From Candidatus Woesearchaeota archaeon (GTDB lineage: Archaea > Nanobdellota > Nanobdellia > Woesearchaeales > JAFGPW01): a DNA stretch of 64,000 bases. A program made the translations under genes and the position numbers. Location of the stretch: positions 62,001 to 126,000 of the forward strand of contig JAFGPW010000008.1 of assembly GCA_016935985.1 (NCBI GenBank), in the 5' to 3' direction. Positions 1 to 64,000 of this stretch are shown here, piece after piece (within the stretch, counting starts at the first letter, position 1; the number at the start of each line of letters is the position of its first letter). Under the pieces are notes generated by a model. The model did no database searches, was not told the origin of the DNA, and saw nothing but the letters and a program-made list of their open reading frames with translations.

Positions 1-1
1 C

Positions 2-1051
2 GTGCGCAGCAGGGGCGAGGCGATCGAGCTCCTGCGTCGCAGGCTCGGGCCCGCCGCCCGCGGCTACGCCTCCCTGTTCGCGCCCGACGGCGTCCCGCTC
101 GACGCGCTCGGCGACCCGATGCCGAGCGTGATACTCCCCCGGGCTGAGATCAGGCCGGACTTCGGCTTCCTCACCGGCGTCGGAGGCCTCCCGCCGGCGC
201 AGCATGACCCGCCGGGGCAGCGGCAGGCGGAGCCCCGCGCGCGCCCGCTCCCCGCACGGAGGATCGCTGGCGGAACGCTCTCCTACGTCACCGACGAGCT
301 CGAGAGCGTGCGGCGCAGCTACGAGCGCCGCTTCCTGCACGCGCAGAACGAGGTCGACCGGTTCAAGCGCAAGGTGATGGACCACGAGAAACGGCTCTAT
401 ACCTACGAGCTCTCGCTCGTCGAGAAGGACAAGGCGCTCGCGAAGAAGGAGGAGGAGGTCCTGCGCCGGATGAAGCGCATCGACCAGTTCAAGCGCTACG
501 AGGACGAGCTCCCCCAGCTCGAGGGCGCATACGCCCAGGTCAAGGTCGACTACGACACGCTCCGGAAGCGATTCTCCGAGCTCCAGAGCGGCTACCTTCA
601 AGCGAAGTCGCTCAAGGACAAGGAAGAGGAGGTCGCTGACAAGGAGCTCGCGCTCAAGAAGGTCGAGACCCAGCTGCGGCTGATGGAGAAGCGCCTCCGG
701 CGCGAGGAGAAGGACCTCGAGAAGAAGACCTACGACGAGTTCATCACCGACAAGGACCTCGACCGCGAGATCGAGCAGTTCCTCGCCGCGAAGACCGAGG
801 CGTCGGGCAGGCACACCTTCCTCGCCTCGCGCAAGCCCGACGGGGACGACCGGCTGGCGCACGAGATTGCCGACCTTATCGGCAAGACCAGGAACCTGAT
901 ACTCCTCCGCAAGTTCGAGCCCGCGACCGCGCTCTTCCACCGGCTGCGGGAGATCTACGCGAAGGCGGAGCTCGACGAGTCGGCCAAGAGGTCCCTTTAC
1001 TACGACATCCTGGAGCTCAAGACCGACCTGGACCTCGCGCTGCTCCGGTGA
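2..1051 (+). CDS. Coiled-coil protein, N-terminus truncated by window edge
   Basis: The frame is open from the first bases and begins with a GTG at 2, but it may continue upstream, so the start is unknown. The first 80 residues are Pro/Gly/Arg-rich. From about residue 95 to 265 the sequence is highly charged with heptad-like spacing of Leu/Val (for example LEKKTYDEF and KRFSELQSGYLQ), which indicates a long coiled coil. A short helical C-terminal part (about 280-349) resembles the helical bundles seen in archaeal coiled-coil proteins. It converges with and overlaps the rtcA 3' end by 35 nt. I do not recognise a family; a structural or surface-tether role is only a guess. Confidence 0.7.
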   Translation: MRSRGEAIELLRRRLGPAARGYASLFAPDGVPLDALGDPMPSVILPRAEIRPDFGFLTGVGGLPPAQHDPPGQRQAEPRARPLPARRIAGGTLSYVTDELESVRRSYERRFLHAQNEVDRFKRKVMDHEKRLYTYELSLVEKDKALAKKEEEVLRRMKRIDQFKRYEDELPQLEGAYAQVKVDYDTLRKRFSELQSGYLQAKSLKDKEEEVADKELALKKVETQLRLMEKRLRREEKDLEKKTYDEFITDKDLDREIEQFLAAKTEASGRHTFLASRKPDGDDRLAHEIADLIGKTRNLILLRKFEPATALFHRLREIYAKAELDESAKRSLYYDILELKTDLDLALLR

Positions 1052-2156
1052 GCAGGGGTGGGGCACTGGCCGCGATCCGCTTGTTCTGCTCGTCGACACT
1101 GAACACATCGCCGAGGAACTGCCCGATGACGTAGCGGTTCGACCTGAGATGGTCCGTCATCCGGGGGACCGTGTAGGCGCCGCCGAAGAGCGCGAGGTAC
1201 GGGAGCAGGTTGTCGGCGAGGAAGACGTCGGTCGCCGTGCCGGCATCGATCGCTTCCTTGAGCGTATCCGCGCAGGCGCTGCCCACCTGCTCACCCGGCA
1301 CGCCCCTCTCGCCGAGGGCATCGGCGCCGACGACGATCGGGTCGAGGTGATCGGCGTCGTCATCGCTCGCCGACAGCACCGCCCACGCTGTCGCGACGAC
1401 GCCGGGGCTCGCGGCCTCGGCGTACTGGATGTCGACGGATACCGGGCAGCCGTAACAAAGGCTGTGCCGCAGCGCGCGCGCGGCGCGTTCCGCCACCTCG
1501 CCCGACGCGAGGCTCAGCTCAGCGACGACGCGGCCGCGGATCGCGTGCAGGTGGAGGTCGGTCCGGTCGAGGCGTAGGGGCCTGGGTTCCTGCGATGCTT
1601 CCTCAGGCCCGTGCCTGCGGGGCCTGACGGTCGCGACGACCCTTCCCCCACCTTTCGGGAAGAAGCCGCGGCGTTCGATAACGATGTCGACCTCGGCCCA
1701 GCGCCGGAGGTGCGGGACCAGCACGTTCGCGAGGTAGTCGGCTGGCATCGACCACGCGACATCCGTCCCCCCGGTCACCGTGAACCTGAAGCCCCTCCTC
1801 GCCTTCGTGTCCTGTGCGCATATCGCGATCGCGGGGATGAGCAGCGACTGCAGGAGCAGGGTGACCGACCCTGCGGTCCCGATGGCGAACTCGTAGCTGC
1901 CCTTCCGCATGCGACCCGGCCTGAACACGAGCCGTTCCGATCCGATTGCCGCGCCCTCGATCTCCGCGCCGCAGAGCAGCCGGTACGCCTCGACCGTCGC
2001 CAGGTGCTGGGCGGCAAGGCCAGTCTTCGGGCGGTTGTGCCTGATGTTCTCGACGATGATCGGCGACCCGCTCAGCGCAGAGAACGCGAGCGCGGTCCTG
2101 AGGATCTGGCCGCCGCCTTCGCCGTACGAGCCGTCGAGTACGAGGTATTCCTCCAT
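1017..2156 (-). CDS. rtcA: RNA 3'-terminal phosphate cyclase
   Basis: RtcA converts RNA 3'-phosphate ends to 2',3'-cyclic phosphates with ATP, through an enzyme-AMP intermediate. The N-terminus carries the family hallmark GSYGEGGGQILRTA (residues about 9-22), followed by the conserved RHNRPKTGL and a Gly-rich TGGTDV segment, over the expected length (379 aa). The catalytic His region lies in the C-terminal third (LLPYLAL). A TATA element lies 27 nt before the ATG, so a leaderless transcript is likely. The last 35 nt overlap the convergent coiled-coil gene, and the C-terminal tail after about residue 360 (TGAARGPGRS) is probably non-conserved. The neighbouring nuclease-like gene is divergent. 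Confidence 0.93.
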   Translation of the reverse strand: MEEYLVLDGSYGEGGGQILRTALAFSALSGSPIIVENIRHNRPKTGLAAQHLATVEAYRLLCGAEIEGAAIGSERLVFRPGRMRKGSYEFAIGTAGSVTLLLQSLLIPAIAICAQDTKARRGFRFTVTGGTDVAWSMPADYLANVLVPHLRRWAEVDIVIERRGFFPKGGGRVVATVRPRRHGPEEASQEPRPLRLDRTDLHLHAIRGRVVAELSLASGEVAERAARALRHSLCYGCPVSVDIQYAEAASPGVVATAWAVLSASDDDADHLDPIVVGADALGERGVPGEQVGSACADTLKEAIDAGTATDVFLADNLLPYLALFGGAYTVPRMTDHLRSNRYVIGQFLGDVFSVDEQNKRIAASAPPLLTGAARGPGRS

Positions 2157-2177
2157 GCGCAGGGGGACCCAGCCGCA

Positions 2178-2187
2178 CTATATAATC
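2178..2187 (-). promoter_or_regulatory. TATA box of rtcA
   Basis: On the minus strand this reads GATTATATAG, centred 27 nt before the rtcA ATG. It shares the short intergenic region with the divergent promoter at 2233-2240. Confidence 0.6.
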
Positions 2188-2232
2188 TTTTTCGTGGTCA
2201 TGCCTGTGCTGTCCCTTTTCAGACATCAAACC

Positions 2233-2240
2233 CTTTTATC
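2233..2240 (+). promoter_or_regulatory. TATA box of the nuclease-like gene
   Basis: CTTTTATC is centred 27 nt before the ATG at 2264, consistent with leaderless transcription. Confidence 0.5.
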
Positions 2241-2263
2241 CCCGGGATGCCTGCCTTCGTCCC

Positions 2264-2833
2264 ATGGGGCTTTCCGACATCATCGGGGCGGCGCTGCGTG
2301 AGGCGACAAAGCCAGGTCGGGTGCGTGCCGGCGAGCGTTTCGAGGAGTACATCCTCTCGCTGTTCGCGGCCTCACGCTCGTGGGAGCTGCTCAGGCGGAC
2401 CCAGGGGTACCATGCCAACCTCCAGATGTACGAGACTGCCTCGGCCGGTCCTGATTTCACCTTCAGGCACCGCCGCAACGGAAGGACGGTCGATGTCGAG
2501 TGCAAGTACCGGACAGGCGCCGGCAGCAGGGGGATCGCCTGGTGCACCGACACCCAGTACCGGCGCTATCTCAAGGACTACGATCCGGATACCTATGTCA
2601 TGATCGGCGTCGGCGGGACGGCATCGTCTCCAGCGGCCCTCTACCTACCCCTCCTCTCGAACCTCAAGGCGCCGACGATGCCCCTGGCGGCGCTCACGCC
2701 CTATTCGGCGCGACCCGGCCGCTGCTTCGAGCTCTATCGCGGACGCCTGCGGCAGTACGACGGGCGGACGAGCGCGCAACTCCTGAGGGCGGCGCGGCTC
2801 GACTACTACAAGAGGATGCTGCTCGGCTCATGA
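2264..2833 (+). CDS. PD-(D/E)XK nuclease-like protein
   Basis: The 189 aa protein contains GPDFTF near residue 65 and VDVECKYR near residue 77. Together these match the PD-x(n)-(D/E)xK catalytic pattern of restriction-endonuclease-like folds (D67; E and K of ECK). The N-terminal helix (RAGERFEEYILSLF) fits the usual first helix of such domains. I recognise no specific family; DNA or RNA cleavage is inferred from the motif alone. It starts 27 nt after a TATA box and is divergent from rtcA, so a role linked to RNA or DNA repair is possible but unproven. Its 3' end overlaps the convergent membrane protein gene by 6 nt. Confidence 0.72.
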   Translation: MGLSDIIGAALREATKPGRVRAGERFEEYILSLFAASRSWELLRRTQGYHANLQMYETASAGPDFTFRHRRNGRTVDVECKYRTGAGSRGIAWCTDTQYRRYLKDYDPDTYVMIGVGGTASSPAALYLPLLSNLKAPTMPLAALTPYSARPGRCFELYRGRLRQYDGRTSAQLLRAARLDYYKRMLLGS

Positions 2834-3208
2834 ACGGGGCCTGACCGAGAGCGAGCCGATGAAGAGCGCGAGGAGGAGCATGCCTGCGGCGTAGTACCAG
2901 GAGAGGAGCGCGGACAGCCCGCCGGCGAAGGCGAGGACGACAGCGAAGATGCCGCCTTTCCCTGCCCTGCCGTAGATGAGCGCGACGATCACCACGAAGA
3001 AGACCTGTGGGATGAGGAGCGAGATGAGCTGGCCCCAGGGGCCGAGCCCTTCCATCAGATGGCCCACATAGCTGAAAGCGTCTGCCTTCGGATTGATGTT
3101 GAGCGCGAGGAAGAGGCCGTTCAGGAACCCGAAACTGAGGATAGGCCAGGTTATCGAGTATCGCCGTCGCCGCCGCTTCTCGGCAGGAGCAGGTGCTTTG
3201 CGCCTCAT
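2828..3208 (-). CDS. Small membrane protein with three TM segments
   Basis: The 126 aa protein has a very basic, Arg-rich N-terminal tail (residues 1-16) followed by hydrophobic segments at about 20-38, 62-80 and 86-118. The tail is probably cytoplasmic by the positive-inside rule. A TATA-like element (GATATAAA, 3229-3236) is 24 nt upstream of the ATG, so the mRNA is probably leaderless. I recognise no family and no catalytic motif. It overlaps the convergent nuclease-like gene by 6 nt. Confidence 0.65.
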   Translation of the reverse strand: MRRKAPAPAEKRRRRRYSITWPILSFGFLNGLFLALNINPKADAFSYVGHLMEGLGPWGQLISLLIPQVFFVVIVALIYGRAGKGGIFAVVLAFAGGLSALLSWYYAAGMLLLALFIGSLSVRPRS

Positions 3209-3251
3209 GGCTCAGAATGAGAGGATTCGATATAAAAAAATGTGTCTTCCC

Positions 3252-3497
3252 TCACCAGTCGAGTTCACCGAGGTCGAGGTCGATGTCCTCGAGTTCCTCG
3301 CCGCCGAGCTCGGTGTCGAGGGCATCCACTTCGGTCACCGTCTCGCCGATGGTGTCGGCCTCGGCGATGCCGGTCGGCGCGGTCTCGGAAGCCGTCGCCG
3401 AGGACCCTCCCGCAGACGCCTCAGAGGTCTGCTGGCCGCCGCAGCCGGCGACGAGAGCGATGATGAGCATGGCAAGGATGAGCACCGCATAGCGCAT
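3252..3497 (-). CDS. Small acidic lipoprotein
   Basis: The start chosen is the ATG at 3497, which is preceded by the Shine-Dalgarno GAGGTG and begins a standard secretory signal. An upstream in-frame ATG lacks both. The 81 aa product has the hydrophobic segment VLILAMLIIALVAGCGG, in which VAGC is a lipobox, so Cys after about 18 residues is probably lipidated and anchors the protein outside the membrane. The remainder is a Ser/Thr/Ala-rich linker and a very acidic tail ending DLGELDW. Function is unknown. Confidence 0.72.
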   Translation of the reverse strand: MRYAVLILAMLIIALVAGCGGQQTSEASAGGSSATASETAPTGIAEADTIGETVTEVDALDTELGGEELEDIDLDLGELDW

Positions 3498-3539
3498 TTT
3501 GGCACCTCTTCGATTATCAATATACACTTCCATATACTC

Positions 3540-3550
3540 ATATATAAATG
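3540..3550 (-). promoter_or_regulatory. TATA box of the small lipoprotein gene
   Basis: The minus strand reads CATTTATATATG, about 48 nt before the ATG. This predicts a leader of roughly 20 nt, matching the presence of a Shine-Dalgarno sequence. Confidence 0.45.
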
Positions 3551-3570
3551 TTATGATTGAAATGAAGGAG

Positions 3571-3592
3571 AAAAAAAAGAGGATCGCTCCTC
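3571..3592 (-). terminator. Hairpin plus T8 terminator after the Cys-rich surface gene
   Basis: On the minus strand the stem GAGGA/TCCTC with loop GCGA is followed directly by eight T residues, six nt after the stop codon at 3598. It looks like an intrinsic-style terminator. Confidence 0.6.
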
Positions 3593-3597
3593 CTAGC

Positions 3598-5472
3598 CTA
3601 TACCCCAGTCTGGTTCACGAGGTCCTCGCATTCGAGGTCGGCGCTGCAGTACTCACCTTCCTCGCAGTCGGCGTCGGTCGCGCACTCGTCCTCAGCTTCC
3701 TCTTCATCCTCTTCGAGGTCCTCGCACTCATTCTCCTCTGAGCAGTATTCGCCGGCTTCGCAGTCCGCGTCCTCGGTGCACTCGTCCTCAGCTTCCTCTT
3801 CATCCTCTTCGAGGTCCTCGCATTCGAGGTCGGCGCTGCAGTACTCACCTTCCTCGCAGTCGGCGTCGGTCGCGCACTCGTGCTCATCGTCCGAGGAATC
3901 GGAATCGCCGGACTCCTCTTCGTCCTCGTCCTCCTCCTCGACGACGACGACCTCGTCCTGCTGACAGGCGGAGAGGTCGCCGCCCGCGTCCTTGATGTCC
4001 TTGACGATCGAGACGAGGAGCGTATGCGCGAGCTTGAGGTCACTGTGCGCCTCGGCGACGAGCGCCTTCGCCCGCCGCACGAGGTCGGCGAGGCCGTCGC
4101 TCCCGCTGTCCTTGAGGTCGCGCGCCTCGTCGTAGTACTGGTCGGCGAGCTCGAACTTCTCCCGCGCGTCGGCGACCCGCATGGAGAACTCGTCGAGCTT
4201 CGAGTCGATGCCCTCGACGTCGATCCCCTGCTCCTCGAGCGCGTCCATGGCGCACTCGAGCTGGTCCTCGAGGTGCTCTGAGCGCTGGACGATCTCGCCC
4301 ACCTTGTCGTTGATGAGCCGTCCGGCGTACATGCTCGCCCGGGCCTTGGCCTTCTGCCAGAGCGCCTCGAGCTGCTGCGTGACCTCTTGGATGTCCTCTT
4401 TGGTCTCGGCGGCCTCCGCTTCGTCCTGGAGCTCTTCGAGAGCGTCGATGAGGTCCTCGAGGTCGGCCGCCATGTCCTCAGCGTCGTCGGGGTCGATCTC
4501 CTCGGCGGAGTTGATCTTCTCCAGCACCATGCTCAGGTGCTCGATCGCGATGCCGATAGAGTTCGAGAGGTAGTCGCGCGCCCGCTCGAGGATCCGTTCC
4601 TCAAGATCTGAGCAGTCCTCACCGGACTCCTCGCACTGCTGGAGCAGCCGCTTCGCGTCCATGAACGCGTCCTTCCTCGTATCGTGGAATCCCTTCGCCT
4701 CCTCGAAGGCCTGCTTCGCCTTCCGATAGCGCTCCTCGGCCTGCTGCATCAGCTGCTTCGCGATCTCGCGCCGCTTGAACGCATCGTCCTTGCCGACCGT
4801 CTGGAGCGTGAGGCCGGCGAGGTACTTGCGCATCCCGGCCTCATCCATCCCCAGCAGCTTCTGCTGCTGGGCGCGGGTAAGGTAGGCGAACTTCCTGACG
4901 AGCTGCGGATCGAGGCCCGAGAGGTCGGGCTTGCCGTCCGAGTCCTCGATCGCCTTGTCGATCGTCTTCTTCTGCCATTCGGCGAGGTCCTCGGGCGCGG
5001 CGTACTTCCTCGCGATCGCGAGCCCGAGCGCGATACCGAGCCTGTCGCACTTCGCGGCCGCGTCATCGACCCCCTGGTCCTTCAGGTAGTCGACGCACCG
5101 AAGGTGACCTTCGATGATGTCCTGGCACTTCGCTTCGGGCACGGTGACGTCATGCTGCTGCATGAACTCGACGCACTTGCGCAGCCGGGTCGTGACCGCG
5201 TCGACGCCCTGCGCGCCTGCCTCCTCGCGCACCTTCGCCATCATCAGCACGAGGTCCCTGCACCGGGCCTTGATCTTCTCCGGCTCGGCGTCGGGATAGG
5301 CCTCCTTCGCACGCTCGACGCACTGCTCGACCGTCTCCCCTACCTTGCCCTGCAGCTGGAAGAAGTCGGGGCCTGCGGTCCGCGGCTCGGGCCGCTCGTA
5401 CTCCGCCGCCGCGAACGGCAGCATACCGATGACCATGACCATAACGATCAAGAACGCGATTCCCTTTCTCAT
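3598..5472 (-). CDS. Large secreted coiled-coil protein with C-terminal Cys-rich tandem repeats
   Basis: The start at 5472 is chosen because the ATG follows GGAGGTG by 5 nt and begins a clean signal peptide (MRKGIAFLIVMVMVIGMLPFAAA). The mature 600-residue protein has an N-terminal Cys-containing helical part (about 40-160, with repeated VxRxRDLV / CVEF / CQDII segments), then a long charged helical region (about 210-500, coiled-coil-like). An acidic linker leads to three tandem 32-residue Cys-rich repeats (pattern C-x5-C-x5-C-x5-C) ending near the C-terminus. Presumably it is an exported, disulfide-stabilised surface protein. I do not recognise a named family. Confidence 0.8.
   Translation of the reverse strand: MRKGIAFLIVMVMVIGMLPFAAAEYERPEPRTAGPDFFQLQGKVGETVEQCVERAKEAYPDAEPEKIKARCRDLVLMMAKVREEAGAQGVDAVTTRLRKCVEFMQQHDVTVPEAKCQDIIEGHLRCVDYLKDQGVDDAAAKCDRLGIALGLAIARKYAAPEDLAEWQKKTIDKAIEDSDGKPDLSGLDPQLVRKFAYLTRAQQQKLLGMDEAGMRKYLAGLTLQTVGKDDAFKRREIAKQLMQQAEERYRKAKQAFEEAKGFHDTRKDAFMDAKRLLQQCEESGEDCSDLEERILERARDYLSNSIGIAIEHLSMVLEKINSAEEIDPDDAEDMAADLEDLIDALEELQDEAEAAETKEDIQEVTQQLEALWQKAKARASMYAGRLINDKVGEIVQRSEHLEDQLECAMDALEEQGIDVEGIDSKLDEFSMRVADAREKFELADQYYDEARDLKDSGSDGLADLVRRAKALVAEAHSDLKLAHTLLVSIVKDIKDAGGDLSACQQDEVVVVEEEDEDEEESGDSDSSDDEHECATDADCEEGEYCSADLECEDLEEDEEEAEDECTEDADCEAGEYCSEENECEDLEEDEEEAEDECATDADCEEGEYCSADLECEDLVNQTGV
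3619..3879 (-). repeat. Three tandem 96-bp repeats encoding Cys-rich modules
   Basis: Three units lie at 3619-3687, 3715-3783 and 3811-3879, separated by identical 27-nt acidic linkers. The outer two units encode the same 23 residues (ECATDADCEEGEYCSADLEC plus EDL); the middle one differs at several positions. The near-identical DNA suggests recent duplication or conversion. Confidence 0.9.
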
Positions 5473-5752
5473 GCGAACACCTCCGAAGTGCTGTTCGATA
5501 GCTTCATCACCTCCCTCATAGGCTTGTTCACTTATATAGATTCTTTTCATCATGCTATCTAAGAAAGAAAGATATGGTCATTGAGACTTTACGAAGCTTG
5601 AAACGGCCTCCTTTTTCATATATAAAAGTAATTCGATCTCAAAAAAGGAAAAAATGAGCTATTATGGGATTTTTTACTGGAGGTCATTGCTATCAGGCAG
5701 AAGGCCGCCTGGTGGAAACTTTTATATAACGCGCTCCCCCTTCACCCGCATC
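5473..5752. promoter_or_regulatory. Divergent intergenic promoter region
   Basis: This 280-bp A+T-rich spacer separates the surface-protein gene from the membrane regulator. A minus-strand TATA (about 5531-5541, GAATCTATATAAG) serves the surface gene with a leader of roughly 38 nt. TTTATATA at 5721-5728 lies 28 nt before the regulator ATG at 5753. A second plus-strand TATA-like element (about 5617-5627, CATATATAAAAG) has no clear gene. A GC-rich inverted repeat (CAGGC...GCCTG) sits near 5694-5711. No ORF here looks coding. Confidence 0.5.
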
Positions 5753-6451
5753 ATGCGCTATGCCCTCCTGCTCGCGGCGCTGCTCCTCATCATCCCGGCA
5801 GCCCCTGCGGCGACCCTCAGCGGCTCGGTCTATGACCTCTCGCTCGATCCGGTCAGGGACGTGATCGTCAGGATCAACACCACACCCGAGCAGACCGTGG
5901 TCGCGAAGGACGGCACCTATTCCGTGGAGGTGGGTGTAGGGCATTACCGCATAGCGGCGGAGTGCGCGCCTGGCCTCACGAGCAGGCTCTACGACGAGCA
6001 GGATATCGACATCGTCGATGACGGCGACTATCTGCTCGACATCATACTCTTCCCCGACCTCGAGCGTATCGAAGAGGAGTTCGGGCTAGACGAGCTCGAG
6101 GTGCTCGAGCCGGGGCCGATCTCCTTCACGATCCCCGTCGGCTTCGCCTGGGCATCATTCATCATCACGCTCGCCGTGATCGGGTTGTTCCTCGTCGCGA
6201 TGCATCTCTACCTCAGGCGGAGACAGAGAGCCTCCGCGCCGGAGCCGCCACGGGCGGGGGACGCGAGGCACCAGGTGCTTACCATCATCCAGGCGGCAGG
6301 CGGCAGGACCACCCAGAAGGAGATAAGGCGGCAGGTGCCGCTCTCCGAAGCGAAGATCAGCCTGGTGCTCGCCGAGCTCGAGCACGACGGGCTCATCACC
6401 AAGATCAGGAAGGGTAGGGGGAACATCATCGTCCTCAAGAGGATCATGTGA
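5753..6451 (+). CDS. Membrane-anchored winged-helix regulator with extracytoplasmic beta domain
   Basis: The start at 5753 is selected by the TATA box 28 nt upstream and by the signal peptide that follows (MRYALLLAALLLIIPAAPAA). Residues 20-110 resemble a carboxypeptidase-regulatory/CNA-B-like beta sandwich (LSGSVYDLSLDPVRDVIVRI). A TM segment at about 130-155 follows. Residues 170-232 form a cytoplasmic winged helix (VLTIIQAAGGRTTQKEIRRQ, then ISLVLAELEHDGLITKIRKG). The layout suggests an archaeal one-component transmembrane regulator that senses outside and binds DNA inside. Ligand and targets are unknown. The DUF460 gene follows after 12 nt and may be co-transcribed. Confidence 0.82.
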   Translation: MRYALLLAALLLIIPAAPAATLSGSVYDLSLDPVRDVIVRINTTPEQTVVAKDGTYSVEVGVGHYRIAAECAPGLTSRLYDEQDIDIVDDGDYLLDIILFPDLERIEEEFGLDELEVLEPGPISFTIPVGFAWASFIITLAVIGLFLVAMHLYLRRRQRASAPEPPRAGDARHQVLTIIQAAGGRTTQKEIRRQVPLSEAKISLVLAELEHDGLITKIRKGRGNIIVLKRIM

Positions 6452-6463
6452 GGGCAGCAGGGG

Positions 6464-7636
6464 GTGAGAAGGGTTCCGGACACGCCGCTCATCATCGGGC
6501 TCGACCCGGGGACGACCGTCGGCATCGCGGCTCTGCGGCTCGACGGCTCGGTAGCGCTCCTCGAGTCGTCGAAGAACGTCCCGTTCTCAGACGTCGTCGC
6601 GCTCGTCGCGCGCAAAGGCCGTCCGGTCGTCGTCGCGACCGACAAGCGCGCGACGCCCGCGTACATCAAGCGGTTCGCGACGAAGTGCGGCGCGCGTGTG
6701 ATCCGGCCGGCGGGGGACATGCTGGTCACCGACAAGCAGGGCCTCACCCGGGAGCTGCGGCCTGCCGACGACCACCAGCGCGACGCGCTCGCCGCGGCGC
6801 TCGCCGCCTGGAAGGGCCTGCGCCCGCTCATCGCGAAGATCGACCGGTTCGTCGCGAAGGAGGGGATGGAGGCGATCAGGAACCGGCTGCATGCGGTCGT
6901 GCTCGCGAAGGAGAACATCAGCATCAGGCTCGCCGCCGACATCCTCGCCGCTCCTGATGAGGAGACGACGGTCGTCATGACGAAGGCGGTCGAGGAGAAA
7001 CGGCTCTCCCGTGCGGACTTCCTCCTGCTCTACGCCCGGCTCCAGGAGGAGCGGCGCGCGAACGCGCTGCTCCGCGGGCAGAACCGGCGGCTCCAGGGCC
7101 GCCTCTCCTCGGCGGCGAGGGCGCCCGCGCGCCCCACTGTCCCGAAGGGCGAGCGGCGCGACCGTGCGCGGGAGCTCTCCCTCGAGCGGCAGGTCTCGAT
7201 CCTCACGAGGACGCTCCGCGAGGCCGAGAAGGAGAAGGTGACGCTCGCCTCCGAGCAGGCGCGGCTGACGAAGGCGCTGCTCTCGTTCGAGCGGCCGACG
7301 GTCCTCAAGCGCATCGGGTCGCTCACCGAGACGGGGATCCGGGAAAGCGGCCACCAGCTCCGGAAGGGGGACCTCCTCTATGTCGAGGACCCGACGGCCG
7401 CGAGCGCCCTGGCGATCGCCTCCCTCAAGGGCACGGTCTCGCTCGTCGTCTCAGAGCGGCGTCCGGGACGGGCGGTGCGCGACGCCTTCCCGCACGTCGA
7501 CGCCGCGAAGCTTCGGCTCTCTTCCGTGGGGAAGATCGTGCTCGCCGATGCCGCCGACCTCGAGCGCGCCGGCTATCAGGGGAGCATCGTGGATCACATC
7601 ATCTCAGAATACCGGACGCGCCGGCAGCGGCGCTAG
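6464..7636 (+). CDS. DUF460 family RNase H-like/RuvC-like protein
   Basis: The N-terminal 120 residues contain the RuvC/YqgF-type start IIGLDPGTTVGIAAL (catalytic Asp in GLDPG) and PADDHQRDALAAALAAW with a conserved C-terminal acidic site. This is typical of archaeal DUF460 proteins. Residues 160-270 are charged and coiled-coil-like. The C-terminal part (about 275-390) is a small alpha/beta domain. At 390 aa it is shorter than the 600+ residues I recall for many homologues. It starts with GTG 12 nt after the regulator gene, with only a weak G-rich Shine-Dalgarno. The role is unknown; nuclease activity is inferred from the fold. It converges with NMD3 (3-nt gap). Confidence 0.82.
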   Translation: MRRVPDTPLIIGLDPGTTVGIAALRLDGSVALLESSKNVPFSDVVALVARKGRPVVVATDKRATPAYIKRFATKCGARVIRPAGDMLVTDKQGLTRELRPADDHQRDALAAALAAWKGLRPLIAKIDRFVAKEGMEAIRNRLHAVVLAKENISIRLAADILAAPDEETTVVMTKAVEEKRLSRADFLLLYARLQEERRANALLRGQNRRLQGRLSSAARAPARPTVPKGERRDRARELSLERQVSILTRTLREAEKEKVTLASEQARLTKALLSFERPTVLKRIGSLTETGIRESGHQLRKGDLLYVEDPTAASALAIASLKGTVSLVVSERRPGRAVRDAFPHVDAAKLRLSSVGKIVLADAADLERAGYQGSIVDHIISEYRTRRQRR

Positions 7637-7639
7637 GGG

Positions 7640-8296
7640 CTACACCGCCCAGAGGCCGTCCTTCTTCACGACCGTCACCGTCTGGTCGACCGTGAGCTTC
7701 CTGCCCTGATTGATCAGGTACTCCTGGTTCTGCAGCCGCACCGACTGGAAATCCGCCGGGTCGAGCACTTCGATAGCGGGGAAGAGCATGGTGATGGTCG
7801 TGGTGTGCCGTCCGAGCACCTCGTACGATCTCCGATGGTCGAACACCTTCCCCTCGAACGACGTCCGCTTGCCGGTCGAGAGGTCGACGCAGCTGACCCT
7901 GCGTCCCGCATGGGCGACGAGGTAATTGTGACCGAATGCGTTGATGACGTCGCCGGCGAGGAATTCGAAGGGCTCGAAGAGGGCGGTGAGCCGGTGGAGC
8001 TCCTTTCCCGTCTGCCGGTCCTTGGAGAAGAGGCGCGGCGAGAGCTTGACCCTGCCGCCGAACTCCTTCTCGAGACGGGTGACGAGCGTCCTGAGGAACC
8101 GGTTGCTCGTGACGTAGAGGTCGAGCCCGCTCGTGTGCTTCGTCACCTTCGAGACGAAGACGTCGGGGTTCTTGCGCCGCTCCTTCGCGAACGCCCGCTC
8201 GACGAACACCACGATCTCCTCGGTCGGGCGCCGGAGCTGGAGCGTGCCCTGGTAATAGTTCGGCGGGAGCGAGCTCTTCTTCTGCTTGACATCCAT
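7640..8296 (-). CDS. NMD3-like ribosomal protein, zinc-finger-less
   Basis: The start YYQGTLQLRRPTEEIVVFV and the block SGLDLYVTSNRFLRTLVTRL match the central domain of archaeal/eukaryotic NMD3, a 60S export and 50S-binding factor. The N-terminal CxxC zinc ribbons of full-length NMD3 are absent. The 218-residue protein starts at the conserved domain, and its ATG lies 26 nt from a TATA box, so the shortness is genuine rather than a start error. The C-terminal half has SH3/OB-like beta segments (HNYLVAHAGRRVSCVDLSTG). A role in large-subunit binding is inferred from the family. Confidence 0.8.
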   Translation of the reverse strand: MDVKQKKSSLPPNYYQGTLQLRRPTEEIVVFVERAFAKERRKNPDVFVSKVTKHTSGLDLYVTSNRFLRTLVTRLEKEFGGRVKLSPRLFSKDRQTGKELHRLTALFEPFEFLAGDVINAFGHNYLVAHAGRRVSCVDLSTGKRTSFEGKVFDHRRSYEVLGRHTTTITMLFPAIEVLDPADFQSVRLQNQEYLINQGRKLTVDQTVTVVKKDGLWAV

Positions 8297-8315
8297 GGGT
8301 CGGGGAAGGGCACGC

Positions 8316-8327
8316 TATACATATAAT
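8316..8327 (-). promoter_or_regulatory. TATA box of the NMD3-like gene
   Basis: ATTATATGTATA on the minus strand is centred 26 nt before the ATG at 8296. Confidence 0.6.
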
Positions 8328-8345
8328 GCTTTCGCTCCTGACGGC

Positions 8346-9551
8346 TCATTCATACCTGAGCGCGTCCACCGGGCTGAGCTGGGAGGCCTGGTAGGCGGGG
8401 ACGATGCCGGCGATGATGCCGACCCCGACCGAGACGAGGAGCGCGATGGCGACAATCCCGCCCGAGACGATCGTCGACATCTCCATCGCCGCGCCGAGCC
8501 CCTTCGAGATGATCCATCCGAGCCCGATCCCGAGGAAGCCGCCCACGAGGCCGATGCTCCCCGCATTGAAGAGGAATATGAGCATGATGTCCCGGTTCCT
8601 GGCGCCGATCGCCTTCATGATGCCGATCTCCTTTGTCTTCTCGAGCACCGACGTGAACATGGTGTTCGCGATCCCCACCGCCCCTACAAGGAGGGAGATC
8701 GCTGCGATGCCGGCGAGGAACATGGTCATCGTGGACGTCATGTCCGACATCCGCGAGGCGAACTGGATGTTGGACGAGACGGAGAAGTCCTGGTCCTTGC
8801 TCGTGACGTGGCGCGAGAGCATGAGCCTCTTCTCGAGCTTGTCGACGAAGGCCTGGACGTCGACGCCGTCCTTGACCTTGATGATGATGCTGTCATACTC
8901 GCCGCGGACGGAATCCTCGAGGACCTGGTACGCCTGGCTGATCGGCATGTGGATCGTGGAGCCGGTGCCCTCCTCCAGGATGCCCACGACGCGGAACGAC
9001 CGGCCCTCGATCGTGAGCAGCTGGTTGATGCCGATCGGCTTGTCGAAGTGCTCGGTCGCGAGCCGCTCGCCGATGACGACGACGTTCGAGTCAGCAGGCC
9101 CCAGCATGCGGCCCTCGCCGATCCCGTCGGTCGTGATGTCCTTCCATGTGCTCTGGTCGACGCCCGTGAGGCTGATGGTCGCCTTCTCGCCGAGGTAGTA
9201 GACCTCGACGCTGCCGCGGATCTGGGTCCCGATCGCCTTGACTTCGGGAAGGCCGCGCACGACCTGGAGGTCCTGCCTGCCGAGCGTGGCGTCGCTGGCT
9301 GAAGAGCCGCCATCGAAATCCCCGCCCGGCCCGAACCGCATCGCGCGGGAGTAGCCGGGCGAGACGGTCACGAGGTCCGCGCCGAGGCCCGATATCTGGG
9401 AGTTCACGGCCGCCTCCATCCCCGCGCCGAGCGAGACGATGGCGATCACCGAGGCGACGCCTATCACGATGCCGATGATGGTCAGCCAGCTGCGCAGCCG
9501 GCTGTGCAGCACCATGGTGAGCGCATGCCGCAGGCACTTGACGAGCTTCAT
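8346..9551 (-). CDS. MacB/FtsX-type ABC transporter permease
   Basis: The 401 aa protein has the MacB layout. A first TM at about 20-45 (SWLTIIGIVIGVASVIAIVS) leads to a large extracytoplasmic domain (about 50-265). Three C-terminal TM segments contain the FtsX signature (EIGIMKAIGARNRDIMLIFL near 325-345). It ends LSPVDALRYE, a typical MacB-permease terminus. Such permeases act by mechanotransmission to export peptides or lipids or to handle lipoproteins. It is the third gene of an ATPase, COG1361-like, permease operon and starts 40 nt after the COG1361-like gene. Confidence 0.92.
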   Translation of the reverse strand: MKLVKCLRHALTMVLHSRLRSWLTIIGIVIGVASVIAIVSLGAGMEAAVNSQISGLGADLVTVSPGYSRAMRFGPGGDFDGGSSASDATLGRQDLQVVRGLPEVKAIGTQIRGSVEVYYLGEKATISLTGVDQSTWKDITTDGIGEGRMLGPADSNVVVIGERLATEHFDKPIGINQLLTIEGRSFRVVGILEEGTGSTIHMPISQAYQVLEDSVRGEYDSIIIKVKDGVDVQAFVDKLEKRLMLSRHVTSKDQDFSVSSNIQFASRMSDMTSTMTMFLAGIAAISLLVGAVGIANTMFTSVLEKTKEIGIMKAIGARNRDIMLIFLFNAGSIGLVGGFLGIGLGWIISKGLGAAMEMSTIVSGGIVAIALLVSVGVGIIAGIVPAYQASQLSPVDALRYE

Positions 9552-9591
9552 GCGGGATGTCCCTCCGGACCCTCCTGACCCCCCGTCCTCC

Positions 9592-10899
9592 TCATCTCCT
9601 GCGGCTCCGCCGCTTCCGGTACCACAGGTAGCCGACGACGCCGAGGATGAGGACGACGATCGCTATGCCGATGCCCTTGAGCCAGGTGACGATCGTGGGG
9701 ACGCCGCTCGAGATCGCGCCCATGCCGCCGGGCTCCCTCCGTCCCTGGAAGTTCGCGTACTGGCTGCCGTTCGCGGAAGTGGCGTTGTATGCGGCGGTGC
9801 CGCTCTGCCCCATGCTCGCCTGCTTCTCGACGGTGTGGCGTATGCCCTGCGTGTCGGTGTAGACGATGTCTATCGCGATGCCGTCGCTCCTGCCGGTCCG
9901 GCTGAGCGTGTAGCTCGCGACCGTATAGTCGCCGGCATTCAGGTTGCCGATCATCACCGAGCTCGCACCGGTCGCCAGCCAGCCGTCCTGCTTCGGGACG
10001 ACGACGGAGACGGACGATGCGGGCGTGATGCCGACGTTCGCGACGGTGAAGGATATCTCGCCGTCGCTCTCGTCGGAAAACGCGACGTCGAAGTCGGTCT
10101 CGCCGCCGATGTAGACGCCGGCGATCGTCTGCGTGGTCACGTCCTCGCCGCTGATGGGATCGTTGTAGGTGAGGGCGAGGTCGAGCTTGTAGAGCCCGGG
10201 GTCGGCGTTGGTGTCGGCGATTACCGTGTACCCGATGTCCTTGGTCTCGCCGATGGAAAGGCTCGGTATGTAGACGCTGTCATCGGAGCCGACGGGGAGG
10301 ATCGTCCCCTCCTCGTTCTCCCAGGAGAAGACGAGGTCGTTGAGGGTCGCGGAACCGACGTTGCGGATGGTGAAGCCGATGTCCGTCTCCTCGCCCGGCG
10401 TGAGCACGATCCGGTCGATGTAGGTTATCTCCGCGTTCACCTGGTTCTTGACGTCGATCGGAAGCGTGTGCTCGACCTTCGCGACTTCGCGCTGGCTCTT
10501 ATAGTACTCCCAGACCGTCAGGTCGTACGTGCCGGATGGCGTGTCGCTCGCGGTCGCGAGGCGGTACTTGATGACCTTCGCGTCGGTGCCCTGCTGGTCC
10601 GACTTCAGCGTCCCGACGTCCTTGGTCGCGGTCTCGCCGGGGACGAGCGAGAACGGGTAGCCCGGATCGACCTCAATCATGAGGTTGTCGACCGTCTCGC
10701 CGCCGTCGTTCGCGACGCTGATGCGGACGTCGATGATGCCGCCCGCGATCGCGGGATCGGGGTCCTGATTGACGAGGCTCACGCTCGTGAGCCGGATGCC
10801 GGTCAGGTCAGAGGACTGGCCCGCCGCGGCTGCCGCCATGAGGGCGACGCTGACGATGATGTAGAGCCCGAAAAGCAGTCTCTCGATGGTGCGTGGCAT
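9592..10899 (-). CDS. COG1361-like S-layer-domain membrane protein of ABC operon
   Basis: The start at 10899 is chosen because the longer frame overlaps the ATPase gene, while this ATG has the Shine-Dalgarno GGAGTG, which includes the ATPase stop codon. The 435 aa protein has a signal/TM segment (about 8-28), several tandem Ig-like CARDB/COG1361 repeats in which a segment such as VNDQDPxPAxGGxIDVRI recurs, and a final TM (about 405-425) with a basic tail RKRRSRRR. It probably works as an extracytoplasmic partner of the MacB-like transporter. This gene arrangement is common in archaea; the substrate is unknown. Confidence 0.85.
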   Translation of the reverse strand: MPRTIERLLFGLYIIVSVALMAAAAAGQSSDLTGIRLTSVSLVNQDPDPAIAGGIIDVRISVANDGGETVDNLMIEVDPGYPFSLVPGETATKDVGTLKSDQQGTDAKVIKYRLATASDTPSGTYDLTVWEYYKSQREVAKVEHTLPIDVKNQVNAEITYIDRIVLTPGEETDIGFTIRNVGSATLNDLVFSWENEEGTILPVGSDDSVYIPSLSIGETKDIGYTVIADTNADPGLYKLDLALTYNDPISGEDVTTQTIAGVYIGGETDFDVAFSDESDGEISFTVANVGITPASSVSVVVPKQDGWLATGASSVMIGNLNAGDYTVASYTLSRTGRSDGIAIDIVYTDTQGIRHTVEKQASMGQSGTAAYNATSANGSQYANFQGRREPGGMGAISSGVPTIVTWLKGIGIAIVVLILGVVGYLWYRKRRSRRR

Positions 10900-10904
10900 G
10901 GGTA

Positions 10905-11648
10905 TCACTCCTTGGATCGTTCCTTGAACATCCTCATATGCGTGTTCTCCATGATGGACAGGATCCTCCCGTCCTTGAGCTCGATATGGGTGTGCGCGTA
11001 CTGCGCGAGGTTGAGGTCGTGGGTGACGAGGATGACGGTCTTGCCCTGCTCCTTCCACAGCCGCTGCATGAGCTCGATCACCTCCCGTCCGGTGACGCTG
11101 TCAAGCGCCCCTGTCGGCTCGTCGGCGAGGACGATCTCCGGCTCGGTGACCAAGCTGCGGGCGATGGAGACGCGCTGCTGCTGGCCGCCAGAGAGCTGGC
11201 TCGGGAGGTGGTGCGCGTAGTCCGCGAGCCCGACGAGCGTGAGGGTCTTGTCGGCCCGCGCCTTGGACTCGCGGTCCCCCATTTCCTGGAGCTCGAGCGG
11301 GAGCCTGACGTTCGCGAACGCGCTCATGGTGGGGATCAGGTTGTACTGCTGGAAGATGAAGCCGATCGTCCTGCCGCGGAGGGAGGCGAGGTCAGATTCG
11401 GAGAGCTTGGCTATGTCTTTGCCGTGCAGGAGGATGGTCCCCTTGCTCGGGATGTCGAGGCAGCCGATGAGGTTCATCAGGGTCGACTTGCCGCTGCCCG
11501 AGGCGCCGATGATGGCGACGAAGTCGCCCCGCCTGATGGTCAGGTCCACCCCCTTGAGCGCCGGCACCTCGACCTCGCCCATCTGGTAGACCTTCCAGAC
11601 CTTCTCAAGCCTCAGCAGTGCGGATGCTCGTCGTTCACTTACCATCAT
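10905..11648 (-). CDS. MacB/LolD-type ABC transporter ATP-binding protein
   Basis: Walker A is GASGSGKST, the Q-loop is FQQYNLIP, the signature is LSGGQQQRVSIARSL, and Walker B is VLADEPTGALD with an H-loop in VTHDLNLA. Length (247 aa) and the GALDS extension are typical of the MacB/LolD subfamily. It is the first gene of the ABC operon. A minus-strand TATA (CCCTTTTAAAG, about 11679-11693) gives a short leader before the ATG pair at 11648/11645. Confidence 0.94.
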   Translation of the reverse strand: MMVSERRASALLRLEKVWKVYQMGEVEVPALKGVDLTIRRGDFVAIIGASGSGKSTLMNLIGCLDIPSKGTILLHGKDIAKLSESDLASLRGRTIGFIFQQYNLIPTMSAFANVRLPLELQEMGDRESKARADKTLTLVGLADYAHHLPSQLSGGQQQRVSIARSLVTEPEIVLADEPTGALDSVTGREVIELMQRLWKEQGKTVILVTHDLNLAQYAHTHIELKDGRILSIMENTHMRMFKERSKE

Positions 11649-11732
11649 GGCATCATCTCTGACATCCCCTCTCCCCCTGCCTCTTTAAAAGGGGTGTGGA
11701 TGTGAGATACATAACTTTCTGGGAATAGGGGA

Positions 11733-11754
11733 GAAAAAAATAAAGGGTCCCCCT
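11733..11754 (-). terminator. T-rich terminator downstream of small secreted gene
   Basis: On the minus strand GGGGGACCC is followed by TTTATTTTTTT, just after the stop of the gene at 11769-12278. Archaeal terminators are commonly T-rich. Confidence 0.45.
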
Positions 11755-11768
11755 GCGTCATGCGCGGC

Positions 11769-12278
11769 TCAGCCCCGCAGGCCGCCGCCGTGCATCCCGC
11801 GCATGCCGTCACTGCCGCGCCTGCCAAGGGCGAAAACCTCCTCTTCCATCAGGCCCCTGCCGGGACCGCAGCCAGCGTCGCCCTCGGCGATATGCTCCTG
11901 ATGCCTCTGCACGAGCGTGTCGAAATCCTCCTCAGAGAGGACCTCATGCTGCATGCGGTAGCCGGCGAGCGCTTCTGCCGCGTCGAGATAGGCGTCGTAG
12001 TCCCCCTCGCCCATCGCGGTCCGGTAGGCCTCGGTGAGCTGCTGCCGCTCCTGCATCTGGGCGTGCTGCTCGACCATCGCCTGGAACCGCTCCTCGGTGA
12101 GGGTATCTTCCATCGCCTGCTTCCATGCGGCGTAGTCGCCCGCGTCGATCGCGTCCTGGATCGCCTGACGGCCGGTATCGTCCAAGCCGCCGCCCCAGAA
12201 GGCGTAAGCAGCGCCTGCCGATGCGACGAGTCCCACCAGCAGCAGGGCGAACAGTCCTAGCTTTCCATTCATCTTCAT
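11769..12278 (-). CDS. Small secreted alpha-helical protein with internal duplication
   Basis: The 169 aa protein starts with a signal peptide (LGLFALLLVGLVASAGAAYA). Two similar helical units follow: GDYAAWKQAMEDTLTEERFQ with VEQHAQ (about 47-75), and GDYDAYLDAAEA then LSEEDFDTLVQRHQ (about 90-125). A Gly/Met/Arg-rich tail (MRGMHGGG) ends the protein. GAGGTG lies 5 nt before the ATG and a TATA (about 12311-12326) gives a leader of about 14 nt. Function is unknown; the duplicated helical hairpins are superficially Spy/CpxP-like, but homology is not claimed. Confidence 0.75.
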   Translation of the reverse strand: MKMNGKLGLFALLLVGLVASAGAAYAFWGGGLDDTGRQAIQDAIDAGDYAAWKQAMEDTLTEERFQAMVEQHAQMQERQQLTEAYRTAMGEGDYDAYLDAAEALAGYRMQHEVLSEEDFDTLVQRHQEHIAEGDAGCGPGRGLMEEEVFALGRRGSDGMRGMHGGGLRG

Positions 12279-12371
12279 GTGTCATCACCTCATTGGCCTT
12301 GGGGAGGGCTGGGTCGTATTTAAACGGGAAGAAAGCGAGATGTACACCCCAGGTCCACTTCCATTAAATAT

Positions 12372-12380
12372 CTATATATA
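12372..12380 (+). promoter_or_regulatory. TATA box of membrane protein/HTH pair
   Basis: CTATATATA is centred 28 nt before the ATG at 12404. Confidence 0.6.
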
Positions 12381-12403
12381 GTTGCCCGTCATCGTGATCC
12401 ACC

Positions 12404-13099
12404 ATGGCCCTCCCACCTGCGCTCCCGATGCCCATGCCCGGGCCGATGATGCATGACCCGCTCGCCCTGAGCATGGACCTCGTCTACACCGCCATCATCT
12501 TCGTGCTCTCGATCGTCATCTTCCTGCGCACGCATGAGCTCTACGACCTCACCAAGCACAAGGGGATCGGCTACCTCAGGCAGGCGTTCCTGCTCTTCGG
12601 GCTCGCGTACGCCTTCCGCTTCCTCTTCCGGCTGATATCGGTCACCGGGCTGCAGCACGAGCTCTACCTGCCGCGCCAGCTCTTCCATCCCACGATGTTC
12701 GCCGTGATGGGCGTGCTCTCGACGCTCGCGCTCTTCTACCTCGCCTACAGCACCGGCAGGTTCAGGATGCGGCATGGCCATTTCCTCATGCTCTCTGTCG
12801 GCGTCTCGGTCGCGGTATCGGCAATCGCGTTCCTGACCCGGTCGCCGTTCCTCGTCTTCCTCTTCGAGCTCGCGCTCGTCGTGGCGATGATCGTCGGCAT
12901 CATGGTGAAAGGGGATGACGGGCACCGGCGCAGCCACGCCCGCCCCCTCTACCTGCTGATCGCTCTCTTCTGGCTGCTCAACCTGGTCGTGATCGGCCCG
13001 CTGCGCTGGGTGCCGGCATGGGCGGAAGCGATCCTCTTCGCGCTCTCGCTCGGGGTGTTCTTCGTGATATACTCCCGAGTGCACAAGTGGACACGATGA
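12404..13099 (+). CDS. Polytopic membrane protein, about seven TM segments
   Basis: The 231 aa protein has a Pro/Met-rich N-terminus and about seven hydrophobic segments (for example VYTAIIFVLSIVIFLR, LLFGLAYAFRFLFRL, FAVMGVLSTLALFYLAY, VSVAVSAIAFL, FELALVVAMIVGIMV). A leaderless promoter precedes it. Its stop overlaps the next gene's ATG as ATGA, which couples its translation to a winged-helix regulator. I do not recognise a family; a sensor or signal-transducing membrane partner of that regulator is possible. Confidence 0.75.
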   Translation: MALPPALPMPMPGPMMHDPLALSMDLVYTAIIFVLSIVIFLRTHELYDLTKHKGIGYLRQAFLLFGLAYAFRFLFRLISVTGLQHELYLPRQLFHPTMFAVMGVLSTLALFYLAYSTGRFRMRHGHFLMLSVGVSVAVSAIAFLTRSPFLVFLFELALVVAMIVGIMVKGDDGHRRSHARPLYLLIALFWLLNLVVIGPLRWVPAWAEAILFALSLGVFFVIYSRVHKWTR

Positions 13100-13374
13100 C
13101 GACACGCAAGCGGGACCGGCTGGAGGTGATCCATGACATCCTCAGGATAGTCCGGGACCATAGCAACTCGATCAAGCCCACCCCGTTGCTCCGCTACTCC
13201 AACCTCTCCTCACGGAGCTTTTCCGAGTACCACGCCGAACTCCTCGCCAAGGGCCTCATCAAGGAGATGGAGGGCCGGAAAGGGAGGAAATACATCACCC
13301 TCACCGACAAGGGCTTCCGGTTCCTCGAACGCTACCACATGATCCTCGGTTTCATCGAGGACTTCGACCTCTGA
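13096..13374 (+). CDS. Small winged-helix transcriptional regulator
   Basis: The ATG at 13096 overlaps the previous stop (ATGA); longer in-frame starts lie inside the upstream gene. The 92 aa protein resembles the archaeal COG3432-type regulators, in which a helix (RLEVIHDILRIVRDH), a second helix (KPTPLLRYSNLSSRSFSEY) and a wing (KGLIKEMEGRKGRKYITLTD) are followed by a C-terminal helix. It is translationally coupled to the membrane protein, so the pair may form a signalling unit. Target genes are unknown. Confidence 0.82.
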   Translation: MTTRKRDRLEVIHDILRIVRDHSNSIKPTPLLRYSNLSSRSFSEYHAELLAKGLIKEMEGRKGRKYITLTDKGFRFLERYHMILGFIEDFDL

Positions 13375-13388
13375 GCCATCCCCTGATC

Positions 13389-13507
13389 GGCGTCGGCAGG
13401 AACGCCAGTCGTCGCCGGAATGCGGCGCCGCGAGACCTCATCTCCCCGCAAGGTCGAGCATCCGCGGCGACGATGAGCCGTGGGCGAATGGGGCTTCCGC
13501 CGACGCC
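13389..13507. ncRNA. Strongly structured intergenic element, candidate ncRNA
   Basis: Arms 13389-13402 and 13495-13507 pair over 13 bp with one bulged base (GGCGTCGGC-A-GGAA with TTCCGCCGACGCC). Inside, 13409-13417 pairs perfectly with 13465-13473 (9 bp), 13420-13423 with 13458-13461, and 13434-13438 with 13451-13455 around a 12-nt loop. The whole forms a long imperfect hairpin of 119 nt. The strand is undecided: a minus-strand transcript could start about 26 nt from the shared TATTTAAA at 13524-13531. It does not match 5S rRNA, tRNA or SRP patterns I know. It could also be a 3' UTR or transcription-control structure. Confidence 0.4.
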
Positions 13508-13523
13508 CGTCCCAAAGGATACG

Positions 13524-13531
13524 TTTAAATA
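13524..13531 (+). promoter_or_regulatory. TATA box of signal peptidase operon
   Basis: TTTAAATA matches the archaeal consensus and is 27 nt before the ATG at 13555. The core TTTAAA is palindromic, so a minus-strand promoter is conceivable. Confidence 0.65.
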
Positions 13532-13554
13532 TCCTAGCTGAATCTGAAGGCCTT

Positions 13555-14214
13555 ATGCGCGGAAAATGGCATGAGCGCCGGAACTGGGGGACGACCCTGA
13601 AGCGGGTCTGGAAGTTCCTGTGGGAGGACGATTCCATCTGGAGCTGGATCACTTCCATCGCCGTCGCGTTCGTGATCATCAAGTTCATCGTCTACCCCGG
13701 ACTCGGGCTCGCGCTCGGGACCACGCACCCGATCGTCGCCGTCGTCTCGGGCAGCATGGAGCACGACGGCTCGTTCGAGGACTGGTGGGGATCGCCAGCC
13801 GAATGCGAGGCGGGCAGGTGCAGCCAGCGCGACTGGTACCTCGAGCACGGCATCCTGGATGAGGAATTCAAGGGGTACGACTTCCCCAACGGCTTTGACA
13901 CCGGTGACATCATGCTCCTCACCAAAGGGGATCCGGCCGAGCTCGAGCGCGGCGACATCGTCGTCTTCTACAATCGGCAGGGCACTCCCATCATCCACCG
14001 TGTGATACGGAAGTGGCAGGCGGTCGACACCTGGTACTTCCAGACCAAAGGAGACCACAACATACAGTCCATAAGCAACCGGGACCTCAATGAGTTCCAG
14101 GTGAACGGGAACATGATCATCGGCAGGGCGAGGCTCAGGGTGCCGCTGCTCGGCTATGTCAAGATCTGGTTCGTCGACCTGCTCAAGCTCGCAGGCCTCT
14201 ACCGGGGTGAGTGA
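13555..14214 (+). CDS. Archaeal signal peptidase I (S26)
   Basis: The ATG at 13555 is picked by the TATA spacing; it gives a basic N-terminus and one TM (about 29-58). The catalytic Ser is in VVSGSM (S67). The archaeal/ER-type His is in PIIHRV near residue 147, and the Asp region is TKGDHN. The enzyme cleaves signal peptides of exported proteins at the outer membrane face. A 40-residue insertion after SMEHDG with two Cys (CEAGRC) and the GFDTGDIMLL block resembles DPANN homologues as I remember them. It is followed by TFS with overlapping codons. Confidence 0.92.
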   Translation: MRGKWHERRNWGTTLKRVWKFLWEDDSIWSWITSIAVAFVIIKFIVYPGLGLALGTTHPIVAVVSGSMEHDGSFEDWWGSPAECEAGRCSQRDWYLEHGILDEEFKGYDFPNGFDTGDIMLLTKGDPAELERGDIVVFYNRQGTPIIHRVIRKWQAVDTWYFQTKGDHNIQSISNRDLNEFQVNGNMIIGRARLRVPLLGYVKIWFVDLLKLAGLYRGE

Positions 14215-14216
14215 TG

Positions 14217-14534
14217 ATGTTCTGCCCGAAGTGCGGATCGCTGCTGCTTCCCAAGAAGCATGACGGGAGGAAGGTGCTCGTCTGCAGGTGCGGCTATGCG
14301 AGCGGCGATGCGGGCGCTCCCACGCTCACCGAGAACGTCACCAGGCCGGACGCAGTGGCGGTGGTCGAGAGCGAGGACGCGGAGAAGACCCACCCGCTCG
14401 TCGACGCCGAGTGCCCGAAGTGCAGGCATGGCAAGGCCTACTATTGGACCGTCCAGACCCGGGCGGGCGACGAGGCCCCCACCCAGTTCTTCAGGTGCGA
14501 GAAGTGCAAGCACTCCTGGCGCGACTACAATTAG
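14217..14534 (+). CDS. tfs: Transcription factor S (TFIIS/RPB9-like)
   Basis: The 105 aa protein has the N-terminal ribbon FCPKCGS...VCRCG and a C-terminal ribbon ECPKCRHGKAYYWTVQTRAG DE with FRCEKCKHSWRDY. The RAGDE acidic pair at the hairpin tip is the cleavage-stimulating motif (D and E). TFS reactivates backtracked RNA polymerase by stimulating transcript cleavage. It overlaps the signal peptidase stop; GGGGTGA lies about 6 nt before this ATG, while GTG 14211 and ATG 14214 are alternative starts. Confidence 0.93.
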   Translation: MFCPKCGSLLLPKKHDGRKVLVCRCGYASGDAGAPTLTENVTRPDAVAVVESEDAEKTHPLVDAECPKCRHGKAYYWTVQTRAGDEAPTQFFRCEKCKHSWRDYN

Positions 14535-14540
14535 GCGGAA

Positions 14541-14550
14541 TGTATATATA
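14541..14550 (+). promoter_or_regulatory. TATA box of small coiled-coil gene
   Basis: TGTATATATA is centred 27 nt before the ATG at 14573. Confidence 0.6.
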
Positions 14551-14572
14551 GCTCCCTCGCCGCACGGTCCCC

Positions 14573-14800
14573 ATGGCCGGCGCGAAGCGGACGGTGTCCA
14601 GGAAGGATCTCGACGCGATGGCAGCGTCCTTCCAGGCGCAGATCGAGAGGCGCGACAGGGAGATCGAACGCCTCAAGGAAGAGAACCTGCTCCTTCTCAG
14701 GACCGCGCTCAAGCGCTCGCAGGAGTCTGAGGACCTAAAGGCCATCATCGACGGTCTGCGGGAGAGCCCCCCTCCTGACAGGAAAAAGAAAGATTTATAA
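14573..14800 (+). CDS. Short coiled-coil protein
   Basis: The 75 aa product is basic at the start (MAGAKRTVSRKDL), then carries a charged amphipathic helix (MAASFQAQIERRDREIERLK), and ends PPPDRKKKDL. A leaderless promoter precedes it. No family is recognised. Its terminal codons form part of the downstream gene's TATA element. Confidence 0.6.
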   Translation: MAGAKRTVSRKDLDAMAASFQAQIERRDREIERLKEENLLLLRTALKRSQESEDLKAIIDGLRESPPPDRKKKDL

Positions 14801-14812
14801 GTCACCTGTCAG
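14775..14812. promoter_or_regulatory. Inverted repeat flanking a TATA box
   Basis: CTGACAGG (14775-14782) and CCTGTCAG (14805-14812) are perfect 8-bp inverted repeats on both sides of TTTATAAG (14794-14801), the likely promoter of the acidic gene. They could be an operator or pair in RNA. Confidence 0.4.
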
Positions 14813-14826
14813 CGGAAATGGGTACC

Positions 14827-15027
14827 ATGGAAGAAGATTATGATGACTATGAAGGGACTGATGAGGAGGCCGCTGAGGACGACCTCGACGCCGCTGTCGA
14901 CAACGACGAGATGACCTCCGCCGAGGCCGGGTACCAGGCAGGGGCCGAGGAGTACGAGCACGACGAGGACGAGTATGAGGAGAGCGCCGACGGCGATAAG
15001 GGCGGCGAGTCTGAGGAATCCGACTGA
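14827..15027 (+). CDS. Small highly acidic protein
   Basis: The 66 aa protein is very acidic throughout (MEEDYDDYEGTDEEAAEDDL to GESEESD), with almost no hydrophobic core, so it is probably disordered. The ATG at 14827 is about 30 nt from the TATA centre and the alternative at 14818 about 21 nt, so 14827 is preferred. Codons are non-random and a promoter is present, but no family is recognised. Confidence 0.55.
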   Translation: MEEDYDDYEGTDEEAAEDDLDAAVDNDEMTSAEAGYQAGAEEYEHDEDEYEESADGDKGGESEESD

Positions 15028-15064
15028 TTCCCGGCCCTCCTCTTTCTTTTCTTTCCAGGCGAAA

Positions 15065-15074
15065 CATTAAAAAG
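15065..15074 (+). promoter_or_regulatory. TATA-like element of argS
   Basis: ATTAAAAAGC is centred about 29 nt before the argS ATG at 15098. Confidence 0.4.
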
Positions 15075-15097
15075 CCAGGCTGATTCTCTCTTCCCCC

Positions 15098-16843
15098 ATG
15101 GCATCGGCGATGGACTTGGGCGCTCTCTACCGCGGCGCTGTCGAGCGGCTCCTCTCCGGGACGCCCCTTCGCGCCGTGCAGCTCGAGGTCCCTGACCCGA
15201 GGTTCGGCGACCTCGCGGTCCCGGTCTTCTCGCTCGCGAAGGGCATGCGAAAGGAGCCTGCTCAGATCGCGAAGGAGCTCGCCGCCGAACTCGCGAAAGA
15301 GGTGGGGGCAGACCGGCTCATCGGCTCGGTCGCCGCCATCGGCCCGTACATCAACTTCACCTTCTCGGATGCGAAGCTCGCGGCTGACGTGATCAGGACG
15401 GTCGCATCGCAGAAGGAGTGCTATGGCACCGCTCCTGCATCGAAGCGCAAGGTGCTCCTCGAGTACTCCGCTCCCAACACCAACAAGCCCCAGCACCTGG
15501 GCCACATCCGGAACAACCTGCTCGGGATAACGGTCGCGCGGCTGCTCGCCGCGCGGGGCGACACGGTCGTCAAGGCGAACTGGGTGAACGACCGCGGCAT
15601 GGGCGTCGCGAAGGCGAACGTCGCGTACCTGAAGTGGGGCAAGGGCGCTGCGCCTGGCAAGAAGCCGGACCACTACGTCGGCGACTGGTACGTCCGCTTC
15701 CAGAAGGAGCTCGCGAAGGACGCGACGCTCGAGGACGAGGCGCGCGCCAACCTGAAGCGGTGGGAGGACGGCGACACCCAGGTCCGCGCCGTCTGGAAAA
15801 AGATGCGCGACTGGGTGATCGAGGGCTACAAGGAGACGTACGGCCGGCTCGGCTGCTCGTTCGACATCTGGTACTTCGAGTCAGACATCTGGGACCAGGC
15901 GAAGCCGATCATCGACGAGGGGCTCGCGAAGGGCGTGTTCATCAAGGACGATGCCGGGAACGTCGTGGCTGACCTCGAGGGGCATGGCCTTCCCAAGAAG
16001 GTGGTGCTGCGCGCCGACGGCACGTCCGTGTACGCGACCGCGGACATCATCCTCGCGAAGAAGAAGGCGGAGCTTTCTCCCGACGTCTCGATCTACTGCG
16101 TAGGCTCTGAGCACGACCTCTACTTCAGGCAGCTCTTCAAGATATTGGAATTGCTCGGCTTCTCGTACGCCAAGAACTGCCACCATCTCTCCTACGGGCT
16201 CGTCTACCTTCCCGAAGGCAAGATGAAGTCGCGGGAGGGCACGGTGGTCGATGCCGACGACCTGATGGACGGGATGCACGCGCTCGCGGCCGAAGAGGTG
16301 AGGAAGCGCTACGACGACCTGGACGGGAAGGAGGTCGAGCGGCGCGCCGAGTCGATCGGCCTTGCCGCGCTCAAGTTCTATATCCTCAAGATCGACGCTT
16401 CGCGCGACATCCACTTCGACCCGAAGGAGTCGATCTCCTTCGAGGGCGAGACAGGACCCTACGTCCAGTACGCGCACGCGCGCATCTGCTCGGTGCTGCG
16501 CCAGCACGAGGAGCAGAACGGGGAGAGATCCGGCGCGGTCGCGAAGCGCGCGGCGAAGCTCTCGTTCGAGGTCCTCGCCGAGGACGAGGAGAAGCGGCTG
16601 GTGCGCATGCTCTATTCCTATCCCGAGACGCTCGCGAAGGCCGCGCTCGACCTCAAGCCCTCGACGCTCTGCCGCTATCTTCTCGACCTCGCGCAAGGGT
16701 TCAGCATCTTCTACCAGAAGCACCGCATCGTCCAGGCGGAAGGGGCGGTGCGCGACGCGCGGCTGCTGCTCGCGGACAGCGTGCGGCAGGTGCTCGCGAA
16801 CGGCCTGGGCCTGCTGGGGATCGACGCGCCGGAACGGATGTGA
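15098..16843 (+). CDS. argS: Arginyl-tRNA synthetase
   Basis: This class I synthetase charges tRNA-Arg. The N-terminal Add1 domain (residues about 1-115) contains the characteristic GPYINFTFSD. The HIGH-equivalent is HLGHIRNN within APNTNKPQHLGHIRN, and the KMSKS-equivalent is GKMKSREGTVV near 375-385. The C-terminal anticodon-binding helices follow to residue 581. Full length and no frameshift. Stand-alone, with a T/C-rich, hairpin-like 3' region (CCTCCCC...GAGGG, about 16849-16867). Confidence 0.96.
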   Translation: MASAMDLGALYRGAVERLLSGTPLRAVQLEVPDPRFGDLAVPVFSLAKGMRKEPAQIAKELAAELAKEVGADRLIGSVAAIGPYINFTFSDAKLAADVIRTVASQKECYGTAPASKRKVLLEYSAPNTNKPQHLGHIRNNLLGITVARLLAARGDTVVKANWVNDRGMGVAKANVAYLKWGKGAAPGKKPDHYVGDWYVRFQKELAKDATLEDEARANLKRWEDGDTQVRAVWKKMRDWVIEGYKETYGRLGCSFDIWYFESDIWDQAKPIIDEGLAKGVFIKDDAGNVVADLEGHGLPKKVVLRADGTSVYATADIILAKKKAELSPDVSIYCVGSEHDLYFRQLFKILELLGFSYAKNCHHLSYGLVYLPEGKMKSREGTVVDADDLMDGMHALAAEEVRKRYDDLDGKEVERRAESIGLAALKFYILKIDASRDIHFDPKESISFEGETGPYVQYAHARICSVLRQHEEQNGERSGAVAKRAAKLSFEVLAEDEEKRLVRMLYSYPETLAKAALDLKPSTLCRYLLDLAQGFSIFYQKHRIVQAEGAVRDARLLLADSVRQVLANGLGLLGIDAPERM

Positions 16844-16885
16844 CTATCCTCCCCTTTATGCGAGGGAGAAAAGGCCTAGGGCAGC

Positions 16886-17347
16886 TCATATCTGTCTGAG
16901 TATCTCTTCCCGCAGCTTCTTTGTATACAAGGTGAATTGCAGTTCGGCGCGTTTCCAGTCCTCATGGCTGACCGGCGTGCCGTAGTAATGTATGCCGTTC
17001 CGTTTGGTCCGTACCGTCTCGAAGAACTCCCAGCTGAATTCGAGTCCAGGATGCTTCTCGGTCAGATAGGCGAACAGGCATTGGTGATTGTCGATCTTGA
17101 TCCGTTCGAGCCGCAGCAAGGCCTCGGCCAGCTCATGCAACGCATCATACATCAGCTTATACACGCCGTTCCATCGGATGTCCTTCTTCGGGAGAGCCCT
17201 CTTGAGGGTCAGTGCTGCCTGTATGTCGCCCTCGGCGATGGCAAGCGTCGCCTTGACCTTTTCGATGTCGACCTCTTCGGTGACGATGAACCGCCCCTCC
17301 TTCCTGCATTTCAGGAACGCCTCTCTCCGTGTCAGGTATTCAGGCAT
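16886..17347 (-). CDS. HEPN-domain toxin-like protein
   Basis: The 153 aa all-helical protein contains ALHELAEALLRLERIK and the HEPN-type motif RTKRNGIHYYG (R-x6-H) near residue 115, which in this class forms the RNase active site. It is the downstream partner of the MNT nucleotidyltransferase gene and overlaps it by 8 nt. MNT-HEPN modules are known toxin-antitoxin systems in which HEPN is the RNase and MNT the antitoxin. Function here is inferred from motif and pairing. Confidence 0.82.
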   Translation of the reverse strand: MPEYLTRREAFLKCRKEGRFIVTEEVDIEKVKATLAIAEGDIQAALTLKRALPKKDIRWNGVYKLMYDALHELAEALLRLERIKIDNHQCLFAYLTEKHPGLEFSWEFFETVRTKRNGIHYYGTPVSHEDWKRAELQFTLYTKKLREEILRQI

Positions 17348-17888
17348 GGATGCTCACCTGCGCAAGGGGCAGCTCGCCCTTGATGCGGCTCCCTTTGAGT
17401 ATGTTCCTGATCAGCCCTTCGCCCATCCTCTCCAGCTCGCTCTCGTCCTGGCAGACGAATACCTGTATCTCCCGTTTGAGTTTCGTCTCGAATTCCGCGA
17501 GGCGTAAGCCGGTGGGTTTCCCGTAGATGAAGAGGTCGATGTCGCTTCCCGAATACCAGTCTGAGCGTGAGAAGCTCCCGAACACTATTACGGTCTTCGC
17601 TTCTTCCAAGGAAGAAAGGTGATTGAGCAAGCCGCTCGCATAGAGCTGGTTGAGCGCGAATATCCTCTTCCTGTTCATGTATGCAGGCGACCCGTTCCTA
17701 CTCACATAATAGGGCATCGCGCCTGCATGCTTGACCCTCCTGATCAGCCCCTCCTTGATGAACCGCTTGAGCCAGCGGTCGGCCTTGCTCCGTGAGATGC
17801 CTGCCTCTTTGAGGATCTCTGAGAAATGGAGTTCCCTCGTGGGGTTATTGAAGAATAGCCCGAGCATCCGCTCCTCTTTGCTGTCCAT
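17340..17888 (-). CDS. MNT nucleotidyltransferase with N-terminal winged helix
   Basis: The start at 17888 fits a TATA box (AATATTTAAA, 17911-17920) 27 nt upstream; an ATG at 17900 is too close to it. The N-terminal winged helix (LHFSEILKEAGISRSKADRW) is followed by the minimal nucleotidyltransferase signature GSFSRSDWYSGSDIDLF (G-S-x10-D-x-D) near residues 100-120. It is the presumed antitoxin of the MNT-HEPN pair, adding nucleotides (AMP) to HEPN in related systems. The HTH probably autoregulates the operon. Confidence 0.85.
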   Translation of the reverse strand: MDSKEERMLGLFFNNPTRELHFSEILKEAGISRSKADRWLKRFIKEGLIRRVKHAGAMPYYVSRNGSPAYMNRKRIFALNQLYASGLLNHLSSLEEAKTVIVFGSFSRSDWYSGSDIDLFIYGKPTGLRLAEFETKLKREIQVFVCQDESELERMGEGLIRNILKGSRIKGELPLAQVSIHA

Positions 17889-17951
17889 AATAGTTTCCAT
17901 AATAGGAACTAATATTTAAATCTTTCCGTACGATCGCTGGAGGTCCTGCGG

Positions 17952-18485
17952 TTATTGCGTGTCCCGCTCCCGGATGCCCGTTCCCGTGAGAGCGGCGCTC
18001 CCTGGTCGCCGTGGTATCCGAGACCACAGCTTATCATCCCAACCCGCACCCTCTTCGCTCTCATTCGTAACAACCGTGGAGCTTCCGAGGTGGTCGCCAT
18101 GAATGAAAAGCTTGCTGCCGTCCGGGTTGACCTGCGCTACCAACTGCCCTTCGTGGTAGACATAGGTGAAATTATATGATCCGGTGGCGTTGACGACGTG
18201 CACGTAGTTCTCGTCGATGTAGTAGACGCTCTCGACCCAGCCGTTCTCATCGTAGGTCTTTTTCACGAGGACTCGTTCTTCGAGTGGGTGGTAGGTGTGT
18301 TCCTGGAGGAGGGTGCCTTCGGCATCGCTTTCGTTGTAGACCTTCCAGAGCTGGTTCAATGAATTGTAGACACGATACCTGCCATCACCGCTCACCAGGT
18401 TGCGGTTCGCGTCGTACACGAGCGAGAGCTCGTCGGCGAAGCAGATCGGGAGGGATATGACGATGGCTATCATGAAGAACGTCAT
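17952..18485 (-). pseudogene. RHS/YD-repeat protein fragment
   Basis: The start at 18485 gives a signal peptide (MTFFMIAIVISLPICFA) and then YD-repeat-type sequence (LSLVYDANRNLVSGDGRYRV, then ESVYYIDENYVHVVN). It ends in the conserved RHS core piece GDHLGSSTVVTNES. Normal RHS proteins continue past this with a TxYxPFG core, but here the sequence diverges into an unrelated basic tail and stops. The piece is therefore a truncated remnant, though a short functional secreted form cannot be excluded. It sits between two MNT-HEPN modules. Confidence 0.7.
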
Positions 18486-18521
18486 GGTCCGGACAGGACG
18501 GCATGATCCCAATAGCGATCG

Positions 18522-18540
18522 CACCCCCGGAACGGGGGTG
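18522..18540. repeat. Perfect GC-rich hairpin CACCCCCG-GAA-CGGGGGTG
   Basis: An 8-bp perfect inverted repeat with a 3-nt spacer lies upstream of the RHS fragment. It could be a terminator, a transposon-end remnant or a regulatory stem. No TA duplication is evident nearby. Confidence 0.6.
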
Positions 18541-18640
18541 ATGGCAGAACGAATAAATCTGTTTCTGACCCCTGCCGAAGGACTATCAGAAGCGATCGCG
18601 CATCCTCCCTGGAGGGGATCCTTCCTGCAGGGACCGAAAC

Positions 18641-18650
18641 CATTAAATAC
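18641..18650 (+). promoter_or_regulatory. TATA box of second MNT-HEPN pair
   Basis: CATTAAATAC is centred 28 nt before the ATG at 18674, matching the leaderless pattern of the window. Confidence 0.55.
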
Positions 18651-18673
18651 AAGCGTATGCTCTTACCATACAT

Positions 18674-19363
18674 ATGTATGCTGATGACATCCAATTCACG
18701 AGGACCGAGATCCTGCTGGCGAAGCACCTCTTCAGGCATTACAGGGAGCGGTACAACGCCCGCCAGCTCGCGCGACAGCTGTCGCTCAACCACGCCCATG
18801 CGGGCAAGCTGTGCGCCGCCCTCGCCGGGAAGGGCCTCCTGAAGAGGGAGCGGATAGGGAACGCCATCTACTACACCTTCGACTACGCGGACGAGCTCGC
18901 CATCGGCTTCATGAAGTACCTGCTCAGCCTCGAGCGGAAGGGGTTCCCGAAATGGCTTTCGGTTCTTGCGTACAATCTTGACGAGATGAGCGAGCATATA
19001 GAGCTCGGGCTGGTGTTCGGCTCGGCGATACGGAAGAAGGCCTTCAACGACATCGATGTGCTGCTCGTCTACGAGAAGCGGGTCAAGGAGGACGTCAAGA
19101 AGATACAAGTTTCCATCCGTCGGGCGGGTCTCGTAGGATCTCCGATACGGTACGTCGAGATCTCCGGGAAGGACATAGCAACGAATAAGGATGAGGAGGC
19201 GTTCTACGCGATGCTGTCGGAGAACCTGATCTTCCATAATCCTGGATACTATGTGGATGTGATACGATGTCTCGCCTCCAACGGCACCTGGGATGGTGCC
19301 TCAAGGACCGGAACCGCCTGCGGAAGACCGGTCCGGACAGGGATAAGGCGATCCGGCATCTGA
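18674..19363 (+). CDS. MNT nucleotidyltransferase with N-terminal winged helix (second copy)
   Basis: The N-terminal winged helix (LLAKHLFRHYRERYNARQLA) is followed by the nucleotidyltransferase motif GLVFGSAIRKKAFNDIDVLL (G-S-x8-D-x-D, shorter spacing than the first copy), then a helical C-terminal part ending NPGYYVDVIR. About 33 extra residues beyond that point lie in the region overlapping the HEPN gene and look non-conserved (Gly/Arg/Thr-rich). The gene is antitoxin-like. The pair differs in sequence from the 16.9-17.9 kb pair, so it is not a simple duplication. Confidence 0.82.
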   Translation: MYADDIQFTRTEILLAKHLFRHYRERYNARQLARQLSLNHAHAGKLCAALAGKGLLKRERIGNAIYYTFDYADELAIGFMKYLLSLERKGFPKWLSVLAYNLDEMSEHIELGLVFGSAIRKKAFNDIDVLLVYEKRVKEDVKKIQVSIRRAGLVGSPIRYVEISGKDIATNKDEEAFYAMLSENLIFHNPGYYVDVIRCLASNGTWDGASRTGTACGRPVRTGIRRSGI

Positions 19364-19740
19364 AGAAATCCGAATACAACGTCGCGGTCATGCAGGAGCT
19401 CGTACGGCTCGGGCGATACGACTGGGCTCTCACCGTCGGCTTCTACGCGATATACCACTGCTTCCTCGCGATATGCGCCCTGCACGGCTATGCGTCGAGG
19501 AACCAGAGCTGCACGGTCACGCTCATCCTCTCCCTGATCGATGAGGGGAAGCTCGGCTTCGAGAAGGATCTTGTCCTCAGGTTCGATACGCTCGAGGACG
19601 CGAGCGAGACGCCGACACTCAGGATGAGCCGGGAGCAGTCGACCTATGGTGTCGCGAGCACGGTCGATACCGACAGACTGGACGAGGTGAAGGGGATGGT
19701 GCGGCAGGTCCAGAAGGCGACGATCGAGGCCCTCTCCTAA
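19267..19740 (+). CDS. HEPN-domain toxin-like protein (second copy)
   Basis: The 157 aa helical protein has the HEPN start LGWCLKDRNRLRK, then RYDWALTVGFYAIYHCFLAI and GYASRNQSCTVTLI. The R-N-Q segment occupies the place of the Arg-x(n)-His motif, with Cys/Thr rather than the usual His, so RNase competence is uncertain. It begins inside the last 97 nt of the nucleotidyltransferase gene. The region converges with the GNAT gene with a 4-nt overlap. Confidence 0.78.
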   Translation: MSRLQRHLGWCLKDRNRLRKTGPDRDKAIRHLKKSEYNVAVMQELVRLGRYDWALTVGFYAIYHCFLAICALHGYASRNQSCTVTLILSLIDEGKLGFEKDLVLRFDTLEDASETPTLRMSREQSTYGVASTVDTDRLDEVKGMVRQVQKATIEALS

Positions 19741-20207
19741 TCGAAGTACTCGCTCATGACCCACTCGTCCTTGTCGGGATAGAAATGCTTGGGGAGCGTG
19801 CACTCATGATGCATGCCCATCTTCTCGTAGAACGCGTGCGCGCGCTCGTTGTCGTGGTGGGTGAGCAGGAACAGCTTCCTGAGCTTGCCGCCATGCGACT
19901 CGAACCACGCCGTCGCTTCCTTCTTCAGCGCGTCGTAGAGCCGCTTCGCGACGCCCTTGCCGCGCGTCTCCGGCAATACCACGATGTGGTCGAGCTCGAC
20001 GAGCCCGTGCCGCGGCCGGCCGTGCACGAACCAGCTCGTCACGCCGACGATCCTCCCCGCGTCGTCGGCGACGATGAACCGGAAGCCGGAGCGCATCTCG
20101 TCCGTCACCGCCCTGATCGCCTCGGCGTCGGTCGTCATGTTGAGCCCCGACCGCAGGCAGGCGGCGATCCCGTCGATGTCCGCGTCGGTCGCGTTCCTGG
20201 TCTCCAT
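19737..20207 (-). CDS. GNAT N-acetyltransferase downstream of glmS
   Basis: The 156 aa protein shows the GNAT acetyl-CoA pattern (VELDHIVVLPETRGKGVAKRLYDAL, with R/Q-x-x-G-x-G/A as ETRGKGVA) and ends with the beta-strand AHAFYEKMGM. Its ATG abuts the glmS stop with no gap, so the two are co-transcribed. A GNA1-like acetylation of glucosamine-6-phosphate, feeding UDP-GlcNAc synthesis, is a reasonable inference but the substrate is not shown by the sequence. Confidence 0.85.
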   Translation of the reverse strand: METRNATDADIDGIAACLRSGLNMTTDAEAIRAVTDEMRSGFRFIVADDAGRIVGVTSWFVHGRPRHGLVELDHIVVLPETRGKGVAKRLYDALKKEATAWFESHGGKLRKLFLLTHHDNERAHAFYEKMGMHHECTLPKHFYPDKDEWVMSEYFD

Positions 20208-22001
20208 CTATTCCACCGTCACCGATTTAGCGAGGTTGCGCGGCTTATCCACGTCGCAGTGCCGCAGCACCGCGATGTGGTACGCGAGAAGCTGCAGCGG
20301 CACGACCGCGAGGAACGGCACGAGAAGATGGTCGGTTTCGGGGATGAAGAGGATGTCATCCGCCTTCGCAGCGACCTGCGTGTCGCCTTCGGTCGCGACC
20401 GCGACGACCTTGCCGCCGCGGGCCTTCACCTCCTCGATGTTCCCGAGGACCTTCGCATACGTCGCGTCCTTCGGCGCGATGAACACCGTCGGCATCTCCT
20501 TGTCGATGAGCGCGATCGGGCCGTGCTTCATCTCCGCGGCGGGGTAGCCCTCCGCGTGGATGTAGGAGACCTCCTTGAGCTTGAGCGCGCCCTCGAGCGC
20601 GATCGGGAAGTTCGGGCCCCTTCCCAGGTAGAGCGCGTTCTTCCGGTCGGCATACCTCTGGGCGAGCCGCTTCGCCTCGCCGGCATTGGCAAGGATGGTG
20701 GTGATGAGCGCCGGTATCGCCTTCAGCGCCTTCGTGAGCTGCCGGTAGCGCGCGTCGTGAAGCGTCCCCTTCGCGCGGCCGAGCGCGAGCGCGAGCGCCG
20801 CAAGCACCGCGAGCTGCGAGGTGAACGCCTTCGTCGACGCGACGCCGATCTCAGGGCCGGCGCGCGTATAGACCACAGCGTCGCTCTCGCGGGCGATCGT
20901 GCTCCCGATGACGTTGCATACCGATATGGTCTTCGCGCCGCGCTCTTTCCCGAGCCGGAGCGCGGCGAGCGTGTCTGCCGTTTCGCCGCTCTGGGATATC
21001 GGTACGATGATCGTGTCGTCCTGGATGAGCGGGTCGCGGTAGCGGAACTCCGACGCGTACTCGACGTCGACGGGTACGCGCGCGAGATCCTCGATCATGC
21101 TCTTCCCGACGAGTCCCGCGTGCCAGCTGGTGCCGCACGCGACGATCACGATCCTCTCCGCTCCTGCAAGGAGCGCCTGGTCGATCTCGGGAAGCGCGTT
21201 CCCGTTGATCCTTCCGCGCAGCGTCGCCGCGACCGTCTCCGGCTGCTCGAAGATCTCCTTCAGCATGAAATGGTCGTAGTTCCCCTTCATCGCCTGCTCG
21301 ACGCTCCAGTCGATCGTCTGCTCCTTCACGCCTTTCCGCTCGCCGGTCGCGAAGTCCTCGATCTCGAGCGTGCCGTTGATGACCGCGAGCTCGCCGTCCT
21401 CGAGGAACACCACCCGGTTCGTGTGCTCGATGAAAGCAGTCACATCAGACGCGACGAAGTGCTCGCCGTCGCCGATCCCGATCACGAGCGGGGATCCTTG
21501 CCGGGCGCACACCATGTTCGGCGAATCCTTATGGAGCGCGACGATCGCGAAGCTGCCCTCGAGCTCCCGCACCGTCCTCCGTACCGCGTCCTCGAAGCCG
21601 AGGCCGGATTCCATATGGTGCTCGATCAGGTGCGGGATGGTCTCGGTGTCGGTGTCAGAAGCGAAGGCGTGGTGGGAGAGCTGCTCCCTGATCCGCTCGT
21701 GGTTCTCGATGATGCCGTTGTGCACCACCACGATGCTCCCCGAGCGGTCGGTGTGCGGATGGGCGTTCGCCTGGGTGACGCCGCCATGGGTCGCCCAGCG
21801 GGTGTGGCCGACCGCGCAGCAGCTCCTGCCGAGCTCAGCGGATGCCACCTCGCCCACCTTCCCCACACGCTTGGTGATGGCGATCGCGGGGTGCGTCGCG
21901 ATGCCCCAGCTGTCATATCCCCTATATTCGAGGTTCTTGAGCCCTGCGAGCACGACCTGGGTCGCGTCCTGGGTGCCGGTATAGCCGATGATTCCGCACA
22001 T
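20208..22001 (-). CDS. glmS: Glutamine-fructose-6-phosphate aminotransferase
   Basis: The product is 597 aa, the usual GlmS length. The N-terminal glutaminase starts MCGIIGYTG with the nucleophile Cys2 exposed on Met removal. Two SIS domains follow (CGTSWHAGLVGKSMIEDL near 305 and the second from about 460). It makes glucosamine-6-phosphate from fructose-6-phosphate and glutamine, the first step of amino-sugar synthesis for glycosylation and surface layers. TATA TATATATAAA (22021-22030) lies 25 nt upstream; leaderless. Confidence 0.96.
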   Translation of the reverse strand: MCGIIGYTGTQDATQVVLAGLKNLEYRGYDSWGIATHPAIAITKRVGKVGEVASAELGRSCCAVGHTRWATHGGVTQANAHPHTDRSGSIVVVHNGIIENHERIREQLSHHAFASDTDTETIPHLIEHHMESGLGFEDAVRRTVRELEGSFAIVALHKDSPNMVCARQGSPLVIGIGDGEHFVASDVTAFIEHTNRVVFLEDGELAVINGTLEIEDFATGERKGVKEQTIDWSVEQAMKGNYDHFMLKEIFEQPETVAATLRGRINGNALPEIDQALLAGAERIVIVACGTSWHAGLVGKSMIEDLARVPVDVEYASEFRYRDPLIQDDTIIVPISQSGETADTLAALRLGKERGAKTISVCNVIGSTIARESDAVVYTRAGPEIGVASTKAFTSQLAVLAALALALGRAKGTLHDARYRQLTKALKAIPALITTILANAGEAKRLAQRYADRKNALYLGRGPNFPIALEGALKLKEVSYIHAEGYPAAEMKHGPIALIDKEMPTVFIAPKDATYAKVLGNIEEVKARGGKVVAVATEGDTQVAAKADDILFIPETDHLLVPFLAVVPLQLLAYHIAVLRHCDVDKPRNLAKSVTVE

Positions 22002-22020
22002 TCGGGCACGGATACCAACA

Positions 22021-22030
22021 TTTATATATA
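22021..22030 (-). promoter_or_regulatory. TATA box of glmS
   Basis: On the minus strand TATATATAAA is 25 nt before the glmS ATG. The divergent HTH/S-layer-like gene begins 45 nt away in an A+T-rich spacer. Confidence 0.6.
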
Positions 22031-22074
22031 ACCTTTACTAAAAAAATTGTAATACTATTAAAAATATATTCATA

Positions 22075-23007
22075 ATGGTGAACAGCATGCATATCGTTTC
22101 GGTCGACAAGGGCGAGACCTTCTCGCTCCCGGCGAAGGAGCTGGACCCGGTAGGAATGCGGGCGCTCGCAGCCCCGCTCGCGCAGGAAATCCTCAAGCGC
22201 CTCGCCGAGAGGCCGTCCTATCCGGTCGCGCTCGCCCGCGAGCTCAAGCTGCACGAGCAGAAGGTCTATTACCACATAAGGAAGCTGCTGGCCGCTGGGC
22301 TCATCAAGGTCGTCTCGATGGAGAGCCGGCATGGCGCGACCGCGAAGCTCTACGCCGCTGTAGAGCCAGGCTTCGTGGTCAGGTTCGCCGAGCTCGAGCC
22401 CTCCCCCAAGCTCACCGGCATCGAGGAACGCCACAGGGACTTCCTCGAGCCCTTCATCGTGGACGGCAGGCTGGAGGCGAGGATCATCGTCGGCTCGCCG
22501 GACCCGCACGGCCCCGACAAGGCGCGATCGCGCGACGGCTACTACGGCATGGACCTCGCGCTCTTCCTCGGGACCTTCCTCTCCTATGTCCCGAAGCTCT
22601 ACGTCATGCTCGACACCGAGACGAAGGAGGAGGACCTCACGGGGAACCTGATCGTCATCGGCGGGCCGGTGGTGAACAAGGTGACCGAGCGCCTTAACGC
22701 TCTGCTTCCCGTCCGGTTCGACGCGACGACGAAGGCGGTGCACTCGACGGTCACCGGGAACGACTACCTCGAGGACGAGATCGGCATCATCGTGCGGATC
22801 GCGAACCCGTTCGCCGGAGGCAAGGCGATCCTCGTCGTCGCCGGCAAGCGCTATGCGGGCACGCGGGCGGCGATCATGGCGTTCCTGAAGGGCTTTGGCA
22901 GGATCGTCGAGGGGAATCTCCACAAGAAGGGCGTGATGGCGAAGGTGGTGCAGGGCCTCGACCTCGACTCGGACGGGATAGTCGACGACGTCGAGTTCAG
23001 GGAGTGA
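22075..23007 (+). CDS. ArsR-like winged-helix protein fused to S-layer-like C-terminal domain
   Basis: Residues about 35-85 form a winged helix (LAQEILKRLAERPSYPVALA, then KVYYHIRKLLAAGLIKVV). The C-terminal two-thirds contain ...NLIVIGGPVVNKV... and HSTVTGNDYLEDEIGIIVRI, which resemble the archaeal S-layer C-terminal-like family found fused to HTH domains in several archaea. Length is 310 aa. No TM or signal segment is seen, so it is cytoplasmic; a regulator of surface-layer or cell-envelope genes is plausible but unproven. It is divergent from glmS with a shared control region. Confidence 0.78.
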   Translation: MVNSMHIVSVDKGETFSLPAKELDPVGMRALAAPLAQEILKRLAERPSYPVALARELKLHEQKVYYHIRKLLAAGLIKVVSMESRHGATAKLYAAVEPGFVVRFAELEPSPKLTGIEERHRDFLEPFIVDGRLEARIIVGSPDPHGPDKARSRDGYYGMDLALFLGTFLSYVPKLYVMLDTETKEEDLTGNLIVIGGPVVNKVTERLNALLPVRFDATTKAVHSTVTGNDYLEDEIGIIVRIANPFAGGKAILVVAGKRYAGTRAAIMAFLKGFGRIVEGNLHKKGVMAKVVQGLDLDSDGIVDDVEFRE

Positions 23008-23041
23008 GCGCGAAAGGTTTTTATACGCCCGGCATCCAATC

Positions 23042-23473
23042 ATGGCGAGTGATACGATGGTCGCAGTCTCCATGAACATCTCCGCCATCATCGTCGCCGC
23101 GCTCGTGGCATTCGTCATCAGGTGGCTGTGGTACTCGCCGCTGCTCTTCGGGACCCCCTGGCAGCGGCTCTCCGGCATCTCGAAGACGGACCTCGAGAAG
23201 GCCTGGAAGCGCGGCATGGTGAAGACCTTTATCGCCGACCTCATACTCTGCGTCATCACCGCATCGGTCCTCGAGCTCTTCCTGGGGTTGACCCGCGCGG
23301 CAGGCGCAGGTCAGGGGATGCAGATCGGCTTCTTCCTCTGGCTCGGCTTCGTCGCGACGACGACCTTCAGGAGGCTGCTCTGGGAGATGAAGCCCCTCAC
23401 GCTCTGGTTCCTCGACAACGCCTTCCACCTCATCGCCTGCCTGGTGATGGGCGCGATCCTCGGCGCGTGGTAG
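23042..23473 (+). CDS. DUF1761 family membrane protein
   Basis: The conserved core WLWYSPLLFGTPWQRLSG followed by FIADLILCVITASVLELFL and a C-terminal HLIACLVMGAILGAW matches DUF1761, a small four-TM family of unknown function. The TATA (TTTTTATAC, 23018-23026) lies about 20 nt from the 23042 ATG. The family N-terminus instead starts at the later ATG of NISAIIVAAL (23072). The true start could therefore be 23057 or 23072. Confidence 0.82.
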   Translation: MASDTMVAVSMNISAIIVAALVAFVIRWLWYSPLLFGTPWQRLSGISKTDLEKAWKRGMVKTFIADLILCVITASVLELFLGLTRAAGAGQGMQIGFFLWLGFVATTTFRRLLWEMKPLTLWFLDNAFHLIACLVMGAILGAW

Positions 23474-23477
23474 GAGC

Positions 23478-24140
23478 CTAGCATATCTCGGTGAGCGTCG
23501 CGATCCGCACGTACCCGTTCTCCGGCAGGGGCTTCGCGTCGGGCCGCACGATTCGCCTGACCTCGCATCCTGCCGTCGCTGCCGCGTCCAGATCAGCGAC
23601 GGTATCAGAGACGTACATGATTCCCTTCGGCGATGTCCGGATCTGGTCCGCGATATTCCGATACGAGTCGGGATCGGTCTTGAGCCGGCCGTCATCGGTC
23701 CCGAAGAAGCGCTCGACATACGGCGTGAGGTCCCCCTGTTCGCTGAACCTGAAAAGGCATTCGGCAGGGCTGGGCAGGCCATCCGTGTAGACAGAGACGC
23801 GCATGCCGGTTCCCTTCCACCGCATGAGCGCGGGGGCGGTGTCGGGATAGAAAAAAGACTTGAGGCCGCGGCTCTCGTTGCCTTTGGCATTCACCAGCCC
23901 TTCAAGAGCGATATAATCGTGCTCGAGCGATCCTGCCTTGAGCTGCCCGAGCACATGATGGTAGACCTCCCAGCCGGTGGAGAAGCCGTGCTTGCGCTTG
24001 ATCCTGTCGACCGTCTGCTGCAGGGTGCCTTCGGCCATGACTATCGCGACGAGACCGTGCTGCGCGAAGTCGTCGTCGAGACGACTGATGAGCGAGAACG
24101 GGGCCACGGTCCCCACGACATCGATGAGGATGGCATCCAT
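23478..24140 (-). CDS. HAD-superfamily protein, enolase-phosphatase E1 (MtnC)-like, altered active site
   Basis: The match to MtnC is strongest in VYTDGLPSPAECLFRFSEQG, then GDLTPYVERFFGTD and LKTDPDSYRNIA, which correspond to MtnC motifs II-III. Motif I reads ILIDVVGTV. MtnC and most HAD phosphatases have D-x-(D/E)-G-T, so the general acid/base is replaced by Val. The substitution suggests loss or change of phosphatase chemistry. Length is 220 aa, near the MtnC size. No other methionine-salvage genes are visible. It converges with DUF1761, 4-nt gap. Confidence 0.75.
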   Translation of the reverse strand: MDAILIDVVGTVAPFSLISRLDDDFAQHGLVAIVMAEGTLQQTVDRIKRKHGFSTGWEVYHHVLGQLKAGSLEHDYIALEGLVNAKGNESRGLKSFFYPDTAPALMRWKGTGMRVSVYTDGLPSPAECLFRFSEQGDLTPYVERFFGTDDGRLKTDPDSYRNIADQIRTSPKGIMYVSDTVADLDAAATAGCEVRRIVRPDAKPLPENGYVRIATLTEIC

Positions 24141-24206
24141 GGAAGCGGGAACAGCGGGAGGCTATAAATATCTACTGGTCCATGACCTTATGATGAGGAC
24201 AAGGGC

Positions 24207-24386
24207 TCAACGGACCGATTCGATCGAGAGGATGATCAGCAGCACGACCCCGCCGACCATGAGCATCGCCTTGGTGAGCGCGCCGAAGGGCAGGAAGTTC
24301 ATCATGATGATGAGGATACCGAAGAGGAAGAGCGAGAAGTACGGCCCCAGCAGGACCGGTTCCAGGAGGTCCTTCAGCACACCCAT
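24207..24386 (-). CDS. 59-residue two-TM membrane protein
   Basis: The ATG at 24386 is 28 nt from a minus-strand TATTTATA (24410-24417), which supports a leaderless start. A much longer in-frame ORF running to 25262 is a shadow of the opposite-strand GAPOR gene. The protein has segments FSLFLFGILIIMMNFLPFG (about 18-36) and MVGGVVLLIILSI (about 43-56). No family is recognised. Confidence 0.65.
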   Translation of the reverse strand: MGVLKDLLEPVLLGPYFSLFLFGILIIMMNFLPFGALTKAMLMVGGVVLLIILSIESVR

Positions 24387-24409
24387 GCGCTGGTACTCGT
24401 CAAGGTTAG

Positions 24410-24417
24410 TATAAATA
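24410..24417 (-). promoter_or_regulatory. TATA box of 59-residue membrane protein gene
   Basis: The minus strand reads TATTTATA, 28 nt before the ATG at 24386. It faces the GAPOR promoter (24460-24468) in the same spacer. Confidence 0.6.
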
Positions 24418-24459
24418 CTTTTCTTTGCTATCAGGGAGTCAGGACGCCGTAGGGCAAAA

Positions 24460-24468
24460 TTATAAAAA
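24460..24468 (+). promoter_or_regulatory. TATA box of GAPOR
   Basis: TTATAAAAA is centred 28 nt before the ATG at 24492. Confidence 0.6.
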
Positions 24469-24491
24469 GGGAGGGCGGCAGAGACAGTCCC

Positions 24492-26366
24492 ATGATCCCG
24501 CAGAAGGAGCTCATCGTCGACATGGCGAGCGGGCAGTGGGAGGTCAAGGACATCCAGGACCCGGGCATCATCGGCCCCATCGACTACGGCTTCCGGAAAA
24601 AGGGACAGGATGTCATCACTTTCGGCGCCGGCGTTCTCGCCGGCAGCGCGATCCCCGGCACCAACCGGCTCTTCGTCACCGCCATCTCGCCGATATGGAC
24701 CAGTTTCTACATCTCGACCATGGGCGGAGCGGCACTCCTCTTCGTCAGGCTCGGCATCAATTACCTTCGGATCCGCGGCAAGGCCGCCTCGCCCACGCTC
24801 CTGCGCCTGAAGAGCAGGGAGGGCAAGCTCGAGGCCGAGCTCGTCGGTATCCCTGATGTCGAGGGAATCTGGAAGGGCTATGCTGGTATGCAGGGCTACT
24901 ACGCTCTCCAGCGCTGGGTGTACGACATGCAGAAGGGGTGGTACGGCGGCCTGCCGTTCCGCATCCTCGCGACCGGTCCGTCGGCAACGAGGACGCCGAT
25001 CGGCGCGATCGGATCGGCGCCGGTAGCGGGTGACGGCCCGACCGCGGTCGACTGCTGGGCAGGCCGCGGCGGCATGGGTTCGGCGATGGCGCAGCGCAAC
25101 AACCTCTTCGCGGTCTGCTACGGCGGCGACGCGGCGCCGGCGGAGCCTGCGCTGCGCGACCGCACGCGCATCGACGCCGTGTTCATGCGAAAGCTCCACA
25201 ACACCATGGCAAAAGAGGACATGGACGACACCAAGAAATACCGGTACGACCCGCTCTTCCACTCCGGCGGCACCTTCGGCGTCAACTACACCAAGCTCAA
25301 GGGCTGGATGTTCTCATTCAACTATCAGAGCGTGAACTGGACCGAGGAGGAGCGGGTCAGGCTCCACGCGGACCTCGTGCTCGGCCACTACCTCAAGCAG
25401 TTCAACGAGGAGACTATCGAGAGGAAGCAGAGCAGGGACTGCGGCGAGCCGTGCACCGCGTTCTGCAAGAAGATGAACGGCCCGTACAAGAAGGACTACG
25501 AGCCGTACCAGGTCTTCGGCCCGAACGCGGGCATCTTCGACCAGCGAGCGGCCGAGAAGGCGAACCACCATGCCGACATGATGGGTCTCGACGCGATCCA
25601 GTCGGGCGGGCTCGTGATATGGATCATGGAGCTGCTCGACGCCGGCATCATCAGGCCTGGCGACTACGGCCTGATGAGGGTCCCCCGCTGGGACCTGAAA
25701 TCCTTCGACGTCGTCAACGATTCGATGCACAACGCTGAGCTCGCGACAGAGATACTCGATATGGTCCTCTATACCGAGAAGGGCGAGGCGTTCAGGCACG
25801 GCATCAGGCGCGCGGCGAAGGCGCTCGGTCCGGAGGCGGGCAAGCGTGCGGTCTACACCGCATTCGGCGATGAGGGCTGCATGGTGCCGAACCAGTACTG
25901 GGTGCCGGGCATGTTCAGCCCGATGCCCATCATGGGCAAGTACTTCGAGTACTACGGCGCCGAGCTGTGGGAGCCGTACGAGATCGGCACGAAGAACGTC
26001 GAGCGCATGCAAAAGGAGGTGGCGATCGACAACATGGGCATCTGCCGGTTCCACCGCGGCTGGGCGGAGAAGATACTGCACGACCTGCTCTCCGAGCTCT
26101 GGAAGGACCGCTACGACCCGTCGTTCGACTTCGACGGCCACCACAAGCGGCTCGTGCAGGAGATCAACCTGGCGAACCGTCCGATATTCTGGGAAAGCGA
26201 GCGCATCGTCGGGATCATCCACGGCTTCCTGCGCAAGTTCGAGGAATGCGGGACTGCGGACCAGACCCTCAAGGGCTGGCTCGCGAAGTTCGAGAAGGAC
26301 CGACAGGCCGCGGCGCGCGAGTACTGGGACCTGCTCCTGAAGGGAATCAACGACGGCATGCGGTGA
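24492..26366 (+). CDS. gor: Glyceraldehyde-3-phosphate:ferredoxin oxidoreductase (GAPOR), tungsten AOR family
   Basis: The 624 aa protein follows the hyperthermophile GAPOR sequence I recall, with matching blocks AGSAIPGTNRL, GGTFGVNY, DCGEPCTAFCKK and CRFHRGW. The [4Fe-4S] ligands are C317, C321, C325 and C518 (in DNMGICRFHRGW, the DxxGxC motif). AGRGGMGSAM matches the tungstopterin-binding GRGGxG region. It oxidises glyceraldehyde-3-phosphate to 3-phosphoglycerate and reduces ferredoxin, replacing GAPDH in glycolysis. The cofactor and tungstate genes at 38.6-44.8 kb fit its needs. Leaderless promoter upstream. Confidence 0.9.
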   Translation: MIPQKELIVDMASGQWEVKDIQDPGIIGPIDYGFRKKGQDVITFGAGVLAGSAIPGTNRLFVTAISPIWTSFYISTMGGAALLFVRLGINYLRIRGKAASPTLLRLKSREGKLEAELVGIPDVEGIWKGYAGMQGYYALQRWVYDMQKGWYGGLPFRILATGPSATRTPIGAIGSAPVAGDGPTAVDCWAGRGGMGSAMAQRNNLFAVCYGGDAAPAEPALRDRTRIDAVFMRKLHNTMAKEDMDDTKKYRYDPLFHSGGTFGVNYTKLKGWMFSFNYQSVNWTEEERVRLHADLVLGHYLKQFNEETIERKQSRDCGEPCTAFCKKMNGPYKKDYEPYQVFGPNAGIFDQRAAEKANHHADMMGLDAIQSGGLVIWIMELLDAGIIRPGDYGLMRVPRWDLKSFDVVNDSMHNAELATEILDMVLYTEKGEAFRHGIRRAAKALGPEAGKRAVYTAFGDEGCMVPNQYWVPGMFSPMPIMGKYFEYYGAELWEPYEIGTKNVERMQKEVAIDNMGICRFHRGWAEKILHDLLSELWKDRYDPSFDFDGHHKRLVQEINLANRPIFWESERIVGIIHGFLRKFEECGTADQTLKGWLAKFEKDRQAAAREYWDLLLKGINDGMR

Positions 26367-26466
26367 AGGCGCATTTGTGCCTGCTATATCAGTAACTTTT
26401 ATTAATGATAAGTCATTCTTGGCAAGTATCCTCTATCGATTTCCCCCTGAGGGACCTGTTTCATGA

Positions 26467-26580
26467 CTGTCCGAGAAGAAGAACCGCCTGGCCGACATCG
26501 ACCGAAGCATCAAGGCAGTCCTTCTCCCGAAGTCCGTATTCTGGGGCGAGAGCGTGCAGGGACATATGATGCATCCCTGA
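26467..26580 (+). pseudogene. Short coding-like frame without a standard start, possible gene remnant
   Basis: Between GAPOR and the GT4-HAD gene this 37-codon frame (SEKKNRLADIDRSIKAVLLP, then KSVFWGESVQG) has the strong G/C third-position bias of real genes here. It opens with CTG directly after a TGA. One base change would join it to the ATG at 26463. It could be a truncated gene or a small ORF. The rest of the 251-nt spacer holds a TATA-like CTTTTATTAATG near 26395 and nothing else I can name. Confidence 0.3.
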
Positions 26581-26617
26581 TCAGGCGGCAGGGCAGGGGG
26601 TCGGAGGCAAACGTCAG

Positions 26618-28603
26618 ATGATCATCTACTACGCGAGCCAGTCCTTCTACCCGCACATCGGCGGCGTCTCGACCTACCTCCTCAACCTGGAGAGCGAGAT
26701 GGTGCTGCGCGACAACAAGGTGGTGGAGGTGCACCTGCGGCCGCCGAAGGCAGAGACCGAGGACGAGATCAGGGGCATCCAGGTGCGGCGCGTGCCGCGC
26801 GAGCGCATCAGGAAGGAAATCATGCGCAAGTACAGCGCGTTCAAGGAGACGATCTACACGGCGTGCCATTACCCCCTTGCTCTCAAGGAGGGGGCATGCC
26901 ACGAGATCGACGGGTTCCGGGAGTTCAACCTGGTGAACGAGTATTTCGGCGAGGAGCTCAAAGCCCTACTCGATGAGGATGACGCTGACATCGTCCATAT
27001 CCACGACTTCCAGCTGCTCTTCACCTACCGGTACGTGCCGCGGGGGACGCCGCTCATCCTCACCTGGCACATACCGTTCCACGACGGCATCCCCGACCTC
27101 ATCAAGGAGTTCCTGATCACGAACTTCATGGAGTACGACAGGATCATCTTCTCGCACCCCGACTATATAGCGTCTGCGGTCAGGGCCGGGCTCCCTGAGG
27201 AGAAATGCGAGCTCATCTACCCGATCGCGAACACCCGGCTCTTCAGGAAGGCCGAGGTCGACCGCACATCGACGCTTTCCAAGCACAGTATCCCTGATGG
27301 CAGGCTGATCCTGTCCGTCCAGCGCATCGACCCGAAATCAGGGCACGAGCAGCTGATCCGCGCGATGCCGAAAGTGCTCGAGAAGGTCCCTGACGCCAAG
27401 CTCATCTTCATCGGCGCGAGCTCGCTCTCGAACAGGCTCTCCAAGAGCCGCGAGGCGCTCGCGAAGGAGGTCCATGCGCTCGTCGATGAGCTCGGCCTGC
27501 AGGATCGCGTCATCTTCGCCGGGAACATCGAATACACCGGCCTTTGGGAGGTCTACAACTGCGCAGACGTCGTCGCGCTCTGCTCGAAGAACGAGGGCTT
27601 CGGCCTCTCGATCACCGAAGCGATGGCCTGCGGCAGGGCTGTGCTCGGCACCAGGGTCGGAGGCATCCCGCTCCAGATTGCGCAGGGGAAGAACGGCTAC
27701 CTCATCGAGCGGGGCGATATCGACGCGACCGCTGCGCATCTCGTCCGCATCCTCTCCGACGACACGCTCAGGGAACGGATGGAGCAGGCGTCGCTCGAGC
27801 GCGTCGAGAATGAGTTCAGGATGGAGCTCGGCATCGAAAAGCACCTCGCGCTCTACAGCGGCGTTATCAACACGAAGGACGAGTTCCACAAGCTCAAGTA
27901 CTACGACATCTCTGAATTCAGGGCGCTGATCACCGACTTCGACCGGACGATCACCGACGGGCCGCACCCGCCGGACCTCGACCGGAGCAGGCTCGACCGC
28001 GACCTCCTGCGGAGACTGGAAAGGCTCGGCCTCCAGCTCTTCCTCTCGACGGGGAGGCCCTTCGCGTTCGCAAGGAAGCTCGCGCGGGCATTCCCCCACT
28101 GGACCTGCATCATGGCGGAGAACGGCGCGGTGCTCTACTTCCCCAGGACCAAGAAGACGATCACCCTCGATTCCTACCACATGAGGCAGGCGCGCCGGAG
28201 GGTCAGGGCGATAGGTATCGACGGGACCACGATCGGCACCGTCTACGTGAGCGTCCCGCTCGGGGAGCACACGCGGGTCATGGAAGAGCTCATCGACCTC
28301 GCCGATATGCTCAGCTTCACGGTGAACGTGGACGAGCTCCTGATCCTGCCCAAAAACGTGGACAAGGGGGTGGGCATCAGGCTGGTCATGCGCTACCTCC
28401 AGATAGACCTCGAGAAGACCATCATCATCGGCGACGGCGAGAACGACGTCGATATGTACCTCAACCCCGGCTTCAAGATAGCGCTTGCGAACAGCCACCC
28501 GAGGCTCAAGGAGCTCGCCGACGAGATCATGGACAGGTCCTCGACCGCGGGTATGCGGGAGTTCCTCGACAGGCTCGCGCCGAAGGACGCGCCGAAGGGG
28601 TGA
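26618..28603 (+). CDS. GT4 glycosyltransferase fused to HAD phosphatase
   Basis: Residues 1-425 are a GT-B retaining transferase. The N-domain begins ASQSFYPHIGGVSTYL. The C-domain has the nucleotide-sugar E-x7-E site in EGFGLSITEAMACG, like trehalose- and sucrose-phosphate synthases. Residues about 430-661 are a HAD domain of the Cof/SPP/MPGP type with motif I DFDRTITDG, SLSTGRP motif II-like STGRP, and motif IV IIGDGENDVDM. One polypeptide could make a phosphorylated disaccharide or glycoside and dephosphorylate it. The substrate is unknown; TreT-like trehalose synthesis is a candidate. GH15 follows after 9 nt. Confidence 0.85.
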   Translation: MIIYYASQSFYPHIGGVSTYLLNLESEMVLRDNKVVEVHLRPPKAETEDEIRGIQVRRVPRERIRKEIMRKYSAFKETIYTACHYPLALKEGACHEIDGFREFNLVNEYFGEELKALLDEDDADIVHIHDFQLLFTYRYVPRGTPLILTWHIPFHDGIPDLIKEFLITNFMEYDRIIFSHPDYIASAVRAGLPEEKCELIYPIANTRLFRKAEVDRTSTLSKHSIPDGRLILSVQRIDPKSGHEQLIRAMPKVLEKVPDAKLIFIGASSLSNRLSKSREALAKEVHALVDELGLQDRVIFAGNIEYTGLWEVYNCADVVALCSKNEGFGLSITEAMACGRAVLGTRVGGIPLQIAQGKNGYLIERGDIDATAAHLVRILSDDTLRERMEQASLERVENEFRMELGIEKHLALYSGVINTKDEFHKLKYYDISEFRALITDFDRTITDGPHPPDLDRSRLDRDLLRRLERLGLQLFLSTGRPFAFARKLARAFPHWTCIMAENGAVLYFPRTKKTITLDSYHMRQARRRVRAIGIDGTTIGTVYVSVPLGEHTRVMEELIDLADMLSFTVNVDELLILPKNVDKGVGIRLVMRYLQIDLEKTIIIGDGENDVDMYLNPGFKIALANSHPRLKELADEIMDRSSTAGMREFLDRLAPKDAPKG

Positions 28604-28612
28604 GGGGGAAGC

Positions 28613-30424
28613 ATGCTCGACTACGGCATCGTCGGGAACTGCATCACGAACGCGCTCATATCGAAGCGGGGCGAGGTCGAGTGGATGTGCTTCCCGGACC
28701 TGGCGAGCCCGTCGGTCTTCGCGAGGATCCTCGACCGGGGCAAGGGCGGCTCGTTCTCAATACGCCCGATCGGCAGGCACTCAGTCTCACAGCGATATAT
28801 CGAGAACACGAACATACTCGAGACGACATTCAGGACGCCCTCAGGATCCTTTCGGGTGATTGATTTCTTCCCCCGCTACCGCAGGATCGCGAAGCGCCGG
28901 TCGCGGATCGTGAAGGAGAACTACCTCGTGCGGATCATCGAGCCGCTCAGCGGCAAGCCCTCCTGCCGGGTGAGGATCGACCCGCGGCTCGACTATTCCC
29001 GCGGCGAGACCGTGCGGGAGGCGCACGCCTCGCATGTGGAATTTGCGAACGGCGACCAGCGCCTCATCCTCGTGTCGAACGCCGACCATGACGCGGTCCT
29101 GAACGGGAAAGTCATCACGCTCGACCGCCGCCGGTTCTTCCTCGTGGGGAGGCCACACGAGCCGTACGCCTACACCATGAAACGGGTCCTGGGCCTCTTC
29201 AGGCATACCAAGGACTATTGGCAGCGTTGGGTCGGGACCCTGGTCCTCCCCGAGCAGAACCGGGACCTCATCATCCGGTCGGCGCTCGCGCTCAAGCTCC
29301 TCACCTACAGCGCCACAGGGGCGATCGTCGCCGCCGCGACGACATCCATCCCCGAAGAGCTCGGGACCGCGCGCTGCTTCGACTACCGTTTCTGCTGGGT
29401 GCGCGACGCCGCCTACACGATCGATGCGCTCAACAAGATCGGCAGGGTGCACGAGGCGAAGCGCTTCATCGACTTCATCATGAGGCGGCTGCAGGACGAC
29501 GACCACATCCAGATCCTCTACGGCATCCACGGCGAGACAAGGATCAAGGAGGGGACGCTTCCCCATCTTGAGGGGTTCCGGGGCTCGGGGCCTGTGCGGG
29601 TCGGGAACGCCGCCTATAACCAGGACCAGTTCGACATCTTCGGCGAGCTCGTCGACGTCCTCTACCTCTACTTCGTCTACTACGGGTTCGAGAAGGCGAT
29701 GAGCAGGCGCTACTGGAAATTCCTCAGATGGCTCGTCAACCAGATCAGGTTCAAGTGGGACAAGCGTGACGCCGGCATCTGGGAGTTCCGCGGCATCCTC
29801 GAGCACTTCACCTACTCCAAGCTCATGTGCTTCGTCGGGGTCGACCGAGCGATTAAGATCGCCCAATTCTTCAAGCGCGACGAACTCGTCGTGGAATGGT
29901 TCCCGATCAGGGAGGAGATCATCCAGGACCTGGTCAGGCACGGCTACAACGAGGAGACGCAGGCGTTCACCATATTCTACGGGTCCAAGGAGCTCGATGC
30001 CTCGCTCCTGCACATGACCTATCACGAGTTCCTGAAGCCCAACGACCCGAGGATCGTGAACACCGTCAAGGCGATCTACAGGACGCTCAGGCATGGCCAT
30101 CTCGTCCAGCGCTACAGCATGGAGGACGATTTCGGGAAGCCTACCTCCTCCTTCACCATCTGCTCGTTCTGGCTGGTCGATGCGCTCTTCTATATCGGGG
30201 AGGAGCGGCGGGCGCGCGAGCTCTTCGCACGGTTAACCAGATGCAGCAACCACCTCGGCCTCTTCTCAGAGGACATCTCCATAAAAGGGAGACGGCTGCT
30301 CGGGAATTTCCCGCAGGCATACGCCCACATCGCCCTGATAAACACCGCGATCCTGCTCTCGGAATGGTCGACCAAGCGGCGGAAGATAGACTGGCATGAG
30401 ATACGGCCTGAGAGCTGGTTCTGA
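28613..30424 (+). CDS. GH15 glycoside hydrolase (glucoamylase/trehalase-like)
   Basis: The 603 aa protein starts LDYGIVGNCITNALISKRGE, the archaeal GH15 N-terminal beta-domain pattern. Catalytic-domain blocks include ARCFDYRFCWVRDAAYTIDA and VGNAAYNQDQFDIFGELVD. The (alpha/alpha)6 catalytic domain spans about 255-590. GH15 members hydrolyse alpha-1,4-glucans or trehalose by inversion. The gene is 9 nt after the GT4-HAD gene and probably co-transcribed, so the two could make and recycle the same alpha-glucoside. No signal peptide is visible, so the enzyme is intracellular. Confidence 0.88.
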   Translation: MLDYGIVGNCITNALISKRGEVEWMCFPDLASPSVFARILDRGKGGSFSIRPIGRHSVSQRYIENTNILETTFRTPSGSFRVIDFFPRYRRIAKRRSRIVKENYLVRIIEPLSGKPSCRVRIDPRLDYSRGETVREAHASHVEFANGDQRLILVSNADHDAVLNGKVITLDRRRFFLVGRPHEPYAYTMKRVLGLFRHTKDYWQRWVGTLVLPEQNRDLIIRSALALKLLTYSATGAIVAAATTSIPEELGTARCFDYRFCWVRDAAYTIDALNKIGRVHEAKRFIDFIMRRLQDDDHIQILYGIHGETRIKEGTLPHLEGFRGSGPVRVGNAAYNQDQFDIFGELVDVLYLYFVYYGFEKAMSRRYWKFLRWLVNQIRFKWDKRDAGIWEFRGILEHFTYSKLMCFVGVDRAIKIAQFFKRDELVVEWFPIREEIIQDLVRHGYNEETQAFTIFYGSKELDASLLHMTYHEFLKPNDPRIVNTVKAIYRTLRHGHLVQRYSMEDDFGKPTSSFTICSFWLVDALFYIGEERRARELFARLTRCSNHLGLFSEDISIKGRRLLGNFPQAYAHIALINTAILLSEWSTKRRKIDWHEIRPESWF

Positions 30425-30486
30425 CAGGTCATAAGACCGTGCGTCACCGAAAGATTTTTCTACTTGCGAGGCGCATCACCTCCGCC

Positions 30487-30975
30487 ATGGACCCGCATCT
30501 CCAGCGCATCGAGGCGAAGGTCAGGAAGGGCCTGCAGTGGGAGAAGGACGAGATCGAGACGCTCAAGAAGGCCCACGCAGAGCTCGAACGGAAGGAGCAG
30601 GAGCTCGTCGACGAGGAGCGGATCATCCGGAGGATCGACGTCACGATCCGGCAGTGCTTCAGGATACTGTCAGACATCCACGAGAATTGGGAGCAGACCT
30701 GGAAAGGCATCGAGCACAAGCACGACGACCTCGCGAAGCGCGGACAGCTCTACGACTACGTCATGAAGAACCTCGGCCTGTGGGAGGGGCAGCACAAGGC
30801 GGTGAAGGAGCAGATCCGGATGCTCGAGGGCTATGAGCGGAAGCTCATCGAGGAGCAGCGGATCGGCGCGCGCGCTTCCGATGCGTTCAAGGAGCAGCTC
30901 GACCACTTCCGCGCGAGCGCGAGGCGGTTCGAGTCACGGCTCAGCATGTTCAAGGACTTTATGAATAACTTCTAG
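30487..30975 (+). CDS. Cytoplasmic coiled-coil protein
   Basis: The ATG at 30487 begins after a weak TATA-like GATTTTTCT about 30 nt upstream; a longer in-frame start at 30439 is less likely. The 162 aa protein is nearly all helix with heptads (EIETLKKAHAELERKEQELV, then QIRMLEGYERKLIEEQ). No family or catalytic motif is recognised. Confidence 0.6.
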   Translation: MDPHLQRIEAKVRKGLQWEKDEIETLKKAHAELERKEQELVDEERIIRRIDVTIRQCFRILSDIHENWEQTWKGIEHKHDDLAKRGQLYDYVMKNLGLWEGQHKAVKEQIRMLEGYERKLIEEQRIGARASDAFKEQLDHFRASARRFESRLSMFKDFMNNF

Positions 30976-31639
30976 GAGAACGAGCCGAGCGTCGTCACGG
31001 GGTCGATGATGTCAGGCCCGTCGTTCTTCGGGCTGTTGACCCGCTCCGAGACCTGGAAAGCCTCAAGGCTCCCATCAGGGGCGGGCGCGAGCAGCCCGGT
31101 GTCGGCGGCGGCGAGCCACTGCCGCTCTTCCTTCTCGGGGAGGATCGCCGGCATGCGGTCATGCACTCCCCTCATCTCCCGATTCGGGCCGGTGGTGATG
31201 ATCGCGTACGATACCACCTCGCCGCCGGTTCCAACCCCTTCCAGCGGTCGTAGATGCCGGCGAAGGCGAACGGTCGCCTGTCAGGCCTCCTGAAGCAGAA
31301 CGGCACGATTCTGCTCCCTACCCTCTTCCACTCATAGAAGAGGTCGGCGATAACCAGGCATCGCTGCCTGGCGAACGGCGTGCTGAACGCCGGCTTGGCA
31401 CCGATGGTCCCGGCCCGCGCGTTGATCAGCCGCGAGCCGATCGAGGGATCCTTCGCCCAGCGGGGGATCAATCCCCAACGGACGGACGAGACCCTGGCCG
31501 GGGATTCGGAGAGTATCACCGGCGTCTCCTGCGTGGGCGAGATGTTGTACCTGGGCTGCCGGCTCCCTTCCGGAACCTCGACCCGGAACCGGTCCCTGAT
31601 TCCCACCCAGTCCACCGTGATGCCGAACCTGCCGCACAT
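30972..31639 (-). pseudogene. SRAP/HMCES-like (YedK) gene with a frameshift
   Basis: The start at 31639 gives MCGRF, with the catalytic Cys2 required by SRAP proteins, and lies 29 nt from a TATA box. The upstream part holds NISPTQ and FYEWKR (conserved E). After about 31225 the frame breaks, and the downstream piece (EVVSYAIITTGPNREM, then GVHDRMPAIL with the catalytic His) continues one base out of phase. All active-site residues survive, so a single-base deletion (or an assembly error) inside the EPAGGEVV region explains it. SRAP proteins cross-link to abasic sites in single-stranded DNA. Confidence 0.85.
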
Positions 31640-31662
31640 GCGAGGAATGGCTGTCATCCATC

Positions 31663-31673
31663 TAATATATTAT
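31663..31673 (-). promoter_or_regulatory. TATA box of the SRAP-like gene
   Basis: The minus strand reads ATAATATATTA, centred 29 nt before the ATG of MCGRF, which supports that start. Confidence 0.55.
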
Positions 31674-31751
31674 CTTTGTCGCATCCAGAAAGCAAAGATT
31701 TAAATAATTAAACTACACTAATATACAAAAAGGTATATTATTGTGCTGGCG

Positions 31752-33272
31752 ATGTCGAAGAAAGCGGTCATCGGAACAGGCATCCTGATAATCTTCCTAG
31801 CCCTGCTGCTGGTCGCGGCGATCGTGGGAGGGGTCATCCTCACGATGTCCTCCTCAGTCCAGGAATCGACGCTCAGGACCGGCAGGGACGCCCAGCAGGA
31901 GGTGGGCACCCATGTCCGCGTGGTGGAGATCGTCGGCCGCGGGCAGGGCACCGGCGAGATCGACGACCTGCAGGCGATGGTCAAGCTCGAGTCCGGCTCG
32001 CAAGCGGTCGGGCTCTCGAGCACGCTCATCACCGAGACCACCGTGAACACGACGAACGTGCTCCATCTCAAGGAGAACGCGGCATGCAAGCGCGACGTCT
32101 TCCTCGGCTACTTCTCCGCGCGCGGGACGCCCCAGGAGCTCAAGACCGACCCCTTCCCCGATCCGGTCGACGTCTGGCCGTTCAGCTCATACCAGACGAG
32201 CGCGATGCTCCTCGGGAAGGTCGCGATCGCGATCGTCTTCCTTGAGAGCAACGGAACCGTCGATCCCAACTATGAGAACTGGACGAACGGCGAGCAGGAC
32301 TATATCGTCGCGGACACGCTCGAGGCGATGAATTGGTACGCCAGGCTCGAGCCCCGGGCCGGCCTGCAGTACACCTTCGACATCTATGAGGTGGAGACGA
32401 GCTATGAGCCGGTGACCCGCAACAACAGCCAGGCGAACCAGAGCCTCTGGATATCAGAGGCCCTCGACCAGATCGGCGCGCCGTCGGGCCCATCCCTGTT
32501 CGCGCGCGAGCGCGACTTCCTCAACATCCTGCGCATGCGCATGAACGCGCACTGGGCGTTCATCATGTACGTCGTCGACTCGAGCGAGACCGTCGGCCAG
32601 TTCGACGGCGGTCCGCCGGGCTACGCCTACCTCAACGGCCCGCACACGGTGATCGCGAGCGATGGGTATCCGGGCGCGATGCCGGCGCTCATCGCGCATG
32701 AGTTCGGCCATATCTTCGGCGCGAACGACGAGTACGAGTCATCAGGCTGTGCCTGCACCGACACCGCCGGTTACTTCAATATCGAGACCCAGAACTGCGA
32801 CAGCCCTCCTGCCGGCTGCTTCACCAATATATCGAGCCTGATGCGTGGTGGGATCATTGGTTATTACACTGACGCGCTCGACTACTTCGCGCGCGCCCAG
32901 ATGGGTCTCATCGACACGAACGGCAACGACATCCTCGACCCGGTCGACATACTCTTCGAGAGCCCTTCGGGCGTGAACGTCAGCCAGACGAGGATCAACC
33001 TCCTCTCGAACACGCAGTACGAATACACCGTCAGCGCGGACCGGATCGGCTTCTTCTCCGCTGAGTTCGAGCGCTCGGTCGACAACCCGGTCGACAACGT
33101 GCTCCAGCGCGGCGACTTCATGAAGGTCTGCCACGAGCTGGGCAGGCCGGTGGGCGAGGACGAGGAGATACGCCTGAACATCGTCCCCAAGGTCGGGACG
33201 ACGACGATCACCGAGTTCCTCACCCCCCAGGTCATCGCGAGGGAGCGGGAGTACGTCTACCCGGTAAAATGA
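31752..33272 (+). CDS. Metzincin-like secreted protease with archaellin-type N-terminus
   Basis: The N-terminus MSKKAVIGTGILIIFLALLL with VAAIVGGVIL matches the class III (prepilin/archaellin) signal and hydrophobic helix. Cleavage by an FlaK/PibD-like peptidase after KK is expected. Residues about 316-326 hold HEFGHIFGAND, an HExxHxxGxxD zinc site as in metzincins of the snapalysin type, followed by a Met-turn candidate (SLMRGG near 360). Several Cys pairs (CACTD, NCDSPPAGC) suggest disulfides. A GTG at 31743 is an alternative start. The ATG of the downstream lipoprotein gene overlaps the stop. Role unknown; protease activity is inferred. Confidence 0.82.
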   Translation: MSKKAVIGTGILIIFLALLLVAAIVGGVILTMSSSVQESTLRTGRDAQQEVGTHVRVVEIVGRGQGTGEIDDLQAMVKLESGSQAVGLSSTLITETTVNTTNVLHLKENAACKRDVFLGYFSARGTPQELKTDPFPDPVDVWPFSSYQTSAMLLGKVAIAIVFLESNGTVDPNYENWTNGEQDYIVADTLEAMNWYARLEPRAGLQYTFDIYEVETSYEPVTRNNSQANQSLWISEALDQIGAPSGPSLFARERDFLNILRMRMNAHWAFIMYVVDSSETVGQFDGGPPGYAYLNGPHTVIASDGYPGAMPALIAHEFGHIFGANDEYESSGCACTDTAGYFNIETQNCDSPPAGCFTNISSLMRGGIIGYYTDALDYFARAQMGLIDTNGNDILDPVDILFESPSGVNVSQTRINLLSNTQYEYTVSADRIGFFSAEFERSVDNPVDNVLQRGDFMKVCHELGRPVGEDEEIRLNIVPKVGTTTITEFLTPQVIAREREYVYPVK

Positions 33273-33712
33273 GATCCTATGCGTGGCCCTATGCTGTGGT
33301 GTGCATATCCTTGATTCTGCTCGCGGGCTGCGGCGGGGAGAAATCCGCGACTCCCGACGCGCCGCGGCCGGTGACCTGCCCCGACGGCAGGCTCGTCCCG
33401 TTCGAGCGCATGTGCGAGATCGGCGATGAAGCGGCAGAGCCAGAGATCACACCGCCGCCGGATGCTCCGGTGATGGAGGAAGTGATCCCAGTGTACAAGG
33501 CGGACGTCGCCGTCCAGACCGAGGCGGATGCGCGGCAGGCGTTCGAGTCGTGGGCGGCAGCGAGCCGGAACGGCTATACCTACGAGTCTGCCGAGCCGCA
33601 GGAGGATGGGTCATACGAGGTGGTCTACCGCTACTACGACCATGGCGGCGGCAGGCATTTTGTCGTCGTGCGGCCTGATGGGACCGTGCAGCAGGAGTTC
33701 CAGCTTGCCTGA
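33269..33712 (+). CDS. Lipoprotein partner of the metzincin-like gene
   Basis: The ATG overlaps the previous stop (ATGA), so translation is coupled. The signal ISLILLAGCGG has a clear lipobox (LAGC). The mature 128-residue protein has a Pro/acidic linker and a C-terminal beta-rich domain (about 95-147) with YRYYDHGGGRHFVVVRPDG. No named family is recognised. Its coupling suggests it acts with the protease at the cell surface. Confidence 0.78.
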   Translation: MRSYAWPYAVVCISLILLAGCGGEKSATPDAPRPVTCPDGRLVPFERMCEIGDEAAEPEITPPPDAPVMEEVIPVYKADVAVQTEADARQAFESWAAASRNGYTYESAEPQEDGSYEVVYRYYDHGGGRHFVVVRPDGTVQQEFQLA

Positions 33713-33722
33713 GCAGCCGAGT

Positions 33723-35207
33723 TCAGAAGCCATAGATGGCACCGTACTTCTCGGTGAGATACCTGATGTAGGCGTCGGGGTCGAGGCCGCTTCCGGTCGC
33801 CTTCCTGATGACCTCGTCGGCGAGCATGGTCTTGCCCTTGCTGTGCACCTGCCGCCTGAGCCATGCGGTGATGGGTCTGAGGCTCCGTGTCCTGATCCTC
33901 CGCCTGAGGTCCGGCATCTCCGAATCGAGCGTCGCGAAGATCTGGCTCGCATAGATGCTGCCGATGAGGTAAGTCGGGAAGTAGCCGATCGCCCCCATCG
34001 ACCAGTGCACGTCCTGGAGGATGCCCTCGTTGTCGGTCTTCGGCGTGATGCCGAACATCTCCTTGGAGAGCCGGTTCCATTCCTTCGGCGCGGCGTCGAC
34101 ACTGAGCTTCCCTGACATCAGCCGTCGCTCGATCTCGAACCTGAGGATGATATGGAGCCCATAGGTCACCTCGTCGGCCTCCACCCGGATGAAGGAGGGC
34201 CGCACCTGGTTGATGCCGCGGTAGAGCGTCTCCATCGACACCTTCCTACCCCTCATGCGTCGTGCGAACTGGGGATAGAACCCTTGCCAGAAGACCCTGC
34301 TCCTGCCCACCATGTTCTCCCAGAACCGGGACTGCGACTCGTGCAGCCCGAGCGACGGCGTGTCGAAGACCGCGGTGTCGGCGAACCGGCGTGGCAGGTT
34401 GAGCTCGTAGAGAGCGTGTCCCGCCTCGTGGATGCCGGCGAGCAGCGCCTCCTTCGGGTCGTTGTAGCGTGTGGTATAGCGGACGTCGTCCTTGCCGAGA
34501 CGGATGGTGAACGGGTGCGCCGAGACCGCCATCACGTGCCGGTCGTCGGGGATCCCCATCGCGCGCGCGAGCTCCCGCACCAACGCCTCCTGGTCCTCCT
34601 TCCTCATGACCGTGCGGAACGCCTTCTGGCGCCGGTACTGCGGCGTCGCCATGATCCTCGTGAGGAGCGCGGCGATCTCGGTGCGCATCCTCGCGAAGAG
34701 CGGCTCGAGCCGCGCCTCGGTCATGCCTTCTTCGAAGACGTCGAGCATCGCGTCGTACGGCCGCATCTTCGGCCTGGTGTACCGGGCGTACCGCTTGGTG
34801 ATTCCGATGACCCGCTTCAGCATCGGCCTGTAGATGCCGAAATCGTCCGCCTTCCGCGCCTCCTGCCACGTCGCCGAGGCGAGCACCATCGTCCTGACCA
34901 TCTCCTGGTTGAACGCCTTCGGCACCCTCCTCGCCCTCTCGACATCCTTATGGAGCTCGCGGAGGACATGCGCGTCCTTCTCTCTCAGCCGCCGTGCTGC
35001 CTTCAGGCGCCTGAGCGCTTTCCAGAGGCGGTCGTCGGTCATGAGGTCATGGATGCGGTCGTGGATGAGCCGGGCCTGCTCGGCGCGGTCCTCAATCGCC
35101 TTCGGTGGCATCTGGGTCTTCTCGTCCCAGTCGAGGAGCGCGGAGACGCCGTGCAGGAGCGCGAGCTCGCGTTGGGTGCGGTAGATGATATCGAGGTCGG
35201 TCGTCAT
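33723..35207 (-). CDS. M32 metallocarboxypeptidase (carboxypeptidase Taq)
   Basis: The 494 aa protein carries the M32 motifs HPF, DVRYTTRY (DxRxT), HEAGH (zinc HExxH) and SLGLHESQSRFWE. It also has the second-shell signatures IRVEADEVTYGLHI and GILQDVHWSMG. The family removes C-terminal residues from peptides with a Zn/Co site and acts in the cytoplasm. TATA TTTATATAG (35233-35242) lies 30 nt upstream. It is convergent with the lipoprotein gene and stand-alone. Confidence 0.95.
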   Translation of the reverse strand: MTTDLDIIYRTQRELALLHGVSALLDWDEKTQMPPKAIEDRAEQARLIHDRIHDLMTDDRLWKALRRLKAARRLREKDAHVLRELHKDVERARRVPKAFNQEMVRTMVLASATWQEARKADDFGIYRPMLKRVIGITKRYARYTRPKMRPYDAMLDVFEEGMTEARLEPLFARMRTEIAALLTRIMATPQYRRQKAFRTVMRKEDQEALVRELARAMGIPDDRHVMAVSAHPFTIRLGKDDVRYTTRYNDPKEALLAGIHEAGHALYELNLPRRFADTAVFDTPSLGLHESQSRFWENMVGRSRVFWQGFYPQFARRMRGRKVSMETLYRGINQVRPSFIRVEADEVTYGLHIILRFEIERRLMSGKLSVDAAPKEWNRLSKEMFGITPKTDNEGILQDVHWSMGAIGYFPTYLIGSIYASQIFATLDSEMPDLRRRIRTRSLRPITAWLRRQVHSKGKTMLADEVIRKATGSGLDPDAYIRYLTEKYGAIYGF

Positions 35208-35270
35208 GATGGCCCTTCCAACGCGCTATCCCCTATATAAACCTTCGTCATGGATGCATATACCCAAAGC

Positions 35271-35280
35271 TTTATAAAGA
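35271..35280 (+). promoter_or_regulatory. TATA box of cspA operon
   Basis: TTTATAAAGA is about 30 nt before the ATG at 35304. GATGCAT occurs twice close by, on either side of the element (near 35252-35258 and 35283-35289). Confidence 0.6.
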
Positions 35281-35303
35281 GTGATGCATCTCCATAGCAT
35301 AAG

Positions 35304-35510
35304 ATGAAAGGAACGGTGAAGTGGTACAATCCCGCGAAGGGCTATGGCTTCATAGTCGGAGACGACAAGAAAGAGTATTTCGTCCACCACAGCCAGCTGC
35401 CCGAGGGAGCGGTGCCTCAGCAGGATGAGAGCGTCACCTTCGAGACGAAAGAGACCGAGAAGGGGCTCCAGGCTGCAAGCGTCGTTCTTTCTTCACGAAC
35501 CAAGGAGTGA
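35304..35510 (+). CDS. cspA: Cold-shock domain protein
   Basis: The 68 aa protein is a single cold-shock domain: MKGTVKWYNPAKGYGFI contains RNP1 (KGYGFI), and YFVHHSQLP contains RNP2 (VHHSQL). CSD proteins bind single-stranded RNA and DNA and melt RNA structure. The DEAD-box helicase gene begins 18 nt later, so the two probably form a cold-response RNA-remodelling operon. It is unusual for archaea to have CspA, which is typical of bacteria and some archaea. Confidence 0.93.
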   Translation: MKGTVKWYNPAKGYGFIVGDDKKEYFVHHSQLPEGAVPQQDESVTFETKETEKGLQAASVVLSSRTKE

Positions 35511-35528
35511 TTATCGGACGATCGTCCA

Positions 35529-36884
35529 GTGAGTACTATGAGTTTCGACCATCTCGGCATGAGTGAGCCTCTTCTGAGAGCGATCAAGGAAGCGGGCTTC
35601 ACCGAACCAAGCACCATCCAGAAGAAAGCTATCCCCCTCATCACGCAGGGAAGGGACATCGTGGCCGGATCCGCCACCGGCAGCGGAAAGACGCTCGCCT
35701 TCGGCGCCGGCATCATCGACCACATCGAGCGCGGCAGGGGCATCCAGGCCCTCATCATGACCCCGACGCGCGAGCTCGCGGAGCAGAACGCCAAAGAGCT
35801 CGACCGCTTCAGCGTGCACGCGCCGATGAAGACGGTGCTCGTCTTCGGCGGGGTGTCCATCAACCCGCAGATCCAGCACCTGCCGACAGCGGACGTCGTC
35901 GTCGGCACCCCCGGAAGGCTCCTTGACCACCTCATGCGCGGCACCATCGACCTCTCGAAGGTGAAGGTCCTCGTGCTCGACGAGGCGGACCGCATGCTCG
36001 ACATGGGCTTCATCGACGACGTCAAGAAGATCATCAGCCAGTGCGGGAAGGACCGGCAGACCATGCTCTTCTCCGCCACCATATTCGACGAGATCACCGA
36101 GATCGCGCGCGAGTACATGCGCGACCCGGTGCAAGTCCACGGCGAGCCGATGGTGGACCCCGCGAAGCTGCGCCAGGTCTACTACGACGTTCTCGAGAAC
36201 GAGCGCTTCTCGCTGCTCGTCCACCTGCTCCAGCACGAGTCCGCGAACCTCGTCATGGTGTTCTGCAACAGCCGGCAGAACGTCGACTTCGTGGTGACGA
36301 ACCTCCAGCGGAACGGCATCGAGGCGCAGGCGATCCACGGCGGATTCTCGCAGGACAAGCGCAGCAAGGCGCTCGAGACCTTCCACGGCGGCAAGACCCA
36401 GGTCCTCGTCGCGACCGACGTCGCGGCGCGCGGCCTCGACATCAAGGGCGTCACCCACATCTACAACTATGACATCCCGGACGAGGACAAGCTCTACATC
36501 CACCGTATCGGCAGGACCGCGCGCGCCGGGGAGGAGGGCATCGCGGTCAACATCCTCTCGCCGAAAGACCACGACAACTTCTACCGGATCCTGCGCTACC
36601 GTGGGATCGAGATCGAGAAGGCCCCAAAGCCGGACTTCAGGAAGGTCATGGTCCGCAGGGTCTACCTCGAGCACGACGTGCCGCGCAGGGACGGTGGATT
36701 CGGCGCACGGCGCGGCGGTTTCGGAGGGCGGTCCGGAGGGTTTCGCGGAGAACGCAGGGGCCCTCCGCGCGACCGCGGCAGCGGCGGCGGTTTCAGGGAC
36801 GGTCCGCGGCGCGGCGGCGGTTTCGGCCAGCGTCGTGGAGGTTTCGGCGGCAGGGGCGGCGGCCGTCCGCCGAGACGGAACTAG
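35529..36884 (+). CDS. DEAD-box RNA helicase with RGG-rich tail
   Basis: The protein has the DEAD-box order Q motif (FTEPSTIQKKAIP), AxxGSGKT (ATGSGKT), PTREL, VGTPGR, DEAD (VLDEADRMLD), SAT (FSATIF), ARGLDIK and HRIGRTARAG. The last 75 residues are RGG/FGG-rich (RRGGFGGRSGGFRGERRG), an RNA-binding tail. It probably unwinds structured RNA or aids ribosome assembly, together with CspA. A GTG at 35529 or an ATG at 35538 may be the start. A palindrome GGACGATCGTCC (35516-35527) lies just before it. Confidence 0.93.
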   Translation: MSTMSFDHLGMSEPLLRAIKEAGFTEPSTIQKKAIPLITQGRDIVAGSATGSGKTLAFGAGIIDHIERGRGIQALIMTPTRELAEQNAKELDRFSVHAPMKTVLVFGGVSINPQIQHLPTADVVVGTPGRLLDHLMRGTIDLSKVKVLVLDEADRMLDMGFIDDVKKIISQCGKDRQTMLFSATIFDEITEIAREYMRDPVQVHGEPMVDPAKLRQVYYDVLENERFSLLVHLLQHESANLVMVFCNSRQNVDFVVTNLQRNGIEAQAIHGGFSQDKRSKALETFHGGKTQVLVATDVAARGLDIKGVTHIYNYDIPDEDKLYIHRIGRTARAGEEGIAVNILSPKDHDNFYRILRYRGIEIEKAPKPDFRKVMVRRVYLEHDVPRRDGGFGARRGGFGGRSGGFRGERRGPPRDRGSGGGFRDGPRRGGGFGQRRGGFGGRGGGRPPRRN

Positions 36885-36920
36885 CCTTGTCCTGGCATGA
36901 TCTAGCGTACTGTAGACTCT

Positions 36921-36955
36921 TTTTCTTTCATGACTATGTTTTTTCTTTCATGACT
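36921..36955 (+). terminator. T-rich tandem repeat terminator after the DEAD-box gene
   Basis: Two copies of TTTTCTTTCATGACT (36921-36935, 36941-36955) follow the helicase gene, giving three T-runs near 36919-36946. This fits an archaeal U-rich terminator. The convergent ZIP gene ends at 36965. Confidence 0.5.
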
Positions 36956-36964
36956 GTATACTTC

Positions 36965-37714
36965 TCACGCGTGGAAGAGCATCCTCGTGCCGAACATGAG
37001 GAGCAGCCCGAGCGCGAAGAAGACGAACGACAGCACCGACTTCCCGAGCTTCGGCTCCTTGTGGAGCTCGGGGATGAGGTCCGACGCTCCGATGTAGAGG
37101 AAGCCGCCTGCGGCGACGGGGACCATCAGGCGCACGAACCCCTCCGCGACGCCGCCGAGGTAGATGCCGAGGACAGCCCCTATGACGGCGGTGAGCGCGA
37201 TCAGGAAATTGTAGCCGAGCGCCTTCCACCGGTCGAAGCCGCCGAAGACGAGGATGCCGAAGTCGCCGATCTCCTGCGGGATCTCATGCGCGATCACCGC
37301 GATGGTGGTGACGATGCCGAGCTCGACGGACGCGAGGAAGCTGCCGGCGATGATGAACCCATCGATCATATTGTGGATGGCGTCGCCGATCAGGCTCATA
37401 TGGGTGAAGGTGTGGACATCGCAGCGGCCGTGCTTGTGGCAGTGGTGCCAATGGAGCACGCGCTCGACGATGTAAAAGCCGACGAAGCCGAGCAGCACGT
37501 ACATGACCGTCGTCTCGACGCCGCTCGCGTCGGCAGATTCGGGGATGAGGTGGAGGAACGCGCCGCCGATGAGGGCGCCTGCCGAGAAGCCGACGAGCGG
37601 GAAGAGGATGCGGTCGAGGTACTTCTCCTTCACGAGGAGCGCGACGATCCCAACGAGCGAGAGGAGCGAGACGAGAGCGGTCGCGGCGACGGCCCAGACG
37701 AGCGGTATGTTCAT
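36965..37714 (-). CDS. ZIP family divalent metal transporter
   Basis: The 249 aa membrane protein has about eight TM segments with the ZIP signatures HNMIDGFIIAGSF (TM4) and HEIPQEIGDFG (TM5), whose His and Glu residues form the metal path. A His-rich loop (HWHHCHKHGRCDVHTF) sits between TM3 and TM4, typical of the family. It probably imports zinc or another divalent metal. No regulator is adjacent. Start is supported by its position at the TM1 beginning. Confidence 0.94.
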   Translation of the reverse strand: MNIPLVWAVAATALVSLLSLVGIVALLVKEKYLDRILFPLVGFSAGALIGGAFLHLIPESADASGVETTVMYVLLGFVGFYIVERVLHWHHCHKHGRCDVHTFTHMSLIGDAIHNMIDGFIIAGSFLASVELGIVTTIAVIAHEIPQEIGDFGILVFGGFDRWKALGYNFLIALTAVIGAVLGIYLGGVAEGFVRLMVPVAAGGFLYIGASDLIPELHKEPKLGKSVLSFVFFALGLLLMFGTRMLFHA

Positions 37715-37753
37715 GGGAGAGCGGGCAGCGACCCTCCTTTATATACTTTTTCC

Positions 37754-38524
37754 TCAGCCGAATATCGGGCCTGAGACGTCCCCGTCGTTGCTGTAGCCTC
37801 GCTTCTCCCAGTATCCCTCGTACTTCGGGTCGTCCGAGAGCTCGATCCCCGTCACCCAGCGCACCCACTTGTAGCCGTACTTGTCCTCAGCCGCCACCTG
37901 GAACGGGAAGCCGTTGTCGTCGGGGAGCGTGAGCCCGTTGATTTTGTACGCGAGCAGGATGTCACGGTCGTAGATGTAGCCGAGGGGAAGCGAGGAGGTA
38001 TAGCCGTCGTCGGCATGGAAGATGACGGTGTCTGCTTCCGGCTTTGCGCCTGCGGCGTCGATCAGGTCTGCTATCCGCACCCCCTCCCAGAGGACGTCTG
38101 CGTCCCAGCCCTCGACGCAGTGGAGGACGACCGCCTTCTGATACGACGGGTAGGCGAGCACTTGGGCGTACGTGAGTTCCTGATATGACTCGACGAGGCC
38201 GAACACCTGTAGCCGGTACGCATCGATGTCGATGTGCTGCGCTCCCCTGATTGAGTTCTCGCGGAAGACGGTTATCGGGTCGAGCCCCTTGCCCTGAAAC
38301 TCGGTCACCTCGACCTCGCCGAGATCGACAGGCGCGGTGTCGCTGCCAGCCGGGAGATCAGGATGCATCTCCTCGATCGGTTGGGCAGGAGTCTCGGGCG
38401 TGGCAGACGTGGTCCTGACTGGCGTCTGATTCGCGCAGCCCTGGCCGGTCACCAGGAGAACGGCGAAGAGAACCGTGAGGAAGGATAGGAGAACATGGAA
38501 GGATAGGAGAACATGGGCACGCAT
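37754..38524 (-). CDS. Molybdopterin-dependent oxidoreductase, sulfite-oxidase/MsrP-like lipoprotein
   Basis: Residues about 75-245 form the Oxidored_molyb (SUOX) domain with the pterin-binding Cys in VVLHCVEGWDADVLW, KINGLTLPDDNGFPF and VRWVTGIELSDD. The N-terminus is a signal peptide ending in a lipobox-like GC (LVTGQGCANQ), so it is a membrane-anchored extracellular protein. The substrate is unknown (sulfite, nitrate or methionine sulfoxide are possibilities). It is on the same strand as the MOSC gene but 67 nt after it; a TATA (38547-38555) sits 27 nt before its ATG. Confidence 0.88.
   Translation of the reverse strand: MRAHVLLSFHVLLSFLTVLFAVLLVTGQGCANQTPVRTTSATPETPAQPIEEMHPDLPAGSDTAPVDLGEVEVTEFQGKGLDPITVFRENSIRGAQHIDIDAYRLQVFGLVESYQELTYAQVLAYPSYQKAVVLHCVEGWDADVLWEGVRIADLIDAAGAKPEADTVIFHADDGYTSSLPLGYIYDRDILLAYKINGLTLPDDNGFPFQVAAEDKYGYKWVRWVTGIELSDDPKYEGYWEKRGYSNDGDVSGPIFG
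38481..38516 (-). repeat. Perfect 18-bp tandem duplication in signal peptide of oxidoreductase
   Basis: AAGGATAGGAGAACATGG occurs at 38481-38498 and again at 38499-38516. It repeats the six-residue segment HVLLSF in the signal peptide without breaking the frame. Confidence 0.95.
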
Positions 38525-38546
38525 GGGAGTGCAGAAGCCGCTATCG

Positions 38547-38555
38547 CTTATAAGG
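38547..38555 (-). promoter_or_regulatory. TATA box of oxidoreductase gene
   Basis: CCTTATAAG on the minus strand is centred 27 nt before the ATG at 38524. Confidence 0.6.
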
Positions 38556-38590
38556 TTTGTGCAGGAGATCTCATTACCGACCTCCTGAGA

Positions 38591-39052
38591 CTAGAGGACG
38601 GTCAACGGATCGCCGACCCGGACAGTTCCGCCCTCGAGGACGATGGCGAATATCCCTTCGCTTGGCATCACGCACACGCCCATCGATCTCCCGATCTCGC
38701 AGGGCACCTGGCACTCCTTCCCGATCTGGGTGACCTCGAGCAGGCAGGGTCCAGCCTTCAGCCGCGTCCCGACCGGAAGCGTGTGAAGCACGATTCCCTC
38801 GACGAGCAGGTTCTCGCCGAACGAGCCGTCCTTCACGCAGACCTTGTTCTTGACGAGCGGATGCTCCTGCGCCCTCCGCTGCGAGTCGATCGAGAGGAGC
38901 GACACCTGGCGGTGGCCTGATCCGGCGTGCGCATCGCCGACAAGCCCCCACCCTTCGCGCAGCTCGACGGAATCGACCGGGACCTTCGCCGCCCCCTTCC
39001 TCTCGCTGATGCATACCGCAAGGATCCTTCCCTTCTTCCCGTCCTTCGCCAT
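38591..39052 (-). CDS. MOSC-domain protein
   Basis: The ATG at 39052 (alternatives: ATG 39055 and GTG 39061) has GAGGTG overlapping the moeA stop, so the gene is the last of the cofactor operon. The MOSC core is VCVSERKGA...GDAHAGSGHRQVSLLS and FGENLLVEGI, with the conserved Cys in IGKECQVPC. MOSC proteins bind or transfer sulfur in molybdopterin-cofactor metabolism. In the operon it probably tailors the tungstopterin or molybdopterin cofactor. Confidence 0.88.
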   Translation of the reverse strand: MAKDGKKGRILAVCISERKGAAKVPVDSVELREGWGLVGDAHAGSGHRQVSLLSIDSQRRAQEHPLVKNKVCVKDGSFGENLLVEGIVLHTLPVGTRLKAGPCLLEVTQIGKECQVPCEIGRSMGVCVMPSEGIFAIVLEGGTVRVGDPLTVL

Positions 39053-39062
39053 CATGATCACC

Positions 39063-40304
39063 TCAGAACAGCGTCACCCTCACCTGCTGGCCCTTGTTGA
39101 GCACCTCGGTGTTCTCGCCGATCTCGAGGAAGCCGTCGGCCTCGGAGAGGGTCGTTATGGCGGACGATCCCTTCATCACCGGAATCGCGGTGTAGCCGTC
39201 GCCTTCCCTCTCTTCCTCGAGCCGCACCGCCATGAACTCGTACCTGCCGATCGTCGAGACCACTTTCCGCGAGAGCGTCGCCTGGACGTGCCGGGGCGCA
39301 GTCGAGATGCCCTGCATCGCCTCGACCACCGGCCGCACGAGCAGGTAGAAGTTCGAGAGCGCGGATGTCGGGTAGCCGGGAAGCCCGAGCACTGGCTTGC
39401 CATCGCACGCGCCGATGATCACCGGCTTTCCCGGCTTCACCGCGATGCCGTGGACGAGGACCTCGCCGAGCTCCTCGACGATCTCCTTCGTCATGTCCTC
39501 GGTGCCGAGGGACGAGCCGCCGGACAGCACGACGAGGTCGGCCTTCGCGATCCCTTCCTCGAGCTTCGCCTTGATCCGCTCCTTCTCGTCAGGCTCGACG
39601 CCAAGGTCAATCACCCTGCAGCCGAGCTCTTCTGCCGCCGCTATGAGCGTGCGGGAGTTGATGTCGTAGATCCTGCCGACCGGAAGCCCCTTCCCCTCGC
39701 CGGGAGCAGCGATCTCGTTCCCGGTCGAGAGGATCGCGACGGTCGGCTTCGCGCTCACCCTGACCCTCCCGATCCCGGCAGCGGCGAGCACGCCGAGGAA
39801 GCGGGGATTGAGGGCCGTCCCCTTCCTGAAGACCACCGATCCCCTGCGCACGTCGCTCCCGACAGCGATGATGTTCTCTGCCGGCGTCACCGGCCGGTAA
39901 TAGGTGAGCGTGTCCTTCTCGCGCTCGCAGTACTCGACCATGAGCACCGCATCGGCCCCTTCCGGGACAGCGGCGCCGGTCGTGATGAGCATCGCCTCGC
40001 CCTCGCGGACGGCGCGCTCCGGACGCCCGCCGGCGATGACCTCGCCGACGACGGTGAGCGTCTTCGGCCTCGTGTTCGAGGCGCCGAAGGTGTCTGCCGC
40101 CCGCACCGCGAAGCCGTCCATCGCCGACTTCCTGAAGTGCGGGACATCGATCGATGACGTGACCTCCTCGGCGAGCGCGAGCCCGAGGGCGTCGGTGATC
40201 GGCACCGTGCGCGTCGGCAGCGGCCGGACCAGCGACATGATGATGCGCTTCGCTTCGGATAGCGACGCGAGCTTCCCGAACCCGTGCTTCTCGTCCCGTG
40301 CCAT
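39063..40304 (-). CDS. moeA: Molybdopterin molybdotransferase MoeA
   Basis: MoeA inserts molybdate or tungstate into adenylylated molybdopterin. The start MARDEKHGFGKLASLSEAK agrees with typical N-termini; an in-frame ATG at 40340 is an alternative. Signature segments include GLALAEEVTSSIDVPHFRKS, SAMDGFAVRAADT, GAAVPEGADAVLMVEYC and the C-terminal GLPGYPTSALSNFYLLV. Length (413 aa) fits. It is the eighth gene of the operon running from the ModE-like gene; in tungsten organisms MoeA may be W-specific. Confidence 0.95.
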   Translation of the reverse strand: MARDEKHGFGKLASLSEAKRIIMSLVRPLPTRTVPITDALGLALAEEVTSSIDVPHFRKSAMDGFAVRAADTFGASNTRPKTLTVVGEVIAGGRPERAVREGEAMLITTGAAVPEGADAVLMVEYCEREKDTLTYYRPVTPAENIIAVGSDVRRGSVVFRKGTALNPRFLGVLAAAGIGRVRVSAKPTVAILSTGNEIAAPGEGKGLPVGRIYDINSRTLIAAAEELGCRVIDLGVEPDEKERIKAKLEEGIAKADLVVLSGGSSLGTEDMTKEIVEELGEVLVHGIAVKPGKPVIIGACDGKPVLGLPGYPTSALSNFYLLVRPVVEAMQGISTAPRHVQATLSRKVVSTIGRYEFMAVRLEEEREGDGYTAIPVMKGSSAITTLSEADGFLEIGENTEVLNKGQQVRVTLF

Positions 40305-40323
40305 TGCATGCGCCCCGATCGTC

Positions 40324-41076
40324 TCAGATGACCTCCCCATTGATAAGCCTTTTGGTGAACCGCTCGCCCGGTCGCGCGAACACGCGTTCGGTCGGGCCGA
40401 TCTCGACGATCCGTCCGCGGTTCATCACCAGCACCCGGTCGGCGAGGCGCCGCGCCTGGAAGATGTTGTGGGTCGCGAGCACGATCGTCATGCCGCCCCG
40501 GTTGAGCGCGCGGAGCGCCTGCTCGATGATCGCGGTGTTGAGCGGGTCGATGTCCGCTGTCGGCTCGTCGAGGATGAGCAGCTCCGGGCTGATCGCGATC
40601 ATCCTCGCGAGGAGCACCCGCTGCGCCTCGCCGCCTGAGAGCGTGAGCGCGTTCCTGCCGTCGGCCCGCATCTCGACCGTCTTGAGCGCCTGCTGCACGT
40701 GCCGCCTGATGTCCTGCTCGCCCCTGATCTCGAGGCCGATAGCGACGTTCGCATGCACCGATGCGTTGAAGAGCGAGCACTTCTGGAAGAGCATGCCCAT
40801 GCGCAGGCGCGCCTGCTGCAGCCTGGTGTCACGGTACCACGATGCAGGCCTCCCCCAGAGCGCAAGCGATCCTCCGCTCGGCCGGTCGAGGAGGTTGATG
40901 ATGCGAAGGAGCGTCGTCTTCCCGCACCCGTTCGGGCCGATTATGGCCAAGATTTCTCCTGCCTCAATGTCCAGGGTGATGTCCTCGAGTATGCGCTTCG
41001 TCCCGATGCTCCTCCCGATGCCGTGCAGCCCGACGATCACGTCTCCCCTCCGGTCATGCGTCGGTCGTCCCTTCAT
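40324..41076 (-). CDS. tupC: Tungstate ABC transporter ATP-binding protein
   Basis: The start at 41076 overlaps the permease stop as ATGA; the longer frame runs into the permease gene. Walker A is GPNGCGKTT, the signature LSGGEAQRVLLARM and Walker B LLILDEPTADID with a H-loop in ATHNIFQ. The 250 aa protein is an Opu/Tup/Wtp-type ATPase. With TupA and TupB it imports tungstate (or molybdate), here in the pterin-cofactor operon. Confidence 0.93.
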   Translation of the reverse strand: MKGRPTHDRRGDVIVGLHGIGRSIGTKRILEDITLDIEAGEILAIIGPNGCGKTTLLRIINLLDRPSGGSLALWGRPASWYRDTRLQQARLRMGMLFQKCSLFNASVHANVAIGLEIRGEQDIRRHVQQALKTVEMRADGRNALTLSGGEAQRVLLARMIAISPELLILDEPTADIDPLNTAIIEQALRALNRGGMTIVLATHNIFQARRLADRVLVMNRGRIVEIGPTERVFARPGERFTKRLINGEVI

Positions 41077-41771
41077 CGTCTCACCTGGCTCTGCTGCACA
41101 TGGGTCAAGGCCATGTTGATCATGAACGCGAGGCCGATGAGGATGATCCCGAGCGCCATCGCGAGCTCGAAGTTGCCGCGGCGCGTCTCGAGGACGATTG
41201 CAGTAGTGAGCGCGCGCGTATGGAACCTGATGTTCCCGCCGACGATGATGATCGCTCCCACCTCGGATATCGCCGCCCCGAACCCGGTGACGACCGCGGT
41301 GATGAGCCCGTGCCGCGCCTCGCGCACGAGGTAGAGGACGCGCTGCCCCCCGTCGGCGCCGAGCGAGACGAGGGAGTCGATGAGCGACCTGTCGATCGCG
41401 TTGATCGCCGCTGCCGACACGCCGATGACGATCGGCGTCGCCATGAGCAGCTGTGCGATGATCATCGCGAGGGGCGTGAAGAGCAGGTCGAGCCCGCCGA
41501 GCAGGCCGTCCCTCGAGAGGAACAGGTATACCACGAGGCCGACCACCACCGGCGGGACCGCCATCATCGTGTGGATGAGGCCCATCACCAGCCTTTTCCC
41601 CGCGAAGCGCCGCTGCGCGAGGAGGACCGCCACCGGTATCCCGATGAGCGACGCGAGGACGACTGCGGTGAGCGAGATCCGGAGCGAGAGCCAGGCGATC
41701 GAGAGGACCTCGGGGTCGAGCGTGGCGATGAGCCGGACCGCGTGCAGGACGCTCTCGATGAACACGCCCAT
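41073..41771 (-). CDS. tupB: Tungstate ABC transporter permease
   Basis: The start at 41771 follows GGAGG (9 nt upstream); a longer start at 41804 overlaps tupA. The 232 aa protein has about five TM segments and the BPD_transp_1 cytoplasmic loop with EVGAIIIVGGN preceded by GFGAAISE. The length and the presence of a paired TupA with a TTTS motif favour the TupB type over ModB. It imports tungstate. Confidence 0.92.
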   Translation of the reverse strand: MGVFIESVLHAVRLIATLDPEVLSIAWLSLRISLTAVVLASLIGIPVAVLLAQRRFAGKRLVMGLIHTMMAVPPVVVGLVVYLFLSRDGLLGGLDLLFTPLAMIIAQLLMATPIVIGVSAAAINAIDRSLIDSLVSLGADGGQRVLYLVREARHGLITAVVTGFGAAISEVGAIIIVGGNIRFHTRALTTAIVLETRRGNFELAMALGIILIGLAFMINMALTHVQQSQVRR

Positions 41772-41788
41772 GCTGCCGCGCCTCCACT

Positions 41789-42658
41789 TCAGCCAGCGAC
41801 GCACTCGCCGCGGAGCGGGAAGAAGAGCCGCTCGCCCCCCTTCGTGAAGCTCCCGATGAGCGTCTGGGTCTCCTCGCTCATGAGCCAGTCGGAGAAGTCG
41901 CGCGCCGCCTCCGCCTCGATGTTCCCATGCAGCGCTGGATTGACGAGGATCACGCCGTACTGGTTGATGAGTGTCGGGTCTCCCTCGACGAGTATCACGA
42001 GGTCGGTCTTGTCCTTATAGGCGATGTACGTCGCGCGGTCCGCCATGGTGTACGCCTCCTTCTCGCCGGCGATGAGGATCGTGTCGCCCATGCCGGCCCC
42101 CACCTCCTGGTACCAATCGCCTCCGGGGTCGATCCCCGCCTCCGCCCAGAGCGAGAGCTCCTTCTTGTGCGTGCCCGAGTCGTCGCCGCGCGAGATGAAG
42201 ACCATCCCCTCATCGTCGATCGCGGCGAGCGCCTCGACGACGCCCCTCCCCCTGATCACCGCCGGGTCGTCCTCAGGGCCGATGATGATGAAGTCGTTGT
42301 ACATGACGCACCGGCGGCCGATGCCGTAGCCCTGTTCGACGAACAGCAGCTCGGACTCCGGCGCGTGCACGAGCAGGACATCGGCGTCGCCGCTCTCGCC
42401 GGTCTTGAGCGCCTGGCCGGTCCCGAGCGAGAGCACTTGCACCTCGGCGTTGTGCCGCTGCTCGAAGTCCGGGATGATGTAGTCGAGGAGCCCGGAATCA
42501 TAGGTGCTTGTCGTCGTCGCGAGGATGAGCGTCCGCGGCGGCTCGGGTTCCTGCCTCACGTCGGCCGGCGATCCCTCGCCGATCAGAAGCGCTGCCGCGA
42601 CGATGACGAGCACGACCGCGAGAATCAGCGTACCCGTGATACCTGTCCTGTTTTTCAT
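41789..42658 (-). CDS. tupA: Tungstate-binding protein TupA
   Basis: The ATG at 42658 has GGAAGGG 4 nt upstream; an in-frame ATG at 42673 is also possible. After a TM/signal segment the mature protein starts RTLILATTTSTYDSGLLDYI, and TTTS is the TupA oxyanion-binding motif. MYNDFIIIGPEDDPAVI and FISRGDDSGTHKKELSLW are also TupA-like. It captures tungstate (or molybdate) outside the cell and delivers it to TupB/C. Part of the cofactor operon. Confidence 0.95.
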   Translation of the reverse strand: MKNRTGITGTLILAVVLVIVAAALLIGEGSPADVRQEPEPPRTLILATTTSTYDSGLLDYIIPDFEQRHNAEVQVLSLGTGQALKTGESGDADVLLVHAPESELLFVEQGYGIGRRCVMYNDFIIIGPEDDPAVIRGRGVVEALAAIDDEGMVFISRGDDSGTHKKELSLWAEAGIDPGGDWYQEVGAGMGDTILIAGEKEAYTMADRATYIAYKDKTDLVILVEGDPTLINQYGVILVNPALHGNIEAEAARDFSDWLMSEETQTLIGSFTKGGERLFFPLRGECVAG

Positions 42659-42686
42659 TTTCCCTTCCTTCATAGGTGTTCCCCTT

Positions 42687-43205
42687 TCATTTGTTCATGT
42701 GGTGGACGATGTGCCCGAGCTCGGGCAGGATCAGCCGCTCGAGCGCGAGTCGGCACGCGCCGGGGCTCCCCGGCAGGCAGAAGACGACGGTCCTTCCGAT
42801 GATGCCTGCGGTCGCACGCGAGAGGAGCGCGGCAGAGCCGATCTCCGCGTAGCTAAGCGTCGCGAAGAGCGTGCCGAATGCGGTGAGCTCGGTTTCGAAC
42901 ATCGGCCGGAGGGTCTCGACCGTGATATCGCGAGGGCCGATGCCGGTGCCGCCGGTGGTGATGATGGCGTCGCAGCCCCCCGCCCGTTTGGCGCCATCGA
43001 CCGCGCGTACGAGCTGTGCACCCTCGTCGGGGATCACGGTATGGGAGACGACCGTGTGGCCTACCTGCCTGAGCAGGTCCCCGATGAGCTTCCCGGATTC
43101 GTCGTCCGCGATGTTCCGGGAATCGGACAGCGTGACGACTGCGACCCTCGCGGCCTTCGGCGCGCGGTCCTTGTGCGCCTTCGTCGTCGGTCCTTCTTTC
43201 CTCAT
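42687..43205 (-). CDS. moaB: Molybdopterin adenylyltransferase MoaB/Mog
   Basis: The ATG at 43205 overlaps the moaC stop (ATGA) with AGGTGA upstream; the longer frame is in the moaC gene. The 172 aa protein has the MPT-binding signature TTGGTGIGPRDITVET and CLPGSPGACRLALERL. MoaB/Mog adenylylates molybdopterin before MoeA-dependent metal insertion. The N-terminal RKEGPTTKAHKDRAPK extension is basic and non-conserved. Confidence 0.93.
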   Translation of the reverse strand: MRKEGPTTKAHKDRAPKAARVAVVTLSDSRNIADDESGKLIGDLLRQVGHTVVSHTVIPDEGAQLVRAVDGAKRAGGCDAIITTGGTGIGPRDITVETLRPMFETELTAFGTLFATLSYAEIGSAALLSRATAGIIGRTVVFCLPGSPGACRLALERLILPELGHIVHHMNK

Positions 43206-43639
43206 CCCTTCACCTTCTGCTTGACATGAATGTCGGTGATCCGCGCGGTCGGGTACTGGCCGTCTGCGTCCTTCTCGAGGTACTTGACCATGTCCCATAT
43301 CGTCGCGAGCGCGAGCTCCGTCGCGACGATCGCCTCCATCTCGACCCCGGTCTTTGCGACCGCCGTCACCGACGTCGTCACGATGACACTATCGGCCGAG
43401 ATTTCGAAATCCGTCGCCACCCCGGTGATTGGTATCGGGTGGCAGTGCGGTAGCAGCAGCGGGGTCTGCTTCGCGCCCAGCATGGCGACGAGCTGCGCCG
43501 CCTGGAGGGGATCGCCTTTCTTGATCTTCCCTCCCTTGACTGCAGCTATCGTCGAAGGTTGGAGGAATATCGTCCCCCGTACCGTAGCCATCCTGGTGAC
43601 TGTTTCCTTATCGCGTATGTCAATCATCTCCATCAGCAT
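43202..43639 (-). CDS. moaC: Cyclic pyranopterin monophosphate synthase MoaC
   Basis: The start was taken as the ATG at 43639 with a GGAAG upstream; the alternatives are 43633 and 43627 (MIDIRDKETV). Motifs include KGDPLQAAQLVAM, LLLPHCHPIPITG and AVAKTGVEMEAIVA, containing catalytic Lys and His residues. MoaC converts the MoaA product into cPMP, the first stable pterin intermediate. It overlaps moaA by about 20 nt. Confidence 0.95.
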   Translation of the reverse strand: MLMEMIDIRDKETVTRMATVRGTIFLQPSTIAAVKGGKIKKGDPLQAAQLVAMLGAKQTPLLLPHCHPIPITGVATDFEISADSVIVTTSVTAVAKTGVEMEAIVATELALATIWDMVKYLEKDADGQYPTARITDIHVKQKVKG

Positions 43640-44483
43640 CACTTCCTTCCGGCGCAGGCAGGGACTCGTCCCGCCGCAGGCACGGCCGTATGCGGCCGTC
43701 CGATGTCAGGCGCAGCTTGTCGCAGCGCGCGCAGAGAGCGCTGTTCTGCCTGACCACCTCGACGTCGACCGACGGCAGGCGGTAGACGGTCCGCGCGCCG
43801 GGCCTGCGTTCGATCCGCATCACCGCACGCTTCGCGAGGTCGCGCTCGATGCTGTCGAGCGGGTAGTGATGTTCGGCGTAATAGGCGTCAAAGCCGGGCT
43901 CGCGGGTGTGCATGAGCTCGAGGAGCTGCAGGGTGCAGCCGAGGTCCCGGGCGCAGGAGATCATGCTCTTCACCTGGTCGTCGTTGATCCCCTTCAGCAC
44001 CACCATGTTGAGCTTGATATCGGCGAACCCCGCGCGCTCCGCCGCGACGATCCCCCGCTCGATCGTCTTCCAGTTCTTCGGGAGCGCCTCGTTCACCGAG
44101 TCGCAGCCGATGTTGATGCGCGCGAGCCCCGCCCGCCGCAGGGCCTCTGCGTGCTCCGCGAGGAGGGTGCCGTTCGTGGTCATCGAGACCTCTTCGATCC
44201 CCTGTACCGCCGCAAGTGCGCTGACGATGTCCGCGATGTCGCGCCGCATGAGCGGCTCGCCGCCGGTGATCTTCACCCTCCTGATGCCGTAGCGCGTGAG
44301 CGATGCGGCGATTGCCGCGATGCGCCTGGGCGGGAGCTCGTCCTCCGGCCGCTGCCCCCGCGGCTCGCCTTCCCGGTGGCAGTACGCGCAGTCGAGGTTG
44401 CACCGCTGCGTCACCGAGACGCGCAGCTCGACGGCTGGCCTCGGCTTCTCAGCGATCGCCTGACTGATCCGATCCAAGCGCAT
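43620..44483 (-). CDS. moaA: GTP 3',8-cyclase MoaA (radical SAM)
   Basis: GGAGGAGGT sits 7 nt before the ATG at 44483. The radical-SAM motif is CNLDCAYC, followed by KITGGEPLMRRDI. The C-terminal second cluster ligands are CARCDKLRLTSDGRIRPC (C-x2-C-x13-C). MoaA lacks a terminal GG tail in this copy (it ends GSDADGDD), unlike many bacterial MoaA, though that tail is essential in E. coli. It performs the first step of pterin-cofactor synthesis. Confidence 0.94.
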   Translation of the reverse strand: MRLDRISQAIAEKPRPAVELRVSVTQRCNLDCAYCHREGEPRGQRPEDELPPRRIAAIAASLTRYGIRRVKITGGEPLMRRDIADIVSALAAVQGIEEVSMTTNGTLLAEHAEALRRAGLARINIGCDSVNEALPKNWKTIERGIVAAERAGFADIKLNMVVLKGINDDQVKSMISCARDLGCTLQLLELMHTREPGFDAYYAEHHYPLDSIERDLAKRAVMRIERRPGARTVYRLPSVDVEVVRQNSALCARCDKLRLTSDGRIRPCLRRDESLPAPEGSDADGDD

Positions 44484-44787
44484 GGGCAAACCTCCTCCTC
44501 TCCTTCTCATACCTCTCGAGCAGCCCCTCGCCTGCCGCGGTGAGCGCTGCGCCGCCGCCTGCTTTCCCTCCTTTGGAGGTGCTGACGATCCTCTCGCCGA
44601 GACGGCTTTCCATCCTGTCGATGTAGTTGTGGGCGGTCTTCTCGGTCATGCCGCAGTGCCGCGCTGCTGCCTTGATGGAGCCTGTCGTACGGATCGCGTC
44701 GAGGAGCGCGGACCGTCCCTTCCCCATGAGCGGCTTGCCCTTGTGCTCGAGCCAGAGCCGGTACTTCACCACCACATTCAGGCCCAT
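44449..44787 (-). CDS. ModE-like molybdate/tungstate-responsive winged-helix regulator
   Basis: The start at 44787 is 26 nt from the TATA AATTTAAATA (44808-44817); the longer frame to 45435 is a shadow of the VTT gene. The 112 aa protein matches the ModE N-terminal HTH (LLDAIRTTGSIKAAARHCGM TEKTAHNYIDRME). It lacks the C-terminal oxyanion-binding (TOBE/MOP) domain, so metal sensing, if any, must be indirect. As first gene of the cofactor-transport operon it is the likely local regulator. Its 3' end overlaps moaA by 35 nt. Confidence 0.85.
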   Translation of the reverse strand: MGLNVVVKYRLWLEHKGKPLMGKGRSALLDAIRTTGSIKAAARHCGMTEKTAHNYIDRMESRLGERIVSTSKGGKAGGGAALTAAGEGLLERYEKERRRFAHALGSDQSGDR

Positions 44788-44807
44788 GGGGCCTGCGGCT
44801 CGAATAG

Positions 44808-44817
44808 AATTTAAATA
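44808..44817 (-). promoter_or_regulatory. TATA box of tungsten-cofactor operon
   Basis: On the minus strand TATTTAAATT is centred 26 nt before the ModE-like ATG and is the only promoter I see for the nine-gene operon. Confidence 0.6.
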
Positions 44818-45521
44818 CCTTTCGGCCTGGTCGGGCGGTGGCGCAGCCAGACGTGCCAGACGGCGAGGTAGACCGTGTAGACGGCGATCGCAGCGAAGAG
44901 CGCCTGCACGAGCAGGCGGGAATCGCCGAGGAACGCGTCGCCGAGGATGGTCGTCACGACGATGGCGGGCAGGAGCCCTGCCATGGTCGCGGCGATGAAG
45001 GGCCAGAACGGAAGCCGGATGGCGCCGGCGACATAGGAGAGGATATCGTATGAGGTGAGGGGGTTGAGCCGCAGCAGGAAGAGCCCCATCGTCCCTTTGG
45101 TGCGCAGGAGACGGGCAGCCCGGACGAAGCGGCTGTTCTCCCGCGTGAAGCGCTCGGCGATGGAGCGCGCGTAGGAGTACGAGATCGCCGCGCCTATCGC
45201 GTTCCCGGCCGAGACATAGAGGATCCCCTGCGCCCAGCCGAAGAAGAGCCCGCCGAGGGGGTAGATGAGCGCGCCCGGGATGATGCCGATCACCACCTCG
45301 ATGATGACAAGGAGGATGAAGAGGAGCGCCGACTGCACGGGATGGAGCGATATCAGGGTATCGGAGATTCTCGTGACGTCGCCACGGACGAGGTGCCTGA
45401 CGACGCCGTCGCCGAGATAGCTCAAGGCGGCCCACGCGAGCAGGGCTATGAGTGTCGCGATGTTGAACCAGTCGGACCTCGAGAATGTCCAGCCCCTCTT
45501 GCTGTCCGTCGTTCCGGTCAT
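44811..45521 (-). CDS. VTT/SNARE-associated (DedA/TVP38-like) membrane protein
   Basis: The 236 aa protein has about six TM segments with the VTT core FILLVIIEVVIGIIPGALIY (E and the P in the re-entrant loop), YPLGGLFFGWAQGILY, RSIAERF and LLRLNPLTSYDILSYVAGAI. The family includes lipid scramblases such as TVP38/TMEM64 and DedA. Function in this organism is unknown. The gene ends 23 nt upstream of the ModE-like ATG, overlapping its TATA box. Confidence 0.88.
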   Translation of the reverse strand: MTGTTDSKRGWTFSRSDWFNIATLIALLAWAALSYLGDGVVRHLVRGDVTRISDTLISLHPVQSALLFILLVIIEVVIGIIPGALIYPLGGLFFGWAQGILYVSAGNAIGAAISYSYARSIAERFTRENSRFVRAARLLRTKGTMGLFLLRLNPLTSYDILSYVAGAIRLPFWPFIAATMAGLLPAIVVTTILGDAFLGDSRLLVQALFAAIAVYTVYLAVWHVWLRHRPTRPKGI

Positions 45522-45589
45522 GCGGAATGGAGAAGGGACGGACGCCTATATTATAGTTGCTGTTTTATCCGCTGCGCGGGCGGCATTCC

Positions 45590-46486
45590 TCAGGGCGCCG
45601 GCGCCGCCTTGAGCCTCTCCTTCGCGTCCTTGAGGATCTTGGAGAGGTCGCCCTTGACATCCTGGTACTCCTTCCTGAGGTCCTTGTACTCCTTCGCCGT
45701 CTTCTCGGGCGTCTCGAGGTTGACGACGGTGTAGAACCGCTGGGACTTCTCGAGGAGCTCCTCGAGGATGTGGACCGTGATGCTCCGTTCCCACTCGATC
45801 CCCTTCTCCCTGAAGACCTCGAAGATCTCGTTGAGCTTCTCGAGCGACTTGTTGACCGAGTTGATGATGATCTTGTTGTGGACGACGCACGCATTCTTGG
45901 TGTAGGTGTTCGAGTTCTCCATGCTGAAGAAGTTGATGATGTCGTCGATCACCCCCTCGAGGAACGAGAGGTTCGCCCAGACATCGGAGACCTCGCGGCG
46001 GGTGATGATCCCCTCTTCTGCCTTCGAGACGAGCTTGGAGATATCGACCCTGAAGACGAAGAGGCTCGAGCGGAGCCGGTTGACCTTCTCGTCGAAGCTG
46101 ATCTCATAGATCTCGTTGAGGATCGCCTCCTGCTTCATCGAGACGAGCTTGGATGTCACGACCGCGAGGAGGATCAGGCCGACGACCACCTCGGCGATGG
46201 CGATGATGCGGTGGAACCCGACCGGCAGGAAATCGCCGAAGCCGGTGGATGTCGCGGTGATGAAGGAGAAGTAGATGTGGTCGATGAAGTTCAGCTGCTC
46301 ATGCATCCTGCTGTCATAGAGGTAGGAGCCGCCGGTGGTGCCGAAGTAGTAGATGCCGCCGAAGACCACGAGGATGCCCATCCAGATCAGGAAGATGGTG
46401 CCGAAATTGAGCCTGTCGAGGATGTCGATGATCCGGTTGTTCTGGTTGGTGGTGAAGAGCTTCCCGAAGGCGTCCTTCTTGATCAT
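45590..46486 (-). CDS. Two-TM potassium-channel-like protein with long helical cytoplasmic domain
   Basis: The start at 46486 is 27 nt from the TATA GTTTATAAAAG. TM1 (about 30-48, FLIWMGILVVFGGIYYF), a pore loop with TATSTGFGDFLPV (filter GFGD rather than GYGD) and TM2 (IIAIAEVVVGLILLAVVTS) fit a tetrameric 2-TM ion channel. Residues 120-298 are charged helical (coiled coil), unlike RCK-gated channels. Ion selectivity is inferred only, because GFG also occurs in some K+ channels. Confidence 0.85.
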   Translation of the reverse strand: MIKKDAFGKLFTTNQNNRIIDILDRLNFGTIFLIWMGILVVFGGIYYFGTTGGSYLYDSRMHEQLNFIDHIYFSFITATSTGFGDFLPVGFHRIIAIAEVVVGLILLAVVTSKLVSMKQEAILNEIYEISFDEKVNRLRSSLFVFRVDISKLVSKAEEGIITRREVSDVWANLSFLEGVIDDIINFFSMENSNTYTKNACVVHNKIIINSVNKSLEKLNEIFEVFREKGIEWERSITVHILEELLEKSQRFYTVVNLETPEKTAKEYKDLRKEYQDVKGDLSKILKDAKERLKAAPAP

Positions 46487-46507
46487 GCCCCTTTCTGGGG
46501 GAGGATG

Positions 46508-46518
46508 GTTTATAAAAG
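46508..46518 (-). promoter_or_regulatory. TATA box of channel gene
   Basis: CTTTTATAAAC on the minus strand, 27 nt before the ATG at 46486. Confidence 0.55.
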
Positions 46519-46568
46519 TTTTCGTTCCCGGCCTCAGGCTGAGCACGACTCGAGAGTGGGGATAGCGA

Positions 46569-46871
46569 CTAGTGCTGCTGCGCGTACTGCTGCAGGATCG
46601 GGCTGATCTTGTCCCGGTAGTCCTTCGCGACCTTGAGGATGTCTCCGTGGGCCGGGTTGCCCGGATTGATCTGCTGGTCTATGTCGAGCCGGTACTTCTC
46701 TCTGAGCTTGCCTATCAGGTCGGTCGTCTGGGCGATGAGGCTCCTGACATCGCTTGACTGGCCCATCTCGCTCTCTAGGGGGATATGGACATACTCGAGG
46801 ATCTGGGTGATGGTGTAAGGCTGCCTGCGCTTCTCGATCTGCTCGATGATATCAGGCCGTTGCGGGATCAT
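46569..46871 (-). CDS. Small helical protein, 100 aa, unknown
   Basis: The ATG at 46871 lies about 29 nt from the TATA ATATATATAGT (46895-46905). The charged, mostly helical sequence (IIEQIEKRRQPYTITQILEY, then KLREKYRLDI and ILKVAKDYRDKISPILQQ) ends QYAQQH, with no Cys or signal. No family is recognised. It is divergent from the bactofilin-like gene. Confidence 0.65.
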   Translation of the reverse strand: MIPQRPDIIEQIEKRRQPYTITQILEYVHIPLESEMGQSSDVRSLIAQTTDLIGKLREKYRLDIDQQINPGNPAHGDILKVAKDYRDKISPILQQYAQQH

Positions 46872-46927
46872 GGTGCCCCTATCTTCGCGTCGGCACTATA
46901 TATATCTTGCTCTCTCACGCGGAAAGA

Positions 46928-46935
46928 TTTATATA
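46928..46935 (+). promoter_or_regulatory. TATA box of bactofilin-like gene
   Basis: TTTATATA is 27 nt before the ATG at 46959, and a second ATG with GGGGTGG upstream lies at 46980. Confidence 0.55.
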
Positions 46936-46958
46936 ATCCACTTGCTGATGGTAACATA

Positions 46959-48122
46959 ATGCCATCAGGGGTGGTCTATATGGAAACACGTTGGGTCCTG
47001 TTGCTCATCATCGTCTTCAGCCTCGCCGCAGCGCCGGCGTACGCGATCGCCTTCCGGGGCGGCGACCAGGTGCGCATCGATGAGGACGGCATGCTCCTCG
47101 ACAACACCTACGCGACCGGCGGGGATATCCGGCTCCTCTCAGCGGTCATGGGCGACTTCATGGCTGCCGGAGGGACGGTCGTGGTGGAAGGCAAGGTCGC
47201 AAGGGACGTCGCGATCGCCGGCGGTCAGATACGGCTCGAGAATGACATAGGCCAGGACGCGCGTGTCGTCGGCGGGACGGTATCGGCCGAGGACGACATC
47301 TGGGGCGACCTGGTGGCGGTCGGCGGCAAGATATACGTCGACGATGAGGTGGAGGTGGCTAAAGACGTCTCGCTTGTCGGTGGCGATATCACCCTCCTCG
47401 GGACGGTCAGGGGGGATGCGTCGCTCACCGGCGGGCGGGTGACCTTCGACGGGATCGTCATGGGCGACCTTGACATCGAGTCTGACGACATCACCTTCGG
47501 CGACAACGCAGTGGTGCACGGCAACATCACCTACACAAGCAGGCAGGCGCTCGAACTCACCACCGGCCAGGCGCGGGGCAGGATCTTCCACATCACGCCG
47601 GAGCAGGGCGCGGCGCCCGGTATGGGCGGCCTCTCCATCATGGCCTACCTCGGCTTCCGGCTCATCGGGCTCTTCGCGCTCCTCCTCGTCGGCATCCTCC
47701 TGCTCCTTCTCCTGCCGAACGCGGGAGAAGGGGTCGCGGCCGCCGTCGGCGGCGCGTTCTGGCGCTCGCTCGGGACGGGGCTCCTCTTCCTCATCCTCGT
47801 GCCGGCGATCGTCGTCGCGCTCCTGCTCACCGTCATCGGCATCCCGCTGGGGCTGATCGTCGCCGCGTGCTGGCTCATCGTGCTCTATCTCTCGCGGGTG
47901 TGGGTGGCGCTCTGGATCGGCGACCGGTTCTGGGCGCGCAGCAAGAGGAAGCCGCACCTGGTCCTGCGGTTCGCGGTCGGTCTCCTCTTCTTCTGTATCG
48001 TCTCGCTGATACCAGGGATCGGCCAGCTCGTGCACATCATCGCGGTTCTCGTGGGCGCCGGCGCTCTCTGCCTGTTCGCCGCCGGCTTCGTCGCGGGCGC
48101 GCGGAAGAAGAGGATGCTCTAG
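46959..48122 (+). CDS. Secreted bactofilin-like/polymer-forming repeat protein with C-terminal membrane domain
   Basis: The N-terminus is a signal peptide (METRWVLLLIIVFSLAAAPA, from the second ATG 46980). Residues about 30-205 are beta-helix-like repeats with VxGxxxxD or DVAIAGGQIRLE-type periodicity (VVVEGKVARDVAIAGG, VVGGTVSAEDDIWGDLVAVG, SLVGGDITLLGTVRGDASLT). The C-terminal half has five to six TM segments. The mixture resembles polymer-forming cytoskeletal (bactofilin/DUF4097-type) proteins attached to a membrane anchor. Start choice (46959 or 46980) is uncertain. Confidence 0.82.
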   Translation: MPSGVVYMETRWVLLLIIVFSLAAAPAYAIAFRGGDQVRIDEDGMLLDNTYATGGDIRLLSAVMGDFMAAGGTVVVEGKVARDVAIAGGQIRLENDIGQDARVVGGTVSAEDDIWGDLVAVGGKIYVDDEVEVAKDVSLVGGDITLLGTVRGDASLTGGRVTFDGIVMGDLDIESDDITFGDNAVVHGNITYTSRQALELTTGQARGRIFHITPEQGAAPGMGGLSIMAYLGFRLIGLFALLLVGILLLLLLPNAGEGVAAAVGGAFWRSLGTGLLFLILVPAIVVALLLTVIGIPLGLIVAACWLIVLYLSRVWVALWIGDRFWARSKRKPHLVLRFAVGLLFFCIVSLIPGIGQLVHIIAVLVGAGALCLFAAGFVAGARKKRML

Positions 48123-48925
48123 ACGGATCCCTTGCGGTGGGCGAAGAGGTCGTCCTTGAGGGTGTCGCCCTCCTGGTATGCCTGGTCGTGCGCGGTGTGC
48201 TGGTCTGATAGGACGAACTCGCGCGCGTACCATGCCTCGAGATCGGCGCGGGAATCGAGGGCTTCCTTGAGCTTGGCGTTGCGCTTCGCGACCGCGAAGG
48301 TCAGTGCGGCCATCGTCCGGTCCGCATCGCTGTTGATGCGGACGAGCTCGCGCTCGACGACGATGTGGTAGCCGCCGTCGGCGACCAGGCGCATCACCCC
48401 TGCGACCGGCTTCTCGTACATCGTGATCCCTGCTGATCCGTACGGGAGAATTCCGATGATGAGGTCAAAAGCCCTGTCGTCGAAGCGCATGATGCGCTCG
48501 CCGCCGCAGTACCCCTTGAGAAGGAACGAGAACCGCTTCTCGCCGAGCACCTCGTCGATCGGTCGCGCCTTCTCGCCCCATACCTGCACCCAGGTGACCT
48601 CTTCCTTAAGGTTATGCAGGTCGGCGAGGACCGCGACCACCCGGTCGATGGATGCGGGCGACTGCTCCTGGATGAGCCGGTAGCCGTCAGCCATCCATTT
48701 CGGCGAGACGTCGGAGATGACGAGCATGTACTCGATGCCCCTCTCCTCGAGGCCACCAATCATCGCGGGGTTGAGGCCGTTGGCGCCGGTCGCAAGATCG
48801 AGGATGCTGAGCGGACGGGAGACCTCCCGGGCGCGTCGCGTCGCGGCATCGAGGACAGCGGCAAGATACTTCTCCCTGGACTCTTCACGGGAATGAAGGA
48901 TTGTCGGCATGATTTGTTCTCTCAT
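48119..48925 (-). CDS. SAM-dependent methyltransferase-like protein
   Basis: The ATG at 48925 overlaps the stop of the upstream lipoprotein gene (ATGA), which fixes the start over the longer alternative. Residues about 40-75 include the class I motif I LDLATGANGLN with the acidic turn in ISDVS, and FDLIIGILPYG is a motif IV-like segment. The family and substrate are not recognised. The C-terminal part is helical. Co-expression with the lipoprotein is indicated by the overlap. Confidence 0.72.
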   Translation of the reverse strand: MREQIMPTILHSREESREKYLAAVLDAATRRAREVSRPLSILDLATGANGLNPAMIGGLEERGIEYMLVISDVSPKWMADGYRLIQEQSPASIDRVVAVLADLHNLKEEVTWVQVWGEKARPIDEVLGEKRFSFLLKGYCGGERIMRFDDRAFDLIIGILPYGSAGITMYEKPVAGVMRLVADGGYHIVVERELVRINSDADRTMAALTFAVAKRNAKLKEALDSRADLEAWYAREFVLSDQHTAHDQAYQEGDTLKDDLFAHRKGSV

Positions 48926-49500
48926 CGTGTACCGAGCCTCTCGAGCGCATAGCGCTTCGCCTGCTCCCACTTCGGGGCGTTGCCGAGCCGCGGCGGCACC
49001 GATTCTATCAAGGAGGGCTTGCCGGGCGCGTAGGCCTCGACGAGGTCGAGCCTGCCGTCGAGGTTCCCGTCGGTGAGCACCTCGCGCCTGCCGTCGCTGA
49101 AGAAGAGCGTTATGTGCACGAGGTCCTCGGGTCCGATGCTCGTCACGCCGCCCGCCCTGATGAACGGCTTGCGGTCCATGTACTCGACGCTGATCGAGCC
49201 GACCCCCTTGAGAGCGGGATACCCGGCGATGCCGTCGCCTGCAGGGACGCTATAGATATACTCGTTCGTGCTGTACGGGACGGTCTTCGTCGTCCAGGTA
49301 TTATGGACCGTGTCCCTGACCTGGGCCGTCCAGTGCGAGGGCCTGATGCCGGTATGGTTCTCATAGACGAGGGAGGCGATGTCGCGCATGCCAGGATCGA
49401 CGCCTTCGGCTGCTGTCAGGCGAACCGATGCCTTCGGCGAGCAGGCGTAGAGGAGGAAGGCGGATACGAGGGTGATCGCCGCGGTAGGGAGGGATCGCAT
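48922..49500 (-). CDS. Lipoprotein of unknown function
   Basis: The 192 aa protein starts MRSLPTAAITLVSAFLLYAC, with the lipobox LYAC. The mature domain is beta-rich (SISVEYMDRKPFIRAGGVTS, VHITLFFSDGRREVLTDGNL). Its promoter is TTTTTATATG (49521-49530 on the minus strand), 25 nt from the ATG. Translation of the methyltransferase-like gene is coupled to its stop. Confidence 0.72.
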   Translation of the reverse strand: MRSLPTAAITLVSAFLLYACSPKASVRLTAAEGVDPGMRDIASLVYENHTGIRPSHWTAQVRDTVHNTWTTKTVPYSTNEYIYSVPAGDGIAGYPALKGVGSISVEYMDRKPFIRAGGVTSIGPEDLVHITLFFSDGRREVLTDGNLDGRLDLVEAYAPGKPSLIESVPPRLGNAPKWEQAKRYALERLGTR

Positions 49501-49540
49501 CCGGCTGGGGCACGCATGCTCATATAAAAATTATCCCATC

Positions 49541-49835
49541 GGGCAGTGATGAATAAAATTCTTATACTATTTCCCAAACAGTATACAAAAAACCATACTA
49601 AATGATTTTTTCGTTCTTCCAGTATATATGTCTTTCTCAAGGTTTTTAAGGATATCAGTATACGAAAACGTAACGTTTATATACGAGTTCGTATATTAAT
49701 TTATAAAGACGCTCAAAATCACCACGCGCTTAGAGGGGACGAGAGGCTTAGAGCGGAGATATTCGGGCGAATCCACCCGGAAGAAGCCCGGAAAGGCCTC
49801 ATTCTCCTGGAAGCGGCGCTGGAGGCGACAGAATC
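49541..49835 (+). promoter_or_regulatory. Long A+T-rich regulatory region and leader of ftsZ
   Basis: The A+T-rich part (49541-49710) holds several TATA-like elements and repeated TATACGA sequences. It includes a perfect inverted repeat ATATACGA-GT-TCGTATAT (49679-49696) and a TATA-like AATTTATAAAG (49697-49707). A 107-nt G+C-rich leader follows, with a hairpin ATTCG-GG-CGAAT (about 49761-49772), GCTTAGAG twice (49728, 49746), and GGAGGCGA 8 nt before the ftsZ ATG. One frame stays open from about 49605 to past 49836 without any ATG/GTG/TTG, and I do not call it. Regulation by a TATACGA-binding factor is an inference. Confidence 0.5.
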
Positions 49836-50870
49836 ATGGAACAGGCTAATGGAATCGGACAGGTGGGGCAGGCGAACATCAAAGTCATCGGTTGCGGCGG
49901 CGCTGGGTGCAATATGGTCAGTTGGCTCTATCGGAAGGGCATCAAGGGCGCGGAGATCATCGCGACAAACACTGACATGCAGCACCTGGACATCACCGGA
50001 GCCAACTACAAGTTCCTGATCGGCAGGAACGTCACGAGGGGCCTCGGCGCAGGCGGCTTCCCCGAGAAGGGGGCTGCGGCGGCGCAGGAGAACCTCAACG
50101 AGATCCGCGACCTCCTGAAAGGGACCGACATGGTCTTCGTGTGCGCCGGCATGGGCGGCGGCACCGGCACCGGCTCCGCTCCGGTGGTGGCGAAGACCGC
50201 GCGGGACGCGGGCTCCATCGTCATCGGCACGGTCACCATGCCCTTCAACATCGAGCGCGCGAGGATCGACAAGGCGGAGTTCGGGCTGCAGCAGCTCCGG
50301 CAGGTATCTGACACCGTCATCGTGCTCGACAACAACCGCCTCGTCCAGATCGCCGGGAACCTCCCGGTCCAGCAGGCGTTCGCCGTCGCGAACGAGCTCA
50401 TCTCCACCATGATCCGGGGAATCGTCGAGACCATCTCGGTGCCATCCTTGGTGAACCTCGATTTCGCCGACGTGAAAGCCATCATGGGCGGCGGCGGCGT
50501 CGCCGCCATCGGCGTCGGCTCATCCGACACCAAGTCCCGGGCTGAGGAGGCGGTCGTGGGAGCGCTCTCCAACCCGCTCCTCGAGATCGACTACAAGGGC
50601 GCGACAGGCGCGCTCGTCCACATCGAGGGCGGGCCCGACATGACGCTCGAGGAGGTCTCCCGCATCGGCGAGCTCGCGACCGCGAACCTCGACCAGGACG
50701 CGAACGTCATCTGGGGCGCGCGCGTCAACGAGCACATGCAGGGCAAGATCACGGTGATGACCATCATCACCGGCGTGCACTCGCCCTGGATACTCGGCGA
50801 AGTGACCCATAAGGAGGCGGCGCGCGAGCGCAAGGCCCTGGGGAACGAGCTCGGAATCCAGATGATCTGA
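49836..50870 (+). CDS. ftsZ: Cell-division protein FtsZ
   Basis: The 344 aa GTPase has the tubulin signature GGGTGTGSAPV, the N-terminal IKVIGCGGAGCNMVSWL, and loop NLDFADVKAIMGGGG (T7-loop region NxDxxD). It assembles into the division ring. The C-terminus ends GIQMI without the C-terminal conserved peptide known for ZipA/FtsA binding. The start was chosen at the ATG at 49836 after GGAGGCGA. A one-base gap separates it from a coiled-coil gene, implying co-transcription. Promoter elements upstream are detailed with the leader. Confidence 0.97.
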   Translation: MEQANGIGQVGQANIKVIGCGGAGCNMVSWLYRKGIKGAEIIATNTDMQHLDITGANYKFLIGRNVTRGLGAGGFPEKGAAAAQENLNEIRDLLKGTDMVFVCAGMGGGTGTGSAPVVAKTARDAGSIVIGTVTMPFNIERARIDKAEFGLQQLRQVSDTVIVLDNNRLVQIAGNLPVQQAFAVANELISTMIRGIVETISVPSLVNLDFADVKAIMGGGGVAAIGVGSSDTKSRAEEAVVGALSNPLLEIDYKGATGALVHIEGGPDMTLEEVSRIGELATANLDQDANVIWGARVNEHMQGKITVMTIITGVHSPWILGEVTHKEAARERKALGNELGIQMI

Positions 50871-50871
50871 A

Positions 50872-51369
50872 ATGGACATCAGCTCAGCGCAGAGGATCAA
50901 CCGGCTCGCCGGCGAGCTGAAGAGGCACGGCTTTGCCCGCACGTCTTCAGACGGCCTGGAGCAGGCCGAACGCATTTTCATCGATGCAGAGCTTCCGAAA
51001 GAGGACAATGGAGCGGCGCCGCAACGACCTTCGAACGACGACGACCTGTACAGGCGGTTCCAAGCATTGCTTGCGCAGCAGAACCAGCGGCTCGCATCCG
51101 GTATGCAGCAATTGCAAGTGACGATCGATTCGATGAAGCAGGAGATCGCCGGGCTCAAGGGCGAACTGGCACAGGCGAAGTCCCAGCTACGGAGTGCCTC
51201 GACAGCTCAGCCGAACGAGCCCGCACCTTCTCCTACCGCGGAGCCGCAGCAGACGCTCAAGACCGAGGAGAAGCCGAAGGAGGAGCAGCGGCCGTACAGC
51301 CAGCGCGTCGGCAACTGGAAGAGCGAGGACGTCTCGATCGAGAAGATGTTCTACTACGGGAAGAAATAA
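50872..51369 (+). CDS. Coiled-coil protein co-transcribed with ftsZ
   Basis: The ATG lies one base after the ftsZ stop, so the two are probably translationally coupled. The 165 aa protein has an N-terminal helix (SSAQRINRLAGELKRHGFAR), a coiled-coil middle (about 60-110, QLQVTIDSMKQEIAGLKGEL), a Pro/Glu-rich linker and a short C-terminal block (WKSEDVSIEKMFYYGKK) that looks like a docking motif. I recognise no known division protein. Role as an FtsZ partner or adaptor is inferred only from position. Confidence 0.72.
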   Translation: MDISSAQRINRLAGELKRHGFARTSSDGLEQAERIFIDAELPKEDNGAAPQRPSNDDDLYRRFQALLAQQNQRLASGMQQLQVTIDSMKQEIAGLKGELAQAKSQLRSASTAQPNEPAPSPTAEPQQTLKTEEKPKEEQRPYSQRVGNWKSEDVSIEKMFYYGKK

Positions 51370-51377
51370 ATAACAAA

Positions 51378-51387
51378 CCTTTTTATT
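51378..51387 (+). promoter_or_regulatory. TATA-like element of A+T-rich gene
   Basis: CCTTTTTATT is centred 27 nt before the ATG at 51410; the region before it (CCTTTTTATTCTTATTTC) could also terminate the ftsZ operon. Confidence 0.4.
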
Positions 51388-51409
51388 CTTATTTCTTCAC
51401 ATCCTATTT

Positions 51410-51877
51410 ATGAGTATAGAATTATTTGGGCTGGTTACTGGTATTATAGGAACTCTTACAGGAATTAGTAGTTTAATTTGGCATGTACTAAACTCCCGTG
51501 CAAAACTAGCTATATCCAATCTAAATTTAGAACTGAATGGTTTTGATCCTGTACAACTGAGGGGATATGAAACAATAGGTGTCGAAATTAATCTCCGAAA
51601 CCGAGGAGTTAAATCCACAACTGTTGAAGAAATCAATTTTTGTTTCCATCATTATCCTAAAAAATTCGATTTTTTTCAACCTTTTTCACTCCAACCCGGA
51701 TCGTCCCATCGCATTCAAGAAGATATCCACTTTACAAATAAAGAATTTACTTCTCTAAAAAGAGCTGGTGATAAAGCTGAGTATAGCGCAACCATTCGAC
51801 ATACCTATGGAAAATGGTCAAGAAGAAGAAAAGGAAATTTATTTACGACCGGACGTTTTTACTTGGTATCTTCTTGA
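51410..51877 (+). CDS. A+T-rich membrane-anchored protein, probably acquired
   Basis: Base composition is clearly different from the neighbours: codons end mostly in A or T, against strong G/C-ending elsewhere. The 155 aa protein has a single N-terminal TM ([20 protein letters not shown]) and a beta-rich soluble domain ([16 protein letters not shown], then [20 protein letters not shown]). No family is recognised. Its own leaderless TATA is present. The 3' end overlaps the convergent Xre gene by 19 nt. The composition indicates horizontal acquisition. Confidence 0.75.
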
Positions 51878-52065
51878 TTGAAGACGAACAGCTCGTCGAT
51901 CGTGGCCCCGAGCGCCGTCGCCACGTCATGGGCGAGCTGGAGCGACGGGTTGTATTTCCCTTTCTCGAGGAAGACGATCGTCTCCCTTCGCACGCCCACC
52001 GCGTCGGCGAGCTGCTCCTGGGTGAGCCCGTGCCGCGCCCGGAACTCCTTGATGCGCGTCCTCAT
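51859..52065 (-). CDS. Xre-family helix-turn-helix regulator
   Basis: GGAGGATGG precedes the ATG at 52065, which overlaps the upstream stop (ATGA). The 68 aa protein is a single HTH_3 domain: [20 protein letters not shown], then [20 protein letters not shown], ending [13 protein letters not shown]. This YozG/Xre-type regulator is the last gene of a three-gene operon with two membrane proteins. It is the likely repressor binding the two operators at 52811-52846. Confidence 0.92.
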
Positions 52066-52340
52066 TCCATCCTCCCCCACCAGTTGTAGTACATATAGGC
52101 GAGGGCGAAGAGTATCGCCATGCCCATGATGCCCGTCGAGGCGACCGTGTTTCCCGCGAGCGGCGCTCCCCGCCCGAAGACGTAGTCATTGTACCACATC
52201 AGCGCGAGCAGGATGATGATCCAGAGAGGCGTCAGGTTCGACCCGAAGCCGCCGGTGATGAGTCCCACGACCGCGACGAACACCGCGAGCGCGAGGATCG
52301 CGTACATGATGACGAGCCGAGTCCTGTCAATCATCTTCAT
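52062..52340 (-). CDS. Small membrane protein of Xre cassette
   Basis: The ATG at 52340 follows GGAGGTG by 6 nt (a GTG nine bases upstream is less likely). The 92 aa protein has three TM segments ([53 protein letters not shown]). Its stop overlaps the Xre ATG. It resembles the DUF2178-like small membrane proteins commonly paired with Xre regulators, but no name is claimed. Confidence 0.75.
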
Positions 52341-52352
52341 TGCCACCACCTC

Positions 52353-52784
52353 CTAGAGCGCGCTCCGCTCGAGCACGAGGTTCGAAATCGCCTTCGCGAT
52401 AAGCCCACCAAAGAGCGCGGCAATGAGGAACCAGTCGACCTCAGGCGCCTGCCTGAGCGAGGACGAGGCCAGCTGCCAGAGGATGCCGATGATGATGAAT
52501 CCCACCATCGCGTAGGCGGCGTTCCGCTCCGCTATCGCCTCGATCCGGTACTCGCGCTCGTCCTTCTTCAGCCGTGCCATGATATGGAAGGTGTCGAGCA
52601 TCAGGAGCGCGAGCCAGCCGACCGTGACCGCGGTCCGGGTCGTCACGTCCCAATACGGGAGCGCCTGGAATATGATGAAGGGCACCATGAACGCCGCGAT
52701 ATAGGCCCAGCCCTGCCAGGTCTTCGGGTAGAGCCCCCAGCCGCCGTACTTGCGCCGGGTGAACCATTCGGGTCTGCCGATCAT
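52353..52784 (-). CDS. Four-TM membrane protein of Xre cassette
   Basis: The 143 aa protein has a basic N-terminal region (RPEWFTRRKYGGWGLYPKTW), then TM segments at about 24-43, 50-66, 85-103 and 115-135, and a short charged loop (ARLKKDEREYRIEAIAERNA). It is the first gene of the cassette. GGTGAT sits about 6 nt before its ATG, consistent with a 40-nt leader. Function unknown; Xre-controlled. Confidence 0.75.
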   Translation of the reverse strand: MIGRPEWFTRRKYGGWGLYPKTWQGWAYIAAFMVPFIIFQALPYWDVTTRTAVTVGWLALLMLDTFHIMARLKKDEREYRIEAIAERNAAYAMVGFIIIGILWQLASSSLRQAPEVDWFLIAALFGGLIAKAISNLVLERSAL

Positions 52785-52810
52785 GCCGTATCACCTTTAG
52801 TGCGTGGTTT

Positions 52811-52846
52811 CTAACAATTTGTTAGCCGACTATAACAATATGTTAG
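52811..52846 (-). promoter_or_regulatory. Two operator-like inverted repeats at the Xre-cassette promoter
   Basis: CTAACA-ATT-TGTTAG (52811-52825) and ATAACA-ATA-TGTTAG (52832-52846) share the arms (C/A)TAACA/TGTTAG, 21 bp centre to centre, about two helical turns. The minus-strand TATA TTATATAAT lies at about 52848-52858, so both sites cover the TATA-to-start zone. Autorepression by the Xre protein is inferred. Confidence 0.65.
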
Positions 52847-52896
52847 AATTATATAACATATCTGCTATAAATATTTTTCGAAAGGCTGCTATGAAA

Positions 52897-52906
52897 CTTT
52901 AAATAG
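52897..52906 (+). promoter_or_regulatory. TATA box of 130-aa gene
   Basis: CTTTAAATAG is centred 27 nt before the ATG at 52929. Confidence 0.55.
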
Positions 52907-52928
52907 GAGCCACTGCTCCCCCTTTCCC

Positions 52929-53321
52929 ATGCTCGGCTACCAGGGACCGCACAACGACATCTATGTCTTCTTCGAGGACGGCGAAGTGGACGGTCTCGAG
53001 AAAGGGGTGGTGGAAGGCGCGTTCGTCAACCATCGCAACCCCACCCATCTCGGCGACCTCCTCGTCACCGTGGACGATGGGGCATGCAGGAGGGCGCTCG
53101 AGCCGGTGATCATCAAGATGGAGCGGACACGGGACCGGATCGTCAAGGAGGCGCGGCTCACGATCATGGGGAACGTCTACGCCGAGCTCGCGCAGACCGG
53201 CTCGGCGGAGCCGCATCTCGGCTGGAGCCATATCTTCCTCTACGACGTGTCTAGGCTCACCGATATCACGCTGAAAGCGAACTACGGGCAGTTCAAGGCC
53301 TATATGCAGAAAAAAGGTTGA
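52929..53321 (+). CDS. Hypothetical 130-aa protein
   Basis: The protein has an alternating alpha/beta pattern (HNDIYVFFEDGEVDGLEKGV, then LVTVDDGACRRALEPVIIKM, RDRIVKEARLTIMG and SHIFLYDVSRLTDITLKANY), with no Cys cluster or TM. It has a clear leaderless promoter. No family is recognised and no neighbours indicate a function. Confidence 0.65.
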   Translation: MLGYQGPHNDIYVFFEDGEVDGLEKGVVEGAFVNHRNPTHLGDLLVTVDDGACRRALEPVIIKMERTRDRIVKEARLTIMGNVYAELAQTGSAEPHLGWSHIFLYDVSRLTDITLKANYGQFKAYMQKKG

Positions 53322-53337
53322 GAAATCGGAAAAAAAA

Positions 53338-53460
53338 TCAGTCGTCGTCCTCGAACAGCCGTTTCTGGCATTCGGGGCAGTACTCGCTCTTGCGCTCGGA
53401 GCGCTCGATGATGAAACGCTTCTTGCAGTGCCTGCAGTACTTGACGAACTTGTAGCTCAT
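53338..53460 (-). CDS. 40-residue zinc-ribbon protein
   Basis: The short frame reads MSYKFVKYCRHCKKRF, then KSEYCPECQKRLFEDDD. C9, C12, C28 and C31 form two CxxC knuckles of a zinc ribbon. GAGGTAG, which includes the upstream gene's stop, is 10 nt before the ATG, and the spacing of 14 nt to the gene at 53475-53750 indicates an operon. Length and basic charge suggest a ribosome- or nucleic-acid-associated protein. Confidence 0.7.
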   Translation of the reverse strand: MSYKFVKYCRHCKKRFIIERSERKSEYCPECQKRLFEDDD

Positions 53461-53474
53461 GGTGGGGAACTACC

Positions 53475-53750
53475 TCAGAAGCGCGGTGGCCGATGCTTCT
53501 GGAAGCAGTCCCTGCAGTAGACGGGGCGTCCCTCCGTCGGCTTGAACGGCACCTCGCACTCTTTGCCGCAGTCCGCGCAGATCGCCTTGTGCATCTCGCG
53601 ATCCTGCCGGAAATCGCCTCCCGGGCCGCCGCCTGAGCGGAAACCGCCCCTCGGACCGCCGCCTGAAAACTGCCGAGGCCCATGCGTGAACTGCTCGTCG
53701 AAACTCTTGCCCGAGCGTCCATCGCGGCCCCGATCCCTGTGTTGTTTCAT
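53475..53750 (-). CDS. CxxCxnCxxC zinc-ribbon protein with RGG-like tail
   Basis: GGAGG lies 8 nt before the ATG at 53750. The first 50 residues are disordered and Gly/Arg-rich (GGGPRGGFRSGGGPGGDFRQ). Residues 58-91 form a ribbon: CADCGKECEVPFKPTEGRPV followed by CRDCF (CxxC-x17-CxxC). This pattern is common in DPANN and CPR genomes as I recall. Probable nucleic-acid-binding protein; function unproven. A second ribbon gene follows in the same operon. Confidence 0.8.
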   Translation of the reverse strand: MKQHRDRGRDGRSGKSFDEQFTHGPRQFSGGGPRGGFRSGGGPGGDFRQDREMHKAICADCGKECEVPFKPTEGRPVYCRDCFQKHRPPRF

Positions 53751-53835
53751 AGGTAAAACCTCCTTATTAGAGTGAAAAATGGGCAGGGGTATATAAAACC
53801 TTGCCCGAGGGATAAGGAAAAACGGTAGATGGGGT

Positions 53836-54687
53836 TCACTCGCGGAGCCGCTCGATCTCCTTCGCGAGCTGCGCCGCCCGCTCATACCGCTCGAACCGGA
53901 CCGCCGCGATCTTGTCGGTGTACGGCTCGACGAGCGCGATATCGATATACTTTCCTGCGTCGAGCACATACCTGTAGAGGTTCCTGACCTCGACCGACAG
54001 GCTTGAGCCCTCTATGAAAGAGACGAGCCCCCGGTTGATCTCGTCGATGGCAGCGGTATGGCCGTTCTGTGCTGCCTGGAACATCGGCATGATGAACATC
54101 GACCTAAGGTACTCCCTGAATTTCGGTTCTTCGGTGATATCCTTCCAGGTGCGGTCCTTGTCGTACCAGCCCGATTCAGCCTGGCTGCTTCCCTCAGGCA
54201 CGTCATGGAGGCCAAAGTCATGTTTCATCCGGTCGTCGAGGATGCACACGAAATATCTCATAGCGGCATATACTGCGTTCGTGAGATTGGAGAGATGATT
54301 GAACACGCCGACGTGCATCGCGCTGTCGTACGTCGATAGGATCTCGTCTTCCTTTAGGTATCCTGCCGTGTGGATGAAGGCATGGATGCTTCGTGCTCCC
54401 GGCATCTTCTGTCGGAACTGTTCGGTCGTCTCATCTACCCACTGTTTCATCGCTTCAATCGGGGTGCCGAAGCGCTGGTGCATGCGGAGCGGGTCCACGG
54501 TGACGTACATCCCGAGATTGACCTGCTTTACCACATCCCGCGCCTTTATCTCGAGAACATCGTGGGATAGGTTCTCCTGGAAGAATTCATGGACCATCAT
54601 CTCGATGTCGGAGAAATCGCCGGCGTACCTGCCGTACACGAAGCATTCGGTCGGCATGCTCTTCCAGTCGCCTTTCTTGAGGATCAT
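53836..54687 (-). CDS. Hypothetical 283-aa helical protein
   Basis: The ATG at 54687 is 26 nt from the TATA TTATTAATA (54709-54717); MPTECFVYG at 54657 is an alternative. Sequence is mainly helical with conserved-looking patches HVGVFNHLSNLTNAVYAAMR and AAVRFERYERAAQLAKEIER. No TM or catalytic motif is seen. No family recognised. Confidence 0.65.
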   Translation of the reverse strand: MILKKGDWKSMPTECFVYGRYAGDFSDIEMMVHEFFQENLSHDVLEIKARDVVKQVNLGMYVTVDPLRMHQRFGTPIEAMKQWVDETTEQFRQKMPGARSIHAFIHTAGYLKEDEILSTYDSAMHVGVFNHLSNLTNAVYAAMRYFVCILDDRMKHDFGLHDVPEGSSQAESGWYDKDRTWKDITEEPKFREYLRSMFIMPMFQAAQNGHTAAIDEINRGLVSFIEGSSLSVEVRNLYRYVLDAGKYIDIALVEPYTDKIAAVRFERYERAAQLAKEIERLRE

Positions 54688-54708
54688 GCTGACAAGAAAG
54701 GGCAGAGG

Positions 54709-54717
54709 TATTAATAA
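54709..54717 (-). promoter_or_regulatory. TATA box of 283-aa gene
   Basis: TTATTAATA on the minus strand, centred 26 nt before the ATG at 54687. Confidence 0.5.
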
Positions 54718-54737
54718 GTCTTACGGAAAAATAGTAA

Positions 54738-54764
54738 CTAAAAAGTGATAAAAATAAAAAAGAT
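54738..54764 (-). terminator. T-rich terminator of thermosome gene
   Basis: The minus strand downstream of the thermosome stop runs CTTTTTTATTTTTATCACTTTTT (about 54762-54738), three T-runs in a row. Confidence 0.55.
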
Positions 54765-54769
54765 TATGA

Positions 54770-56422
54770 TCACATGGGCGGCATATCGCCCATGCCTCCC
54801 ATGCCGCCTCCCGGCATCTCGCCGGCGCCGCCCTTGCTGCCTCCGGACGACGCAGCGATGATGTCGTCTATCCTCAGGATCATCACCGCTACCTCTGACG
54901 CCGAGGAGACGGCCTGGGTCTTGATCTTGAGCGGCTCGATCACCCCTGCCTTCCAGGCGTCGAAGACCTTGCCGGAGAAGACGTTGATCCCCGCCCAGAC
55001 CTGCTTGCGGTCGTGCGCCGCCTTCAGCTCGGTGATGATATCTATCGGGTCGAGCCCCGCGTTCTCGGCGAGCGTCCGGGGGATTACCTCCACCGCCTCG
55101 GCGAACGCCCGCACCGCGAGCTGCTCGCGTCCGGACAGCGACTCGGCGTACTTGTAGAGCTGGCGCGCGAGCTCCATCTCAGGCGAGCCGGCGCCGGCGA
55201 CGACGAGCCCGTTCGCGAGCGCCGCCGCGACGTCGCCGATCGCGTCCTCGGTGGCCCGCTTGACCTCGTCGATGACGTGCTCGGTGCCGCCCCGTACGAG
55301 AACGGTCACGCTCTTGGGGTTCCTGCAGTCCTTGACAAAGGTCATCTCCTCATCGCCGACCTTCCGCTCCTCGACGATCCCGGCGTAGCCGAGGTCGTCC
55401 TTCGAGAGATCGTCGAGGCGCGAGACGATCTTGCCGCCCGTCGCGCGGGCGAGCGCCTCCATGTCGCTCTTCTTCACGCGCCTGACCGCGTAGATGCCCT
55501 TCTTCGCGAGGAAGTGCTGCGCCATGTCGTCGATCCCCTTCTGGCAGAGGACCACGTTCGCGCCCGGAGCGGAGATGGATTCCACCATCCTCCTGAGCAT
55601 GTTCTCCTCCATGTCGAGGAACTCCTGGAACTTCGTCGGGTCGGATATCTGGAGCTTGGCATCGGTCTCCGTGTTCTTGATCTCGACAGCGGAGTCGATG
55701 AGGGCTATGCGCGCCTTCTCGACGCGCCGCGGCATCTGGGAGTGCACGCGCTCCTTGTCGAGGACGATACCCTTCACGAGCTCGGTGTCCTCCACGCTCC
55801 CGCCGACCTTCTTCTCGAGCTTGATGTCATCGCGGGAGATCTCCCATCCGCCGTCGCGCTCTTCGGCGACCGCCCTGATCGCCTGGACGGTTATCTGCGC
55901 GAGGTGTTCCTTCGCGTGCTCGGCGCCCTTCCCCGTCATCGCGGTGGTGGCGATCGCCGCGAGGAGCTTGGTGTCCTTGTCGGTGATGGGCTGCGCCATC
56001 TGCTTGAGGATATGCTGGCTCCTCTCGGCAGCCATCCGGTAGCCCTTGGCGATCACGGTCGGGTGGATCTCCTTCTCGAGCAGGTCCTCCGCCTTCTTGA
56101 GGAGCTCGCCCGCGATCACGACCGCTGTCGTGGTGCCGTCCCCGACCTCATCCTCCTGGGTCTTCGCGACCTCGACGATCATCTTCGCGCTCGGGTGGTC
56201 GATGCTCATCTCCTCGAGGATAGTCACTCCGTCGTTGGTCACGACGACATCGCCGAGGGAGTCCACGAGCATCTTGTCCATGCCCTTGGGGCCGAGCGTG
56301 GTCCGCACGGTCTCGGCGACGGCCTTCGCCGCCATGATGTTGTTCTTCTGCGCGTTCCTGCCACTGGTGCGCTGGCTGCCCTCAGGCAGGATGAATATCG
56401 GCTGGATGTTCTGGTGTGCCAT
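54770..56422 (-). CDS. Thermosome (group II chaperonin) subunit
   Basis: The 550 aa protein has the group II motifs [51 protein letters not shown] and, in the C-terminal half, [20 protein letters not shown]. The C-terminus ends [12 protein letters not shown], the GGM repeat typical of thermosomes. It folds proteins in ATP-driven double rings. One subunit gene is visible here. A TATA at about 56504-56515 gives a leader of roughly 60 nt. Confidence 0.97.
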
Positions 56423-56503
56423 CTTCGTATGCCTCCCTGGTTTCTTGTCGAGAATAAGAGGTGAAGGTCCACCCCGAAAAACCGAGTTTAGGTGAATAAG
56501 CGG

Positions 56504-56515
56504 TTCTATATAAAG
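56504..56515 (-). promoter_or_regulatory. TATA box of thermosome gene
   Basis: The minus strand reads TCTTTATATAGA about 87 nt before the ATG, so this transcript has a leader, unlike most genes here. Confidence 0.5.
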
Positions 56516-56564
56516 ATTTCGTATGTGTTGTCTAGTATGATGCGGCGTAGGGGATCCGTATTCT

Positions 56565-57503
56565 TCAGCCGGTCCGCTTCACCACGACGTAGCTGATATC
56601 ATCCGTCGGCTTCATGTGGCTGAGCTCGTGCTTGATATGGAAATAGGTCTCTTTCGCGTCCATATCCTGATGGTCCTTGAAGAACCGCTCGAGCCCGCTC
56701 TTGACGAAGTCCTTCCGGCCGTCGGCGAGCTCAGTCATGCCGTCGGTGTAGAGCAGCATGATATCCCCTTTCCCGAGGATCCTGAGCTCGGAGACCCGGT
56801 ACGGCTCGATGTAGTCCTCCCTGCGGGCGTCGGTCCGGGAGACGTCGATGTGGGTGCCGACCGGCCGGTAGCCCAGCGGCAGCTGGCCATGGAGCAGCTC
56901 GTCCGGCAGCCTCTGCAGCCTCCCGCTCCTGCGGGACCAGATCGCGGGCGGCAGGTGGCCGCCGTTCACGTACCGCGCCCTGCCGTCGTCGGACAGCTCG
57001 ATGTAGAGCATGGTGGCGTAAGTGTCGATCCGGGACGAGTTGTAGAAGCGGTTGTTCATCCTGTCGATCAGCCCTGCCGTTATCTGGCCGTGGATGTCGA
57101 GCTCGTACTCCGCCATCGAGAGGAAGGTCTGATGCACCATCGAGCCGATCGACGCGTCCGCCTCGTCGTGGCCCTTGACATCGAGGATCAGTATCCCGCC
57201 CCGGTGCCTGTTGAGATGGAGGTTGCGCAGCTTCTCGCCGATCACATCCTTCCATCCGCCTTCCGATTCCGCGAGCTCCTTCTCGGCCCGCGCGATCCGC
57301 TCATCCAGGTCGAACCTCTTGCTGAAGTCGACGAAGGTGATGTGGTCGCCGCCGACCGATCCCGAGAGCGGCATGATGCCGCCGTAGATGTCGAAGTTCG
57401 CAATGCTTGGCAGGTCTCCCGGCGACGGCTGGTTCTGCTTCATATGGCTCACGAACTTGCGGAGCTGCTCCTCGTTCCTCCTGTTGTTGATCAGGTAGTT
57501 CAT
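56565..57503 (-). CDS. SpoIIE/RsbU-type PP2C phosphatase
   Basis: The 312 aa protein is a bare SpoIIE domain: [10 protein letters not shown] (metal-binding GGD), [13 protein letters not shown] (DxxGHG-type), [25 protein letters not shown] and [10 protein letters not shown]. These carry the Asp residues that bind two Mn/Mg ions. In bacteria the family dephosphorylates anti-anti-sigma factors; no sigma factor or STAS gene is visible here, so the target is unknown. Archaeal members are few. The TATA GTATAAAAG (57547-57555) gives a leader of about 22 nt. Confidence 0.88.
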
Positions 57504-57608
57504 GTCTCTTCACCCTTCTATCCTCATCGCAAGAGCCTCCTGCCTGGTATAAAAGGCTTGTTAATCGTGCCTCGCGAGCGGAGCTGGCCGTCCGCGGCAG
57601 GCGCACGC

Positions 57609-59561
57609 CTAGAAGATGTGTATCCCCTCGAGCGACTCGCGCACGAGACGCTTGCACCGGCGCATCAGGTCGCGCTGCGCCTCGTCCTGGGTCGCGCGGT
57701 CGACCTGCTCGAGCCGGTCGAGCAGCTGCATGTAGAACCTGATGAGGTCGCCCTCAGGCATCGAGGTTCCGTCGAGTATCTGGATGAATTTCAGCCGCTT
57801 GTGGACAGGGAAGACGAGCGCCGACGCCGTCTCGAGATTGTGCCACCACTCTCCCTTCCTGAGATGGGGATGCTTTCGCAGCAGCCCGACGAGCTGCGGG
57901 ACGCACGCGGCGATGCGCTTCCTCCTGAACTCGATCTCGCGCTTCTCCTCATACACGAGCGCGCCGATGACGACGAGGACCGAGAGCTCGTCCCACTCGA
58001 ACGGGAAATCCGCCGCGAAGAGCTGGGAGATCTCTATCTCGTCGGAGAATATCCTGGTCGTGAACGCGCCGAGCCAGGTGAGCCTGCGGTCGGGCGTGAT
58101 ATATCCCATCCGGGTCAGGTTCTGGACCGCCTTGTCGAACCGGTTCCGTATCCCGCGCACGACCCTGCCGTCGAGCGTCCCCTTGGTCTGCTGGAAGGTG
58201 TGGAAGTTCATCTTCAGGATCTGGGCGATCTCCTCGTCTGTGTGCAGGTGCACGAGGTTGAGGATCGTGTTCGTCGACATCCGGAACTGCGAGAGCAGGG
58301 GGTCGACGTCCTGCTTGGTGATTTGCTCGACCTTCGGGACGTCCGCGACCCTCCGGTTGATGACCGCGACCGAGAGCCCTTCCTTGTCCATCCCGCGCCT
58401 GCCTGCCCGTCCGGAGATCTGGAAATACTCCTTCGACGTCATGAACCTGAAGCCCTGGCCGGTGTACTTGCGCATCGAGTCGATGCAGACCGTCTTCGCC
58501 GGGTAGTTGATGCCGACGGCGAAGGTCTCGGTGGCGAAGAGGACCTTGACGAGCCCTTCGGCGAACAGCGTCTCCACGATGTGCTTGATGTCGGGCAGAA
58601 GTCCGGCGTGGTGGAACGCGATCCCCTTCGCGAGGCACTCGCGCAGCAGCCGCGCGGACGGCAGGCCCGCCACCTCGGGGCTCACCCCGTCGAACTTCCT
58701 CGCGACGAGCGAGGCCATCCGCGCCTTCTCCTCTCGGCCGAGGAAGTCGTCCTTCCGCTTCAGCTCCTCGGCGAACGCTTGCGTCTTCTGGCGCGAGAAG
58801 ACGAAGTAGATGCACGGGAGCTTGCCCCGCCGCGAAAGATCCCGGATGAGCGTCATGGTGTCGGGCGCCGGGATGCGCTGCCGGCGGTGCCTGCCGTGCC
58901 TGCCGCGGAGCGACCGGTGGTCAGGGTAGCCGTCGAGCTTCTTGCGCTCGGCGATCGCCTGAAGCGTCGTGATGCCGAGCTCGGCGTCGTAGAACCTGCG
59001 CACGAGCGGCACCGGCCGGTGGGTGTGATGGACGATCGAGACCGTATGCCCCTTGGTCTTCTGAACCCATGCCGCGAACTCCTCGGCGTTCGGGATGGTG
59101 GCTGAGAGGAACAGGAAGCGTATGCGGTCGTGCGAGAAGATGATCGACTCCTCCCAGATGTGTCCGCGCTCGAAGTCGGAGATGTAGTGGATCTCGTCCA
59201 TGATGCAATAGGCGACGTCGTCGAGGACCTTGTCCTTGATGATCGCCATGTTGCGGTAGACCTCGGTCGTCATGATGATGACCTGGGCCTTCGGGTTCTC
59301 CACGATGTCGCCGGTGATGAGGCCGATCGCGGCATCGCCGTACTGCTCGCGGAAGTCGCGGAACTTCTGGTTCGAGAGCGCCTTGATGGGCGCGGTGTAG
59401 ATGACGCGCTTCCCCTCCTGCAGGTACTTGTCGATGATGTAGTCGGCGATGAGCGTCTTGCCCGAGCCTGTCGGCGCCGAGACGAGGACCGAGTCGCCCC
59501 GCTCGACCGCGTGGATCGCCTCCTCCTGGAACCGGTCGAGGGTGAAGGAATGGAACTGCAT
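57609..59561 (-). CDS. Ski2/Mtr4-like superfamily 2 helicase
   Basis: The motifs are SAPTGSGKTLIADYII (I), TAPIKALSNQ (Ia), DEIHYI (DEIH, II), SATIPN (III), and the C-terminal QISGRAGRRGMD (VI). Residues about 400-500 show the winged-helix and ratchet features seen in Mtr4/HelY helicases. It resembles RNA-exosome cofactors of the HelY/DOB1 type and could feed RNA to the archaeal exosome or handle DNA. The TATA ATTTATATG (59585-59593) is 28 nt upstream; leaderless. Confidence 0.9.
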   Translation of the reverse strand: MQFHSFTLDRFQEEAIHAVERGDSVLVSAPTGSGKTLIADYIIDKYLQEGKRVIYTAPIKALSNQKFRDFREQYGDAAIGLITGDIVENPKAQVIIMTTEVYRNMAIIKDKVLDDVAYCIMDEIHYISDFERGHIWEESIIFSHDRIRFLFLSATIPNAEEFAAWVQKTKGHTVSIVHHTHRPVPLVRRFYDAELGITTLQAIAERKKLDGYPDHRSLRGRHGRHRRQRIPAPDTMTLIRDLSRRGKLPCIYFVFSRQKTQAFAEELKRKDDFLGREEKARMASLVARKFDGVSPEVAGLPSARLLRECLAKGIAFHHAGLLPDIKHIVETLFAEGLVKVLFATETFAVGINYPAKTVCIDSMRKYTGQGFRFMTSKEYFQISGRAGRRGMDKEGLSVAVINRRVADVPKVEQITKQDVDPLLSQFRMSTNTILNLVHLHTDEEIAQILKMNFHTFQQTKGTLDGRVVRGIRNRFDKAVQNLTRMGYITPDRRLTWLGAFTTRIFSDEIEISQLFAADFPFEWDELSVLVVIGALVYEEKREIEFRRKRIAACVPQLVGLLRKHPHLRKGEWWHNLETASALVFPVHKRLKFIQILDGTSMPEGDLIRFYMQLLDRLEQVDRATQDEAQRDLMRRCKRLVRESLEGIHIF

Positions 59562-59584
59562 GGCGCTTCCAGAACCGCGGCGAG

Positions 59585-59593
59585 CATATAAAT
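59585..59593 (-). promoter_or_regulatory. TATA box of Ski2-like helicase gene
   Basis: ATTTATATG on the minus strand, centred 28 nt before the ATG at 59561. Confidence 0.6.
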
Positions 59594-59601
59594 GTTCGGT
59601 T

Positions 59602-60825
59602 TCAGGCGAGCTCTTTCCGCCGCCGTTGCGCAGCTTCTTGCGGCCCTGTCCGGGCCTTGATGTGGTCGAAGAAGTACCAGCGCTGCGCCCTGAAGGTCTC
59701 GGCCTGCCTGACGATGAGCGATTCCGCGTGCGCCTCGTCGAGCTCGCGCGTCTGGAGCGCGTAGGTGAGCACCCGCGCGAAGTAGAGGGGCTTGAGGCAC
59801 TCGACCGCGCGCGCCCGGACCTCCGGGTCGGTGTGGAGCGTGAAATAGGCGAGGATGCCGTAGACGAGCTCTGCCCAGAGGTTCTCGGAGATCATCACCT
59901 TCTGCTGGGCGAAGGCCGCGTCGAGCTCACGGAAACGATGGGGCTCGAGGAGCATCTCCAGGTACGAGCGCTGCTCCCGCCAGTGGGTCTCCATGACCGA
60001 GCGCATCCGGGCGAGGTCGACCCCGAGCGGCTGGGGCGGCTCGAGCCGCGTGCCGAAGGTCGCGACCTCTTCGGGATCCGCCACCTTCAGATTTTCCGCG
60101 TGCGTCGCGATGATCGAGAAGAGAGTGGAGACGACCTGGGAGAACATCCGGTCGAGCTTGGGCGCCGACGGCTTGTGGACCTTCGCGCCGAGCTTGGTCT
60201 GGCAGGGCCTGAACCCGCCGATGAGCGCATGCACGGTCATGAAGCTGTCGATGCCGAAATGGTAGGTGCTCTCCTCCCATTCCTGCGCGAGCAGCGACCG
60301 CGCGAGCCGGAGCGAGAAGCCGAACTCGCCGGCGATGGGCTGGCGGATGCCCTTGCCCAGTAGGCCGTAGACAAGCGGGTAGACGATGGTGTTGGTGATG
60401 GTGCCGTCGAGGTGGTTGCGCGAGTAGAGCGGGGTGACGATATCGAACCCGCGCAGGATCGGGGTCACGAGGTCGCGCACCCATTCTGGCGTGATGCTCG
60501 ACAGGTCGGAGTCGACCATCGCGATGGCGGGCGCGTTGAACCGGTCGGCGAGCTCGAGGAGGATCCTGATGTTTCCGCCCTTGCCGAGCCCGAGGTCAGA
60601 CGCCCTGATGTGGAGCTTGCCGTTGCGTGTCCGGACCTTGAGGAACGCCTCCCTCGTCTCCTCGCCGGGGCTGTTGTCGATGTTGGCGATGACGCATGTC
60701 CTGCCGGGGAAGTGCTTGCTGAGCCCCTGGTCGACCTGCTCGACCACATGGCCGAGGGAATCTGCCTCATTGTAGGAGGGTATGCCTATGAGGATGTCGG
60801 CGCTCTGAAGATGGTCAAGGAGCAT
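59602..60825 (-). CDS. GT-A-fold glycosyltransferase (GT2/GT81-like)
   Basis: The protein starts ILIGIPSYNEADSLGHVVEQ, a GT2-type first beta strand. IAMVDSDLSSI supplies the DxD metal site, and QPIAGEFGFSLRLARSL resembles glucosyl-3-phosphoglycerate synthase-type GT81 transferases. The C-terminal 150 residues are helical. It may make a glycosyl-glycerate compatible solute or a cell-envelope glycan; the acceptor cannot be read from sequence. AGGTAGGG precedes the ATG, with a TATA TTTATATATT about 57 nt before it. Confidence 0.8.
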   Translation of the reverse strand: MLLDHLQSADILIGIPSYNEADSLGHVVEQVDQGLSKHFPGRTCVIANIDNSPGEETREAFLKVRTRNGKLHIRASDLGLGKGGNIRILLELADRFNAPAIAMVDSDLSSITPEWVRDLVTPILRGFDIVTPLYSRNHLDGTITNTIVYPLVYGLLGKGIRQPIAGEFGFSLRLARSLLAQEWEESTYHFGIDSFMTVHALIGGFRPCQTKLGAKVHKPSAPKLDRMFSQVVSTLFSIIATHAENLKVADPEEVATFGTRLEPPQPLGVDLARMRSVMETHWREQRSYLEMLLEPHRFRELDAAFAQQKVMISENLWAELVYGILAYFTLHTDPEVRARAVECLKPLYFARVLTYALQTRELDEAHAESLIVRQAETFRAQRWYFFDHIKARTGPQEAAQRRRKELA

Positions 60826-60938
60826 CGGTCCCTACCTGTATATTAATCCCTATACTGCTACTCACCATCGTGTATTAAATAATATATAAACCTTTCGGAT
60901 AGCATCGCCGAAAAGGTCGCTCATCAAGAGAGGGAGAT

Positions 60939-61922
60939 CTATTCCTGGTCCATGAATTCCCAGGCCTTCCGGGAGACCTCGCCTATCATGAGGTTTGCCT
61001 CGCGTTCGGTGAGCCCTTTCGTCATCACGCAGAGGATGTACGGCCTGTTGGGGTGATAGACGATGCCGCAGTCGTGGTGCTCGGAACCGATGATCCAAAA
61101 GCCGATCTTGTGGGCGACGGTGACGTCTTGCGGGACTCCGGCGGCTATGCCGTCATTGAAATTGGTATCGGAGAGCAGCGAGAGGAATAGCTGGGACGAG
61201 GAGCGCTTGAGGTACGATGAGTAGTAGAGCGACCGGAACACGTTGCTGTACTCCTTCGCCGACGCTAGGATGAGGGTGCCGTTCTTGTCCATCAGCGTCG
61301 AGTAGGGGATGCCGAGCCCGAGGATCGCGTCTATCTGGTCCTCCCAACGGAAATTCCGTTCAAGCATATTGGCCGCAGTATTGTCTGAATAATAGAGTGT
61401 TATGTTCATGATGTCGAGGAGGGTATACTCTGTTCCGGGAGCTTTGTATTGGAGCACGCCAAAACTCCTATCGATGTCGCTCTGGGTAAGGGTCAGCCTG
61501 GTGTCGAGCCGAAGTTCTCCCTCTTCCACCTTGCGGAGCATGGTGGCGATGTCCGCGATCTTGAGAAGGGAGGCAAGATGATACTGGTCGCGCTCGTTGA
61601 TCCCGATCCAAGAGCCGGTGTTGAGGTCCTCGAAATAGATGCCGAATTCCCCCTTGCCATACCCGACCAGCAACGAGCCTATCGACTGACGCAGGCCCTG
61701 GTAGTTCGTGGTATAATATTTCTGGCTCTCCTCGAACGACGTGACCTCCAACTGCGCGATGCCGGGATTGAGGAGGTGGAACCGGGCAGGGCTCGCAAGC
61801 ATCGTGTCCTCACCGGACCTGGGCTGCATCACCATGACGAGCAGGCAGAGCGATACGATCAGCAGGACCGCCGTCGAGACCGCGAGAGCCGCGATGAGCA
61901 TCTGTGTCCGAGAAGCAGCCAT
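60939..61922 (-). CDS. Serine beta-lactamase-fold protein (class A-like), membrane-anchored
   Basis: After an N-terminal TM (about 9-32, LIAALAVSTAVLLIVSLCLL) the 327 aa protein has the class A order: S-x-x-K in HLASLLK (S118, K121), S-D-N in YYSDNTAAN (S179-N181) and K-I-G in VAHKIGFW (K272, replacing KTG). The omega-loop Glu is not obvious. The fold is shared with PBPs and esterases; archaea lack murein, so a native esterase/peptidase role is likelier than beta-lactam resistance. The TATA TATATATA (61962-61969) gives an 18-nt leader. Confidence 0.83.
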   Translation of the reverse strand: MAASRTQMLIAALAVSTAVLLIVSLCLLVMVMQPRSGEDTMLASPARFHLLNPGIAQLEVTSFEESQKYYTTNYQGLRQSIGSLLVGYGKGEFGIYFEDLNTGSWIGINERDQYHLASLLKIADIATMLRKVEEGELRLDTRLTLTQSDIDRSFGVLQYKAPGTEYTLLDIMNITLYYSDNTAANMLERNFRWEDQIDAILGLGIPYSTLMDKNGTLILASAKEYSNVFRSLYYSSYLKRSSSQLFLSLLSDTNFNDGIAAGVPQDVTVAHKIGFWIIGSEHHDCGIVYHPNRPYILCVMTKGLTEREANLMIGEVSRKAWEFMDQE

Positions 61923-61962
61923 GGTTTCCCTCGTCAGAACCGTCCGCAGAGAAGCGTCAGGC

Positions 61963-63189
61963 CTATATATACCTATCTTTTTTTGCCGATAATGCCTTCC
62001 CTTCCTTTCCCTCCTTATTCCTGCGCAGCCGGTCGTGGAGCCGGAGCAGCCGGCTCCCCATGCGCCCATGCCTGACGAGCGCCGCGTGCGCGATCCGGGC
62101 GCGCATCGGGAGCCGGCCGTCGAGGGCACCGATGAGCTCGGCATCGGAGGGCGTCCTGAAGAGGAATTCCAGGTGCTCGGGATGCCGGAAGAAGAAGGCC
62201 TCGGCGATCTCCCGGAAGACGACGCCGCAGGAGAGCTCTCCGCCGAAGCCGCGCTTCCATGCTGCTTCGTACCGCTTCAGGAACGCGGCGTCCTGCCTGC
62301 CATTCCGTATCGCTTCAGCCGCGGCCCTGCCGGCGAGGTCGCCTGACCTGAGCGCGTAGCTGATCCCTTCGCCCGAGAACGCGAACACGAATCCCGCTGA
62401 GTCGCCGGCGACGAGCGCCCGGTCGCCATAGGTCCGGGCGATGGGTCCCTCGATCGGGAACACGCCGCCGTACGTCGATACCGGTCGAGCGTCCTCGAGC
62501 CCCCTGATGCCCGCCCGCATGCGGTCGAACGCCTGCCTGATGCTTCCCGTGAATGTCGAGAGCGAGCCGAAGCCGAGGTTGGCGGTGCCGTCGCCCTTCG
62601 GGAACGCCCAGAACGCGCCGGGACCCAGGCCCTTCCGGTAGGCGAACAGGAACCGATCGTGGGGGATGCCGCACCCACTGAAGATGCCGCCGTAGCAGAC
62701 GCCCACCGCCGGCTCCCGGGAGATGAGCCCGAGCTCCGTCTGGAACCGGTAGCGTGGCCCGTAGGCGAGGATGACGATCTTCGCCCGGTACGTGCGCTTC
62801 GCGGTCGTCACCGTCGCGCTCCTTTCCCCGACGCGCAACGAGAGCGCCGGCTCGCGGAGGCGGATTCGCTCCTTCACCGGCCCGGCGAGCCACTGTTCGA
62901 AGGCCGGCCGGTCGACCTGGAGGTAGGCGAGCGGCAGCTCGCGCTCGAAATCGTCGACCATGAAGAACTGCTTGGTCACCCTGTTCCTGATGAAGGGGTA
63001 GTCTTTCCTGCCGAAGAAGCGGACGAAGTCCTTCTCGCGGATGCCCTCGCCGCACTGCAACGGATGGCCGATGCGCGCCTTGCCGTCGAGGACAAGGAAG
63101 CGGATCCCTTCCTCCTGGAGCCTGCGGGCGGCCATCAGCCCTGCTGGGCCGGCGCCGACGATGATGACATCGGTATCCATGGGTTCCAT
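61963..63189 (-). CDS. Geranylgeranyl reductase family flavoprotein
   Basis: The N-terminal FAD fold is VIIVGAGPAGLMAARRLQEE, followed by LQCGEGIREK (CGEG) and a second FAD block ALVAGDSAGFVFAFSGEGIS. The 408 aa length fits archaeal digeranylgeranylglycerophospholipid reductases. These saturate double bonds of the isoprenoid chains of archaeal membrane lipids. It has a leaderless TATA (TCTATAAAA, 63210-63218) 25 nt upstream. The C-terminal Lys/Arg-rich tail is non-conserved. Confidence 0.9.
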   Translation of the reverse strand: MEPMDTDVIIVGAGPAGLMAARRLQEEGIRFLVLDGKARIGHPLQCGEGIREKDFVRFFGRKDYPFIRNRVTKQFFMVDDFERELPLAYLQVDRPAFEQWLAGPVKERIRLREPALSLRVGERSATVTTAKRTYRAKIVILAYGPRYRFQTELGLISREPAVGVCYGGIFSGCGIPHDRFLFAYRKGLGPGAFWAFPKGDGTANLGFGSLSTFTGSIRQAFDRMRAGIRGLEDARPVSTYGGVFPIEGPIARTYGDRALVAGDSAGFVFAFSGEGISYALRSGDLAGRAAAEAIRNGRQDAAFLKRYEAAWKRGFGGELSCGVVFREIAEAFFFRHPEHLEFLFRTPSDAELIGALDGRLPMRARIAHAALVRHGRMGSRLLRLHDRLRRNKEGKEGKALSAKKDRYI

Positions 63190-63209
63190 CCTGCTGGCCG
63201 GGGATGGTA

Positions 63210-63218
63210 TCTATAAAA
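63210..63218 (-). promoter_or_regulatory. TATA box of geranylgeranyl reductase gene
   Basis: TTTTATAGA on the minus strand, centred 25 nt before the ATG at 63189. Confidence 0.55.
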
Positions 63219-63237
63219 AGGTGTTGTCGTCCGAGCG

Positions 63238-64000
63238 CTACCTGAGCGCCTGCCGCATCTTCCTGATGAACACGGCGGTGTCGAACCGCTTCGCCTGCCG
63301 CTCGCACGCCTTCCGGTACTGTCCGGGATCCCTGCCGACCTCGCGGACCGCGTCGCAGAGCCGCTCGACCGAGATGGCAGGGATGAGCCGCCCGGTCGCG
63401 CCGTCGACCATCGATTCGCGGTACCCTCCCTCGTCGGGCGCGATCACGGGCTTGCCTGACGCCATCGCCTCGATCGGCGTCATGCCGAAATCCTCGTCGT
63501 GCGAGGTCGTGACAAAGCCCGTGCAGCGCGCATAGAGGCCGACGAGCGTCGGCAGGCCGACCCGGCTGAGCAGGGTCACGTTGGGCGGCCGGATGCTCTC
63601 GAGATACCGTGCATAGCGTTTGAAATGGAACGCATCCTCATAGCTGCCGACGATCACGAGCCTTCGTTCCGGCATCCGCGCGAAGGCCTTGAGCTGGAGC
63701 TCGACCCGCTTGTGGGTGATGAGCCGGTTGACCGAAAGCCAGTACCCCTCATCCGTCTTGCATGAGAATCTCTTCGTGTCGACTGGCGGGTGGATGACCT
63801 CCGCCTCCCTGCCGAGATAGCGCCGCACCCGCTGCCGCGTATTCTCCGAATTGCACACGATGGAATCGACGTGCTTCATATACTCCCTGTTGAGCCGCCG
63901 GTTGTACCTCACCCAGAGGTCGAAGGCCGGGCGTCCGTACCACGGCACCGTATTCTCGCGTGTGTAGCGGTAGAGATCCCATATCTCGCGGATGGGCGAG
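63238..64000 (-). CDS. GT4 glycosyltransferase, C-terminal part (N-terminus outside window)
   Basis: The frame continues open to the window edge (SPIREIWDLYRYTRENTVPW), so the in-window GTG at 63948 is not the real start. The C-domain has LSVNRLITHKRVELQLKAFA, then a GT4 donor site EDFGMTPIEAMASGKPVIAP (E-x7-E) and VTLLSRVGLPTLVGLY. It probably transfers a sugar to a lipid or protein glycan; the exact role is unknown. Confidence 0.88.
   Translation of the reverse strand, partial: SPIREIWDLYRYTRENTVPWYGRPAFDLWVRYNRRLNREYMKHVDSIVCNSENTRQRVRRYLGREAEVIHPPVDTKRFSCKTDEGYWLSVNRLITHKRVELQLKAFARMPERRLVIVGSYEDAFHFKRYARYLESIRPPNVTLLSRVGLPTLVGLYARCTGFVTTSHDEDFGMTPIEAMASGKPVIAPDEGGYRESMVDGATGRLIPAISVERLCDAVREVGRDPGQYRKACERQAKRFDTAVFIRKMRQALR

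Follow-up and report, generated by a model that had tools for sequence, protein, structure and literature searches.

A nine-copy family of structured intergenic elements in an archaeal genome

Small archaeal genomes are thought to be poor in non-coding structured sequence. In bacterial genomes, families of stem-loop repeats have been described that are dispersed between genes, share a common secondary structure and possibly act as RNA (Cozzuto et al. 2008, PMC2267715). MITEs carry terminal inverted repeats (TIRs) together with a direct repeat, as exemplified by QMITE2 of Coxiella burnetii (PMC10969869), and REPs are 20–40 bp long (PMC3733652). Integrons with attC sites also exist in archaea (PMC9668308).

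The window analyzed here is a 64,000-nucleotide stretch (contig C9:62001–126000) of a 1.4-Mb archaeal genome, identified as archaeal from the type of its signal peptidase, from L44e, S27e and aIF5A, and from an archaeal 16S rRNA. The element at positions 13389–13507 of this window is one of nine dispersed copies of an undescribed structured repeat family that also has a relative on a bacterial-type contig, a larger finding than the single intergenic RNA candidate reported in the initial annotation.

A nine-copy family and a relative outside the genome

Folding of positions 13389–13507 gives a minimum free energy of −66.1 kcal/mol for the plus strand (z −3.38, 1 of 200 shuffles as good, shuffle mean −53.3) and of −65.8 kcal/mol for the minus strand (z −3.18, 0 of 200 shuffles as good, shuffle mean −54.2). 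The element is thus far more stable than its shuffled controls, with a z score of about −3.3, as its description as highly structured had implied. Inverted-repeat search and folding likewise bear out the coordinates and stems named in that description: the 9-bp arms 13409–13417/13465–13473 show 100% complementarity, and an outer pair of 30 nt (13389–13418/13478–13507) shows 73%. The location between two genes also stands, wherein the winged-helix gene stops at 13374, 15 nt from the element, and the signal peptidase ATG lies at 13555. Both flanking genes are on the plus strand, and the core of the element is read from the minus strand.

A blastn comparison of this sequence with its own genome revealed three further partial copies. 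Covariance model R1, made from those four sequences, recovered more copies and was rebuilt twice (R2 and R3). Searching the genome with R3 yields nine copies of a core of ~70 nt that score 49–83 bits, and the next best match scores 19 bits. In addition to the window copy (L006), these are L005 and L007 on contig C7, L008 and L010 on C4, L009 on C2, L011 on C6, and L013 and L017 on C9. All nine are intergenic, and the genome holds multiple non-coding copies, as is expected of a MITE; terminal inverted repeats common to the copies, another mark of MITEs, were not found. The elements measure ~85–125 nt, and identity between archaeal cores is 0.58–0.84. Their borders are sharp, wherein core identity between copies reaches 84% and the outer stems are unrelated yet paired. 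Very stable folds are formed by L013 (z −4.4) and by L036 (z −5.8), the copy from outside the genome. Three copies appear decayed, namely L008 with its internal duplication, and L011 and L017, which have no outer stem. The duplication in L008 (1501–1585, minus strand) is a near-perfect direct repeat, GATGAGGTCTCRCGA, located in the core's conserved 3′ half. The weak matches L012, L020, L021, L029–L031 and L037 were set aside as sequences in or resembling coding sequence and without the conserved loops.

Only one other copy, L036 (64.9 bits, E 1.6e-11), was found among 352 genomes of the order, and a phylum sample held no further copy. When viral contigs, phages, plasmids and E. coli were searched by pattern and by blastn, chance matches alone turned up, and a pattern scan of 85k species genomes returned seven stretches, none with a convincing full-model match. 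The contig that bears L036 is 3.9 kb long and belongs to an archaeal MAG whose contamination is 5%. Because it carries genes for BolA and for a monothiol glutaredoxin with proteobacterial proteins as its best plasmid-borne relatives (~50% identity), this contig is probably a bacterial contaminant. At L036:1460–1600, 15-bp inverted repeats (GGCTTTGTAGAAACC/GGTTTCTACAGAGCC) are located inside an 8-bp direct repeat (CTATTACA), and by analogy with described elements L036 is probably a MITE. The 8-bp repeat occurs in L036 only, and no target-site duplication was seen at archaeal copies L005, L006, L007, L010 and L013. The identity of the L036 core to the archaeal copies (0.54–0.72) is close to the range among those copies, which suggests, at the level of sequence, horizontal transfer of the element.

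The conserved hairpin and its outer stem

As read on the minus strand, the predicted structure of the core is an irregular hairpin (P1-P2-P2a-P3) with bulges on its 3′ side (Table 1). P1 (7 bp) is followed by a 5-nt 3′-side bulge, P2 (4 bp), a 3′-side bulge of 2–3 nt and P2a (3 bp), beyond which a UC/UC internal loop leads to P3 (5 bp), capped by a loop with GAUG at its end. Three segments are conserved yet unpaired: the UC/UC between P2a and P3, the GAUG of the loop, and UCGCC immediately before P1. A K-loop in P3 was considered and rejected, as GA is absent from the P3 5′ strand. A pseudoknot between loop and linker (CUCAUC/GAUGAG) was also discarded, given that it pairs in L005 and L006 and not in L007, L009 and L010.

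Table 1. Features of the window copy and its flanks (window coordinates)
Feature	Position	Strand	Remarks
P0 5′ strand, GGCGUCGGCGGAAGCCCCA	13489..13507	−	Sequence unique to window copy; best helix in the flanks, equaled at 0.1% of random positions
P0 3′ strand, UGGCGUUCCUGCCGACGCC	13389..13407	−	Folding, inverted-repeat search, flank-helix test
Conserved core, 69 nt	13408..13476	−	Best family match to models R2 and R3; R3 83.4 bits, E 1.1e-15 in own genome
P1 5′ strand, CGUCGCC	13466..13472	−	Pairs with 13410–13416; both sides altered at 4 of 7 pairs in the 10-copy set
P1 3′ strand, GGCGACG	13410..13416	−	Partner of 13466–13472
P2 5′ strand, GCGG	13462..13465	−	Pairs with 13422–13425 (CCGC)
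P2 3′ strand, CCGC	13422..13425	−	Followed by 5-nt 3′-side bulge 13417–13421
P2a 5′ strand, UGC	13458..13460	−	Pairs with GCG 13429–13431; found independently by RNAalifold
P2a 3′ strand, GCG	13429..13431	−	Partner of 13458–13460
P3 5′ strand, GACCU	13451..13455	−	Pairs with AGGUC 13434–13438; 4 of 5 pairs changed on both sides (columns 24–28 with 47–51)
P3 3′ strand, AGGUC	13434..13438	−	Preceded by conserved loop sequence GAUG
TATA-like TTTAAATA/TATTTAAA	13524..13531	No strand assigned	Sequence
HTH_45 winged-helix protein gene (upstream flank)	13096..13374	+	Pfam PF14947, E 3.9e-12
Archaeal signal peptidase I gene (downstream flank)	13555..14214	+	TIGR02228, 69 bits (cut-off 52)

Alignment A7, from which R3 was built, comprises ten sequences, namely the nine archaeal copies and L036. 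Compensatory changes, in which both sides of a pair are altered, are present at 11 of its 19 base pairs, as is expected of a structured non-coding RNA. Standard pairs make up 91.4% of the 187 pair cells, and these values are approached by 0 of 500 shuffles and by no register slide. A7 was fitted to the model and hence leans towards the structure of that model. RNAalifold, which was supplied with no structure, gives the same helices and also P2a. This last stem was absent from the models behind A7 and still covaries, wherein CUGC/GCGG becomes CUAC/GUUG in L036 and CUGU/ACGA in L009 (pair changes G-C to A-U and C-G to U-A); in the same two copies P2 is GUGG/CCAC. The initial annotation had proposed that covariation be sought for its two named stems. 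Among the relatives within the genome, the expectation of covariation is borne out, and the strongest part is the inner hairpin (13410–13472) rather than the 13-bp terminal stem. Evolution has preserved this fold while the sequence changed, and the element is real and probably either mobile or active as RNA. A chance fold of GC-rich intergenic DNA might have been suspected, given that high G+C inflates the folding energy and that even the shuffles have means of −53 to −54 kcal/mol. With compensatory changes across nine independent copies, that explanation has practically no room, and we consider it refuted because of the covariation among copies.

The 13-bp terminal stem corresponds to P0, which closes the core in about 7 of 10 copies, with sequences that are unrelated from copy to copy. 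Inverted flanks lie directly outside the core in L005, L007, L010, L013 and L036, and weaker ones in L009; the outer stem of L013 was read by eye from the sequence and then folded. Random positions pair as well as P0 in ≤0.1% of cases for L006 and L036, <1% for L005 and L010, and ~3% for L007 and L009, and the same flank-helix test finds no P0 in L008, L011 and L017. Two readings fit these data: P0 may be a clamp stem in which pairing alone is constrained, or the core may have been inserted into existing palindromes.

Strand, neighboring genes and competing readings

Mismatches within the helices lean towards the minus strand (11 G·U versus 3 A·C), a difference that is not significant (p 0.057) and that becomes 6 to 3 when one column is omitted. 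In five of the nine archaeal copies, ≥7 consecutive A/T nucleotides precede the 5′ end at the spacing of a promoter, versus a 24% intergenic background; this excess is marginal, and such boxes often serve a divergent gene. The five copies, with a TATA-like run at archaeal spacing, are L005, L006, L007, L013 and L017, and L036 has TATACT 7 nt upstream of the element. In the window, the palindromic TTTAAATA/TATTTAAA precedes the outer stem by 16 nt when read on the minus strand and the signal peptidase ATG by 23 nt on the plus strand. It could serve that gene, the element or both, and because of its distance from the ATG it may simply be the promoter of the signal peptidase gene.

The nine copies have diverse neighbors. 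L008 is between L44e and S27e, L013 is between aIF5A and fructose-6-phosphate aldolase, and L010 is upstream of 16S rRNA. L011 precedes L1, L017 precedes aIF2, L005 precedes an EF-Tu-domain protein, L007 precedes an archaellum-ATPase-like protein, and L009 adjoins Fur-type and HTH_45 genes. Translation genes seem frequent, lying beside copies L008, L010, L011, L013 and L017; the adjacency could be functional or could stem from a bias inherent in long intergenic regions. A pair of genes for a membrane protein and an HTH_45 protein occurs twice in the genome, at 12404–13374 of the window and at L009 (C2:73677–74157), and each pair has an antisense copy of the element past its 3′ end, 15 and ~135 nt away, respectively. 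A fixed association of the element with the HTH_45 gene was considered and rejected, as the element is present at two of three paralogs and the third (C6:72666) is without it. Upstream of the 16S rRNA gene near L010, Rfam models identify two intron-length tRNA genes (985–1106 and 1266–1382, minus strand) of 117–122 nt, both of which are missed by ARAGORN in its bacterial setting. Elsewhere on the minus strand of the window (16886–18524), the gene for an HTH-bearing nucleotidyltransferase (PF01909) overlaps that for a small protein of 153 aa in a layout like that of MNT/HEPN toxin-antitoxin systems. A 190-aa protein beside this pair has no Pfam match and by eye resembles the C-terminal core of RHS-repeat proteins.

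The reading that we favor, albeit tentatively, is that the copies constitute a new family of dispersed, structured, non-autonomous MITE-like repeats that would act as folded single-stranded nucleic acid. The family may have spread as a non-autonomous element, possibly crossing between bacteria and archaea, and a partner protein, which moves or exploits the element, would recognize it as a folded single strand. The recognized strand is more likely to be RNA than DNA, and the minus rather than the plus strand, towards which the G·U mismatches lean. Consistent with a MITE-like origin are the nine clear intergenic copies with their large score gap, the absence of the family from relatives, the covariation and its recovery by RNAalifold, the sharp borders between similar cores and unrelated outer stems, the TIRs of L036 within a direct repeat, and the decayed look of some copies. 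However, a normal MITE family has common termini, whereas the archaeal outer stems are mutually unrelated and lack a target-site duplication, and the genome has no Y1 transposase. Moreover, pairing kept at 54–84% identity could equally mean that each copy is a working RNA gene. The main rival to the MITE-like origin, although we regard it as rather unlikely, is that the copies are independent genes for small non-coding RNAs, each with its own promoter and an RNA that starts at the outer stem. P0 would clamp the ends of this RNA and the conserved hairpin would bind a protein or target; the copies would derive from old duplications, and selection would act on the pairing of P0 alone, leaving its sequence free to drift, as in riboswitch P1 stems. 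The covariation, the TATA-like runs in several copies and ahead of L036, the paired P0 of most copies and the very stable folds of L013 and L036 agree with RNA genes. However, the promoter-like runs are only marginally enriched and could equally belong to divergent genes, no obvious promoter is seen at L008 and L011, each of which closely follows a same-strand gene, and a patchy distribution with decayed copies is ill-suited to an essential RNA. Also rather unlikely is a new class of transferable structured RNA, multi-copy in one archaeon and found in a bacterium at least once, wherein each copy would have a host-suited promoter, an exchangeable clamp stem and a protein-binding hairpin.

Elements that act in cis on neighboring genes, as 5′-leader regulators, processing sites or terminators/insulators, form an improbable alternative. 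Seven of the nine copies share their strand with the next gene downstream, L007 is directly before a start codon with no promoter between, and many neighbors are the translation genes listed above. Nevertheless, a leader function is disfavored because most copies have a TATA-like box between themselves and the downstream gene. In the window and at L009 the element is antisense to the 3′ end of the flanking gene, and the neighboring genes have no common function. The terminator-like role raised in the initial annotation was abandoned: no stem-loop followed by a U tract is found on either strand, which rejects an intrinsic terminator, and orientation relative to genes varies. Still less credible is a DNA site without RNA function, such as a cruciform, hairpin or protein-binding site of the integron attC or recombination type. 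The bulges all lie on one side of the hairpin, the copies are intergenic and common to both domains, and archaeal integrons with attC are known, as cited above. Against this, the weak G·U lean favors a single RNA strand, the P1 arms read GTYGCC...GGCRAC rather than the outward AAC...GTT of attC, there is no cassette array, and the copies stand singly between unrelated housekeeping genes. An integron attC site was rejected on the last three grounds. A covariation-supported, nine-copy element that is missing from Rfam and apparently common to a bacterium would be a mobile hairpin or a small-RNA family, new in either case, and the ten-copy alignment and covariance model make both readings directly testable.

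Comparison with known systems

The initial annotation recognized no RNA class, and this assessment has held for an element whose conserved structure is now supported by covariation. Rfam gives no match in the window and only rRNA and tRNA at the copy loci; close-up scans give chance-level matches only, with nothing at a gathering threshold, so a known Rfam class was rejected. The Twister-sister ribozyme (RF02681) scores 13.5 bits (E 2.3), far under its 34-bit gathering score, and was judged a chance match. The match, on the plus strand of the window, does contain CCCGCAAGG.CGA, but it uses a non-conserved flank and is absent from the other copies examined. With archaeal H/ACA and C/D guide RNAs the element shares a size range, a hairpin with internal loops and a conserved GAUG near the apical loop. 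In contrast to these RNAs, it has no paired G·A/A·G K-turn strands, CUGA box or conserved ACA, and its internal loops, being conserved, are unlike the variable guides of those RNAs. Guide RNAs were therefore rejected on anatomy, as read from alignment A7 and the flanks, and Rfam gives no H/ACA match and nothing above threshold.

REP and REPIN elements are also imperfect palindromes scattered between genes, but differ from the archaeal element in size and structure. Y1_Tnp (PF01797) has no match in the genome under conditions where positive controls matched, and a REP/RAYT element was rejected for want of this Y1 (RAYT) transposase. The stem-loop families of Cozzuto et al. resemble the archaeal family in being dispersed and intergenic with a structure in common; no tool used here links it to any of them. 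Those families are bacterial, whereas the present one belongs to an archaeal genome, covaries strongly and has outer stems whose sequences are unrelated from copy to copy. As for MITEs, the family is likewise short, non-coding, multi-copy, intergenic and strongly folding, and L036 has TIRs inside an 8-bp direct repeat. The archaeal copies differ from MITEs in having no common termini or direct repeats: their conserved part is the interior, which is held by compensatory changes.

Follow-up and report, generated by a model that had tools for sequence, protein, structure and literature searches.

A putative proteolytic archaellin with a metzincin-type insert and a coupled lipoprotein in Woesearchaeota

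Within a stretch of 64,000 nucleotides from a Candidatus Woesearchaeota archaeon, a member of DPANN (here called the window), we identified a gene for a 506-residue protein in which, judged from sequence comparison, a protease sits inside a whole archaellin with both ends kept (Table 1). The protein is probably a proteolytic archaellin, most likely a minor subunit, that exposes its protease on the filament, with a lipoprotein as its membrane-anchored partner. We also think it fairly likely that archaea independently evolved proteolytic swimming filaments, that is, that the archaellum of some Woesearchaeota carries an active metzincin, with a co-made lipoprotein, in convergence with the flagellinolysin of bacteria, and that it may act on the surfaces of partner cells or prey.

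Table 1. Features of the putative proteolytic archaellin gene and its surroundings (positions in the window)
Feature	Position	Strand	Basis or remark
TTTAAATA, element resembling an archaeal TATA box, some 53 bp before the start codon, within a 76% AT stretch	31699–31706	+	predicted function
Putative proteolytic archaellin, 506 aa	31752–33272	+	ATG at 31752, stop codon ends at 33272
Predicted class III (prepilin-type) leader MSKKA, predicted cut after A5 (+1 V, +3 G)	31752–31766	+	KKA / K[AG]xxGxG context as in other archaellins
Archaellin N-terminal part, residues 1–123: hydrophobic helix of the filament core, then the first outer strands	31752–32120	+	PF01917; z = 30 against own archaellin
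Linker, residues 124–142	32121–32177	+	least conserved part, 26% identity to orthologue
Inserted metzincin-type protease domain, residues 143–404	32178–32963	+	profile, alignment, fold search
Zinc site HEFGHIFGAND (HExxHxxGxxD), residues 316–326, H316/E317/H320/D326	32697–32729	+	H, E, H, D invariant in 8 of 8 members
Four cysteines, C333, C335, C349, C356	32748–32819	+	common to archaeal members (alignment); putative disulfides
Met-turn SLMR, M364	32835–32846	+	S and M invariant in 8 of 8
DTNGNDILDPVD, acidic segment resembling a calcium loop, at the protease domain's end	32913–32948	+	D396, D399 invariant; putative calcium binding
Archaellin C-terminal part, residues 405–506	32964–33269	+	51% identity to own archaellin over 428–504; z = 40
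Small lipoprotein, 147 aa, lipobox LLAGC	33269–33712	+	ATGA overlap with archaellin stop codon; orthologue in same place

The preliminary description had placed an open reading frame at 31752–33272, which was confirmed (the GTG at 31743 offers an alternative start), and had read its product as an archaellin-like signal fused to a protease. The N-terminus is indeed archaellin: Pfam PF01917 matched with E = 3.7e-19 (70 bits against a cut-off of 29.5; best stretch residues 8–117), and solved archaellins matched it down to 6e-12. However, there is more than a signal, as residues 405–506 are archaellin too. In a genome scan PF01917 matched the protein in two stretches, the N-terminus corresponding to profile positions 3–104 and the C-terminus to 81–162, and the genome's own archaellin at C9:9814-10740 matched residues 2–120 (35% identity) and 428–504 (51% identity). 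While both ends scored against this archaellin as given in Table 1 (z over shuffled sequence), residues 143–404 had no similarity to it (z = -1.2, below the shuffled mean). Because both ends match archaellin and residues 143–404 do not, the protein is best described as an archaellin with a 262-residue insert and not as a bare signal fusion. Pfam's bacterial flagellin had no match in the 506-residue protein, the ends of which are PF01917, and defence-system models did not match either. The host's ordinary archaellins have about 306–318 residues and contain no HExxH; when the relatives' archaellins that fit the signal pattern were scanned for HExxH, it was present only in the orthologue described below. 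Two archaellins of relatives, L029:7246-8606 (-) and L030:3868-5151 (-), are unusually long (about 420–450 residues) and also lack HExxH.

Known archaellins are cut after a G at -1 and have a G at +3. The protein described here begins with MSKKA-VIGTGILIIF, and the leader cut is predicted to fall after A5, so that the predicted -1 residue is A instead of the G of classical archaellins; A is also found in the host's other archaellins. The leader regions of other archaellins in the host genome and its relatives read KKAEMGVGTLIVF and KKAIMGIGTLIIF, and that of the orthologue reads KHKGEMGIGTLIVF. The AT-richness upstream of the gene is equalled in only about 0.03% of 85-base segments of this GC-rich sequence, and a TATA-like element (TTTATATA) is present upstream of the orthologue as well.

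The insert carries the hallmarks of metzincins, HExxHxxGxx(H/D) and a Met-turn, in H316, E317, H320, G323, D326 and M364. Besides the zinc-site residues and M364, S362, Y328 and two late Asp are invariant in eight relatives, and H, E, H, D and M remained invariant in a four-row alignment to which L061, from a viral contig, was added. The snapalysin-type HExxHxxGxxD protease of the preliminary description was supported, both by the motif at residues 316–326 and by a profile of the insert family, whose best matches among solved structures were two snapalysin sequences (E = 0.003), followed more weakly by snake-venom metzincins. The family gave weak Pfam matches to reprolysin-like, M7, M6 and M64 models, none of which exceeded the cut-off on the insert of the 506-residue protein itself; PF02031 (snapalysin, M7) matched weakly in four of the eight relatives, and no match to it was reported for the 506-residue protein. 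An AlphaFold2 model of the domain, built from four sequences, was of low confidence (pLDDT 52, pTM 0.59), and a Foldseek search with it returned nearly exclusively metzincins, adamalysins first, at TM of about 0.3–0.5. The whole-protein model (three sequences, pLDDT 33) was kept out of the fold search. The resemblance is therefore to snapalysin in sequence and, weakly, to metzincins in the modelled fold, which supports a metzincin fold provisionally.

The protease domain is also present in proteins that lack archaellin. Further members of the class have it (L046-L050, 33–41% identity), usually as part of a larger protein whose N-terminus is of secretion type, and so do a Planctomycetales bacterium (L045) and an IMG/VR contig (L061), where the N-terminus is planctomycete-like. 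In the alignment, the borders of the standalone domain fit those of the insert. The domain, which occurs alone in proteins that are not archaellins, is thus modular. A transfer of it between bacteria and archaea is possible. L061 is the only relative found in viral contigs and looks like a secreted protein of Planctomycetes type, not an archaellin; phage and plasmid collections contained no match to the domain. In L045:4917-6647 and L061:3830-5233, both secreted proteins of this type, the G of HExxHxxG is replaced (HETAHMFWGMDEY, HETGHMFFALDEY). Other genomes of the order contain zinc proteases (HExxH...DEY) behind short hydrophobic N-termini, at L040:1279-2268 (-), L042:1249-2730 (-) and L041:1363-2484 (-), the last of them M64-like; two of the three have RKG-type pilin-like leaders. 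Proteases with pilin leaders may be more widespread in this group.

Homologues with the same fusion were sought, and one was found in WJKR01000049.1 of 'Candidatus Woesearchaeota archaeon Bin_423' (L044), which belongs to another family of the order. This orthologue is 45% identical over its whole length and has the same architecture and gene pair, which excludes chance as an explanation. The protease is the best conserved part (52% identity), followed by the archaellin N-terminal (39%) and C-terminal (36%) parts. The fusion was found in these two genomes only, among 353 genomes of the order and samples of the class and the phylum; a scan of genome contigs with the 506-residue protein as sole query gave no match. 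The L044 genome has its own ArlI (722 bits). In a congener that lacks the protease, no ArlI exceeded the cut-off, though archaellin-like proteins are present.

A search of the host genome for archaellin and pilin assembly genes was likewise successful. The contig that contains the window (L027) encodes ArlF/G-like, ArlH, ArlI and ArlJ proteins and two archaellins; contig C6 contains an archaellin followed by ArlC (FlaC), and contig C8 a prepilin peptidase. ArlH and ArlI scored over the cut-off, while ArlJ and the ArlF/G-like proteins were below the NCBIfam cut-off but clear. In total, the genome has three ordinary archaellins. Upstream of the third, on contig C6, an open frame of about 2,680 codons reaches the edge of its stretch (L028:1-8054 (-)). 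The gene of the putative proteolytic archaellin, some 82 kb away from the archaellum operon, has its own promoter-like sequence, and its regulation and assembly may therefore differ from those of the operon.

The lipoprotein gene had been described as coupled to the protease gene, and this held: its start codon overlaps the archaellin stop codon (AAAATGAG, bases common to TGA and ATG), and the arrangement is kept in L044. The lipoprotein of the host and that of L044 are related (33% identity, E = 1e-8). A profile built from both matched at full length only in the host and L044 among the 353 genomes of the order, eight others giving weak partial matches; this strict co-occurrence suggests that lipoprotein and protease share a function. 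No known family and no solved relative matched the lipoprotein. A PepSY-type inhibitor, suspected from its sequence pattern, was not supported, as neither the lipoproteins nor the genome gave a PepSY match. The gene pair is adjoined by an M32 carboxypeptidase gene (33723–35207, -), which was not seen beside the orthologue. Further along the window, a DEAD-box helicase gene with a Gly/Arg-rich RGG/FGG tail (35529–36884, +) adjoins a cold-shock-domain gene (35304–35510).

Taken by analogy with other archaellins, the N-terminal helix would take the protein into the membrane, where prepilin peptidase would remove the short MSKKA leader. The ArlI/ArlJ machinery would then add it, probably as a minor subunit, to the filament alongside ordinary archaellins; its helix would pack into the core, and the beta-domain of the archaellin would lie on the surface. 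Inserted in a surface segment of this beta-domain, the protease would point outwards and might cut proteins that touch the filament. The co-translated lipoprotein would be a membrane-anchored partner and, as a guess, an inhibitor or folding helper that guards the cell surface before export. A filament protease might bring nutrient gain or help in passing through biofilms, or it might act on a partner cell.

Alternatively, the protein could be a cell-surface protease outside the swimming filament, for which the archaellin helix is only a membrane anchor, or which forms a short pilus-like stub. Its solitary gene with a promoter-like sequence of its own, away from the archaellum operon, would fit such a role, as would the pilin-like leaders on other metalloproteases of relatives (L040, L042). 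Nevertheless, we regard it as unlikely: an anchor would have no use for the entire C-terminal part of archaellin, which is kept here at 51% identity to a filament archaellin of the host, and an archaellum motor is likewise encoded in the genome of the orthologue. Since the archaellin is complete at both ends, incorporation into the filament is favoured over mere membrane anchoring.

The outer domain could also be a pseudoenzyme, a protease-derived structural domain that no longer cuts and serves in binding or filament bundling. Archaellin outer domains vary widely, and the insert belongs to a protease domain family without known activity. Yet the protease is the part that changed least between the two genomes (52% against 36–39%), and neither H, E, H, D nor the Met-turn varies between Planctomycetales and the host archaeon, which makes the loss of activity improbable. 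That the fusion is a chimera of assembly or a contamination is hardly credible, although the metagenome-assembled genome consists of 10 contigs and is incomplete (92%); it is contradicted by the same architecture and gene pair in an independent assembly from another family, and the archaellin parts have their matches in archaellins of the same 136-kb contig.

An active protease on the archaellum would mean that an enzyme-bearing swimming filament arose at least twice, from an unrelated filament and with another type of protease, and that the archaellum gains an enzymatic role. Many DPANN archaea are thought to live on other cells, and a proteolytic archaellin would suggest a concrete tool with which they attack or feed on their neighbours. 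Archaellin and lipoprotein form a two-gene unit, small enough for tests in model archaea.

Like ordinary archaellins (PF01917), the protein has a leader of prepilin type, a core helix and a beta region towards its C-terminus, but it differs from them by about 262 extra residues with the protease. The insert shares HExxHxxGxxD, with Asp as third ligand, with snapalysin (M7; the small neutral protease of Streptomyces, 1c7k, 4hx3), which is, however, only about 132 residues long against 262 here, and the match between them is local and weak (E = 0.003). Reprolysin/adamalysin-like metzincins (M12B) resemble the insert in the Foldseek matches and in weak Pfam matches around the zinc helix, but the insert's third ligand is Asp, not His, and no match exceeded the Pfam cut-off. 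We found no proteolytic archaellin in open-access papers, and in the open-access literature found, enzymes on swimming filaments are described for bacterial flagella only. The nearest counterpart is flagellinolysin, a bacterial flagellin whose proteolytic activity in flagella has been demonstrated (PMC5595980, PMC7643111), in papers that make no mention of archaea. In both, a zinc metalloprotease, here a predicted one, interrupts the exposed central region of a subunit of the swimming filament, and the two filament-forming ends are kept. However, archaellin and bacterial flagellin are not homologous (PMC7018530), and they differ in export and assembly. Flagellinolysin carries a gluzincin, kin to clostridial collagenase (M9-like), in which the distal ligand is Glu, in contrast to the HExxHxxGxxD site with Asp and Met-turn described here. 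Since the two filament proteins are unrelated and their proteases of different types, so that the plan alone is common to both, convergence is the natural explanation of the likeness.

Follow-up and report, generated by a model that had tools for sequence, protein, structure and literature searches.

Does the gene that lies almost fused to the 3' end of an ftsZ gene in a Candidatus Woesearchaeota archaeon (assembly GCA_016935985.1) encode a new partner of FtsZ? The locus lies in a stretch of 64,000 nucleotides, here called the window (contig JAFGPW010000008.1, positions 62,001 to 126,000), and the second gene encodes a small coiled-coil protein, here called CC. The features of the pair are as follows, with positions counted from the first nucleotide of the window:

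49676..49683, + strand: possible archaeal TATA box (tttatata) 5' of ftsZ, putative function, from reading of the sequence
49836..50870, + strand: ftsZ, first gene of the pair, FtsZ2-type paralogue of 344 aa (Pfam Tubulin 2.6e-45, FtsZ_C 2.3e-31)
50872..51369, + strand: CC gene, coiled-coil, tail-motif protein of 165 aa, read in the sequence from ATG to TAA
50872..50991, + strand: N-terminal helical hairpin of CC, residues 1-40, with helices 3-18 and 25-40 (AlphaFold2 pLDDT 93-97 per block)
51034..51204, + strand: coiled-coil helix of CC, residues 55-111 (AlphaFold2 model and heptad analysis)
51205..51315, + strand: disordered linker of CC, residues 112-148, rich in P, Q, E, K, S and T (low pLDDT and composition)
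51316..51366, + strand: conserved C-terminal peptide of CC, WKSEDVSIEKMFYYGKK, residues 149-165 (17 residues; alignment and reads of the tail pattern)
51380..51399, + strand: T-rich stretch past the CC gene, possible transcription end of a two-gene unit, from reading of the sequence

The spacing reported in the earlier note is exact: a single A (50871) separates the TGA of ftsZ from the ATG of the CC gene. The T-rich stretch after the CC gene, together with the AT-rich block upstream of ftsZ (49500-49749, 36% GC) that holds the TATA-like sequence, makes it plausible that the two genes form one transcription unit and are co-expressed. The genome (1.4 Mb in 10 contigs) carries three FtsZ genes: the window copy, a copy at C6:96036 that is 73% identical to it, and a copy at C9:14969 that is 47% identical and probably FtsZ1-like, the names FtsZ1 and FtsZ2 being assigned from these identities. 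Directly 3' of the CC gene, a 155-codon ORF (window 51410-51877, +) sits inside an AT-rich island (about 34-44% GC, against 62-69% in the surroundings); it looks acquired and has no Pfam match above cut-off. Upstream of ftsZ and divergent from it are a lipoprotein-like ORF with no Pfam match (window 48922-49500, -) and a methyltransferase-like ORF with a weak Ubie_methyltran match (window 48119-48970, -).

The AlphaFold2 model of CC, computed from 24 input sequences, is all-helical and without beta strands (mean pLDDT 77.7, pTM 0.37). Residues 55-111 are modelled as a single helix with pLDDT >90 in most blocks, and 81% of the a/d positions are hydrophobic in the best heptad register, so that the coiled coil proposed earlier is borne out. 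The linker falls below a pLDDT of 50 at residues 123-144, and the tail is modelled as a short, low-confidence helix. The conservation of the tail was assessed with a 17-row alignment of long forms, a 9-row alignment of short forms, an order-wide pattern search and the reading of 30 loci; a further 24-row alignment was gathered with the pattern DVSIEK[MI]F, has a perfect tail by construction and is not part of this evidence. The 17 long and 9 short forms were drawn from another set, the 30 loci of the single-sequence homologue search; four of these (L024 with its two tails, L026, L028 with the hairpin alone, and L030) were left out. Residues L16, G20, A32, D153, F160, Y161 and G163 are invariant among the long forms, and N10 is nearly so. 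In a test of the hairpin motif (conserved N, L, G and A), residues 1-40 of the window protein align with 16 others. The nine short-form members (107-129 aa) lack the N-terminal hairpin and keep the coiled coil and the tail.

Across the family, the tail peptide ends in the consensus DVxI[ED]KxFYxGNK, and the window protein carries DVxI[ED]KxFYxG within six residues of its C-terminus. With D153, F160, Y161 and G163 unchanged in 17/17 rows, the C-terminal motif, which reads as quoted in the earlier note, proves to be conserved. At the DNA level, the tail pattern is found in 62/193 genomes of the order, against 0/193 for a reversed-pattern control. Among 343 genomes of the phylum, 66 are positive and all 66 belong to the order; the pattern is absent from 150 genomes of other orders in the same class (0/150). 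Of 65 matches in the order-wide search, the 30 that have loci were read, and in 30/30 the pattern lies 2-6 residues before a stop codon. One family member (G036) carries the tail twice in tandem, and a 42-codon frame in another genome (G011) consists of the hairpin alone; thus, both ends of the protein behave as separate modules.

A homologue of CC was found by single-sequence search in 32/60 genomes of the order, and a profile search at E<=1e-3 gave a match in 151/193, borderline and weak matches included. The named relatives are mostly titled as Candidatus Woesearchaeota MAGs, and the remaining titles are Nanoarchaeota, Nanoarchaeia, Aenigmatarchaeota, uncultured archaeon and one Euryarchaeota record. 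Profile matches at E 1e-5 to 1e-3 in 15 genomes of the same class were rejected as a spread past the order and taken as coiled-coil noise, because the tail pattern occurs in 0/150 same-class genomes. In our sampling, the family is confined to one archaeal order, which the record titles suggest to be Woesearchaeales.

No Pfam or NCBIfam model scores above its cut-off for the family, and the weak matches to these libraries look like unrelated coiled coils. As the earlier note held, known FtsZ regulators do not match the window protein: ZapA, ZapB, SepF and FtsA are all absent from the 20 Pfam families listed for it at E up to 1, and the sole division model among these is DivIC (E=0.84), whose 9.9 bits, under a cut-off of 28.9, led us to reject membership in DivIC/FtsL (PF04977). 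Comparison of the model with the PDB by Foldseek gave no match at E<=0.001, and a PDB profile search returned designed bundles, GCN4 fusions and other generic coiled coils, so that no known fold was assigned. A match to some unrelated family, which would have spoken against the proposal of the earlier note, was likewise not found. No paper names the protein in the literature searched, which consisted largely of the opening parts of abstracts. The family is thus undescribed in the libraries and papers searched; arCOG may hold an unnamed cluster. A PCNA-interacting (PIP-like) tail was also considered and rejected: the glutamine of the PIP consensus is replaced here by the invariant aspartate, and the invariant residues differ. 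In a few loci only, a gene that looks PCNA-like by eye is found close to the CC gene.

FtsZ is present in 60/60 genomes of the first set, in which every genome represents a different family, and the co-occurrence of FtsZ and CC is therefore uninformative. Members were counted as ftsZ2-linked when the CC gene lies on the same strand within about 1.4 kb after an ftsZ2 gene, as it does in the window. Same-strand ftsZ2-CC or ftsZ2-TPR-CC rows occur in 14/60 genomes, each from another family. Four are direct (the window genome G000, G002, G016 and G040) and ten have a gene for a TPR protein in between (G001, assigned from coordinates, and G003, G014, G026, G030, G038, G045, G049, G051 and G052); one more genome (G042) has ftsZ2-TPR only. 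Linkage was also found, from coordinates compared by eye, in at least 12 of 80 further genomes (G331, G211, G405, G073, G146, G207, G232, G390, G292, G176, G248 and G409), a lower bound that is based on the best rows of a profile search. These were the first 80 in table order of 102 eligible genomes, chosen for holding a family member, and they add five families to the first 14, bringing the linkage to 19 families. The distance from ftsZ2 to the CC gene is about 1.3 kb in G211. In G409, two tail-bearing matches (C15:18113 and 19872) stand in tandem behind one ftsZ2 gene.

At a generous 1% per genome, the chance of 14/60 is P about 1e-15 in a calculation that ignores kinship, and a chance origin of the linkage is remote. 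The arrangement recurs in relatives and is not peculiar to the window, as the neighbourhood survey (14/60 and at least 12/80 genomes) makes clear. A profile match is found in 49 of the first 60 genomes and linkage in 14 of those 49, so that, where a member is present, the CC gene lies away from ftsZ in about seven out of ten genomes. The linkage is real, but not universal.

Which FtsZ copy is linked was examined in a tree built from 71 sequences. Of the 49 rows that make up the main FtsZ2 clade (support 97/78), 2 are linked; of the 22 rows outside it, 13 are, TPR-only rows included. The frame-broken FtsZ of G051 was entered by its longer piece only, and G052b and G038b are labelled as TPR only, although a CC gene is present there. 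Because the tree is poorly resolved (9/68 inner branches well supported), it supports no more than a tendency of the linked copies to be divergent FtsZ2s. When the C-terminal peptides of FtsZ were compared, the linked copies were somewhat more variable around ELGIE, with no clear rule.

The TPR protein that stands between ftsZ2 and the CC gene is about 240 aa long (Pfam TPR_2 1.7e-10). It occurs in 17/60 genomes, in 11 of them beside ftsZ2 and in 3 (G009, G024 and G028) beside a CC gene without ftsZ; the window genome gave no match to it. A small zinc-ribbon protein is often encoded next after CC in ftsZ2-TPR-CC rows (L096, L099, L100, L108 and L114), and at one locus (L154) a zinc-ribbon ORF follows ftsZ2 without CC. 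At three loci (L040, L041 and L042), genes for the TPR protein, CC and a coiled-coil-containing, trypsin-like protease line up, and at two of them (L040 and L041) CC is preceded by a B-box-like zinc-finger gene. A second division gene adjoins CC in G040, where the row reads ftsZ2, CC, SepF and phosphoglycerate kinase (PGK), with SepF identified by Pfam (9.8e-11) and the kinase named by eye. A SepF gene was found in 53/60 genomes searched, the window genome included (G000:C6:143940); since SepF is a separate gene there, CC was rejected as a SepF replacement. According to an excerpt of Pende et al. (2021; PMC8178401), just a few DPANN members have their ftsZ and sepF genes near each other, and the excerpted section 6 of PMC9871819 describes archaeal ftsZ2 contexts without mention of a CC-like protein.

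Away from ftsZ, members of the family adjoin genes for RuBisCO, flavin reductase, secreted proteins or others, and such contexts recur within lineages. A tail-pattern search of the window genome gives one copy; a second member (L039) lies at G000:C7:9680-10171 (-) in a 359-codon frame, beside RuBisCO-like and methyltransferase-like frames, and combines a hairpin and a coiled coil with a long acidic stretch and a tail of degenerate form, TDISEIFNYGK. In G023 (L104, G023:C47, 1-8173), the CC gene stands between cheR and a gene for a ParA-type ATPase, about 16 bases before the latter, in the row CheB-CheA-CheC-CheC-CheD-CheR-CC-ParA. L050 and L104 are the same contig, and the chemotaxis context thus counts as a single genome. 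It stays a single case, because in seven other genomes with relatives of this ParA no CC or Che gene lies within about 1.5 kb. Adjacent genes need not encode proteins that bind one another, and many family members may act outside any division role. The suggestion that CC is an ftsZ partner and a new division protein accordingly holds in part: the recurrent linkage and the lack of a known family stand, but the description is too narrow for a family that is unlinked in about 7/10 genomes and whose second member in the window genome lies by RuBisCO.

We lean slightly towards the reading that CC is a division accessory of FtsZ2 and SepF specific to Woesearchaeales, a coiled-coil tether that would dock through its C-terminal peptide; its binding we infer. 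The tether anatomy follows from the layout of the protein, in which a coiled coil and a flexible linker connect two conserved ends. The C-terminal peptide, DVSIEKMFYYGKK, would dock onto a conserved partner from its flexible linker, and since the tail is shared by long and short forms alike, whether linked or not, it is the tail that most likely binds the common partner. This partner would most likely be FtsZ2 itself or a protein bound to it, for instance SepF, a best guess suggested by the gene rows. The coiled coil would pair two tails in a probable dimer, and the N-terminal hairpin may hold a second partner, a task that in the short form may fall to the operon-encoded TPR protein. As a result, the Z-ring would be crosslinked, or something would be recruited to it.

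Other readings of the same gene have to be set against a division accessory. Long antisense ORFs are frequent in the window, and a chance ORF or a mis-called gene in GC-rich DNA was considered; homologues in dozens of genomes (32/60 by single sequence, 151/193 by profile) conserve both protein ends, however, and this conservation rules it out with a negligible residue of doubt. A function unrelated to division, for instance as a protein-quality or assembly factor, would reduce the linkage to a handful of ancient operon layouts passed down within lineages. The other recurrent neighbours (flavin reductase, RuBisCO, DUF1189, and B-box zinc finger with trypsin-like protease) are compatible with it, but the linkage spans 19 families, takes direct and TPR-spaced forms and mostly involves divergent FtsZ2 copies, and the SepF-containing row in G040 adds a second division gene; we regard this reading as doubtful.

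CC could instead be a general adaptor, its tail docking on a hub common to the whole cell (a landmark protein or a protein of the membrane or nucleoid) while different members bring different cargo, which would be FtsZ2 in some genomes and a chemosensory array with its ParA ATPase in another. That one tail appears in many gene contexts, that many genomes hold a member far from ftsZ and that the CC gene of G023 stands in a Che row before ParA all speak for such an adaptor; the chemotaxis context is nevertheless confined to that genome, the seven other ParA genomes having neither CC nor Che genes within about 1.5 kb, and we consider the general adaptor unlikely, if still worth keeping in mind. 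More speculatively, the C-terminal peptide might serve as an address tag in a positioning system common to all Woesearchaeales, in which a single family of same-tailed adaptors docks different machines (a chemosensory array and its ParA ATPase, a second ring of FtsZ2, perhaps others) on one cellular landmark; this we hold to be improbable.

For CC as a division accessory, several known systems offer comparisons. ZapA and ZapB are bacterial Z-ring crosslinkers that bind FtsZ and crosslink its filaments. CC resembles them as a small cytosolic coiled-coil protein tied to FtsZ for which a crosslinking role is proposed; it differs in its hairpin at the N-terminus, its disordered linker and its C-terminal peptide, in being archaeal and order-specific, and in having no profile match at E<=1 to ZapA (PF05164) or ZapB (PF06005). 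SepF, the archaeal membrane anchor of FtsZ, is likewise an FtsZ accessory, adjoins CC in G040 and, as CC may, could act on FtsZ2, whereas CC has no SepF (PF04472) profile match and is modelled as a hairpin and coiled coil with no beta strands. FtsA has an actin-like ATPase fold of about 400 aa, in contrast to the 165 aa and all-helical model of CC, which has no FtsA match in Pfam. CdpA and CdpB are archaeal division proteins, the latter with a PRC barrel; they resemble CC as FtsZ-related accessories of other archaeal lineages, but CC has no Pfam PRC-barrel match and an all-helical model. PomX-type adaptors link a positioning ATPase to FtsZ or other cargo and, like CC, have a coiled coil with conserved terminal segments; no profile match was seen, and ParA neighbours CC in one genome only. 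By analogy, the family may work like ZapB-type or other known FtsZ accessories, and it belongs to none of them by profile.

Cell division is little studied in DPANN archaea, and many of these genomes hold two FtsZ2 copies. With its tendency to lie behind the divergent FtsZ2 copy, in one case within a row that also includes SepF, the CC family is a concrete division candidate, and its short tail peptide is directly testable in vitro. If the proposed role is true, CC would be a lineage-specific FtsZ accessory and perhaps a marker of a second, specialised FtsZ2 system. The CC family is thus a good candidate for a new part of the division machinery in these tiny archaea.
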